Below are positions 1 through 39,014 of a stretch of 39,014 nucleotides of DNA, piece after piece. This DNA is from an uncultured Bacteroidota bacterium (lineage in GTDB: Bacteria; Bacteroidota; Bacteroidia; Flavobacteriales; Flavobacteriaceae), in the NCBI GenBank assembly GCA_902586435.1, contig CACIHJ010000010.1, positions 1 through 39,014 of the forward strand, in the 5' to 3' direction. The notes under the pieces are model-generated. The model was not told the DNA's origin. It ran no database searches and was given only the letters and a program-made list of their open reading frames with translations. Made by a program: the position numbers and the translations under genes. Every line of letters starts with the position of its first letter. Position 1 is the first letter of the stretch.

Positions 1-314
1 AATCAATGCTTAAACTTGGCAGAGCTCAAGGAGTTGCAATGGCTGCTGGGCTTAACTTAAAAATACCTATTACAGAATATTCCCCAAAAAAAATTAAACT
101 ATCCATAACTGGGAACGGAAATGCAAGTAAAGAACAAGTTGCAAAAATGTTACAGAACATGCTAAAAATAAAGACCTTGCCTAAAAAACTTGATTCAACA
201 GATGGCCTTGCAGCAGCAGTCTGCCATTATTTTAATCACAACAAAATGACAAATGATAAAAAATATAGTGGATGGCAAAGTTATATTAGTAAAAATCCAG
301 ATAAGGTTGGGTAA
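1..314 (+). CDS. ruvC: Crossover junction endodeoxyribonuclease RuvC, C-terminal part (5' truncated by window edge)
   Basis: RuvC is the Holliday-junction resolvase that cuts the four-way junction held by RuvAB. Only the C-terminal ~100 residues are in the window. The reading frame is open through the left edge, so the ATG at 6 is probably internal. Seen: the family block [14 protein letters not shown], the [15 protein letters not shown] segment and the [14 protein letters not shown] block. The two Asp of the last block match the C-terminal acidic pair of the RuvC active site (established family knowledge). The stop (312-314) directly abuts the stop of the convergent dipeptidase gene at 315. 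No terminator is visible between them. Confidence 0.9.
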
Positions 315-1688
315 TTATTTGCCAAAATGTTTATAGAAATTTTGAATAGTATCAATACCAAGATAAAAGTTTTTTAATCCAAAATGTTCATTTGGAGAGT
401 GAATAGAATCACTATCTAATCCAAACCCCATTAATATTGTTTTTAATCCCAGCACCTCGTCAAACATTGGAACTATAGGGATACTTCCTCCATCTTTTTG
501 GGGTATTGGCTCAACACCAAAAGTATCTTTATAGGCCTCAATAGCACATTTATAGCCTTTTGAATCTTCAGGTGTAACATAAGGGCTTCCACCATGATGT
601 TTAATTATTTCTACACTTATAGAATCTGGAATAATAGATTCTATATATTCTATAAATAGGTCACTTATTTTATTCCAATCTTGATCTGGAACTAATCGCA
701 TAGATATTTTTGCACTTGCTTCACTAGCAATGACCGTCTTAGATCCTTCTCCAGTATATCCTCCCCAAATTCCATTAACATCTAAAGTAGGTCTAATGGA
801 TTTTCTTTCTAATGTTGTATAACCTTTTTCACCTTTAACATCATTAATTCCAAGGGACTTTTTGAAAGAATCTACATTAAAATTTGATTTGTCTTCAATC
901 TCTTCTCTTTTACTTTTATCTATGTCTATAACATCATCATAAAAACCAGGAATAGTTATTTTCCCAGTATCATCTATAAGAGATGTTATAATTTTAGCTA
1001 ATGCATTAGCAGGATTATAGATTGTTCCTCCATATGTCCCAGAATGTAAATCTCTATTTGGCCCTATTACTTTTATCTCCATATAAGACAAGCCTCTCAA
1101 TCCAACAGTTAGTGTGGGACTATTAATGTTACTTAATCCAGTATCAGAAATAAGAATTATATCTGCATTTAATTTTTCTTTATTGTTTCTAATAAACTCC
1201 TCAAAATTATTACTCCCAACCTCTTCTTCACCTTCAATCATAAACTTAACATTGCAATTTAAATTTTGATTCTGAACCATTAATTGAAATGCTTTTATAT
1301 GCATGTAGACTTGACCTTTGTCATCACAAGCTCCCCTTGCAAAAATTGCTCCATCTGGATGAATTTCTGTCTTCTCTATAACAGGTTCAAAAGGTGGACT
1401 TTTCCATAAATTTAATGGATCTGGCGGTTGAACATCATAGTGGCCATAGACTAACACTGTGGGATAATCTTTATTAACTATTTTTTCACCATATACGATA
1501 GGATGACCTTTTGTTTTTATAACTTCAGATGAATCACAGCCAGCTTCTATGAGAGATTTAGATACCCAATCAGCAGTTTTATTTAGATCATCTTTATAAC
1601 TTGAATCAGCACTTATGGATGGAAATTTTAGAAATTCTAACAGCTCATCCAAGAATTCTTTTTTTTGTTGTTCAGATATTTTATTCAT
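315..1688 (-). CDS. M20 family dipeptidase / metallopeptidase
   Basis: Zinc metallopeptidase of the M20 family (carnosinase/PepV-like), expected to hydrolyse dipeptides or short peptides. 457 residues, normal for the group. Visible family blocks: VYGHYDVQPPDPLNLW with the metal-ligand His83 and the Asp85 that follows, ARGACDDKG around residues 118-125 with the bridging Asp, IEGEEEVGS with catalytic and metal Glu near 153-156, ISDTG near 180-184, DLHSGTYGG near 213-221 (His215, dimer-lid His), and a Gly-rich C-terminal GGSIPIV. No signal peptide, so cytoplasmic. It stands alone: the tRNA-Leu gene lies upstream on the other strand and ruvC converges from the left. The exact substrate cannot be read from sequence. 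Confidence 0.9.
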   Translation of the reverse strand: MNKISEQQKKEFLDELLEFLKFPSISADSSYKDDLNKTADWVSKSLIEAGCDSSEVIKTKGHPIVYGEKIVNKDYPTVLVYGHYDVQPPDPLNLWKSPPFEPVIEKTEIHPDGAIFARGACDDKGQVYMHIKAFQLMVQNQNLNCNVKFMIEGEEEVGSNNFEEFIRNNKEKLNADIILISDTGLSNINSPTLTVGLRGLSYMEIKVIGPNRDLHSGTYGGTIYNPANALAKIITSLIDDTGKITIPGFYDDVIDIDKSKREEIEDKSNFNVDSFKKSLGINDVKGEKGYTTLERKSIRPTLDVNGIWGGYTGEGSKTVIASEASAKISMRLVPDQDWNKISDLFIEYIESIIPDSISVEIIKHHGGSPYVTPEDSKGYKCAIEAYKDTFGVEPIPQKDGGSIPIVPMFDEVLGLKTILMGFGLDSDSIHSPNEHFGLKNFYLGIDTIQNFYKHFGK

Positions 1689-1712
1689 AATTAATTATTA
1701 TAAAAACTTAAC

Positions 1713-1720
1713 TATATTTG
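1713..1720 (+). promoter_or_regulatory. Candidate -7 box (TAnnTTTG type) for tRNA-Leu
   Basis: TATATTTG matches the Bacteroidota -7 consensus TAnnTTTG at all six defined positions. It ends 12 bases before the first base of the tRNA. No good TTTG is seen 19 bases upstream, so the call rests on this box and its position only. Confidence 0.4.
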
Positions 1721-1732
1721 TCATCCTCTATT

Positions 1733-1814
1733 GCGGGTGTGGTGAAATTGGTAGACACGCTAGACTTAGGATCTAGTGCTTAACGGCTTGGGGGTTCGAG
1801 TCCCTTCACCCGCA
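1733..1814 (+). tRNA. tRNA-Leu (anticodon UAG)
   Basis: A complete cloverleaf can be folded by eye. Acceptor strands GCGGGTG (1733-1739) and CACCCGC (1807-1813) pair over seven base pairs, followed by discriminator A at 1814. The anticodon stem CTAGA/TCTAG encloses the loop CTTAGGA, giving anticodon TAG at 1767-1769 with U33 and a purine at 37. The T arm is GGGGG / TTCGAGT / CCCTT. The long variable arm (about 1777-1789) fits leucine tRNA. The 3' CCA is not encoded (the genome continues CTT), so it must be added after transcription. Confidence 0.96.
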
Positions 1815-1818
1815 CTTT

Positions 1819-3432
1819 TTAATTTCCACCTGTATTATAACCAGCACCTTTTATGAATCTTCCAGGGTATTCTCCTGTATGTTCACTGTCAGAAATGACT
1901 TCTACTCCATTAACAATAACATTCTCTATACCTTCTGCATATTGAAGAGGTTCTTCAAAAGTAGCATTATCTTTAACGTTATTAGGATCAAAAATTACAA
2001 CATCTGCAAAATAATCTTTCTTTAGGAGGCCTCTATATGATATTCCTAAATTTTCAGCAGGAAGGCTAGTTAATTTTCTAATTGCTTCCTCAAGTTCTAA
2101 TAAGCCTTCATCTCTAGTATATTTTCCTAGAACTCTTATAAAACTTCCAAATGCTCTAGGATGAGTAATAAAATCTCTAGATATATCAGAATATGATCCA
2201 GCATCTGAATCAAATGATACCCATGGCAATTGAATTTTTTTTCTAATATTTTCTTCACTCATACTGAAGTAGATACATTGAATTCTACTACCATCTTCAA
2301 TAATTAGATCAACAATAGTTTCTTCTGGAGATTCTCCTCTTAATTTAGCTGCTTCAGCAATAGTCATACCTCTATATTTATCAGACATAGATTTTTTGTT
2401 AAATCCGACCATTAGAATATCTTCTGGAGGTTGTTCAGAAAGCTCTTTTCTAATATCAGCAAAAAGTCTTTTTCTAATATCAGGTCTTTTCATCCTATTT
2501 ATCCATGCTTCTCTTCCACCTTCTTGAACCCATGTTGGTATAACACCAGTAAGTCCAGTTGAACTTGCAGTATATGTATACATATCGGCGGTAATCTTTA
2601 ACCCCTTAGATCTAGCTTCCTCAACTCTTGAAATAACAGAGTCTAATAAATGATAATTTGCTTTTCTTGAAGCTTTGAGATGATATATTTCTGCAGGTAT
2701 ATCTGCTTTTTCAGCTATTTCAATCAACTCATCTACTGCAGATAGAATCCTTGAATCTTCATTCCTCATATGTGATATGTACCTTCCCCCATAAGAAGAA
2801 GCAACTTTAGAAAGTTCAATTAATTCATTTGTATCCGCATAATCACCAGGAGCATAAATAAGAGAAGATCCAATTCCAATTGCACCTTCTTCCATAGCTG
2901 ACTTCACAATCTCCCTCATAGATTCCATCTCTTCATCAGTAGCCTTTCTATTTGCATATCCAATTTCCTGAATTCTAACGGTAGCTGCTCCTAAATATGA
3001 AGCAATGTTTGGAGAAACACCATTATCTTCAAGCTTTTGCATAGCCTCACCAAATGATACATAAGAATTATCTTTAATATTTCCAGATGGTCCAGGAGAA
3101 GTTCCCTCACCAAATACTTCAAGAGTTACTCCCTGTTTAAGATCACTTAAAGATCTTCCATCATCCATTAAACTATTATATGCCCAGCTCAACATGTTGA
3201 TAAATCCAGGAGATACTGCTTTATCAGTAGCATCTATAACTCTATCTGCAACAAAATTTTTGTTTTTACCAACATATACAATCTTATCATCTGAAATAGC
3301 TACAACGCCTTTATATGGTTTATCGCCTGTGCCATCATAAATGATTCCATTTTCAATTAAAATATCACAGTTTTGAGGATCACTAGAACATGAAAAAATA
3401 AGTATTGATGCTAAAACAAGAATTCTTTTCAT
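1819..3432 (-). CDS. N-acyl-D-amino-acid deacylase-like amidohydrolase, lipoprotein
   Basis: Amidohydrolase-superfamily protein most like D-aminoacylase/N-acyl-D-glutamate deacylase. 537 residues. It starts with a lipoprotein signal, hydrophobic residues 4-14 then a lipobox with Cys15, so it is probably anchored in an envelope membrane. Recognisable segments: N-terminal beta-sandwich strand (ILIENGIIYDGTG), QGVTLEVFGEG near 100, ISHMRNED near 220, a KASRK segment, SDAGSYS near 410 and a C-terminal sandwich strand (DVVIFDPN). Oddity: the first metal-binding HxH, expected just after PGFI around residues 79-83, reads NMLSW with no histidine. The metal site must differ or activity may be altered. 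It overlaps the alkaline phosphatase upstream by four bases (ATGA), so the two are cotranslated. Natural substrate unknown; peptidoglycan or D-amino-acid scavenging is inference. Confidence 0.8.
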   Translation of the reverse strand: MKRILVLASILIFSCSSDPQNCDILIENGIIYDGTGDKPYKGVVAISDDKIVYVGKNKNFVADRVIDATDKAVSPGFINMLSWAYNSLMDDGRSLSDLKQGVTLEVFGEGTSPGPSGNIKDNSYVSFGEAMQKLEDNGVSPNIASYLGAATVRIQEIGYANRKATDEEMESMREIVKSAMEEGAIGIGSSLIYAPGDYADTNELIELSKVASSYGGRYISHMRNEDSRILSAVDELIEIAEKADIPAEIYHLKASRKANYHLLDSVISRVEEARSKGLKITADMYTYTASSTGLTGVIPTWVQEGGREAWINRMKRPDIRKRLFADIRKELSEQPPEDILMVGFNKKSMSDKYRGMTIAEAAKLRGESPEETIVDLIIEDGSRIQCIYFSMSEENIRKKIQLPWVSFDSDAGSYSDISRDFITHPRAFGSFIRVLGKYTRDEGLLELEEAIRKLTSLPAENLGISYRGLLKKDYFADVVIFDPNNVKDNATFEEPLQYAEGIENVIVNGVEVISDSEHTGEYPGRFIKGAGYNTGGN

Positions 3433-4556
3433 TGATTAACTATACTTAACAATTTATTAAAAATTTCAGTGTTTTCATAAATACCTTTAAACAAATGAGC
3501 TTTATGTCCATAGCTAAAAACAGGTACCATTGATGCAGTATGGTTAGTAGAAACAAATCGGTTTTTAATTGTAGAATCCGAGAGCTTTCCTCTTACTATT
3601 GCAGCTCCACCAGTTTCATGATCAGCTGTTACAACAACTATAGTATTCTTATCTCTTTTTGCAAACTCTAAAACAACTTCAATTGTATCGTTAAATTCCA
3701 GGAACTGTGAAACCATATAATCTTGATCATTATCATGACCACCCCAATCAATTTGCGCACCTTCAATCATTATAAAAAATGGTTTACCAATTTCATCAAG
3801 TTTGTTAAGGGTTGCTTTAGTTGAACTTGCAAGGTAAGATTCTTTCCCTGTAAAATCCTCTAGCTCATCTTCTTTATAATCAGGCTCATCGTATTCTCTA
3901 TAGGAGTAATTGACTCCTTTATAAAAATAATAAGGTTCATCTTTAGCAGTAAAAAAACCTAGATAATTGGATTTACTTTTTTCATAGTCTGAAATATTGT
4001 ATACAAATTCATATCCGTTTTCAGTCATTTCATTTATTAAGTCTCTTTTGTCTTCCCTTGAATTAAAATACTTCTTACCACCTCCTACAAAAAAATTAAC
4101 TCCACTTTTTGTCATTTGAACAGCAATATCTTTATAATTATATCTATAGTCTATATTAGCAAAAAAAGCTGCTGGTGTTGCATGCAGGATATTTGCTGTT
4201 GCAATTAAAGCAGTAGAGTAACCCTTATCCTGACATATAGAAAGTATAGACTTTATAGGGTTCCCTTCATGGTCTAGACCCAATACTTTATTTTGTGTTT
4301 TCTTTCCAGATGACATAGCAGTTCCTGATGCAGCTGAATCTGTAACTAGATTGTCATATGAGTGAGTTTTTGATAACCCAACATATTGAAAATCTTCAAG
4401 TGATGTTGAATTATTGTTTGAATACATTCCACTTGTAATTTGAGTTAATCCCATTCCATCACCAATCATCAAAATAATATTTGGTGATTCAGATTCTTGA
4501 GAGTGAATATTAAATGATATAACAAGAAGTAACGCTAGAATTATATTTTTTCTCAT
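3429..4556 (-). CDS. Alkaline phosphatase, secreted
   Basis: Phosphomonoesterase of the PhoA/alkaline phosphatase superfamily. 375 residues, shorter than E. coli PhoA, so peripheral insertions are missing. A cleavable signal peptide covers residues 1-19 (basic start, hydrophobic core, ends near HSQ), so it acts in the periplasm or outside. Catalytic signs: MIGDGMG with metal Asp33, VTDSAASGTAMSSGKKT with the nucleophile Ser74, IEGAQIDWGGHDND and VTADHETGG carrying further metal ligands. A TAAATTTG box four bases before the ATG suggests a near-leaderless transcript, although the 27-base gap to the Kdo transferase gene also allows read-through. No Pho-box-like repeat was seen. Confidence 0.9.
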   Translation of the reverse strand: MRKNIILALLLVISFNIHSQESESPNIILMIGDGMGLTQITSGMYSNNNSTSLEDFQYVGLSKTHSYDNLVTDSAASGTAMSSGKKTQNKVLGLDHEGNPIKSILSICQDKGYSTALIATANILHATPAAFFANIDYRYNYKDIAVQMTKSGVNFFVGGGKKYFNSREDKRDLINEMTENGYEFVYNISDYEKSKSNYLGFFTAKDEPYYFYKGVNYSYREYDEPDYKEDELEDFTGKESYLASSTKATLNKLDEIGKPFFIMIEGAQIDWGGHDNDQDYMVSQFLEFNDTIEVVLEFAKRDKNTIVVVTADHETGGAAIVRGKLSDSTIKNRFVSTNHTASMVPVFSYGHKAHLFKGIYENTEIFNKLLSIVNQ

Positions 4557-4560
4557 TGCT

Positions 4561-4568
4561 CAAATTTA
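4561..4568 (-). promoter_or_regulatory. Candidate -7 box before alkaline phosphatase gene
   Basis: On the minus strand TAAATTTG is an exact TAnnTTTG match ending four bases before the ATG at 4556. If used, the mRNA would begin at or next to the start codon. The matching upstream TTTG is not evident, and AT-rich DNA gives chance hits, hence low confidence. Confidence 0.28.
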
Positions 4569-4583
4569 AGTTTATTTTTTAGC

Positions 4584-5819
4584 CTAAACTAAACTTTTTT
4601 TTAAAGCTTTTATTATTTTTTCTGAACCGCCACTATTAGAATAAATATATTCTTTGTTTATTTTACCCATTGCTTCTTTAGTGGTTTTGTTAGATATTAA
4701 GCTATTAAAAATTTCCTCAAATTCAACTTGTGAATCTATGCTTTTAACTCCTCCTAATTTAACTAGTTGTTCTGCTTCAGAGAAACCTTTAAAATTCTTA
4801 CCAATTATAATAGGTATTCCAAATACAGCTGCTTCAAGTATATTATGAAGTCCGAGGTTCCCCATTCCACCTCCAACATAGGCAATATCAGCAAATTTAT
4901 ACAAGTGTTTTAATGATCCTACTGAATCGATGATTAATATTTTCTTGCTAGGATCTAAATCTCTATCAATTCTTGAGTATCTGACTGATAATGATTTTGT
5001 CATTTTTTCGAGATTTCTTATTTCTGAATCAACTATATTATGAGGAGCGATTATTGTTTTAAGATTAGTTCTCTCAACTATTGACTTTAAAAAAATTGTA
5101 TAATCTGTTTCCCATGAACTCCCAGCAATAAAACAGATATCATTATTAATAAACATTTCAATAGAATTAAATTGCTTATCCTCTTTAGCTATCTCTTTGA
5201 CTCTATCAATTCTCGTATCTCCCGAAACAGTCACATTATTTATATTATTATAATTTAATAATTCTTTAGAAGCATCATCTTGAACAAAAAAATAATCTAT
5301 TTGCTTAAGTTTATTAAGGAACCACTTCCCATATATTTTAAAATAGAATTGTGATTTGTTAAATTTACTTGATATTGAATATATAGGTATTCCTTTTTTT
5401 CTTAGTTCCACTAAATAATTTACCCAAATGTCATTTTTTACAAATACAGCTACATTAGGTTTTATTTTATTAATAAAACTTATTGCATTTTCTTTTGTAT
5501 CCATAGGAAGGTATATTCTTTCAGCTAGGCTATAGCTTAATGAGGCTTTGTAACCAGAAGGAGAGAAGAAACTTATTAATATTTTTAATTTATGTTCTTG
5601 CATCTTAAGTTTTTTAACTATTGGCTTAATTTGCTCAAACTCCCCTAATGATGCAACATGGAACCATATTGTCTTATCATTTGGTTTAATTTTCTGCTCA
5701 ATTGACTTTAACGAAGATGCTCTATCTTTAAAAAAATCATTCAGTCTATTAGAAAAGATTCTAAAAGGTTGTAATACTACAATTATAATATTAATTGATA
5801 TGTTATAAATAAAGTGCAA
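4584..5819 (-). CDS. kdtA: 3-deoxy-D-manno-octulosonic acid (Kdo) transferase
   Basis: Glycosyltransferase family 30 enzyme that moves Kdo from CMP-Kdo to lipid A precursor in the inner membrane, an early step of LPS core synthesis. 411 residues. A membrane anchor lies near residues 5-18, then the family block WFHVASLGEFEQIKPIV with the probable catalytic Glu60. Later blocks include PNVAVFVKNDIW (family usually has E or K-x-E-x-W here), the acceptor-side SGDTRIDRV, and the C-terminal nucleotide-sugar domain with AYVGGGMGNLGLHNILEAAVFGIP. The start is a TTG at 5817-5819: an in-frame TAA immediately precedes it and no ATG occurs in the early family-conserved part. It is divergent from the DegT aminotransferase. 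Confidence 0.92.
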   Translation of the reverse strand: MHFIYNISINIIIVVLQPFRIFSNRLNDFFKDRASSLKSIEQKIKPNDKTIWFHVASLGEFEQIKPIVKKLKMQEHKLKILISFFSPSGYKASLSYSLAERIYLPMDTKENAISFINKIKPNVAVFVKNDIWVNYLVELRKKGIPIYSISSKFNKSQFYFKIYGKWFLNKLKQIDYFFVQDDASKELLNYNNINNVTVSGDTRIDRVKEIAKEDKQFNSIEMFINNDICFIAGSSWETDYTIFLKSIVERTNLKTIIAPHNIVDSEIRNLEKMTKSLSVRYSRIDRDLDPSKKILIIDSVGSLKHLYKFADIAYVGGGMGNLGLHNILEAAVFGIPIIIGKNFKGFSEAEQLVKLGGVKSIDSQVEFEEIFNSLISNKTTKEAMGKINKEYIYSNSGGSEKIIKALKKSLV

Positions 5820-5832
5820 TTAAAACTTTTTC

Positions 5833-5840
5833 CAAAAATA
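5833..5840 (-). promoter_or_regulatory. Candidate -7 box for kdtA
   Basis: TATTTTTG on the minus strand matches TAnnTTTG exactly, 13 bases before the TTG start of kdtA. It sits back to back with the plus-strand box at 5847-5854 in a 47-base divergent interval. Confidence 0.35.
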
Positions 5841-5846
5841 CTTTAT

Positions 5847-5854
5847 TAAATTTG
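5847..5854 (+). promoter_or_regulatory. Candidate -7 box for the DegT aminotransferase gene
   Basis: TAAATTTG matches TAnnTTTG exactly and ends 12 bases before the ATG at 5867. The upstream half of the promoter is not clear. Confidence 0.35.
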
Positions 5855-5866
5855 TTTTTTGAAAAA

Positions 5867-7003
5867 ATGAGAAAAATAAACATGGTTGACCTCCAAGGTC
5901 AATACAAAAAAATTAGATGGCAAGTTAACAGAGAAATTAAGAAAGTCCTTAAGTCTGCAGCCTTTATTAACGGACCTATTGTTAAAGAATTTGAGACAAA
6001 TTTAAAAGATTTTTTAGGCACAAAAAATGTGATTCCTTGTGCTAATGGAACAGATGCTCTTCAGGTAGCGTTAATGTCTTTAGGGCTAGATAAAGGAGAT
6101 GAAGTAATCACAACTAATTTTTCTTTTGCATCTACAATTGAAGTAATACTTCTATTGGGTCTAAAACCAATTTTGGTTGATATTGATTCTAAAACGTTCA
6201 ATATAGATCCAGCAATGATTAAAAATAGAATAACAAGTAGAACTAAAGCTATAATACCGGTTCACTTATATGGACAATCTTGTAGAATGAATGAAATTAT
6301 GGAAATAGCAAAAGAAAATAAATTATTTGTAATAGAAGATAATGCGCAAGCTCTTGGATCAAAAGTAAAATTATCAAATTCAACAAAAGTAATGTCTGGA
6401 ACAATTGGTGATATTGGAACAACATCATTCTTTCCTTCAAAAAATTTAGGGGGATATGGAGATGGAGGAGCAATTTTTACTAATTCAGATGATTTAGCTT
6501 TTAAAATGAGGGGAATCGTAAATCATGGTATGTATAAAAGATATTATCACGATGAAATAGGAGTTAACTCTAGACTTGATTCTATACAAGCGGCTATTTT
6601 AAATGTCAAATTAAAGTATCTTGATATATATAATAAAAGAAGAATTGCTGCAGCAACTGAGTATAATTCTAGGCTTGAATCAATTAGTGAAATTGAAACT
6701 CCTTATCTAGAATCTGATTCTGATTCTCATGTTTTTCATCAGTATACTATAAAAGTAAAAAATGGAAAAAGAGATAAACTTGCTGAATTTCTTTCATCAA
6801 AAGAGATTCCATTTGGAATATACTATCCATTAGGATTTCATGAGCAAAAGGCATATAGAAACAATTTTAATCAAAGTGAAAATTTTGAAAACACTAATAT
6901 TGTTAAAGATCAAGTAATTTCTCTTCCAATGCATACAGAATTATCTAAGTCTCAAATTGATTTTATTTGTAACTCAATTAAGGAGTTTTTCTCTAATAAT
7001 TAG
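5867..7003 (+). CDS. DegT/DnrJ/EryC1/StrS family PLP aminotransferase
   Basis: Fold-type I PLP enzyme of the sugar aminotransferase family, which usually transfers an amino group from glutamate to a keto-sugar nucleotide for surface polysaccharide. 378 residues. Visible: MVDLQGQYKKI at the start, CANGTDALQVALMSL, the cofactor Asp in VIEDNAQALGS near 158, the Schiff-base Lys192 in FFPSKNLGGYGDGGA, and NSRLDSIQAAIL. ATG 5867 is chosen because the family begins close to MVDL; a longer frame from a TTG at 5852 would overlap the presumed promoter. It lies next to the LPS gene kdtA (divergent), consistent with an envelope role, but the sugar substrate cannot be told. Confidence 0.9.
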   Translation: MRKINMVDLQGQYKKIRWQVNREIKKVLKSAAFINGPIVKEFETNLKDFLGTKNVIPCANGTDALQVALMSLGLDKGDEVITTNFSFASTIEVILLLGLKPILVDIDSKTFNIDPAMIKNRITSRTKAIIPVHLYGQSCRMNEIMEIAKENKLFVIEDNAQALGSKVKLSNSTKVMSGTIGDIGTTSFFPSKNLGGYGDGGAIFTNSDDLAFKMRGIVNHGMYKRYYHDEIGVNSRLDSIQAAILNVKLKYLDIYNKRRIAAATEYNSRLESISEIETPYLESDSDSHVFHQYTIKVKNGKRDKLAEFLSSKEIPFGIYYPLGFHEQKAYRNNFNQSENFENTNIVKDQVISLPMHTELSKSQIDFICNSIKEFFSNN

Positions 7004-7040
7004 AAATAATTTCTATAAATTACAGCAATTAAACTTTGAA

Positions 7041-8318
7041 ATGAAAAAAATATATATACTTCTAATATTTATGAGTACCAATCTCAGTGCTCAAGAGATT
7101 TATATTCACGCTGGAAAAATATTTGATTCAAAATCAGGGAAAATAGAAAATACTAAAACAATAATTATAGATGATAATATTATAACCTCTATTCAAAAAG
7201 GGTTTATTTCTCCAGAAGAGGATGATATAAAAGTAATTGATTTAAAATCTAAAACTTTAATTCCTGGTTTAATTGACTTTCATGTGCACATGGAAAGTGT
7301 ATCTGGAGGGAAAGATAATTATATAAATAGATTCCAAGAGAATGAAGCTGATGTTGCATTTAGATCAACAATTGTTGCAAAAAAAACTCTAATGGCAGGG
7401 TTTACATCTGTTAGAGATGTCGGAGGCTCTGGTGTTAATATATCACTTAGAAATGCAATAAATAGAGGAGTTGTAATAGGCCCTAGAATTTTTACTTCTG
7501 GAAAAAGTCTTGCTTCAACTGGAGGTCATGCAGATCCAACTAATGGATACAAAAAATCTCTTATGGGGGATCCAGGTCCTAAGGAAGGAGTAGTAAATTC
7601 AATTGATGATGCAAGGAAAGCTGTAAGACAGAGATATAAGAATGGTGCAGACTTGATTAAAATTACAGCAACAGGAGGTGTAATGAGTCTTGCAAAAAGT
7701 GGTCAAAATCCACAATTTACTATTGAGGTAATTAAAGAAATTGTAAAAACTGCAAAAGATTATGGAATGCATGTTGCAGCTCATGCGCATGGAGATGAAG
7801 GTATGTATAGAGCTGTTAAAGCTGGAGTTAAAACAATAGAGCATGGATCAATTATGAAGAAAAGAACAATGAAATTAATGAAAGAGATGAATGCATACTT
7901 AGTACCAACAATAAGTGCTGGAGAACATGTAGCAAAAATGGCAAAGATTCCAGGTTTCTACCCAGAAATTATAATACCAAAAGCAATTGAGATTGGTATT
8001 CAAAATAAGCGAACAACTGGTGAGGCATATAAAATGGGTGTTCCAATTTCCTTTGGAACAGATGCAGGTGTTTTTCCTCATGGAGAAAATGCAGGAGAAT
8101 TTATTTATATGTCAGAAGTAGGAATTCCATCTGATTATATCTTACAATCTGCAACTATTACCAATGCAAAGTTATTAGACATGCCTGACAAGTTAGGCCA
8201 AATTGCTCCTGGGTTCTATGCAGATATAATAGCAACGGATGATGATCCATTAGAAAACATAGCTACTATGAGGGATGTTAAGTTTGTTATGAAAAACGGT
8301 GTGATCTATAAGGATTAG
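7041..8318 (+). CDS. Secreted metal-dependent amidohydrolase (imidazolonepropionase/Xaa-Pro dipeptidase-like)
   Basis: Amidohydrolase-superfamily enzyme. 425 residues. The start at 7041 gives a clean signal peptide (MKKIYILLIFMSTNLSA then Q), so it is exported. Metal and active-site marks: HVH at 81-83 after PGLIDF, ADLIKITATGGVMS with the Lys that is usually carboxylated, AAHAHGDEGMYRAVKAG, KTIEHGS, and SFGTDAG with the last metal Asp. This pattern fits the group that cleaves Xaa-Pro, Xaa-Arg or Xaa-Lys dipeptides. The two-stranded sandwich at the ends (IYIHAGKIFD and DIIATDDDPL) is intact. It starts 37 bases after the DegT aminotransferase and may be cotranscribed. Its stop overlaps the convergent fabD stop by four bases. 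Confidence 0.85.
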   Translation: MKKIYILLIFMSTNLSAQEIYIHAGKIFDSKSGKIENTKTIIIDDNIITSIQKGFISPEEDDIKVIDLKSKTLIPGLIDFHVHMESVSGGKDNYINRFQENEADVAFRSTIVAKKTLMAGFTSVRDVGGSGVNISLRNAINRGVVIGPRIFTSGKSLASTGGHADPTNGYKKSLMGDPGPKEGVVNSIDDARKAVRQRYKNGADLIKITATGGVMSLAKSGQNPQFTIEVIKEIVKTAKDYGMHVAAHAHGDEGMYRAVKAGVKTIEHGSIMKKRTMKLMKEMNAYLVPTISAGEHVAKMAKIPGFYPEIIIPKAIEIGIQNKRTTGEAYKMGVPISFGTDAGVFPHGENAGEFIYMSEVGIPSDYILQSATITNAKLLDMPDKLGQIAPGFYADIIATDDDPLENIATMRDVKFVMKNGVIYKD

Positions 8319-9193
8319 ATTTCAAGTTTTTCACTAGCTACTTCAGAGTCTATTTTGCGTATTAATCCTTGAAGAGTATTCCCTGGGCCAAGTTCAAAGA
8401 AATTGTTATATCCATCTTTAATCATTCTATTAATTGATTGAGTCCATAAAACAGGGTTTGTTAATTGCAATAAAAGATTTTTTTTTATTGAGTTTTTATT
8501 TGTTTCAGGCTTAGCATTATAATTTTGATATATAGGGCAAATAGGATTATTAAATTCTGTTTGATTAATTGCATGTTCAAGTTCTTCAGCTGCAGAACTC
8601 ATTAGTTCTGAATGAAATGCTCCATTTACAGGAAGAATTATTGCTCTTTTAGCTCCAAGTTTGGTTAATTCTTCACATGCTGCTTTAATAGCATCTGTTT
8701 CACCAGAAATTACTAATTGTCCTGGACAATTATAATTTGCAGGTTGAATAATTTCTTTAATATTTGAGCATACACTTTCTATTATAGAGTCATCAACACC
8801 TAATATAGCAGCCATACTCCCAGGATTCTTTTCACATGCAGCTTGCATTGCATTAGCTCTTATTGAAACTAATTTTAACCCCTCTTCAAATGAGATAGCT
8901 TTACAAGCAGATAATGCAGAAAACTCACCTAATGAATGACCTGCTGCAGCTTGTGGGTTGAAGTTTTTTGAAATTAATGAGTGGATAACAGAGTGAATAA
9001 ATATAGCAGGTTGGGTAACACTAGTTTTTTTTAAATCTTCACTTGAGCCTTCAAACATTAATCCTGTAATATTAAAGTCTAGAACCTCATTAGCTTTGTT
9101 AAAATAGATTTTAGCCTCATCATAATTTTCGTATAAATCTAGACCCATTCCAGGTTTTTGAGATCCTTGACCAGGAAAAACATATGCATTCAT
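8315..9193 (-). CDS. fabD: Malonyl-CoA:ACP transacylase FabD
   Basis: Loads malonyl groups from CoA onto acyl carrier protein to supply fatty-acid elongation; cytoplasmic. 292 residues, normal length. Seen: PGQGSQKPGMG at 7-17, catalytic Ser87 in AAGHSLGEFSAL, the QPAIF helix, and the catalytic His in NGAFHSELM near 193. It is last in the minus-strand run bifunctional nuclease - thyA - folA - fabD and starts two bases after the folA stop, so cotranscription is very likely. Confidence 0.95.
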   Translation of the reverse strand: MNAYVFPGQGSQKPGMGLDLYENYDEAKIYFNKANEVLDFNITGLMFEGSSEDLKKTSVTQPAIFIHSVIHSLISKNFNPQAAAGHSLGEFSALSACKAISFEEGLKLVSIRANAMQAACEKNPGSMAAILGVDDSIIESVCSNIKEIIQPANYNCPGQLVISGETDAIKAACEELTKLGAKRAIILPVNGAFHSELMSSAAEELEHAINQTEFNNPICPIYQNYNAKPETNKNSIKKNLLLQLTNPVLWTQSINRMIKDGYNNFFELGPGNTLQGLIRKIDSEVASEKLEI

Positions 9194-9195
9194 AA

Positions 9196-9690
9196 TTATC
9201 TTTTTTTATATGTTAAGTAGGAATAATCAAACTCATTTTCCAAATCACTATTATAATTTTCTTTATTTATAAGTTCAAATATATCTAAAGGTATTTCTGG
9301 AAAATATGCATCCCCATCAAATTCTTTATGAACTCTAGTCAGCTCTATTTTATCTACTATATTAATAGTTTGACTATAGATCTCCCCTCCACCAATAATA
9401 AATGGTTGCGTATCTGTTTTTGTTAAATTGATTGCATCCTCTATTGAACTACATACTTGAATATTTGGTTTTGAATAATTTGTGTCTCTTGTTATTACTA
9501 TATTATCTCTATCTGGCAATGGGTTTGGTAGGGTTTCAAATGTTTTTCGACCCATTATTACAGAATGATTTGTTGTTAAGTTTTTGAATCTTTTTAAATC
9601 ATTAGAAAGTTTCCAGATTAATTTATTGTTATTACCAATAACATTATTTATTGATACAGCTGCTATAATTGTCAGTTCTCTATTTTCCAT
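9196..9690 (-). CDS. folA: Dihydrofolate reductase
   Basis: Reduces dihydrofolate to tetrahydrofolate with NADPH. 164 residues. Seen: LTIIAAVSINNVIGNNNKLIWKL at the start, with substrate-binding Asp in SNDLKRFKNLT, the MGRKTFETLP NADPH-binding block, and IIGGGEIYSQTI. It lies six bases after thyA, the gene whose product makes dihydrofolate, the standard functional pair for dTMP synthesis. Confidence 0.95.
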   Translation of the reverse strand: MENRELTIIAAVSINNVIGNNNKLIWKLSNDLKRFKNLTTNHSVIMGRKTFETLPNPLPDRDNIVITRDTNYSKPNIQVCSSIEDAINLTKTDTQPFIIGGGEIYSQTINIVDKIELTRVHKEFDGDAYFPEIPLDIFELINKENYNSDLENEFDYSYLTYKKR

Positions 9691-9696
9691 GAGGAA

Positions 9697-10521
9697 CTAT
9701 ATTGATATTTTACCTTTTATAGGGGGGTGAAATTTATAATCAATAATTTCAACATCCTCATATTTAAAATCTTCAATACTTTTAATTATTGGGTTTAACT
9801 TAAGCTTGGGAAGTTCTAGAGGATCCCTTGATAGTTGAAGATCTACTTGTTCTAAATGATTAAGATAAATATGAGCATCTCCAAGGGTATGAACAAATTC
9901 TCCAACCTCTAACTCACACACTTGAGCAATCATAAATGTTAAAAGTGCATATGAAGCAATATTAAATGGAACACCAAGAAATACATCTGCACTTCTCTGA
10001 TACATCTGACAAGATAATTTGTTATCAGCAACATAAAATTGAAAAAATGCATGACAAGGGGGGAGAGCGGCTTTCCCTTCCTTAACATTTTCACTAAAAG
10101 TTTTTTTTGTATTTGGAATAATATTTGGATTCCATGCAGTAACAATCATTCTTCTACTTGAAGGGTTCTCTTTTAAACTGGAAATAACATCTTTTAGTTG
10201 ATCTACCCCATCATTATTCCAATTTCTCCATTGAGCTCCATAAATTGGTCCTAAGTCACCTTTTTTATCTGCCCATTCATCCCATATACTAACACCATTG
10301 TCATTTAAATAATTGATATTAGTCCCCCCATTTATAAACCATATTAGTTCATAAATTATGGACCTAAGATGCAGTTTTTTTGTAGTGACTAAAGGGAATC
10401 CTTTTTTTAAGTCAAATTTCATTTGATAACCAAAAACACTAATTGTTCCTGTCCCAGTTCTGTCTTTTTTTTCTACGCCATTCTCTTTTATATATTTAAG
10501 TAGGTCTTGGTATTGCTTCAT
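9697..10521 (-). CDS. thyA: Thymidylate synthase (ThyA type)
   Basis: Methylates dUMP to dTMP using 5,10-methylene-tetrahydrofolate. 274 residues. Seen: [14 protein letters not shown] with phosphate-binding Arg21, [23 protein letters not shown], the nucleophile Cys156 in [29 protein letters not shown] and the [13 protein letters not shown] block. The start overlaps the stop of the bifunctional nuclease by four bases (ATGA), so translation is coupled. With folA behind it this is a dTMP/folate module. Confidence 0.96.
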
Positions 10522-11162
10522 TTTTTTTTATTTTTTCTGCTTTTAATTTCATCTCTTATTTTTGCAGAAAATTCATAGTCTTCTTTAGCCAAACTCATAT
10601 CAAGCATCTCTTTTAGTTTGATAAGTGATATATTTTCAAGTTTAACGTCTTCTGAATTAAAATTAATTTCTTTTAACGATTCATCATCATCTTTTTCTAG
10701 ATTACTAAAAGGATCTGCGTCATTGATATCAATCTTTTTGTCATACTTAAAATCAGATTCAAAACCTACTTCATTAAGAATAGACTCATATGTGAATACG
10801 GGAGCATTAAATCTTAATGCCATTGCAATAGCATCTGAAGTTCGAGAATCAATAGTGACTGTCTTTCCATCTTTTTCGCATACCATATTTGAAAAAAAGA
10901 CACCATCAACAAGTTTATGAATTATTACTTTTTTTAGTTTTATTTCAAACTTATCAGCAAAACCTTTAAAAAGTTCATGTGTTAGAGGTCTACTAGTCTT
11001 AATATTCTTTTGAAGAGCTAAAGCAATAGCTTGAGCTTCAAAGCCACCAATTACAACAGGCAGTTTTCTTTGTCCTTTAGATTCGTTTAAGACTAAAGCA
11101 AATGCACCTGAAAGATTTTCACTATATGATATTCCATGAATTTCAAGCTTAATTAAGTCCAT
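10518..11162 (-). CDS. Bifunctional nuclease (DUF151) with C-terminal UVR motif
   Basis: 214 residues. The N-terminal ~135 form the DUF151/BFN domain: [25 protein letters not shown], then [20 protein letters not shown] middle acidic linker (about 140-170) leads to a UvrB/UvrC-type motif at about 178-208 ([24 protein letters not shown]). DUF151 proteins have reported RNase/DNase activity. The domain pair is common in Bacteroidota and the cellular role is not settled. First gene of the thyA-folA-fabD run and divergent from the E1 beta gene across 102 bases. The minus strand has a TTAATTTG box (one mismatch) 16 bases upstream. Confidence 0.85.
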
Positions 11163-11264
11163 ATAATTTTTCCCATCACAAATTAATTAAATATAATTTA
11201 ATTCTATCAAAAGGATTATAGGAAATATTTTTTTTATGATTAAATTCGCTTAAAATTTAACATA

Positions 11265-12245
11265 TTGAAAACAGTTCAATTTAGAGAAGCTATTTGTGAA
11301 GCTATGTCAGAAGAAATGAGAAGAGATCAAAGTATCTATTTGATGGGTGAGGAAGTAGCTGAATATAATGGTGCATATAAAGCATCAAAGGGGATGCTAG
11401 ATGAATTTGGAAGTGAAAGGGTTCTAGATACTCCTATTTCTGAAGCCGGTTTTGCAGGAGTTGGTGTTGGATCAACTATGGTTGGCTCTAGACCTATAAT
11501 TGAATTTATGACTTTTAATTTTGCGTTAGTTGGAATTGATCAAATAATTAATAACGCTGCAAAAATAAGACAAATGTCAGGTGGACAATTTCCTATTCCA
11601 ATAGTTTTTAGAGGTCCAACTGCCTCAGCAGGTCAACTTGGTGCAACTCATTCACAAGCATTTGACAACTGGTTTGCTAATTGTCCTGGATTAAAAGTAA
11701 TTGTCCCATCTAACCCTTATGATGCTAAAGGATTATTAAAATCTGCAATAAGAGATGATGACCCAGTTATATTTATGGAATCAGAACAGATGTATGGAGA
11801 TAAAGGAGAAATTCCAGAAAGTGAGTATACACTTCCTATAGGAGTAGCTGATATTAAAAGAAAAGGTAAGGATGTAACTATAGTCTCTTTTGGTAAAATA
11901 ATTAAAGAGGCATATATAGCAGCTGATAAACTAGCAGATGAAGGTGTTGAATGTGAAATAATTGATCTTAGAACAATTAGACCACTAGATTATGATGCAA
12001 TATTCGATTCAGTTATAAAGACAAATAGATTAGTAATTCTTGAAGAGGCATGGCCTTTTGGAAATATATCAACCGACATATCTCATACTGTGCAAAGTAA
12101 ACTTTTTGATTATTTGGATGCTCCAGTTGAAAAGGTAAACAATGCTGATACTCCTACACCTTATTCTCCCGTTCTTCTAAAAGAATGGCTTCCAGATAGT
12201 AACGATGTTTATAAAGCAGTTAAAAAAGTACTCTATTTAAAGTAA
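11265..12245 (+). CDS. pdhB: Pyruvate dehydrogenase E1 component, beta subunit
   Basis: Beta half of the thiamine-diphosphate E1 of the pyruvate dehydrogenase complex, which decarboxylates pyruvate and passes the acetyl group to lipoyl E2. 326 residues. Seen: [17 protein letters not shown], the TPP-contact Glu in [55 protein letters not shown] and [11 protein letters not shown]. The start is TTG (11265): the family sequence begins exactly there and no ATG fits. The alpha subunit is not adjacent and must be elsewhere. A 2-oxo-acid E1 for branched-chain acids is less likely from these blocks. Confidence 0.92.
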
Positions 12246-14354
12246 AGGAGCTATTACAAGAGCAACAACTGCAATTAATTTTAATAAGATATTTAAAGAA
12301 GGTCCTGAAGTATCCTTAAATGGATCACCAACAGTATCTCCTACAACTGCAGCTTTATGAGCTTCAGTCCCTTTTCTCCCATCTTCTTCAATCATCTTCT
12401 TTGCATTATCCCAAGCACCTCCAGAATTTGATTGAAATATAGCCATTAACACTCCACATGAAGTAACGCCAGCCAATAAACCTCCTAGCATTTCAGCACC
12501 ACCAGTAAAACCAATTATAACAGGTACAGATATTGCCATTATTCCAGGCAGGACCATCTCTCTTAATGCAGCTTGCGTAGAAATCTCTACACATTTACTA
12601 TACTCAGCTACTCCATCAGCTTCATTAAAAATTTTCATATCAGCATCTGATGCTTTAGATAAATCGGAATCATATTTTCTCATAATTTCTAATGCAGCTT
12701 TTAATTTTGGAAGATCATTAAATTGTCTTCTAACCTCTTCAATCATACTCATTGCCGCTTTTCCAACAGCTTTCATTGAAAGTGCAGAAAATACAAATGG
12801 TAGCATAGCACCTAGTAATAAACCGGCCATTACTATAGGTTTAGAAATATCTATTGAATTAATCTCTGCTGTTTGCATAAATGCAGCAAATAATGCTAAT
12901 GCAGTTAATGCTGCAGATGCAATCGCAAAACCTTTACCAATTGCAGCTGTTGTGTTACCCACTGCATCAAGCTTATCTGTTCTTTCTCTTACCTTTGGGT
13001 CTAATTCAGCCATTTCAGCTATCCCTCCAGCATTATCAGAAATAGGACCGTAGGCATCAACAGCTAATTGAATCCCAGTATTTGCTAGCATTCCAACAGC
13101 AGCTATAGCAATTCCATAAAGTCCTGCATAATGATGTGAAATAAGGATAGCAGCACAAATAAAAATTATAGGAAGAGCAGTTGAAATCATACCAACGCCA
13201 AGTCCTGAAATAATTGTTGTTGCAGCACCAGTTTCTGATTGATTTACAATTGATAGAACAGGTTTTTTACCAGTTGCTGTATAATACTCAGTTACTTTAC
13301 CAACAAGAAGACCTGCAGCTAGACCACTAATTGTTGCATAAAAAACTCCAAGAGATGTAAACTCAACATTGTTCATTACCCATGACTCTGGAAGTAAGTT
13401 TTGAATTAGTAGTAATGTCACAATAGCCATTAATACTGCTGATATAAATTCTCCTGCATTTAATGCTTTATGTGGGCTACCTCCTTCTTTTACTTTAACA
13501 AAGAAGGTACCGATGATCGACATTATAATACCAGAAGCTGCAATAAATAGTGGAAGTAAAACCGCATTAAGTTCTACTCCAGAGAATTCATTTAATTCAA
13601 CAAAAGCAGCACCTAGGACCATTGCACCAATAATAGAACCAACAAATGATTCAAATAAATCAGCACCCATTCCAGCTACATCTCCTACATTGTCTCCAAC
13701 ATTATCAGCAATTGTTGCAGGGTTTAGTGGATGATCTTCTGGTATTCCAGCCTCTACTTTACCTACCAAATCAGCCCCAACATCTGCAGCTTTTGTATAA
13801 ATTCCTCCACCAACTCTTGCAAATAAAGCAATTGAAGATGCTCCAAGAGAAAACCCAGAAATCACCTGAATCACCGTATTAATATCATCAAACATTGGTT
13901 CATATAGAATGAAAAGAGATCCTATACCCAGAACACCAAGACCTACTACACCCATTCCCATTACAGATCCACCTGAAAATGCTATTTCTAAGGCTTTACC
14001 TAACGAATCTTGAGCTGCATTTGTTGTTCTTACATTAGCTTTAGTAGCAACTTTCATTCCTATATATCCTGCTAATCCTGAACATAATGCACCTACAATA
14101 AATGATACTGCAACTAACCAACTACTACCCTCATTAATTCCTTTATATGCTAATAGAACAGCGGTAAATAAAACAAAAACAGACAAAATTTTATACTCTG
14201 CTTTTAAAAATGCCATTGCACCATCGGCAATATTATCTGCAATTCGTTTCATTTTAGCGTTACCAATTTCTTTTTTGGCAACCCATTGATTCTTTATAAC
14301 AACAAACATTAATGCAACAATTCCAGCTGCAGGGATAAGATATATATAGTCCAT
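12237..14354 (-). CDS. hppA: Membrane-bound ion-pumping pyrophosphatase, K+-dependent type
   Basis: Integral-membrane enzyme that couples PPi hydrolysis to Na+ and/or H+ export. 705 residues with about 16 hydrophobic segments. PPi/Mg binding blocks: [23 protein letters not shown] and [20 protein letters not shown] near 190-240, [16 protein letters not shown] near 430, and [15 protein letters not shown] near 680. The segment [13 protein letters not shown] carries Ala where K+-independent pumps carry Lys, the known K+-dependence signature. The ion pumped cannot be fixed from this alone; Na+ would fit the NQR operon in this window. The 3' end overlaps the convergent pdhB by nine bases. Confidence 0.95.
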
Positions 14355-14370
14355 AATTTTAAATTTTTGT

Positions 14371-14378
14371 CAAATATA
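14371..14378 (-). promoter_or_regulatory. Candidate -7 box for the pyrophosphatase gene
   Basis: TATATTTG on the minus strand is an exact TAnnTTTG match, 16 bases before the ATG at 14354, in the 55-base gap after the deoxynucleoside kinase gene. An own promoter is therefore possible in addition to read-through. Confidence 0.4.
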
Positions 14379-14409
14379 ATAATGCAAAAATAATTTACTT
14401 ATTATTTCT

Positions 14410-15012
14410 TTAGATTTCTTTTTTAATAATTTCAAGAACTTTGTTATAATCAGATTTATTCTCAACAAAGTCTATATCATCTACATTTATTTTTAGAAGT
14501 TTACCACTATTGTAGTTTGCAATCCAAGCCTCATATCTTTCATTTAGTCTACTAAGGTATTCAATACTTATAGTTTTTTCATATTCTCTTCCCCTTTTAT
14601 GGATTTTATTAACAAGATTTGGAATGCTACTTTCAAGATAAACAAGTAAATCAGGGGCTTTAACCAGGTGAATCATAGTATCAAATAAGGATAGATAATT
14701 TTCATAATCCCTTTTAGGCATTAACCCCATAGCATTTAAATTTGGTGCAAAAATATATGCATCTTCATATATTGTTCTATCCTGAATTATGTTTTTTTTC
14801 CCATCATTCATTTCAAGAGCATGTTTAAATCTACTATTTAAGAAATAAATTTGAAGATTAAATGACCATCTCTCCATATGATTATAAAAATCATCTAAAT
14901 AAGGGTTGGCTATAACATCTTCATAATAAGGTGTATAACCAAGGCTTTTTGAAATTAGTTTTACTAGGCTTGTTTTTCCTGCTCCGATGTTTCCTGAAAT
15001 AGCTATTCTCAT
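14410..15012 (-). CDS. Deoxynucleoside kinase
   Basis: Phosphorylates deoxynucleosides (dAdo/dGuo/dCyd-type salvage) in the cytoplasm. 200 residues. Seen: P-loop SGNIGAGKTSL at 6-16, YYEDVIANPYLDDFY following it, the catalytic-region DRTIYEDAYIFA, and the LID-type HKRGREYEK. The ATG at 15012 is chosen because it puts the P-loop at the usual distance from the N terminus; a longer TTG start at 15030 adds only MRLKYY. It diverges from the metK riboswitch leader. A TTACTTTG box (one mismatch) lies 15 bases upstream. Confidence 0.88.
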   Translation of the reverse strand: MRIAISGNIGAGKTSLVKLISKSLGYTPYYEDVIANPYLDDFYNHMERWSFNLQIYFLNSRFKHALEMNDGKKNIIQDRTIYEDAYIFAPNLNAMGLMPKRDYENYLSLFDTMIHLVKAPDLLVYLESSIPNLVNKIHKRGREYEKTISIEYLSRLNERYEAWIANYNSGKLLKINVDDIDFVENKSDYNKVLEIIKKEI

Positions 15013-15066
15013 ATAATATTTTAATCGCAAAGTAATAGCTTTTTTTTAAAGAAAAAAGAAGAATAA

Positions 15067-15097
15067 TTTGAAAAATTGATATGTTTTTATAATTTTA
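15067..15097 (+). promoter_or_regulatory. Promoter of the metK operon
   Basis: TTTG (15067-15070), exactly 19 bases of spacer, then TAATTTTA (15090-15097; consensus TAnnTTTG with the last base different). The predicted transcription start (about 15101-15104) falls just before the riboswitch aptamer. That agreement between two independent signals is the main support. Confidence 0.6.
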
Positions 15098-15105
15098 TAG
15101 AAACA

Positions 15106-15154
15106 GAGGAAGGATTTGACTGATTGCAACCTCATTAAAAAATTGCTAAAGCAG
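15106..15154 (+). ncRNA. SAM-II-type riboswitch aptamer (S-adenosylmethionine) upstream of metK
   Basis: The leader contains the SAM-II/SAM-V core: GATTTGA (15113-15119), ATTGCA (15123-15128), an A-rich linker and GCTAAAGC (15145-15152). A pseudoknot can be drawn. P1 is GAGG (15106-15109) with CCTC (15130-15133). P2 pairs CTG (15120-15122) with CAG (15152-15154), then U-A (15124 with 15148), a central U.U (15125 with 15147) and two G-C pairs (15126-15127 with 15145-15146). In SAM-II the U.U sits at the ligand site (established). SAM-II occurs in alphaproteobacteria and Bacteroidota before methionine genes; SAM-V, a marine variant with the same core, is the alternative. The gene behind it, metK, makes the ligand. 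Confidence 0.78.
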
Positions 15155-15206
15155 TATTTTTTTTGCTTATAATCCTTCATTTTTCTTCCTCATAAATTTT
15201 ATTTAA
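15155..15206 (+). promoter_or_regulatory. Probable expression platform of the SAM riboswitch
   Basis: Between aptamer and metK there is a T-rich stretch with two pyrimidine segments, AATCCTTC (15171-15178) and CTTCCTC (15185-15191). The first is the exact complement of GAAGGATT (15109-15116) and the second of GAGGAAG (15106-15112), the 5' strand of the aptamer. Pairing with either would break P1, so these look like the switching strands. No terminator hairpin with a T-tract is seen here, which points to translational rather than transcriptional control (inference). Confidence 0.5.
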
Positions 15207-16460
15207 ATGTCATATCTGTTTACATCAGAGTCTGTGAGTGAAGGTCATCCAGACAAAGTAGCTGATCAAATTAGTGATGGGATTTTAGACCATTTTCTTG
15301 CATTTGATTCAAATAGTAGAGTTGCAGTTGAAACTTTAGTTACTACGGGTCAAGTAATTTTATCTGGAGAAGTATCTAGTTCAGCTTATTTAGATGTTCA
15401 AAATATTGCTAGAGACATCATCTCTTCAATAGGATATAATAATTCAGAATACAAATTTACTGGAGAATCTTGTGCAGTTATGTCTTTAATTCATGAACAA
15501 TCTGAAGATATTTCTCGAGGAATCATTAATGATAAAAAAGAAGAACAAGGTGCTGGTGATCAAGGAATCATGTTTGGATATGCATGCAATGAAACTGAAA
15601 ATGCAATTCCTCTTACTCTTGAAATATCAAATGAAATTTTGAAAGAGCTTTCTCTACTTAGAAAAGAAAAAATACTAAACTATTTAAGACCAGATTCAAA
15701 ATCACAGGTTACCATAGAATATGATGATAATGATAATCCAATTGCAATTGACACAATTGTTATCTCTACTCAACATGATGAATTTGATAAAGATGAAAAT
15801 AAGATGCTTTCATTAATCAAAGATGATATGATAAAAAAATTAATGCCTAGAGTAATACATAAGTTCCCTAATAGAATTAAAAAATTGTTCAGCGAAAAAA
15901 TAAAATATTTTATTAATCCAACTGGAAAGTTTGTTATTGGGGGCCCTCATGGAGATACTGGTTTAACAGGTAGAAAAATTATTATTGACACTTATGGTGG
16001 AAGAGGAGCTCATGGAGGTGGTTCCTTTAGTGGTAAAGATCCTAGTAAAGTTGATAGAAGTGCAGCATATGCCGCTCGACATATATCTAAAAATCTAGTT
16101 AAAGCAGGCGTCTCTGATGAAATTTTGCTTCAACTTGGTTATGCAATTGGAATTTCCAGTCCAGTATCATTTAACATTAATACTTGTGGTAAATCAAATT
16201 TGAAAATTTCTGATGGTAAACTATCTAAAATTATTAATGAAATTTTTGATTTAAGGCCATATAAAATTGAATCTAGATTTAAACTTCGAGATCCTATATA
16301 TTCTGAAACTTCTTGTTATGGACATATGGGAAGAAAATCTATTAAAAAATCCAAATCTTTTTATTCAAAATATTCTGATAAAAAGGATATTGAGGTTCAG
16401 TTATTCCCCTGGGAAAAGCTAGACTATGTAGAACAAATATCAAAAACACTAAAAATATGA
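15207..16460 (+). CDS. metK: S-adenosylmethionine synthase
   Basis: Makes SAM from methionine and ATP in the cytoplasm. 417 residues, a little longer than the E. coli enzyme (about 384). Seen: SESVSEGHPDKVADQISD with catalytic His14, the metal/loop segment GAGDQGIMFGYA, FVIGGPHGDTGLTGRKIIIDTYGG (P-loop-like) and GAHGGGSFSGKDPSKVDRSAAY with the K/D/R substrate contacts. First gene of the metK-metY-metX-OsmC run. The metY start overlaps its stop by four bases. Regulation by the upstream SAM riboswitch gives direct product feedback over the whole operon. Confidence 0.97.
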   Translation: MSYLFTSESVSEGHPDKVADQISDGILDHFLAFDSNSRVAVETLVTTGQVILSGEVSSSAYLDVQNIARDIISSIGYNNSEYKFTGESCAVMSLIHEQSEDISRGIINDKKEEQGAGDQGIMFGYACNETENAIPLTLEISNEILKELSLLRKEKILNYLRPDSKSQVTIEYDDNDNPIAIDTIVISTQHDEFDKDENKMLSLIKDDMIKKLMPRVIHKFPNRIKKLFSEKIKYFINPTGKFVIGGPHGDTGLTGRKIIIDTYGGRGAHGGGSFSGKDPSKVDRSAAYAARHISKNLVKAGVSDEILLQLGYAIGISSPVSFNINTCGKSNLKISDGKLSKIINEIFDLRPYKIESRFKLRDPIYSETSCYGHMGRKSIKKSKSFYSKYSDKKDIEVQLFPWEKLDYVEQISKTLKI

Positions 16461-17728
16461 ATCAAAATGACCAAACGAAAGCTCTTCATGTAGGACATGA
16501 AACAAAAAATACTGAAGGGACTAGAGCTGTCCCTATCTATCAAACAACATCTTATGTGTTCAATGATAGCAATCATGCTGCCAATTTATTTTCTTTGGCG
16601 GAACCTGGATATATTTATACTAGATTAAATAATCCAACTGCAGATATACTAGAACAAAGACTAGCATCTTTAGAAGGTGGTATAGCAGGAGTTGCTACTT
16701 CTTCTGGATCTGCAGCTTTAGCGACAACACTATTGACATTATTAAAAACTGGAGACCATATAGTTGCTTCAAATAGCTTGTATGGTGGAACATGGAATTT
16801 ATTAAATGTGACATTACCAAGATATGGGATTACAACAACATTTGTTGATCCAGATGACCCAAGTAATTTTGCAAAGGCAGTAAACGATAATACTAAAGTA
16901 ATTTATGCTGAGACAATTGGAAATCCTAAACTAGATGTTGTGGATATTTCTGAAGTATCAAAAACAGCAAAAAAAGAAAAAATTCCATTTATTGTTGACA
17001 ACACAGTTGCAACTCCATATCTTATAAAACCAATTGAATATGGAGCAGATATTGTAATCCATTCAACTACGAAATATATTACCGGAAATGGAACCGCGCT
17101 AGGAGGTATGATTATTGATGCTGGAAAGTTTGATTGGAGTAGTGGTAAATTTCCTGAATTTACTGATCCTTCTCCAGGATACCATGGATTGATTTATCAT
17201 CAAGCATTGGGACCAGCAGCTTTTATTGCAAAAGTAAGAATTGAAGGATTAAGAGATCTAGGAAGTGCTCCTAGCCCATTTAATTGTTTTCAGACTATTC
17301 AAGGTCTTGAAACACTATCTGTAAGAATAAAAAAACATTCAGAGAATGCTCTAAAAGTTGCTAAATGGTTAGAGTCACAAGAAGAAGTAGCATGGGTAAA
17401 TTATCCAGGATTAGAATCATCAAAATATTATGAACTTTCAAAAAAATACCTAAAAGATGGCCAGAGCGGAATGGTTACTTTTGGGTTGAAAAAGGGATTT
17501 GAAGGAGGGAAAAAACTTACTGATAGCACCAAAATATTTTCATTGCTAGCAAATTTTGGAGATTCTAAGTCATTAATTATTCATCCTGCTAGTACAACAC
17601 ACCAGCAATTATCTGTAGAAGAACAAGAGCAAACTGGAGTAACTTCAGATTTAATAAGATTATCAATCGGACTTGAAGATCCTAATGATCTAATTAATGA
17701 TTTATCTGAAAGTATGAAGAGAGTATAA
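16457..17728 (+). CDS. metY: O-acetylhomoserine sulfhydrylase (aminocarboxypropyltransferase)
   Basis: PLP enzyme of the Cys/Met-metabolism (gamma) family that forms homocysteine from O-acetylhomoserine and sulfide. 423 residues, the usual length for MetY and longer than MetB/MetC types. Seen: TRLNNPTADILEQRLASLEGG, VATSSGSAALATTL, the cofactor Asp in PFIVDNTVATPYLIKP, the Schiff-base Lys206 in HSTTKYITGNGTALGG, and the long insert about 215-260 typical for MetY. It lies between metK and metX, and MetX makes its substrate, which supports the assignment. Confidence 0.94.
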   Translation: MNQNDQTKALHVGHETKNTEGTRAVPIYQTTSYVFNDSNHAANLFSLAEPGYIYTRLNNPTADILEQRLASLEGGIAGVATSSGSAALATTLLTLLKTGDHIVASNSLYGGTWNLLNVTLPRYGITTTFVDPDDPSNFAKAVNDNTKVIYAETIGNPKLDVVDISEVSKTAKKEKIPFIVDNTVATPYLIKPIEYGADIVIHSTTKYITGNGTALGGMIIDAGKFDWSSGKFPEFTDPSPGYHGLIYHQALGPAAFIAKVRIEGLRDLGSAPSPFNCFQTIQGLETLSVRIKKHSENALKVAKWLESQEEVAWVNYPGLESSKYYELSKKYLKDGQSGMVTFGLKKGFEGGKKLTDSTKIFSLLANFGDSKSLIIHPASTTHQQLSVEEQEQTGVTSDLIRLSIGLEDPNDLINDLSESMKRV

Positions 17729-17731
17729 TTA

Positions 17732-18703
17732 ATGGATCAGCTTAATGAAATAAAAATTATTGACTTTATAACAGAGTCAGGAGAGACTATTCCTTCTATC
17801 AATTTGACTTATCAATTGTTTGGGAAACAACCTGGAGATGCACCAGTTATACTAATCAATCATGCACTGACAGGTAATTCCAATTTAACTGGTAAAAATG
17901 GCTGGTGGAAAGAGGTTGTTGGAGAAGATAAGGCTATAAATACAAAAAAGTTCTCTATTATCTCATTTAACATTCCTGGAAATGGATTCTGTTCAAATGA
18001 CTTTTATCACCCTGATAAATTTCACTTAGGAGATATTGCAAATTTATTCATTTTAGCTCTTGAAGACCTTAAAATAAAAAAACTTCATTCAATAATTGGT
18101 GGATCAATAGGAGGTTGCTTAACATGGGAGATAGCTGCAAAAAAACCTAGCATAGCAAAATTTATTATTCCAATTGCTTCAGATTGGAAAGCAAGAGATT
18201 GGATGATTGCTAATACCTATCTTCAAGATAGAATTTTAAATAATTCTAAAAATCCACTTCAGGATGCAAGAATTCATGCAATGACTTTTTATAGAAACCC
18301 TAAGTCATTAAATAATAGGTTTGGCAGATCATTTAATCAGTCAAAAGGAATTTATAATGTTGAAAGCTGGCTAGACCACCATGGAACAAAACTAAATGAA
18401 AGGTTTAGTTTAAAATCATATAAAATGATTAATCGACTATTAAGATCTGTAGATATAACTAGAGGAGGATTAGATTTCATTAAAATTGCTTCAAATATTA
18501 ATTCAGAAATACATATAATCTGTGTAGATTCAGATTTATTTTTTCTTCCAGATGATGATAAAAAAACATATAATTTATTATCAAAGTCTAAAAAGGATGT
18601 TTTTTACCATGAAATTAATTCTATCCATGGGCATGATTCTTTTCTAATAGAAACAAAGCAAATTTCCAATATCTTTACAAAAATATTTAAAAGAAAGAAA
18701 TAA
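17732..18703 (+). CDS. metX: Homoserine O-acetyltransferase
   Basis: Alpha/beta-hydrolase-fold acyltransferase that activates homoserine with acetyl-CoA for methionine synthesis. 323 residues, on the short side for the family. Seen: NHALTGNS oxyanion region near 44-50, the nucleophile elbow GGSIGGCLTWE with Ser125 (family usually GGSMGG), WMIANTY, the acid in CVDSDLFFLPDDD near 280 and the His in SIHGHDSFLIE near 300. Three bases separate it from metY and four from the OsmC-like gene, so all share one transcript. Succinyl specificity cannot be excluded, but the MetY neighbour favours acetyl. Confidence 0.92.
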   Translation: MDQLNEIKIIDFITESGETIPSINLTYQLFGKQPGDAPVILINHALTGNSNLTGKNGWWKEVVGEDKAINTKKFSIISFNIPGNGFCSNDFYHPDKFHLGDIANLFILALEDLKIKKLHSIIGGSIGGCLTWEIAAKKPSIAKFIIPIASDWKARDWMIANTYLQDRILNNSKNPLQDARIHAMTFYRNPKSLNNRFGRSFNQSKGIYNVESWLDHHGTKLNERFSLKSYKMINRLLRSVDITRGGLDFIKIASNINSEIHIICVDSDLFFLPDDDKKTYNLLSKSKKDVFYHEINSIHGHDSFLIETKQISNIFTKIFKRKK

Positions 18704-18707
18704 CTAT

Positions 18708-19139
18708 ATGAAAATTAATTTAGAAAGAATTAACGATAAGTATCTTTTTGAGGTAACAAACAAAAATGGTCACAAGGTTCATTTAGATAGAAAATATTCT
18801 GATGATTATAATGTTCAAGGCTCAAGTCCAATGGAGCTATTATTAATGGGAGTTGCAGGCTGTAGTAGTATTGATATAATATCTATTTTAGAGAAACAAA
18901 AGCTATATCCTAAATCATATAAAATGGAAGTTTTTGGTGATAGGGAATCAGTTCCAGGATCACCTTTTAAGAAAATACATGCAGAACTTAGTATTGAAGG
19001 AGACATCCCGGCAGATAAGATTATTAGAGCTGCCCATCTTAGTTTTGATAAATATTGTTCTGTCTCTAAAAATCTTGAAAAAACTAGTGAGATAATACAT
19101 TCAATAGTATTAAATGGAGAAAAAATTAAAATAGCATAG
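18708..19139 (+). CDS. OsmC family protein
   Basis: 143 residues, full-length OsmC/Ohr fold. Members reduce organic hydroperoxides with a Cys pair. Here Cys52 (MGVAGCSSIDI) and Cys117 (FDKYCSVSKNL) stand at the peroxidatic and resolving positions, so the site looks intact. The sequence looks closer to the OsmC/YhfA-like group than to Ohr. It is the last gene of the SAM-controlled methionine run. Why a peroxide-type protein is placed there is not shown by the sequence; a link to sulfide or thiol handling is inference. No terminator is visible between it and the next promoter at 19161. Confidence 0.85.
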   Translation: MKINLERINDKYLFEVTNKNGHKVHLDRKYSDDYNVQGSSPMELLLMGVAGCSSIDIISILEKQKLYPKSYKMEVFGDRESVPGSPFKKIHAELSIEGDIPADKIIRAAHLSFDKYCSVSKNLEKTSEIIHSIVLNGEKIKIA

Positions 19140-19160
19140 ACTAAATAATCTAATAAAAAA

Positions 19161-19191
19161 TTTGTTTTTATAGATTGCTGTTATACTTTTG
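19161..19191 (+). promoter_or_regulatory. Promoter of the aromatic amino-acid operon
   Basis: TTTG (19161-19164), 19-base spacer, TACTTTTG (19184-19191): a full match to the Bacteroidota consensus TTTG-N19-TAnnTTTG. The predicted start of transcription is about 19195-19199, at or just before the ATG of the leader peptide at 19199. Confidence 0.72.
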
Positions 19192-19198
19192 TCCTGCT

Positions 19199-19267
19199 AT
19201 GAAATATATTTTTAATTATTATTTCAACTTTAGATATTACTTCTCATTATTTGAGACAGGATATTAG
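19199..19267 (+). CDS. Phe/Tyr-rich leader peptide of the aromatic operon (pheL-like)
   Basis: A 22-codon frame, ATG to TAG, too short for normal gene calling. Eleven of 22 residues are aromatic: Tyr at 3, 7, 8, 13, 14, 22 and Phe at 5, 9, 11, 15, 18. Among them are two Tyr-Tyr-Phe triplets (7-9, 13-15). It is followed 27 bases later by a strong terminator hairpin and then by pheA. This is the layout of a ribosome-mediated attenuator: scarcity of charged tRNA-Phe or tRNA-Tyr would stall the ribosome and prevent termination. Transcription probably starts within a few bases of the ATG, so translation would be leaderless or nearly so. The function is inferred from arrangement, not from homology. 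Confidence 0.82.
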   Translation: MKYIFNYYFNFRYYFSLFETGY

Positions 19268-19304
19268 TATTATTATATTAACAAAAAGTATTACAGTCCT
19301 GAAA
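19250..19304 (+). promoter_or_regulatory. Antiterminator pairing of the pheA attenuator
   Basis: CAGGAT (19257-19262), within the last codons of the leader peptide, can pair with GTCCTG (19296-19301; one G.U), the 5' strand of the terminator. TTT (19250-19252) with AAA (19302-19304) can extend it across a four-base bulge. A ribosome stalled on codon 15 or earlier leaves 19257 onward free, so the antiterminator forms. A ribosome reaching the stop at 19265 covers it, so the terminator forms. Confidence 0.6.
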
Positions 19305-19322
19305 TTTCAGGACTTTTTTTTT
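19295..19322 (+). terminator. Rho-independent terminator of the attenuator before pheA
   Basis: AGTCCTGA (19295-19302) and TCAGGACT (19307-19314) form a perfect eight-base-pair stem around a four-base AATT loop, itself self-complementary. Eight T follow (19315-19322). The pheA ATG begins at 19325, so any transcript of the operon must read through it. Confidence 0.9.
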
Positions 19323-19324
19323 AT

Positions 19325-20122
19325 ATGAGAGTAGGTATACAAGGAGTAAAAGGTTCTTACCATCATTTGGTTGCTCAAAATTATTTTGAGACAATTGAAC
19401 TTGTTGAATGTATGACATTTGATGCGTTAACAAGATCAATTGTTGATGGGAATTGTGATATTGCAGTTATGGCAATTGAAAATTCAATTGCTGGTTCAAT
19501 TCTCCCAAATTATGCTCTAATTGATGAGAGTAATCTTTTTATTACTGGAGAGTCTTATTTTAATATCAACCACAATTTACTTGCATTGCCTAGTCAGGAT
19601 ATAAATCAGATTAAAGAAGTGCACTCTCATCCAATGGCATTACTTCAGTGTTCTAAGTTTTTTAGTAAATATCCATCTATTAAACTTATTGAAACTAATG
19701 ATACTGCATTATTTGCAAAAAAAATTAGTGAGAATAAACTTGAAGGTTTGGGAGCTATAGCTAGTATTGAATCTGCAAAAATGTATGGTTTAGAAATTTT
19801 AAGCAAGTCTATTCAAACAATAAAAAATAATGTTACTCGATTTGTTATAGTAGAGAAAAAGATTTCTAATAAAAAAGACTTCACAAAGGCATCTCTAAAA
19901 TTTGTGTTAGATCATAAAAGAGGAAGTCTTGCATCTGTTCTAAATGTAATGAGTGATTGTAGTTTAAATTTAACAAAGATTCAATCTATACCGGTAATAA
20001 AAACTCCAGGTAAATATGCGTTTTTTGTTGATGTTTCTTTTGATAAAAAAGATAATTATGATAAGGCTGTCTCAATTATTAGGATAATGGCTCAGGAATT
20101 CAAAATTTTAGGTGAGTATTAA
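19325..20122 (+). CDS. pheA: Prephenate dehydratase with ACT domain
   Basis: Converts prephenate to phenylpyruvate, the committed step to phenylalanine. 265 residues: catalytic part about 1-180, ACT regulatory domain about 188-265. Seen: GIQGVKGSYHHLVAQNYF near the start, AIENSIAGSI, the catalytic NNVTRFVIVEK (Thr171-Arg172-Phe173), then KASLKFVLDHKRGSLASVLNVMSD of the ACT fold, where Phe usually binds. There is no chorismate mutase domain here; that activity is in the aroG-aroQ fusion downstream. First structural gene behind the attenuator. Confidence 0.94.
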   Translation: MRVGIQGVKGSYHHLVAQNYFETIELVECMTFDALTRSIVDGNCDIAVMAIENSIAGSILPNYALIDESNLFITGESYFNINHNLLALPSQDINQIKEVHSHPMALLQCSKFFSKYPSIKLIETNDTALFAKKISENKLEGLGAIASIESAKMYGLEILSKSIQTIKNNVTRFVIVEKKISNKKDFTKASLKFVLDHKRGSLASVLNVMSDCSLNLTKIQSIPVIKTPGKYAFFVDVSFDKKDNYDKAVSIIRIMAQEFKILGEY

Positions 20123-20131
20123 AAACATTTT

Positions 20132-20980
20132 ATGAAAGTAGGTATTATAGGATTAGGATTAATAGGAAGCTCTTTAGCATTAAAAATAGGTGAAGTATAT
20201 AATGATATTATTATATATGGGAAAGATATTAGTGACTCTAATCTATCTTATACTATTGAAAATAAAATTATAAACAAAAAACTTGAAGAAAAAGATTATT
20301 CAAAACTTGATATTCTTTTTGTGGCTATTCCAGTGGATCAAGTATTAAATGTTTTATCACCAATCTTAGATAAAGTAGGAGAAAATACATTAGTTGTAGA
20401 TTTAGGTTCAACAAAAAAACCCATATGTGATCTACTTAACAATAATGAAAATAGAAGAAAGTTTTTAGCTGCACATCCTATAGCAGGAACAGAATTTTCT
20501 GGACCAATATCGGCAGATAGCTCTCTTTTTGATAATAAGACTATTATTTTATGTGAAACTGAAAAAACAGAAAATAGATTACTGAATATGGCTAAAGACT
20601 TATTTTTAAATATTGGGATGAGTATAAAAGAGATGACAGCGGATGAACATGATAAACATATCGCATATGTATCTCATTTATCTCATATAACTTCATTTAT
20701 GCTTGGAAAGACAGTTATGGATAAAGAAAAAGATGAAGAAACAATATATGATATGGCGGGAAGTGGATTTGAGTCTACTGTTAGATTGGGAAAAAGTTCA
20801 CCTTCAATGTGGACTCCTATATTTAATCAAAATAAAAAAAATATTATTGATGCTTTAGATGAGTATCTGAAAAACATAAAAAATTTTAAACATCTAATAG
20901 AAACTGATAATCTATCAGAAATGTTTAATGAAATGGAACAAATTAATGGTATAAAAAATATTTTAAAAGGAATTAAATAA
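20132..20980 (+). CDS. tyrA: Prephenate dehydrogenase
   Basis: Oxidative decarboxylation of prephenate to 4-hydroxyphenylpyruvate, the tyrosine branch. 282 residues. Seen: Rossmann start KVGIIGLGLIGSSLALKI, FVAIPVDQV, VVDLGSTKKPI, AAHPIAGTEFSGP with the active-site His, and DEHDKHIAYVSHLSHITSF with the second conserved His set. Ten bases after pheA. Arogenate use is possible but not decidable from sequence. Confidence 0.92.
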   Translation: MKVGIIGLGLIGSSLALKIGEVYNDIIIYGKDISDSNLSYTIENKIINKKLEEKDYSKLDILFVAIPVDQVLNVLSPILDKVGENTLVVDLGSTKKPICDLLNNNENRRKFLAAHPIAGTEFSGPISADSSLFDNKTIILCETEKTENRLLNMAKDLFLNIGMSIKEMTADEHDKHIAYVSHLSHITSFMLGKTVMDKEKDEETIYDMAGSGFESTVRLGKSSPSMWTPIFNQNKKNIIDALDEYLKNIKNFKHLIETDNLSEMFNEMEQINGIKNILKGIK

Positions 20981-20986
20981 TTAATT

Positions 20987-22075
20987 ATGGAAAATAAAAA
21001 AGAAATGAGAAGTTGGCTTGATGAAATGAATCTATCTCATCCCTTAGTTATTGCTGGACCTTGTAGTGCAGAGACAGAGGATCAGGTAATGGATATTGCT
21101 AACCAATTGAAAGATACAGATGTAACTGCATATAGAGCTGGAATTTGGAAACCAAGAACTAGGCCTGGAATGTTTGAAGGAGTTGGAGGAATAGGATTGA
21201 ATTGGTTAAGTAGAGTTAAAAAAGAAACAGGATTGTTAACTGCAACTGAAGTTGCAAATTCTGTTCACGTAGACTTAGCTTTAAAACATGATATAGATAT
21301 TTTATGGATAGGTGCAAGATCAACCGTTAGTCCATTTATTGTTCAGGAGATTGCTGATGCATTAAAAGGAACTGAAAAAATTGTTTTAATAAAAAATCCT
21401 GTTAATCCTGACCTTTCACTATGGCTTGGTGGTATTGAAAGAATTTACTCATCTGACATAAAAAGGGTAGGAGTTATTCACAGAGGTTTTTCAACATATG
21501 ATAAATCAAACTATAGAAATAATCCTGAATGGCAAATTGCGGTTGAGCTTCAAAGTAATTTTCCTGATCTACCATTAATATGTGATCCTTCCCATATTGC
21601 TGGTAGAAGAGATCTGATTTTTGATTTAAGTCAGACAGCTCTTGACTTAAATTATGATGGACTTATGATTGAATCTCATATAGATCCTGATAATGCATGG
21701 AGTGATGCAGCTCAACAAGTAACTCCAAAAAGATTAGTAGAGATAATGAAAGATCTAATAATTCGAGATAAAACTTCATTAAAAGATGACTTTCAAAATG
21801 AATTAAATAACCTTAGGTCTCAAATAGATATAACCGATCAAAACATATTAACTACCCTTGGTAAAAGGATGGAGGTTGCAAAAAATATTGGGATTTTGAA
21901 ATCCGATAATAATGTCGCTATTTTACAAAACAAAAGATGGAATGAAATTTTAGGGAAAATGATATTAGATGGTGAAGCACATGGTTTAAGTGAACAATTT
22001 ATTTTAAGAATTTTTAAAGCTATTCACCAAGAGTCAATTAATAATCAAAAAAAAATATTAAAAAAAAATAAGTAA
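20987..22075 (+). CDS. Bifunctional DAHP synthase / chorismate mutase (AroG-AroQ fusion)
   Basis: First shikimate-pathway step (PEP plus erythrose-4-phosphate to DAHP) fused to chorismate mutase, which makes prephenate. 362 residues: DAHP synthase about 15-262 (VIAGPCSAETEDQV, YRAGIWKPRTRPG, GARSTVSPF, LICDPSHIAGRRDLI, LMIESHIDP) and a C-terminal AroQ-type helical mutase about 272-355 (LRSQIDITDQNILTTLGKRMEVAKNIG). The mutase-at-C-terminus order is known from Bacteroidota enzymes, where prephenate or chorismate inhibits synthase activity through this domain. The stop shares a base with the next ATG (TAATG). Confidence 0.93.
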   Translation: MENKKEMRSWLDEMNLSHPLVIAGPCSAETEDQVMDIANQLKDTDVTAYRAGIWKPRTRPGMFEGVGGIGLNWLSRVKKETGLLTATEVANSVHVDLALKHDIDILWIGARSTVSPFIVQEIADALKGTEKIVLIKNPVNPDLSLWLGGIERIYSSDIKRVGVIHRGFSTYDKSNYRNNPEWQIAVELQSNFPDLPLICDPSHIAGRRDLIFDLSQTALDLNYDGLMIESHIDPDNAWSDAAQQVTPKRLVEIMKDLIIRDKTSLKDDFQNELNNLRSQIDITDQNILTTLGKRMEVAKNIGILKSDNNVAILQNKRWNEILGKMILDGEAHGLSEQFILRIFKAIHQESINNQKKILKKNK

Positions 22076-23253
22076 TGTTATCAGACAAGATTAACTCATT
22101 GCCTATATCTCAAACTGTAGGGATGACAGCAAAAGCTCATGATCTTAAAAATAAGGGTATTGATGTTATAACATTAAGTGCAGGTGAACCAGATTTTAAT
22201 ATTCCTGACTATATTAAGGATGCAGCAATAGATGCTATAAATAATAATTTTCACAAATATTCACCAGTTGATGGTTTTGTTGAATTAAAAAAGGCAATAT
22301 GTACAAAATTTAAAAGAGATAATAATCTAGAATATGAAATAGATCAAATAGTTGTTTCAACTGGTGCAAAACAATCTATTGTAAATGCTATAATGTCACT
22401 TATAAATCCTGGAGATGAAGTTATTATCCCAACACCATATTGGGTTAGTTATAGTGCAATGGTAACATTGGCTGAGGGAACATCTGTATTTGTAAACCCG
22501 AAAGATTCAAGTCATAAAATAAGTGCTGATCAATTAGAATCTGCTATTACAAATAAAACTAAAATGTTAATGTTGAACTCTCCGAATAATCCAAGTGGTT
22601 CTGTATTCTCAAATGATGAATATTTAGAATTTTCAAAAGTTTTAGAAAAATATCCTCATATAATAGTTATATCTGATGAAATATATGAACATATTAATTA
22701 TGATTTTAAAACTCCAAGTTTTGCATCTATACCTGGAATGTTTGATAGAACTATAACTGTAAATGGAGTATCTAAGGCTTTTGCTATGACAGGATGGAGA
22801 ATAGGTTATTTAGCAGCATCAAAAAAAATTGCAAAAGCATGTAATAAAATGCAGGGTCAAATAACTAGTGGAGCTAACTGTATTGCTCAACAAGCTGCAA
22901 TTAAAGCTCTTATGGAGCCGCCTTCAAAAGTTCAATATATGGTTGAAGAGTTCAAAATAAGACGAAATCTAATAATCAAACTGCTTAATCAAATTGAAGG
23001 TTTTAGGATTGACGAACCTCCATCCGGTGCTTTCTATGTTTTTCCAGATATTTCGTCATTCTTTGGAAAAGATATAAAAGGAAAGAAAATAAATAATTCT
23101 TCTGACTTTGCAATGCTACTTCTAGAAGTAGCTCATGTGGCAACTGTTCCAGGTGATGCTTTTGGATCACCAAACTGTTTAAGAATTTCATATGCAGCTT
23201 CAAGGGAGGATATAGAATCTGCTATCAATAGAATAAAATCACTTTTATCTTGA
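22075..23253 (+). CDS. Class I/II aminotransferase (aspartate/aromatic/prephenate type)
   Basis: Fold-type I PLP aminotransferase of the AspC-Ib group. 392 residues. Seen: LSAGEPDFNIPDYIKDAA, PYWVSYSAMV, SPNNPSGSVF, ISDEIYEHINYD, the Schiff-base Lys234 in VNGVSKAFAMTGWRIGY and the C-terminal Arg in NCLRISYAAS. In an operon with pheA and tyrA it probably does the last transamination to Phe/Tyr, or acts on prephenate as in arogenate-forming enzymes. Aspartate as substrate is equally compatible with the sequence. Confidence 0.88.
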   Translation: MLSDKINSLPISQTVGMTAKAHDLKNKGIDVITLSAGEPDFNIPDYIKDAAIDAINNNFHKYSPVDGFVELKKAICTKFKRDNNLEYEIDQIVVSTGAKQSIVNAIMSLINPGDEVIIPTPYWVSYSAMVTLAEGTSVFVNPKDSSHKISADQLESAITNKTKMLMLNSPNNPSGSVFSNDEYLEFSKVLEKYPHIIVISDEIYEHINYDFKTPSFASIPGMFDRTITVNGVSKAFAMTGWRIGYLAASKKIAKACNKMQGQITSGANCIAQQAAIKALMEPPSKVQYMVEEFKIRRNLIIKLLNQIEGFRIDEPPSGAFYVFPDISSFFGKDIKGKKINNSSDFAMLLLEVAHVATVPGDAFGSPNCLRISYAASREDIESAINRIKSLLS

Positions 23254-23873
23254 ATGAGTTAGAGAAACATTTTCCAAATTTATCACAAGAACAAATACAA
23301 AAGTTTAATAAACTAATTCCTTTATATAACTATTGGAATCAAAAAGTCAATTTAGTTTCAAGAAAAGATATAGATAACTTATTTATAAACCATATTCTTC
23401 ACTCTCTGTCAATTACTAATGTTATTACTTTTAAAAGTTCAACTAAAATTCTAGATGTTGGAACTGGTGGTGGTTTTCCAGGAATTCCATTAGCTATTTT
23501 CTTTTCAGACTGCCATTTTACATTAGTAGATAGTATAGGAAAAAAAATAGATGTAGTTAAATCAATATGTGATGAGTTATCATTATCTAATGTAAATGCT
23601 ATTAATGATAGAGTCGAAAATCACTATGATAAATATGACTTTGTTTTATCTAGAGCAGTTGCAAGAATGGATAAATTTTACGAATTAGTTAAAAAAAATA
23701 TTAGTCCTAGATCATCAAACGAAAAAATTAATGGAATAATTTCATTGAAAGGAGGAGACTTAAATGATGAATTAAAAGGCTTTAAAGAAAATAAGGTATT
23801 CAATATATCTGAATATTTACCTTATGAGTATTTTCAAACGAAAAAAGTTGTTTATATACCTTTTAACCCATAA
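23250..23873 (+). CDS. rsmG: 16S rRNA (guanine-N7) methyltransferase RsmG
   Basis: Methylates G527 of 16S rRNA (E. coli numbering) with SAM. 207 residues. Seen: YNYWNQKVNLVSRKDID-like N-terminal segment, LFINHILHSL, the SAM site ILDVGTGGGFPGIPLA, LVDSIGKKIDVV, and SRAVARMDKF. The start is TTG 23250, overlapping the aminotransferase stop by four bases (TTGA); the only near ATG is out of frame. It is the last gene read from the aromatic operon and overlaps convergent P5C dehydrogenase by 11 bases. Confidence 0.92.
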   Translation: MNELEKHFPNLSQEQIQKFNKLIPLYNYWNQKVNLVSRKDIDNLFINHILHSLSITNVITFKSSTKILDVGTGGGFPGIPLAIFFSDCHFTLVDSIGKKIDVVKSICDELSLSNVNAINDRVENHYDKYDFVLSRAVARMDKFYELVKKNISPRSSNEKINGIISLKGGDLNDELKGFKENKVFNISEYLPYEYFQTKKVVYIPFNP

Positions 23874-25488
23874 AAGGATACTTGAAATCTTTTGGTGGAA
23901 CAAAAACTTCTTTTATTAACCTTGGGGAAACCCATCTTAATAAATTAAGATAAGAACCAGCCTTATCATTTGTTCCAGATCCTCTAGCGCCCCCGAATGG
24001 CTGTTGACCTACAACAGCTCCGGTACATTTATCATTAATATAAAAGTTTCCTGCACAGTTTTCTAATTTTTGAACACTTTCCTCAAGTATATACCTGTCT
24101 TGACAAAAGATTGCTCCAGTTAAAGCATACTCTGATGTCTCATCTACTAGACTTAAAGTTTTATCCCATTTATTATCATCAAATACATATATAGTGACAA
24201 TAGGTCCAAAAAGTTCATTCTCCATTGTATAGTATTTAGGATTAGTTGTTGTAACTACTGTAGGTTCAATAAAATAACCTTTAGATTTAGTATATCCTCC
24301 TCCTACAAATATTTTAGCGTCTTTATCTTTTTTTACCTTTTTAATTACTCTTGATAATTTGTCAAATGAACTTTCATGAATTACAGCAGTCATAAAATTT
24401 TCAAAATTCTCAGGACTACCCATTTTAATTGTGGTAATCTGTTTTTTTAGTTTTTCAAGAACTTTTTTAGAAATAGATTTTGGTATATATACTCTTGATG
24501 CGGCAGAGCATTTCTGACCTTGAAATTCAAAGGATCCTCTTATTATTGCAGTTACTAATTCATCAATTTTTGCTGATTTATGTGCAATAATGAAGTCTTT
24601 ACCTCCTGTTTCTCCTACTATTCTAGGGTATGAAATAAATTCATCAATTTTTGCTCCTATTTTTTTCCATAATCCTTTGAAAACTGTTGTTGAACCAGTA
24701 AAATGAATTCCTGCAAAGTGTTTTGATTTTAAAATAGTATTAGTAATCATCTCTGGATCACCATATACTGCATTGATTACTCCATCTGGTAAACCTGCTT
24801 CTTTGAATACATCAATCACAATTTTAGCTGAAAAAATTTGATGATCACTTGGTTTCCATACAACTGTATTTCCCATCATTGCAGCACTTGCAGGGAGATT
24901 CCCTGATATAGCGGTAAAATTAAAAGGAGTTATGGCATAGACAAAACCTTCCAAAGGTCTATAAGTCAACCTATTCCAAACTCCAGAATCAGATTTTGGT
25001 TGCTGACTATATATATGTTGCATACTATGAACGTTGAACTTTAAAAAATCAATTAGTTCACAAGCAGCATCAATTTCAGCTTGATATATTGTCTTTGATT
25101 GAGCTAGCATTGTAGCAGCATTAATTCTATCCCTGAATGGGCCAGCTATAAGTTCAGCTGCTTTTAAAAATATTGCAGCTCTTTCTTCCCAAGGCATATT
25201 TGACCATTTCTCTTTGGCATTTAATGCAGAATTAATAGCTAACTCTACATGTTTTTTTTCTGCTAGATAATATTTTCCCAGGCTATGTTTGTGATCATGA
25301 GGAGGTGACATATTCATGGTTTTAGAGCTCTTTACAGATTTACCATTAATCCACATCGGAATATCAATATTTGAGTCTTTTAACTTGTTATATGTTTTTA
25401 AGACAGATTCCTTTTCTTGACTATTAGGTTTATAATTTTTAATTGGTTCATTTTCTGGAAATGGGACGCTTGCTATTGAATTATTCAT
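23863..25488 (-). CDS. L-glutamate gamma-semialdehyde (1-pyrroline-5-carboxylate) dehydrogenase
   Basis: NAD-dependent aldehyde dehydrogenase that finishes proline degradation to glutamate. 541 residues, the length of the stand-alone class found in eukaryotes and Bacteroidota, without a proline dehydrogenase domain. Seen: PPHDHKHSLGKYY, ITPFNFTAISGNLPASAAMMGNTVVWKPS, FTGSTTVF, general-base Glu293 in VGETGGKDF and the nucleophile Cys327 in FEFQGQKCSAASRVY, then EPTVV, FGPIVTIYV and QQPFGGARGSGTNDK. No proline dehydrogenase gene is adjacent. Confidence 0.92.
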   Translation of the reverse strand: MNNSIASVPFPENEPIKNYKPNSQEKESVLKTYNKLKDSNIDIPMWINGKSVKSSKTMNMSPPHDHKHSLGKYYLAEKKHVELAINSALNAKEKWSNMPWEERAAIFLKAAELIAGPFRDRINAATMLAQSKTIYQAEIDAACELIDFLKFNVHSMQHIYSQQPKSDSGVWNRLTYRPLEGFVYAITPFNFTAISGNLPASAAMMGNTVVWKPSDHQIFSAKIVIDVFKEAGLPDGVINAVYGDPEMITNTILKSKHFAGIHFTGSTTVFKGLWKKIGAKIDEFISYPRIVGETGGKDFIIAHKSAKIDELVTAIIRGSFEFQGQKCSAASRVYIPKSISKKVLEKLKKQITTIKMGSPENFENFMTAVIHESSFDKLSRVIKKVKKDKDAKIFVGGGYTKSKGYFIEPTVVTTTNPKYYTMENELFGPIVTIYVFDDNKWDKTLSLVDETSEYALTGAIFCQDRYILEESVQKLENCAGNFYINDKCTGAVVGQQPFGGARGSGTNDKAGSYLNLLRWVSPRLIKEVFVPPKDFKYPFMG

Positions 25489-25546
25489 GACTTATAATTG
25501 AATTATAAATTTAGTTTTAATTACTTAATAATTTAATAAAAATACT

Positions 25547-25577
25547 TTTTTTTCTTGGCGGGATTGTAGTAAATTTG
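25547..25577 (+). promoter_or_regulatory. Promoter of the nqr operon
   Basis: TTTT (25547-25550, one mismatch to TTTG), 19-base spacer, TAAATTTG (25570-25577, exact TAnnTTTG). The predicted start is about 25582, giving a leader of roughly 18 bases before nqrA. Confidence 0.5.
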
Positions 25578-25599
25578 CATCATAAAATTTCAGTTTTTC

Positions 25600-26943
25600 A
25601 TGTCAAAAGACATAAGCATCAAAAATGGTGCGAATCTTGCCTTAACTGGAGTAGCTTCTAAAGAAATAAAGATAGCTAAAGACAGCTCGACTGTCGCAAT
25701 TTATCCGGATGATTTTTTCTCTCTTATTCCAAGAATGATAGTTAGAGAAGGCGATAGACTTAAGTTAGGGGATCCAATATTTTATGATAAAAACGATGAA
25801 AAAATTGTAATAGTGTCACCAGCTTCAGGAATTATTAAATCAATAGACAGGGGGGAGAAAAGAAAAATTTTGAAGGTAGTAATTGATGTAGATGGTGATG
25901 AGAAAGTGAGACATGAAATAAATGAAACGTTAACAAAAGAAAAAATTCTGTCACTTCTTTTAGCTTCTGGATCATGGCCATACATTCGTCAAAGGCCATA
26001 TAATATTATTGCCAGAACTGATAAAATGCCAAAGGCAATTTTTGTGTCAACACACTCTACTGCTCCATATGATGTTGACTATGACTTTTTAATTAAAGAA
26101 AGATTGAATGATTTTCAAAAAGGTATTAATGTTATGTCTAAAATTATAGGTAAACCTGTAACGCTAACTTCAAGTGCCAATAAAGAGTCTATTTTCTCAA
26201 ATATAAATAATGTTGATATTATCAACATAAACGGAAAACATCCTTCGGGTAATGTTAGTTTTCAAATAAATAAAATTAATCCAATAAATATGGGCGAAGT
26301 TATATGGGTAATTAATCCTGAAGATATTGCTAATATTGGAAGTTTTTTTAATACAGGTAACTTTAATCCAACCAGAACTGTTGCAGTCTCAGGATCTTCG
26401 GTAAAGAATCCTAAATACTATAAATCACAAATAGGAGGTAAGATATCTTCAATATTATCAGAAAGTGATATAAGTAATTACAAAGGAAATAGGTATATAA
26501 ATGGAGACCCTTTAACTGGAAATAAAGTTGACTTTGATGGCTATATAGGTTACTATAATAATATTTTTAGTGTAATAGAAGAAGGAAATCAGTATAGAAT
26601 GTTTGGATGGCTTCCATTTAAGGACAATCATATTCCAAGTTTTTCAAGAACATCATTTTCATGGCTTTTTTCTAAGAATAAAAAGTTTAATACAAATCTA
26701 AATGGAGAAGAAAGAGCGATAGTTGTTACTGGTGAAATGGAAAAATTTTTCCCAATGGATATATATCCAATGCAATTATTAAAGGCATGTATGATGCAGG
26801 ATATTGAAAAAATGGAACAATTAGGAATTTATGAGGTAATACCAGAAGACTTTGGGCTTATAGATTATTCCAATACGTCAAAAATAGAGGCTCAAGAAAT
26901 AATTAAAGATGGAATTCAATTAATGTTAAAAGAGGTAGGATAA
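25600..26943 (+). CDS. nqrA: Na+-translocating NADH:quinone reductase subunit A
   Basis: Peripheral subunit of the Na+-NQR respiratory pump, placed on the cytoplasmic side and implicated in ubiquinone binding. 447 residues, no membrane segment. Seen: IKNGANLALTG start, YPDDFFSLIPRMIVREGDRLKLGDPIFYDK (barrel-sandwich hybrid), SPASGIIKSIDRGEKR, FVSTHSTAPY, and VTGEMEKFFPMDIYPMQLLKA near the end. First of a tight seven-gene run with gaps of -8 to +6 bases. Confidence 0.95.
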   Translation: MSKDISIKNGANLALTGVASKEIKIAKDSSTVAIYPDDFFSLIPRMIVREGDRLKLGDPIFYDKNDEKIVIVSPASGIIKSIDRGEKRKILKVVIDVDGDEKVRHEINETLTKEKILSLLLASGSWPYIRQRPYNIIARTDKMPKAIFVSTHSTAPYDVDYDFLIKERLNDFQKGINVMSKIIGKPVTLTSSANKESIFSNINNVDIININGKHPSGNVSFQINKINPINMGEVIWVINPEDIANIGSFFNTGNFNPTRTVAVSGSSVKNPKYYKSQIGGKISSILSESDISNYKGNRYINGDPLTGNKVDFDGYIGYYNNIFSVIEEGNQYRMFGWLPFKDNHIPSFSRTSFSWLFSKNKKFNTNLNGEERAIVVTGEMEKFFPMDIYPMQLLKACMMQDIEKMEQLGIYEVIPEDFGLIDYSNTSKIEAQEIIKDGIQLMLKEVG

Positions 26944-26944
26944 A

Positions 26945-28102
26945 ATGAGTTTTATAAGAAAAAATTTAGATAAGATTAAAAAACCTTTTGAAAAGGGTGG
27001 TAAACTTGAAAAGTTTTATCCTGCATTTGATGCTTTTGAAACTTTTTTATTTGTTCCAAACCATACTACAAAATCTGGAGCTCATATAAGAGATGCTGTT
27101 GATCTTAAAAGAACAATGGTAACTGTTATAATTGCACTTATTCCAGCTTTAATATATGGGATATACAATACAGGATATCAATATTTTATTCAATCTGGAT
27201 TAGATTTTACTTTCTTAGATGCATTTCTTCATGGATCCTATAAAATCCTCCCAATGATAGCTGTATCATATGCAGTAGGGCTTGCTATTGAATTTGGTTT
27301 TGCAGTTTATAGAGGGCATCAGGTGAATGAAGGATATTTGGTTACAGGACTACTTATCCCAATGATAATGCCTGTCGACATGCCTCTTTGGATGCTAGCC
27401 ATTTCTGTAATATTTGCAGTTCTAATAGGTAAAGAAGCTTTTGGAGGAACTGGGATGAACATTCTTAATCCTGCCTTAACTGCTAGAGCTTTTGCCTTTT
27501 TTGCATATCCTACATATATGTCTGGGGATAAAGTATGGGTTTCAGAAGCATCTAATATAGATGGAATTTCTGGAGAAACTATACTTGGGGCCTTAGCTGG
27601 AGGACAAAATATCGATTATTCATCAGTGCAAATGTTTTGGGGTTCAATACCAGGATCTATAGCTGAAACATCCACTTTATTTGTATTAATTGGAGCAGTT
27701 ATGTTATTATATACTGGGGTTGCAAGTTGGAGGATAATGCTTGGAAGTCTTATTGGAGCATCATTTGTTGGATTTCTTTTTAACTTATGGGGAGCAAACG
27801 AACTTATGAGCTTTGAATGGTATAATCACCTTATTGTCGGTGGATTTGCTTTTGGAATTGTCTTTATGGCTACTGACCCAGTATCGGCTGCTCAAACACA
27901 AAGAGGAAAGTGGATTTATGGTTTGCTGATAGGAGCATTATGTATCCTAATAAGGGTATTCAACCCTGCATATCCTGAAGGAGTAATGTTAGCAATACTA
28001 TTAATGAATGTCTTTGCTCCTACCATTGATCATTATGTTATTCAATCCAATATAAATAAGAGAAGAAAAAGATGGGAAAAAATTAAAATTCAAACAGTAT
28101 AA
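26945..28102 (+). CDS. nqrB: Na+-translocating NADH:quinone reductase subunit B
   Basis: Membrane subunit that carries covalent FMN and riboflavin and is thought to form the Na+ path. 385 residues with about nine or ten hydrophobic segments from residue 58. Seen: SGAHIRDAVDLKRTM, GKEAFGGTGMNILNPALTARAF, and MATDPVSAAQTQRGKWIYG. The flavinylation site is DGISGET with Thr212, where the usual ApbE recognition motif DxxSGAT has Ala before the Thr; here it is Glu211. The stop shares a base with nqrC (TAATG). Confidence 0.95.
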   Translation: MSFIRKNLDKIKKPFEKGGKLEKFYPAFDAFETFLFVPNHTTKSGAHIRDAVDLKRTMVTVIIALIPALIYGIYNTGYQYFIQSGLDFTFLDAFLHGSYKILPMIAVSYAVGLAIEFGFAVYRGHQVNEGYLVTGLLIPMIMPVDMPLWMLAISVIFAVLIGKEAFGGTGMNILNPALTARAFAFFAYPTYMSGDKVWVSEASNIDGISGETILGALAGGQNIDYSSVQMFWGSIPGSIAETSTLFVLIGAVMLLYTGVASWRIMLGSLIGASFVGFLFNLWGANELMSFEWYNHLIVGGFAFGIVFMATDPVSAAQTQRGKWIYGLLIGALCILIRVFNPAYPEGVMLAILLMNVFAPTIDHYVIQSNINKRRKRWEKIKIQTV

Positions 28103-28818
28103 TGAATAGAGACTCAAATAGACATACATATATATTTGCAGGAGTTATGGTAATTGCTATTGCATTTGTTTTATCATTTACTTCAGAATCTCTAAAGGAC
28201 CTAAAAGCTGATAATATTAAAAAGGAGAAAATGCAAAATATTTTATCTGCTGTAGGAATAAATGTAACAAGAGATCAATCAGGAGATCTTTATAATCAAT
28301 ACATAATTGATGAATTATCCCTAACAAACATTGGCGAAATAGATACTTCAGTTAGCGCTTTTAATATAAATCTAGCTTTAGAAATAAAAAAAGATATTAA
28401 TACTCAGAGATTTCCACTATATATAGCTAATGTTGATGATAATAGATATTATATTATCCCATTAAGAGGTAATGGTCTTTGGAATGCAATTTGGGGATAT
28501 ATAGCACTTAAAGGAGATAGAAATACTATAAAAGGAGTTTCATTTGATCACCAGGCTGAAACTGCAGGATTAGGTGCTGAAATAACTGAGGACTGGTTTA
28601 TGAACAGTTTTATTGATGAGAAAATACTTAATAATGATGGGGACTTTGTTGGAGTAGGTGTTACGAAGACAAATAATGACCCTGAAAATACTGACAAAGA
28701 TGATAATGAAGTAGATGCTATTTCAGGTGCTACAATTACTGGTGATGGTGTTTCTGATATGATAAAAGAGAGGCTCGAGAACTATTTACAATTTTTTAAT
28801 AATATAGCTAATGAGTAA
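28102..28818 (+). CDS. nqrC: Na+-translocating NADH:quinone reductase subunit C
   Basis: Single-span subunit with a periplasmic FMN-binding domain. 238 residues. One membrane helix at about 9-27, then the soluble domain with LRGNGLWNAIWGYIAL, ETAGLGAEI and the flavinylation motif DAISGATITGDGV, where Thr211 is the expected FMN attachment site. Here the motif is canonical, unlike in nqrB. It overlaps nqrD by eight bases. Confidence 0.95.
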   Translation: MNRDSNRHTYIFAGVMVIAIAFVLSFTSESLKDLKADNIKKEKMQNILSAVGINVTRDQSGDLYNQYIIDELSLTNIGEIDTSVSAFNINLALEIKKDINTQRFPLYIANVDDNRYYIIPLRGNGLWNAIWGYIALKGDRNTIKGVSFDHQAETAGLGAEITEDWFMNSFIDEKILNNDGDFVGVGVTKTNNDPENTDKDDNEVDAISGATITGDGVSDMIKERLENYLQFFNNIANE

Positions 28819-29458
28819 GGATAAAGAGAAGCTTTTTTCTAAACAAAATAGAGCATTATTAACTGATCCCTTGGATGATAATAATCCAATTACTGTTCAG
28901 GTTTTAGGGATATGCTCTGCTCTAGCTATTACTGTTAAACTAGAACCTGCAGTTGTAATGACTTTATCTGTAATTTTTGTCATGGGCTCGAGTAATATGA
29001 TAATTTCAATTTTAAGAGATATCATTCCTACAAGGATCAGAATAATAGTGCAATTGGTAGTAATTGCTTCTTTGGTTGCAATAGTTGATCAATTTTTGAA
29101 AGCTTATGCTTATGATGTAAGTAAGCAATTATCAATTTTTATAGGTTTGATAATTACTAACTGCATTGTAATGGGAAGACTTGAAGCATTTGCTCTAGGG
29201 AATGGAGTTTGGAAATCATTTTTAGATGGGGTTGGTAACGCATTAGGTTATGGCTGGATACTTATCGTAGTTGCATTTATTAGAGAGCTTTTTGGATCTG
29301 GCGAGTTATTTGGAGTACCTGTAATTCCTCAATTTATTTATGACTTAGGTTATACAGATAATGGCTTGATGCTTTTATCGCCTATGGCATTAATTGTAGT
29401 TGGAGTTTATATATGGATACAGAGATATTTTAATAGGAAGCTAATTGAAAAAGATTAA
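28811..29458 (+). CDS. nqrD: Na+-translocating NADH:quinone reductase subunit D
   Basis: Integral membrane subunit, paralogous to NqrE, with about six helices; the pair holds an iron centre between them. 215 residues. Seen: LLTDPLDDNNPITVQVLGICSALAITVKLEPA at the start (the conserved Cys of GICSALA), TNCIVMGRLEAFA with the second conserved Cys, and VAFIRELFGSG. The next gene starts immediately after its stop. Confidence 0.95.
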   Translation: MSKDKEKLFSKQNRALLTDPLDDNNPITVQVLGICSALAITVKLEPAVVMTLSVIFVMGSSNMIISILRDIIPTRIRIIVQLVVIASLVAIVDQFLKAYAYDVSKQLSIFIGLIITNCIVMGRLEAFALGNGVWKSFLDGVGNALGYGWILIVVAFIRELFGSGELFGVPVIPQFIYDLGYTDNGLMLLSPMALIVVGVYIWIQRYFNRKLIEKD

Positions 29459-30076
29459 ATGGAAGATTTATTAAACCTTTTTGTTAAAAGTATATTTATT
29501 GAAAATATGGTATTTGCATATTTTCTAGGTATGTGCTCTTATCTTGCAGTATCAAAAACTGTTAAAACTGCAGTAGGTCTTGGAGGTGCAGTGATTTTTG
29601 TTTTAACAATTACAGTCCCTATTAACTACTTATTAAATGAATATCTTTTAAAGCCAGGTGCCTTAACATGGATAGGCCCACAGTATCAAGATGTAAATTT
29701 AGATTTCTTGACATTTATTATGTTTATCGCTGTAATTGCATCTATGGTTCAATTAGTGGAGATGATTGTTGAAAAGTTTTCTCCAAGATTATATAGTGAA
29801 CTTGGAATTTTTCTACCACTAATAGCAGTTAATTGTGCTATTCTTGGGGGTTCACTATTTATGCAGACCAAAGACTTTATAAATGTATTTGAGTCATCAG
29901 TTTACGGACTAGGTTCTGGTATAGGATTTTTCCTTGCCATTCTAGCTATTGCATCAATAAGAGAGAAAATAAGATATTCAAATATACCAGAACCACTTAA
30001 AGGTCTTGGAATAACTTTTATAATCTGTGGATTAATGGCATTTGGATTCATGAGTTTTATGGGAATCAAAATATAA
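29459..30076 (+). CDS. nqrE: Na+-translocating NADH:quinone reductase subunit E
   Basis: Integral membrane partner of NqrD. 205 residues, about six helices. Seen: [21 protein letters not shown] with the conserved Cys, [13 protein letters not shown] with the second Cys, and the end [15 protein letters not shown]. Two Cys in NqrD and two in NqrE form the shared iron site (established for the V. cholerae enzyme), and all four are present here. Confidence 0.95.
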
Positions 30077-30082
30077 ATTGAA

Positions 30083-31378
30083 ATGAGTATTGAAGTAATC
30101 ATTGCAAGCACATTAGGACTTTTATTAGTTACATTACTATTAGTAACAATGTTACTTTATGCTAAGTCCAAGTTAGTTCCATCTGGACCAGTTAATATAT
30201 CAATAAATAATGAAAAAGATGTTGAAGTTTCATCAGGTAGTACTCTTCTAACTACTTTAGGGAATAATAAAATATTCTTACCATCTGCCTGTGGTGGTGG
30301 TGGAACTTGTGTTCAATGTAAATGTCAAGTTCTAGAAGGAGGAGGAGAAATTTTACCAACTGAGGTTCCTTATTTTACTAGAAAAGAAATATCTGAAGGA
30401 TGGAGACTTGGATGTCAAGTAAAGGTTAAAGATAATATGAAGATAAATGTACCTGAAGAAGTTTTTGGTATAAAAAAATGGGAGGCAAAAGTTATAAAGA
30501 ATTATAATGTTGCATCATTTATAAAAGAACTAGTAATCGAAATTCCTGAGGAGATGGATTACAAAGCTGGTGGATATATTCAGATTGAAATCCCAGATTG
30601 TACAGTAGATTACAAAGACATAGATATTACTTCACATCCAGATGAACATCCAGATGATCCTGATAAATTTAAGTTAGAATGGGATAAGTTTAATCTTTGG
30701 CCACTTTCCATGAAAAACACAGAAAATGTTGAAAGAGCATATTCAATGGCTTCCTACCCTGCTGAGGGTAAAGAGATTATGCTAAATGTAAGAATTGCAA
30801 CTCCCCCATGGGATGGAAAAAAGAATGATTGGATGTCTGTTAATCCAGGTATAGCATCTTCTTATATTTTCGCAAAAAAACCAGGAGATACAGTAACTAT
30901 TTCTGGACCATATGGTGATTTCTTTATTAATGATTCTAAAGCAGAGATGTTATATGTTGGAGGAGGTGCTGGAATGGCTCCAATGAGGTCTCATCTTTAC
31001 CAATTATTTAAAACAATAAAAACAGGAAGGAAAGTAACTTTTTGGTACGGAGGTAGATCAAAAAGAGAGCTTTTCTATATTGATCACTTTAGAGATTTAG
31101 AAAAAGATTTTCCAAATTTTAAATTCTACATTGCCTTATCTGAACCAATGGAAGAAGATAATTGGAAAATTAAGAAATCTCTTAACGAAGACGGTGATGG
31201 GTTTATTGGTTTCATTCACCAAGTTGTAATTGATCAATATTTGTCAAAACATGACTCTCCTGAAGATATAGAAGTCTATTATTGTGGCCCACCTTTAATG
31301 AATATTGCTGTTGCAAAAATGGCTGAAGACTTTGGAGTTCCTCCTGAAAACGTCAGATTTGATGATTTTGGAGGATAA
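30083..31378 (+). CDS. nqrF: Na+-translocating NADH:quinone reductase subunit F
   Basis: Electron-input subunit: oxidises NADH through FAD and a 2Fe-2S cluster. 431 residues. One membrane helix at about 5-26, then a ferredoxin domain with cluster Cys70, Cys76, Cys79 and Cys111 ([16 protein letters not shown]), FAD domain with RAYSMASYP, an acidic insert near 185-205, and the NADH domain with [14 protein letters not shown] and YYCGPPLMN; it ends DDFGG as usual. The stop shares a base with apbE (TAATG). Confidence 0.96.
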
Positions 31379-32376
31379 TGGACTATTCGAATAAACTCAG
31401 ATTAATACTATTTTCCACACTTTATCTTAGCTGTATTAATGAGAATGATACAATCAATATAAATGGAGATGCTCTTGGTACAACTTATAATATAATCCTT
31501 GATTCAAGCTTAGATAAATCAGATCTATCAAAGAGTATAGACTCTATATTTAATGTAATTAATAATTCTATGTCAACCTACCTAGAGAGCTCAATCATAA
31601 GTGATGTGAATAAAAATATTCAAACTCAATTAGACGAACATTTTATTAAGGTCTTTAATAAGTCTAAAGAAGTATGGGAAGAATCTGATAGATATTTTGA
31701 TCCAACAGTTGGAGTACTAGTTAATGCTTATGGTTTTGGCCCATTAGTTTTGTCCGATGATATTGATCTTAGTTCAATTGAGAGTCTTAAATACCTAGTT
31801 GGTTTTGATAAAGTATTTTTAAATAATAACAATGAAGTCGTTAAAGAAAACAAAGATATCTTTATAGATTTCAATTCTATTGCCAAAGGTTATTCAGTTG
31901 ATTTAATTGGAGAGTTTTTATTTGAGAAACAAATAAATAATTATTTAATTGAAGTAGGAGGGGAAATCCTAGCTAAAGGAATAAATAATCAAACCAAATC
32001 AATATGGAAATTAGGTATTCAAGATCCATTGAATCAGGATAAATATATACAAACAGTTAAACTTAATAATAAAGCCCTTGCAACTTCAGGTAATTACAGA
32101 AAGTTTCGTTTAGACTCTCAAACTGGAGAAAGATATGTTCATACTATAAATCCAATAACTGGCTTTACATCGAAAAATAATATCCTAAGTGTTTCTGTTA
32201 TTTCAGAAGATTGTATAACCTCAGATGCATGGGCAACTGCATTATTATCTTTAGATTTAGAGAGAGGAAGAACTATTATTGACCAAAAAGAATCCTTAGA
32301 AGCTTTATGGATTATTTCTAATAATGATAAAGTTGAGATTATAAAATCAAAAAATTGGAATAAATTAAGTAATTGA
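31378..32376 (+). CDS. apbE: FAD:protein FMN transferase ApbE, lipoprotein
   Basis: Attaches FMN covalently to Thr of target flavoproteins using FAD and Mg2+, here most likely NqrB and NqrC encoded just upstream. 332 residues. Lipoprotein signal with hydrophobic stretch about 8-17 and lipobox Cys near 18 (LYLSC), so it faces the periplasm, where the NqrC domain is. Seen: GDALGTTYNIIL, FDPTVGVLVNAYGFGP, DFNSIAKGYSVDLIG, YLIEVGGEILAKG, ALATSGNYRKF, HTINPITGFTS and SDAWATALL. It overlaps the convergent methyltransferase by 12 bases. No nqrM-like small gene follows. Confidence 0.94.
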   Translation: MDYSNKLRLILFSTLYLSCINENDTININGDALGTTYNIILDSSLDKSDLSKSIDSIFNVINNSMSTYLESSIISDVNKNIQTQLDEHFIKVFNKSKEVWEESDRYFDPTVGVLVNAYGFGPLVLSDDIDLSSIESLKYLVGFDKVFLNNNNEVVKENKDIFIDFNSIAKGYSVDLIGEFLFEKQINNYLIEVGGEILAKGINNQTKSIWKLGIQDPLNQDKYIQTVKLNNKALATSGNYRKFRLDSQTGERYVHTINPITGFTSKNNILSVSVISEDCITSDAWATALLSLDLERGRTIIDQKESLEALWIISNNDKVEIIKSKNWNKLSN

Positions 32377-33126
32377 TTTTTTGACGATAGGAATTAGTTC
32401 TCCTTTAATCAACCCATATTTTGAAATTAGATTATTTTCAATTTCATCAGTATAATTGATAAAATTAACAATAAAGCCAATATTCTCTAATCTATCTTTG
32501 TAGTCTCTCCCGTAAACCCTAACATGATCATATTGTCCAAAGTGTTTAGTTCTGTCTTTATTAGAAACTAGTGTACTGTCTTCATAGGTTTTATCTAAAT
32601 TATCATCAATAGGGACTTGAAGAATTCCCATACCGTCTTTTTTTAATACACGATATATTTCACTCATAGCAGATCTATCATCTGCTATATGCTCTAAAAC
32701 ATGATTACAAATTATTAAATCAAATGTATTATTCTTAAAACTTAAATTAGTAATATCTCCTTTAATATCAGCTAATGGTGATTTGAGATCAAAAGTTGTA
32801 TAGTCCCAGTTCAGATTGTTTTTAAATTTTTTATAAAAAATTTGTTCAGGTGCGATATGAAGCACTTTTAATTTAGAATTTAAGAGATTTGTACTCTTAT
32901 TAAGATATAACCATAAAAGTCTGTGTCGTTCAAGAGATAGAGTCCCAGGAGATAATGCATTTTTTCTAAGTTTACCATAACCATATGATAAAAATTTTGA
33001 ATAACCCCTCCCATCAATTGGATCAATAAACTTATTTCCAGAATATAGAATTTTTAAAATAGGAAGAAGATAATAACTAATTCTAATAAGAAAATTTCTT
33101 GAAAATATTTTTAAAATTATTTTCAT
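32365..33126 (-). CDS. Class I SAM-dependent methyltransferase
   Basis: 253 residues. N-terminal ~80 residues are basic and hydrophobic and may bind membrane or a lipid-linked substrate. The Rossmann methyltransferase core is about 85-200 with VLHIAPEQ, TFDLKSPLADIKGDITNLSF, FDLIICNHVLEHIADDRSAMSEIYRVLKKDGMGILQVP (Methyltransf_11 pattern). The substrate is not recognisable. It starts on the last base of map (TAATG), so it is in one transcript with gpmI, the thioredoxin-like gene and map. Confidence 0.8.
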   Translation of the reverse strand: MKIILKIFSRNFLIRISYYLLPILKILYSGNKFIDPIDGRGYSKFLSYGYGKLRKNALSPGTLSLERHRLLWLYLNKSTNLLNSKLKVLHIAPEQIFYKKFKNNLNWDYTTFDLKSPLADIKGDITNLSFKNNTFDLIICNHVLEHIADDRSAMSEIYRVLKKDGMGILQVPIDDNLDKTYEDSTLVSNKDRTKHFGQYDHVRVYGRDYKDRLENIGFIVNFINYTDEIENNLISKYGLIKGELIPIVKKSIT

Positions 33127-33935
33127 TAATCAAAATAAGATTTAAACTTATCTTCTTCATCTGATTCAATGCCCAGAGCCTCATAGATATATTTAAATGT
33201 TGATAGAATTTCAGGTTTTCCTTCAATAATAGCAATATTATGTTCAAAATGAGCGCTAGGCTTGCCATCAAGAGTAACAATGGTCCAGCCATCATCTAGC
33301 TGATTAACTTTTTCAGTTCCAAGGTTAATCATTGGTTCAATCGCAACAACCAGTCCTTCTTTTAGTAATGCTCCCTTCCCTTTTTCTCCATAATTTGGTA
33401 TTTCAGGATCTTCATGTAAGTTTCTGCCAAGCCCATGACCTACTAATTCTTTAACAATTCCATAGTCATGTTTACTAATAAAGTTTTGGATTGAATTTCC
33501 TATATCACCGACATTATTTCCAGGGATTAATGATTTAATTCCAATATAGAGAGACTCCTTTGTTATCTTTAATAAATTTTCTGCTTCTTTTCCTACATCT
33601 CCAACCTTGAACGTATATGCATGATCTCCATAAAAGCCATCTTTGATTACTCCACAGTCAATAGATACTATATCCCCGTCTTTTAAAGGATTGTTATTTG
33701 GGATTCCATGAACTACCTGTTCATTTATACTTATGCATAGCGTGTTTGGAAAACCATTATAACCTTTAAATCCAGGTTTACATAAATTATCAAGAATAAA
33801 TGTTTCAGCAAGATTATCAAGAAATAAAGAAGTTATACCTGGTTTAATTTCACTTGCTAACATTCCAAGAGTTTGAGACACAACTAGTGCACTTTCTCTT
33901 ATTTTTCCAATCTCTTCAATACTTTTTAAAATCAT
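33126..33935 (-). CDS. map: Methionine aminopeptidase type I
   Basis: Removes N-terminal Met from new proteins. 269 residues. Metal ligands visible: Asp in VSIDCGVIKDG, Asp in FYGDHAYTF, His in LVGHGLGRNLHEDP, Glu in VAIEPMI and Glu in HFEHNIAI; the substrate His is in NEQVVHGIPN. No N-terminal zinc-finger extension. The stop overlaps the methyltransferase start by one base. Confidence 0.95.
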   Translation of the reverse strand: MILKSIEEIGKIRESALVVSQTLGMLASEIKPGITSLFLDNLAETFILDNLCKPGFKGYNGFPNTLCISINEQVVHGIPNNNPLKDGDIVSIDCGVIKDGFYGDHAYTFKVGDVGKEAENLLKITKESLYIGIKSLIPGNNVGDIGNSIQNFISKHDYGIVKELVGHGLGRNLHEDPEIPNYGEKGKGALLKEGLVVAIEPMINLGTEKVNQLDDGWTIVTLDGKPSAHFEHNIAIIEGKPEILSTFKYIYEALGIESDEEDKFKSYFD

Positions 33936-33937
33936 AA

Positions 33938-34438
33938 TTAGTAATATGCATTCTTGTATTCAATTTCATTAATTATTTTATATATATCTCTCTCTAGAGT
34001 CTCAATTGGAAATTCAACTATTCTATTAATTTCTATAGAATCTTTATAAAAAATGATAGTAGGAGTATTTGTAATATTTTTATCTTTTTCATACCCATAA
34101 TCAGACGTTTTATCTCTTTTTAGTAAAAATATATTTAATTGTTTATCTGGAAAGTTTATTTCATCAAGAATCTTTATTAGTCTGGGAATCTCCCTTTCAC
34201 TATCATGACATGTAACACCCATGTATAACTCAATTATAAAGTTATCAAGATTGTCAAAATTATTTTCACTTAAAAAAATATCTGATTTATATGAATCATA
34301 ATTTTTTGGGAACCATTTAGTGTTTTTTGAATTAAATAGATAGTCCTTATCAATTTCTCCGTCTGTAAGATTATAATTTAAATTCTCATTACAAGAGTTA
34401 AAAATTAATAAGAGTAATGCTAAAAAATAATTTTTCAT
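33938..34438 (-). CDS. Thioredoxin-like lipoprotein
   Basis: 166 residues. Lipoprotein signal with Cys16 after LLLLIFNS, so envelope-anchored. The rest looks like a thioredoxin fold: strand FIIELYMGVTCHDSEREIPRLIKIL, then strand LNIFLLK and NTPTIIFYKDSIEINRIV with the cis-Pro region (TPT). The usual CxxC is C-H-D-S, a single Cys, matching Bacteroidota proteins with WC-x-DS-x-RE-P. Reductant, thiol-transfer or a non-redox role cannot be told apart. It is between gpmI (four-base overlap) and map (two-base gap), with no evident link to either. Confidence 0.65.
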   Translation of the reverse strand: MKNYFLALLLLIFNSCNENLNYNLTDGEIDKDYLFNSKNTKWFPKNYDSYKSDIFLSENNFDNLDNFIIELYMGVTCHDSEREIPRLIKILDEINFPDKQLNIFLLKRDKTSDYGYEKDKNITNTPTIIFYKDSIEINRIVEFPIETLERDIYKIINEIEYKNAYY

Positions 34439-35955
34439 TTTACTATTAAAGATTTACCCGTCATTTCAATAGGCTTTTTAATCCCTAAAATTTCAAGAAT
34501 TGTTGGAGCAATATCAGCAAGGATCCCATTCCTTATATTTCTTTTATTCTTATCTACTAAAATAACTGGTACTGGATTAGTAGTATGAGATGTATTAGTT
34601 GAGCCATCTTTATTTTTCATTTTTTCACAATTTCCATGGTCGGCAATAATCATTGAAACATAGTTAAGTTTATTTGCTGCATTAATTAATGGTAATAAAA
34701 GTTTGTCTATAGTTTCGCATGCCTTTATTGCAGCATCCATATCTCCAGTATGACCAACCATATCTGGATTTGCAAAGTTTAGGCATATAAAATCTGGGGA
34801 ATTATTAATAATCTCACTAATTGCTTTTTCAGATACTTCAAGAGCACTCATTTCTGGTTTTAAATCGTATGTTGCTACTTTAGGGGAGGGGCATAAGATT
34901 CTTTTTTCTTTGTCAAATGGCTCCTCTCTTCCACCATTTAGAAAAAACGTAACATGAGGATACTTTTCAGTTTCAGCAATTCTTAATTGAGATTTATTAT
35001 TTTTTGCTAATACCTCGCCAATAGTATTTTTTAGATTTTTATTATAGAATATAGGGGTTACATTATCGAAACTATTGTCATAGTTAGTTAAAGTATAAAA
35101 TTTTATATCTAGAGGTTTTAAGCCAAATTGATTATTATTTTTTTCACAAATTAAAGATGTAAGTTGTCTCCCTCTATCTGATCTATAATTAAAAAAGATA
35201 ATAACATCATTATCAGTAACTTTTGAAATAGGATTATTTTCCTTGTCAGTGATCACAATAGGTTTCATAAATTCATCTGTTATCCCATTATTATAAAAAT
35301 CATTAATTGTTTCAGTTAAATTATTTGTTTTTAACCCTTCATTATTTATCAATAGGTCGTATGCTTTCTTTGTTCTATCCCAACGCTCATCTCTGTCCAT
35401 TGGATAATATCTTCCAATAACAGAAGCTATAGAGCCCCCTGAAGTTTTAGTATACTCTTGAATCTCATTAATAAAATTTATTCCAGATTTTGGATCTACA
35501 TCTCTTCCATCAGTAAATGCATGTATATATATATGATCTTTTATTTGTGATAGTGTATTTAGAATTTCTTTTAAGTGGGAAATATGAGAATGAACTCCAC
35601 CATCAGACAATAATCCAATAAGGTGTAAATTACTTTTAGTTTTCTTAATATGATTTATAATAGTAACAAAGTTTTTATTATTATTAAATTCTCCTGATTC
35701 TATAGAGTCATTTATTTTAAGTAAATCTTGTTTGACAATTCGACCAGCTCCTATATTAATATGACCTACCTCACTATTCCCCATTTGTCCAGTTGGTAGA
35801 CCAACTTTTTCCTCATGTGTTATAAGCTGTGCATTTTCATATGTATCTAGTAAATTGTCATAATTTGGAGTATTAGCAATATCAGGTGCTGAAGAAGATT
35901 TATCTTCTGTAATACCCCATCCATCCAGAATTAATAGTAAGGTTTTATTAATCAA
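34435..35955 (-). CDS. gpmI: 2,3-bisphosphoglycerate-independent phosphoglycerate mutase
   Basis: Interconverts 3- and 2-phosphoglycerate in glycolysis/gluconeogenesis without cofactor, using Mn2+. 506 residues, typical. Seen: LLILDGWGI with metal Asp11, the nucleophile Ser61 in GLPTGQMGNSEVGHINIGAGRIV, SDGGVHSH, FTDGRDVDPKSG, IGRYYPMDRDERWDR, FFNYRSDRGRQL, NFANPDMVGHTGD and IADHGNCEKM with Asp/His ligands. Divergent from rsgA. A minus-strand GATATTTG (one mismatch to TAnnTTTG) lies 18 bases upstream. Confidence 0.96.
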   Translation of the reverse strand: MINKTLLLILDGWGITEDKSSSAPDIANTPNYDNLLDTYENAQLITHEEKVGLPTGQMGNSEVGHINIGAGRIVKQDLLKINDSIESGEFNNNKNFVTIINHIKKTKSNLHLIGLLSDGGVHSHISHLKEILNTLSQIKDHIYIHAFTDGRDVDPKSGINFINEIQEYTKTSGGSIASVIGRYYPMDRDERWDRTKKAYDLLINNEGLKTNNLTETINDFYNNGITDEFMKPIVITDKENNPISKVTDNDVIIFFNYRSDRGRQLTSLICEKNNNQFGLKPLDIKFYTLTNYDNSFDNVTPIFYNKNLKNTIGEVLAKNNKSQLRIAETEKYPHVTFFLNGGREEPFDKEKRILCPSPKVATYDLKPEMSALEVSEKAISEIINNSPDFICLNFANPDMVGHTGDMDAAIKACETIDKLLLPLINAANKLNYVSMIIADHGNCEKMKNKDGSTNTSHTTNPVPVILVDKNKRNIRNGILADIAPTILEILGIKKPIEMTGKSLIVK

Positions 35956-36033
35956 TTTTTTCTTTTAAAGATACAAATATCATTAACCAGATTTGTAATT
36001 ATGGTTAGGAAAAAATATATTGTTATTAAATTA

Positions 36034-36990
36034 ATGGTTTTCGAAGGTATAGTATATAAATCAACAGGAAGTTGGTATCTAGTAAAATATGATAATGAAT
36101 TTTTTGAGTGTAGAATCAAAGGAAAGATTAGGCTAAAGGATCTAGATACTACAAATCCCATTGCAGTTGGAGATAATGTAATTTTTGAAAAGGATTCTAA
36201 AGAAGAAGGACAGGGCATAATCTCTGAAATCCTCCCTAGAAAAAATTATATCATTAGAAAATCGGTTAAATTATCTAAACAATCCCATATAATTGCTTCT
36301 AATATAGATCTTGCATTATTATTAATCACAAAAGATAACCCGCCTACATCATTTAATTTTATTGATAGGTTTCTAGTAACTTGTGAAGCATATCAAATAC
36401 CTGTAATCTTAGTTTTTAATAAAATAGATACTTATAATGAAGATGATTTATCCAGAATTTCTGAGATTGAATCTATATATAAATCAATTGATTATCAGTG
36501 TATTAGTATATCTGCAAAGTATGGACAGGGAGTTAATAAAATTTCAAATTATATGCAAAACAAAGTTTGCTTGCTCTCTGGCCATAGTGGTGTTGGAAAA
36601 TCAACTTTAATTAATAAAATAAACCCTGAACTAGATTTAAAAACAAAAGAAATATCAGTATCCCATAATCAGGGAAAGCATACAACAACTTATGCAGAAA
36701 TGTATGATTTAAAAGAAAATATAAGAATTATAGATTCACCTGGAATAAAAGGTTTTGGACTTGTAGATATATCAAAAAATGAATTAGGTGATTACTTTCC
36801 AGAGTTTTTTAAAAGAAAAATGAAATGTAAGTTTCATAATTGTATGCATATAAGTGAACCTGGGTGTGAAATAAAAAAGGACATTAAAAATAAAACAATA
36901 TCAGAATCAAGATATAGCTCTTATATTGATTTATTGAGTGATCAAAATATATATAGAAAATCAGATGAAGGTAGTAATTCAAAGAGTTAA
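36034..36990 (+). CDS. rsgA: Small ribosomal subunit biogenesis GTPase RsgA
   Basis: Circularly permuted GTPase acting in late 30S maturation. 318 residues from ATG 36034: OB-fold about 1-65 (GIVYKSTGSWYLVK), G domain with NKID (G4) before the P-loop LLSGHSGVGKSTL, DSPGIKGFG (G3), then C-terminal zinc finger CKFHNCMHISEPGC. ATG 36034 is preferred over 36001 because the family begins right before GxVYKSTGSWY and the predicted promoter (CAGATTTG, 35988-35995, one mismatch) would start RNA near 36000. Confidence 0.92.
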   Translation: MVFEGIVYKSTGSWYLVKYDNEFFECRIKGKIRLKDLDTTNPIAVGDNVIFEKDSKEEGQGIISEILPRKNYIIRKSVKLSKQSHIIASNIDLALLLITKDNPPTSFNFIDRFLVTCEAYQIPVILVFNKIDTYNEDDLSRISEIESIYKSIDYQCISISAKYGQGVNKISNYMQNKVCLLSGHSGVGKSTLINKINPELDLKTKEISVSHNQGKHTTTYAEMYDLKENIRIIDSPGIKGFGLVDISKNELGDYFPEFFKRKMKCKFHNCMHISEPGCEIKKDIKNKTISESRYSSYIDLLSDQNIYRKSDEGSNSKS

Positions 36991-37417
36991 ATCTTCAAAA
37001 GTTGAAGTTAATAATAAGGTAATTGGTCAAATTGATCATGGTATTCTTGTATTAGTTGGTATTGCATTAAATGATGAGAAAACTGACGCAGAATGGATCT
37101 CAAATAAAGTTTTAAACCTAAGGATTTTTGATGATGAGAATGGAATAATGAATAAATCATTAATTGATGTGGGGGGAAATATTTTAGTCATTTCCCAATT
37201 TACATTGATTGCATCAACTAAAAAAGGAAATAGGCCATCATATATAAATTCTGCTGGTCATGAAATAGCTATTCCATTATATGAATATTTTATTAAAATT
37301 TGTGAAGAGAAACTTGGAAGAGAAGTAAGTTCAGGAGAATTTGGAGCTGACATGAAAGTTAGTTTAATAAATGATGGACCAGTTACAATTGTTATTGATT
37401 CAAAATCGAAAGATTAA
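36965..37417 (+). CDS. dtd: D-aminoacyl-tRNA deacylase
   Basis: Hydrolyses D-amino acids mischarged on tRNA. 150 residues. Seen: MKVVIQRVKSSKVEV start, ISQFTLIASTKKGNRPSY with the catalytic SQxTL region, and the C-terminal NDGPVTI with the Gly-Pro that screens chirality. ATG 36965 is inside the end of rsgA (26-base overlap in another frame) and gives the canonical N terminus. Confidence 0.95.
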   Translation: MKVVIQRVKSSKVEVNNKVIGQIDHGILVLVGIALNDEKTDAEWISNKVLNLRIFDDENGIMNKSLIDVGGNILVISQFTLIASTKKGNRPSYINSAGHEIAIPLYEYFIKICEEKLGREVSSGEFGADMKVSLINDGPVTIVIDSKSKD

Positions 37418-37419
37418 TT

Positions 37420-38430
37420 CTATATTATATTAACCTCTTCTTCAAGTTTAATATTAAAAACTTCTCTAACAGAATTCTTTATACTGTTTGCAAACTTTAA
37501 AATATCAGATCCACTAGCATTGCCATTATTAACTATTACCAGAGGTTGGTGAATATAAACTCCCACATCTCCCAAGCTTTCATCTTTAAAACCAATCTTC
37601 TCAATTAACCAAGCTGCAGGAATTTTATAAAATCCATTCTCACTTTTATGATGAGGTAACTTGGGATACTTTTGCAAGAGCTTCTCTAGCTTTTGAGATT
37701 CTATAATAGGGTTTTTAAAGAAACTCCCACAATTTCCAATCTTTTTTGGATCAGGCAACTTAGACTTCCTTATTTTAATTATTTCCTCTGATATATTAGA
37801 TAAATTTATTTCTTTACTATTAAATCTTTCTTTTAAACTATCATATGTAAGATTGAAACTATGTGGCTCTTTAGATAATTTCAGTCTTATAGACAGTATT
37901 ACATATTTGTTTTTCTCTTTAGATTTAAATATAGATGACCTATAATTAAATTCACATTTATCTTTATTAAAATGTTCTATCTCATTTGATTCTCTTGAAA
38001 GAACCCTGCAACTATCAAATACATCTCTTAACTCTACTCCATAAGCTCCAATATTTTGAATAGGAGCTGCTCCCACATTTCCAGGAATTAAAGATAGATT
38101 TTCTATTCCCCCATAATTATTTTCAATTGACCACATTACAAATTCATGCCAGTTCTCTCCAGAGCAGACTTCTACAATAATATTATCATCAGATTCTTCT
38201 ATGATTTTTTTACCCTTTATTGAAAGATGGACTATAGTCCCATTATAATCTTTAGAAAATAAGACATTACTTCCTCCACCTAAAAAGAAAATATCTTCTT
38301 GACCTTTATTTTTAGTCAAGTAATTGATAAGTTGATCTTCTGTATTAATCGAAATAAATTTATTTGACTTAACATCTATATTAAATGTGTTGTAGTCTTT
38401 TATCGAGAAGTTTGATAAAACTTTATTCAT
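37420..38430 (-). CDS. murB: UDP-N-acetylenolpyruvoylglucosamine reductase
   Basis: FAD enzyme that makes UDP-MurNAc for peptidoglycan. 336 residues, the longer type I form. Seen: NTFNID start, FFLGGGSNVLFSKDYNG, LSLIPGNVGAAPIQNIGAYGVEL with FAD contacts, NYRSSIFK, the active-site Ser in GNCGSFFKNPII and AAWLIEKIGFK. Two bases separate its stop from the convergent dtd stop. It lies seven bases after the aminotransferase gene and is probably cotranscribed with it. Confidence 0.95.
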   Translation of the reverse strand: MNKVLSNFSIKDYNTFNIDVKSNKFISINTEDQLINYLTKNKGQEDIFFLGGGSNVLFSKDYNGTIVHLSIKGKKIIEESDDNIIVEVCSGENWHEFVMWSIENNYGGIENLSLIPGNVGAAPIQNIGAYGVELRDVFDSCRVLSRESNEIEHFNKDKCEFNYRSSIFKSKEKNKYVILSIRLKLSKEPHSFNLTYDSLKERFNSKEINLSNISEEIIKIRKSKLPDPKKIGNCGSFFKNPIIESQKLEKLLQKYPKLPHHKSENGFYKIPAAWLIEKIGFKDESLGDVGVYIHQPLVIVNNGNASGSDILKFANSIKNSVREVFNIKLEEEVNII

Positions 38431-38437
38431 AAAGGTT

Positions 38438-39014
38438 TTAATCTTTGTATTCTTTTAAAGCCAGCCTAATAATATTTATTGCTTTCATAAGTTTATTAGA
38501 ATTTAAAACAAAAGCAATCCTTACTTCATCTTTGCCAAGATTAGGGCTAGTATAGAAACCACTTGCTGGTGCTAGCATAACAGTTTGTCCATTATGTGAA
38601 AAATCTGTCAGAAGAAATTTAGAAAATTTCTCTGAGTCGTTAAGTGGAAGCTTAAGGATAGAATAAAATGCGCCCATGGGGTTTGAAAAAACTAAATCAT
38701 CAATTTTACTTAGTTCTTGAATTAATAGATTTCTTCTTAATGTGTATTCGTTAATTACATTCTTAATATAATCTGAAGATGAGTCAAGTGCTTTTGAAGC
38801 TGCAATTAAACCTAAAGTAGGAGGTGATAGTCTAGCTAATGCAAACTTCAAACAAGCACTTAAAAAATCATGATTTTTTGAAACTATGCATCCACTTCTT
38901 GCCCCACACAGACTGTACCTTTTAGATGTTGAATCAATTAATATTGCATTATTATGGAACTTTCTTTCTTCAAGTACTGAGAAATGTTTGTTTTCTCCAT
39001 ATATAAATTCTCTG
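38438..39014 (-). CDS. Class I/II PLP aminotransferase, C-terminal part (5' end beyond window)
   Basis: The frame is open to the right edge; a methionine start at 38851 is only an internal TTG. Translating the extra bases gives the PLP-Lys region DSTSKRYSLCGARSGCIVS and upstream REFIYGENKHFSVLEERK, followed by LSPPTLGLIAASKAL, NPMGAFYSILKLP and VRIAFVLN. This is a fold-type I aminotransferase like aspartate aminotransferase. About 190 residues are visible. Substrate not determinable. Confidence 0.85.
   Translation of the reverse strand, partial: REFIYGENKHFSVLEERKFHNNAILIDSTSKRYSLCGARSGCIVSKNHDFLSACLKFALARLSPPTLGLIAASKALDSSSDYIKNVINEYTLRRNLLIQELSKIDDLVFSNPMGAFYSILKLPLNDSEKFSKFLLTDFSHNGQTVMLAPASGFYTSPNLGKDEVRIAFVLNSNKLMKAINIIRLALKEYKD

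Follow-up and report, generated by a model that had tools for sequence, protein, structure and literature searches.

A Candidate Ribosome-Mediated Attenuator with a Phe/Tyr-Rich Leader Peptide Upstream of pheA in Flavobacteriaceae

The window analyzed here, a stretch of 39,014 nucleotides from an uncultured member of the Flavobacteriaceae (contig CACIHJ010000010.1), very probably contains a transcription attenuator ahead of a pheA operon, mediated by the ribosome and sensing charged tRNA-Phe and tRNA-Tyr. The window has a short leader ORF rich in codons for the end products Phe and Tyr, a U-tailed terminator before the first gene (seen in the window scan, in relatives and in the alignment), and a mutually exclusive antiterminator conserved by covariation. 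In modelled stalls, the control codons are so spaced that a stalled ribosome frees the antiterminator strand and a ribosome at the stop codon covers it.

The Leader ORF and the Downstream Operon

The leader frame occupies positions 19199-19267 of the + strand and encodes MKYIFNYYFNFRYYFSLFETGY*, in which 11 of 22 codons specify Phe or Tyr and Tyr-Tyr-Phe occurs twice; the initial annotation had described it in these terms and at this position. Its assignment draws on sequence, conservation, comparison with shuffles and codon drift. A content of 50% Phe plus Tyr is reached by none of 13,407 ORFs of 15-30 amino acids from 40 dinucleotide shuffles of the window, and 6 of 5000 shuffles of the intergenic stretch yield a comparable aromatic ORF on the + strand. 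Among the real ORFs of 15-30 amino acids in the window (n = 221), one other has at least 50% Phe plus Tyr; it lies on the - strand at 22642, within a + strand gene. The composition of the leader ORF is beyond chance.

The first gene downstream is pheA, encoding prephenate dehydratase (19325-20122, +; PF00800, E = 4.8e-54). It is followed by tyrA, encoding prephenate dehydrogenase (20132-20980, +; PF02153/PF20463), and by a gene for an aroG-type DAHP synthase fused to chorismate mutase (20987-22075, +; PF00793 and PF01817). The operon had been read as pheA-tyrA-aroGQ, with products that make Phe and Tyr, and both statements agree with the domain matches of these genes. The series continues into a class I/II aminotransferase gene (22075-23253, +; PF00155), and then into an rsmG-like gene. 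The aminotransferase gene has one base in common with the preceding gene and is a probable member of the operon; a relative of it comes after pheA in named Flavobacteriaceae. Upstream of the leader, an osmC-like gene on the same strand as pheA ends at 19139.

Terminator, Antiterminator and Ribosome Position

The intrinsic terminator (19295-19322, +), assigned by sequence, scan and fold, is made up of a hairpin between strands 3 and 4 (3:4) and a T run. Its stem (19295-19302/19307-19314) has eight perfect pairs closed by an AAUU loop, and the T residues occupy 19315-19322. The T run ends 2 nt ahead of the pheA ATG (19325) and the 8-pair stem ends 10 nt ahead of it, which bears out the earlier description of a perfect 8-bp terminator with eight T two bases before the gene. 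A scan of 18900-19500 found one terminator against 0.1 expected, and the 3:4 hairpin has a folding energy of -11.0 kcal/mol.

The 5′ arm of the antiterminator contains the strand 2 core CAGGAT (19257-19262, +), placed by fold and by covariation in relatives, which pairs with 19296-19301 and extends over codons 20-22. A second helix has its 5′ arm at 19265-19271 (+) and its partner at 19287-19293, such that the 3′ arm as a whole, including the strand 3 core 19296-19301, spans 19287-19301 (+; fold and covariation) and the entire antiterminator folds at -10.4 kcal/mol. The initial annotation was right that a strand here pairs with the 5′ half of the terminator, but it confined that strand to codons 20-21 and saw a shorter antiterminator, lacking the additional helix.

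Ribosome stalls were modelled with the leading edge assumed to lie at +12 from the first base of the A site. With the A site at codon 13, 14 or 15, the free RNA as far as strand 3 folds as the antiterminator (-10.4 kcal/mol), and with the A site at codon 18, 20, 22 or the stop codon this fold is abolished. The geometry first proposed, in which a ribosome at codon 15 leaves 19257 onward free and one at the stop codon covers it, agrees with these modelled stalls. In the window, strand 2 begins 12 nt past the last aromatic pair and ends at +5 relative to the stop codon. A further Phe lies at codon 18, where a stall would cover strand 2, and this counts against the model. Once strand 4 is present the terminator fold (-13.6 kcal/mol, with a small upstream hairpin) beats the antiterminator (-10.4 kcal/mol), and antitermination must therefore be kinetic.

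Folding from the predicted transcript start also gives a possible hairpin between strands 1 and 2 (19233-19265, +), which combines 19233-19238/19260-19265 with an inner stem at 19242-19246/19252-19256 and overlaps control codons 12-14. The 1:2 pairing of the window equals that of its shuffled control (0.52 vs. 0.52). A first simple fold, in which 19190-19196 pairs with strand 2, was set aside because the predicted start at about 19196 leaves nearly the whole 5′ partner untranscribed, and because same-genus relatives other than the nearest (L003) have, as judged by eye, no complement.

Occurrence Upstream of pheA in Relatives

The relatives set, which includes the own genome, has PheA in 45 of 60 genomes, and the family set has it in 360 of 397. 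The survey covered 142 same-class loci, including the window: 57 from the genus and family, 40 further family loci taken in listed order from the PheA matches of the family set, 15 from the relatives set and 30 wider loci. The last comprise one same-order genome and 29 out of 33 same-class genomes with pheA, G567, G614, G663 and G686 being those left out. A locus was counted if it had an ATG-initiated ORF of 12-45 amino acids with at least five Phe/Tyr/Trp residues making up at least 28%, and a hairpin with a T run no more than 85 nt from the leader stop.

Leader and terminator are found together at 128 of the 142 loci, window included: 96/97 in the genus and family, 12/15 in the remainder of the relatives set and 20/30 in the wider same-class group. 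Among the 14 misses, L057 is cut at a contig end inside the leader and L160 has a leader but no hairpin. L144 and L156 have a hairpin and no leader under the rule, as does L057 with its leader start lost at the contig end; L103, L111, L112, L145-L147, L154, L163, L164 and L170 have neither. A hairpin unaccompanied by an aromatic frame, named at the outset as an observation that would speak against attenuation, is rare (3/142 loci). Regulation of pheA seems to have been lost, to have moved or to be different at L111, L112 and L154 (family f5), L145-L147 and L163.

Under the same rule, none of 29 loci from other classes, which were among the best-scoring PheA matches of the phylum sample, has leader and terminator. 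L140, from the same-order genome G040 and representing the same region as the miss L111, is also negative, giving 0/30 overall in the phylum sample, and a differently tuned scan agrees. A separate related-locus search queried with PheA returned no relative.

An exact leader pattern is present in 36 stretches of named genomes, for example from Winogradskyella, Flaviramulus, Mangrovimonas and Gaetbulibacter. In 35 of these pheA lies downstream; the stretch of L179 stops 107 nt past the pattern. Of the 36 stretches, 22 have all four genes in the order pheA-aminotransferase-tyrA-aroG, in contrast to pheA-tyrA-aroG-aminotransferase in the window; the remainder have fewer of the four inside the stretch.

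An RNA model was built from 65 family leaders; its matches are not independent, because many family sequences were also among those searched, and they show gene-specificity rather than independent discovery. The own genome has a single model match, and 23 of the 25 genus genomes are matched, precisely those in which pheA was matched too; G009 and G023 have neither. Model matches occur in 221 of the 249 genomes of the family set, 13 of which have two or three. Of the 20 non-matching family genomes listed, 16 have no pheA match and four (G070, G082, G134 and G139) have pheA, and G080 has a weak model match without pheA. Among the first 25 matches listed, 21 have pheA coordinates; every one of these is on the same strand as pheA and no more than 100 nt upstream of it.

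Several loci depart from the simple arrangement. Genome G095 has a second strong model match (C240:8625-8750; E = 2.7e-13) besides that before pheA, which may be a duplicate or a foreign contig (the assembly has 6% contamination). Tandem aromatic leader-plus-terminator units precede pheA at L110, L165 and L166 (3/142 same-class loci) and could possibly form a double gate; at L169 a second aromatic leader ORF comes without a hairpin that satisfies the rule. At L045 and L048 the leader stops right after the Phe run, and the likely strand 2 lies just 3′ of the stop codon, where a terminating ribosome can probably still reach it.

Predicted Promoter and Transcript Start

A sigma-A promoter is predicted from a -33 box, TTTG (19161-19164, +), and a -7 box, TACTTTTG (19184-19191, +; consensus TAnnTTTG). 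The former is recognized by sequence and by TTG at the matching region in relatives, the latter by sequence, by the position of the box in Flavobacterium psychrophilum and by conservation in the genus. TAnnTTTG is found no more than 45 nt from the leader ATG at 41% of the 128 loci, as compared with 4.7% in shuffles. If TAnnTTAG is also allowed, 114 of the 128 loci have a -7-like box, and 98 of these 114 have TTG in the region equivalent to -33. In the own genus the -7 box lies 6-9 nt 5′ of the leader ATG at all 23 loci. A Bacteroidota-type promoter is predicted, on these motifs, to precede the leader, between the osmC-like gene and pheA.

In F. psychrophilum promoters, as given in passages of the report on this species, the -7 box sits at -12 to -5 (PMC9723704). 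With the box so placed, transcription of the window element probably starts at about 19196, some 3 nt 5′ of the leader AUG, and the predicted 5′ UTR in the own genus is probably 2-5 nt (3 nt in the window). A broader reading, plausible although we lean slightly away from it, is of an attenuator found across the Bacteroidia which, in this genus of reduced genomes, operates on an essentially leaderless transcript, the ribosome loading at an AUG 2-5 nt from the 5′ end with no Shine-Dalgarno site. To our knowledge, Bacteroidota lack Shine-Dalgarno sequences. Such sequences are described as absent in F. psychrophilum, in which leaderless transcripts make up only 5.5% of mRNAs with mapped starts according to the same passages (PMC9723704). 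With an AUG so close to the 5′ end and no Shine-Dalgarno site, ribosome and polymerase would be in step from the first nucleotides, and an attenuator working in this way would demonstrate functional transcription-translation coupling in Bacteroidota.

Covariation, Codon Drift and Alternative Readings

For alignment, 94 family sequences were used, without L045 and L048 (early stop, odd register), and thinned to 65 at 93% similarity. The 3:4 stem is 97.7% paired in these 65 sequences, against 22-49% in slid versions. A fixed-column count of 2:3 scored only 62% as paired, and a shift of one column brought 67%, because the alignment had put the two main groups one column apart; this count was replaced by a free-register test with matched controls. 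Over the 128 loci, the 2:3 duplex has a mean energy of -11.9 kcal/mol, vs. -7.9 with the strand 3 of another locus and -5.4 with a shuffled strand 2. At 109/128 loci, 5 or fewer of 100 shuffles give an equally good duplex (1/100 in the window); at the other 19/128 the number exceeds 5, which counts against the pairing there.

Six strand 3 cores occur among the 65 sequences (GTCTCG, GTCCTG, GTCCCG, ATCCCG, GCCTCG and GTCCTA). All six core pairs, G-U allowed, form with the sequence's own strand 2 in 51 of the 65; the figure falls to 21.5% when another core is substituted (2648 combinations) and to 7% for shuffles. Core pairs have been altered on both sides at position 2 (A-U to G-C) and position 3 (G-C to A-U). 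Covarying terminator and antiterminator stems in relatives had been suggested as a check on the attenuator, and both the 3:4 stem and the 2:3 pairing do covary.

Evidence bearing on strand 1 comes from the 65 aligned leaders and the 128 loci. RNAalifold finds no pairs outside 3:4 over all 65 leaders; by subgroup it gives short 1:2 or 2:3 helices in some and none in the 15 other GTCCTG sequences. Without strands 3 and 4, leaders fold with a mean z of -2.4 relative to dinucleotide shuffles (110/128 below -1; window -1.0). Upstream pairing of strand 2 is 0.72 vs. 0.485 in the control and lies above the control at 122/128 loci; for the outer 1:2 columns, pairing is 75% vs. 26-57% in slid versions. 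This suggests that a classical strand 1 exists in relatives, with no excess in the window. An inner stem within the control codons (75% paired vs. 62-74% slid) was not convincing and was dropped.

Codon drift was counted among 21 distinct own-genus leaders, in same-length pairs with no more than 14 differences. Changes number 116, 84 and 43 at codon positions 3, 2 and 1, and 76/194 changed codons are synonymous in frame vs. 25/181 and 26/176 in the shifted frames (pairwise counts, not independent). The synonymous drift whose absence was to have told against the frame is therefore present in the own genus. Spacing in relatives is that needed for a stalled ribosome: the gap from the last aromatic codon pair to strand 2 has a median of 10 nt (quartiles 8-11), and strand 2 ends at a median of -1 nt relative to the stop codon.

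Could the hairpin simply be the terminator of the osmC-like gene, beside an AT-rich ORF that is aromatic by chance? That gene does share a strand with pheA, in an AT-rich region, but a promoter-like pair conserved in relatives lies between both genes, and relatives retain both leader and terminator, the stem ending 6-124 nt before pheA. The composition of the ORF and the coding drift of its frame also argue against this explanation, which is highly improbable.

It is very unlikely, too, that the hairpin mainly masks the start region of pheA and controls translation, with the leader peptide acting via ribosome position. In the window, 10 nt separate the end of the 8-pair stem from the pheA ATG, or 8 nt if a longer arm is taken, but over the 128 loci the distance from stem end to the homology-inferred pheA start is 6-124 nt (median 20.5), exceeding 40 nt in 27. 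The U run gives no independent evidence here because it was part of the selection rule. A side effect on pheA translation is conceivable in short-spaced genomes.

For the preferred reading, transcription attenuation, the parts and their conservation, covariation and spacing are seen directly, and from them we infer a start site, termination, stalling and a response to Phe and Tyr. Transcription would start about 3 nt 5′ of the leader AUG. When Phe and Tyr are plentiful, the ribosome would reach the stop codon and cover strand 2 (19257-19262), the 3:4 hairpin would form and RNA polymerase would halt at the U run before pheA. When Phe or Tyr is scarce, the ribosome would wait at codons 13-15 (Tyr-Tyr-Phe), its leading edge just 5′ of strand 2; strand 2 would then be free to pair with strand 3, along with the 19265-19271:19287-19293 helix, the terminator would not form in time, and pheA-tyrA-aroG-aminotransferase would be transcribed.

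Relation to Known Systems

The enterobacterial pheL/pheA attenuator (Rfam Phe_leader) comprises a short Phe-rich leader ORF, an antiterminator and a U-tailed terminator, and has pheA as its target. The window element shares all of these features, with its antiterminator and terminator in competition as well. It differs in that it has no Rfam match, Phe and Tyr codons are both abundant, the predicted start is near-leaderless, and tyrA, DAHP synthase and aminotransferase genes follow pheA.

Attenuation of this kind had been called far less described in Bacteroidota, which is fair, although some precedents exist. A putative attenuator before pheA > hisHb > aroAIbeta-aroQ > tyrA of Bacteroides thetaiotaomicron appears in Table 7 of a 2005 study, from the Merino database (PMC1173090). 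The pathway genes, phylum and predicted attenuator are in common with the window; the entry is a database listing, the passages concerned give no leader peptide, and the word "leader" is absent from the main text of that study (PMC1173090). In 2021, structured 5′ elements were reported upstream of pheA and hisG in F. psychrophilum and in other genera of Flavobacteriaceae, with no Rfam hits, and "strong clues" were noted that amino-acid operons are attenuated through leader peptides (PMC9723704). Gene, family and lack of an Rfam match are shared with the window element, for which peptide, strands and spacing can be given; the relevant passages of the report do not give these (PMC9723704). The pheA element of F. 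psychrophilum and that of the window are presumably the same.

Among RNAs of Bacteroidetes with a probable cis-regulatory role, Table 1 of PMC2864571 includes Bacteroid-trp. It is RF01692 in Rfam and was not matched at the family cut-off in the own genome (84% complete), where HisG was not found either. We take RF01692 to be a Trp leader. Other sources touch on the subject in part: one passage states that, ermC excepted, its authors know of no leader peptide systems beyond Proteobacteria and Actinobacteria (PMC2965389), another describes B. thetaiotaomicron sORFs reminiscent of leader peptides (PMC7366714), a third counts leader genes in Bacteroidetes among other groups (PMC4833913), and a fourth, in the portion concerned, mentions his attenuation for enterobacteria only (PMC8305728). 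Among titles and abstracts on leader peptides and attenuation in Bacteroidota, a search whose scope took in few subscription papers, none describes the peptide found here.

The element is, with high probability, a genuine attenuator. It is new as a described member and in its anatomy across the class, the mechanism being ordinary and classical in kind. Earlier listings of pheA attenuators or 5′ elements in Bacteroidota thereby gain a specific and testable anatomy (peptide, strands and spacing) in most sampled genomes of the class. The analysis adds a candidate RNA family without an Rfam match, and the element would be a natural reporter for ribosome-RNA polymerase coupling in a phylum not known to have Shine-Dalgarno sequences.

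Competing hairpins are also used by metabolite riboswitches, T-boxes and protein-binding attenuators, with any of which the ORF would be incidental, and a SAM-II riboswitch does lie 4 kb upstream. However, no family of Rfam release 15 (4227 models) reaches its gathering score in the element, the window matching only SAM-II and tRNA elsewhere. Four matches at E up to 10 fall far below gathering scores, and none belongs to a leader, T-box or riboswitch family. As aromatic codons are also kept amid synonymous drift, such a regulator is extremely doubtful, and ribosome-mediated attenuation remains the preferred reading. The SAM-II riboswitch itself (RF01726; 15100-15159, +; 77.4 bits), about 4 kb upstream of the pheA leader, lies some 48 nt ahead of an S-adenosylmethionine synthetase gene (15207), and a gene for a PLP enzyme of Cys/Met metabolism (16457) comes next.
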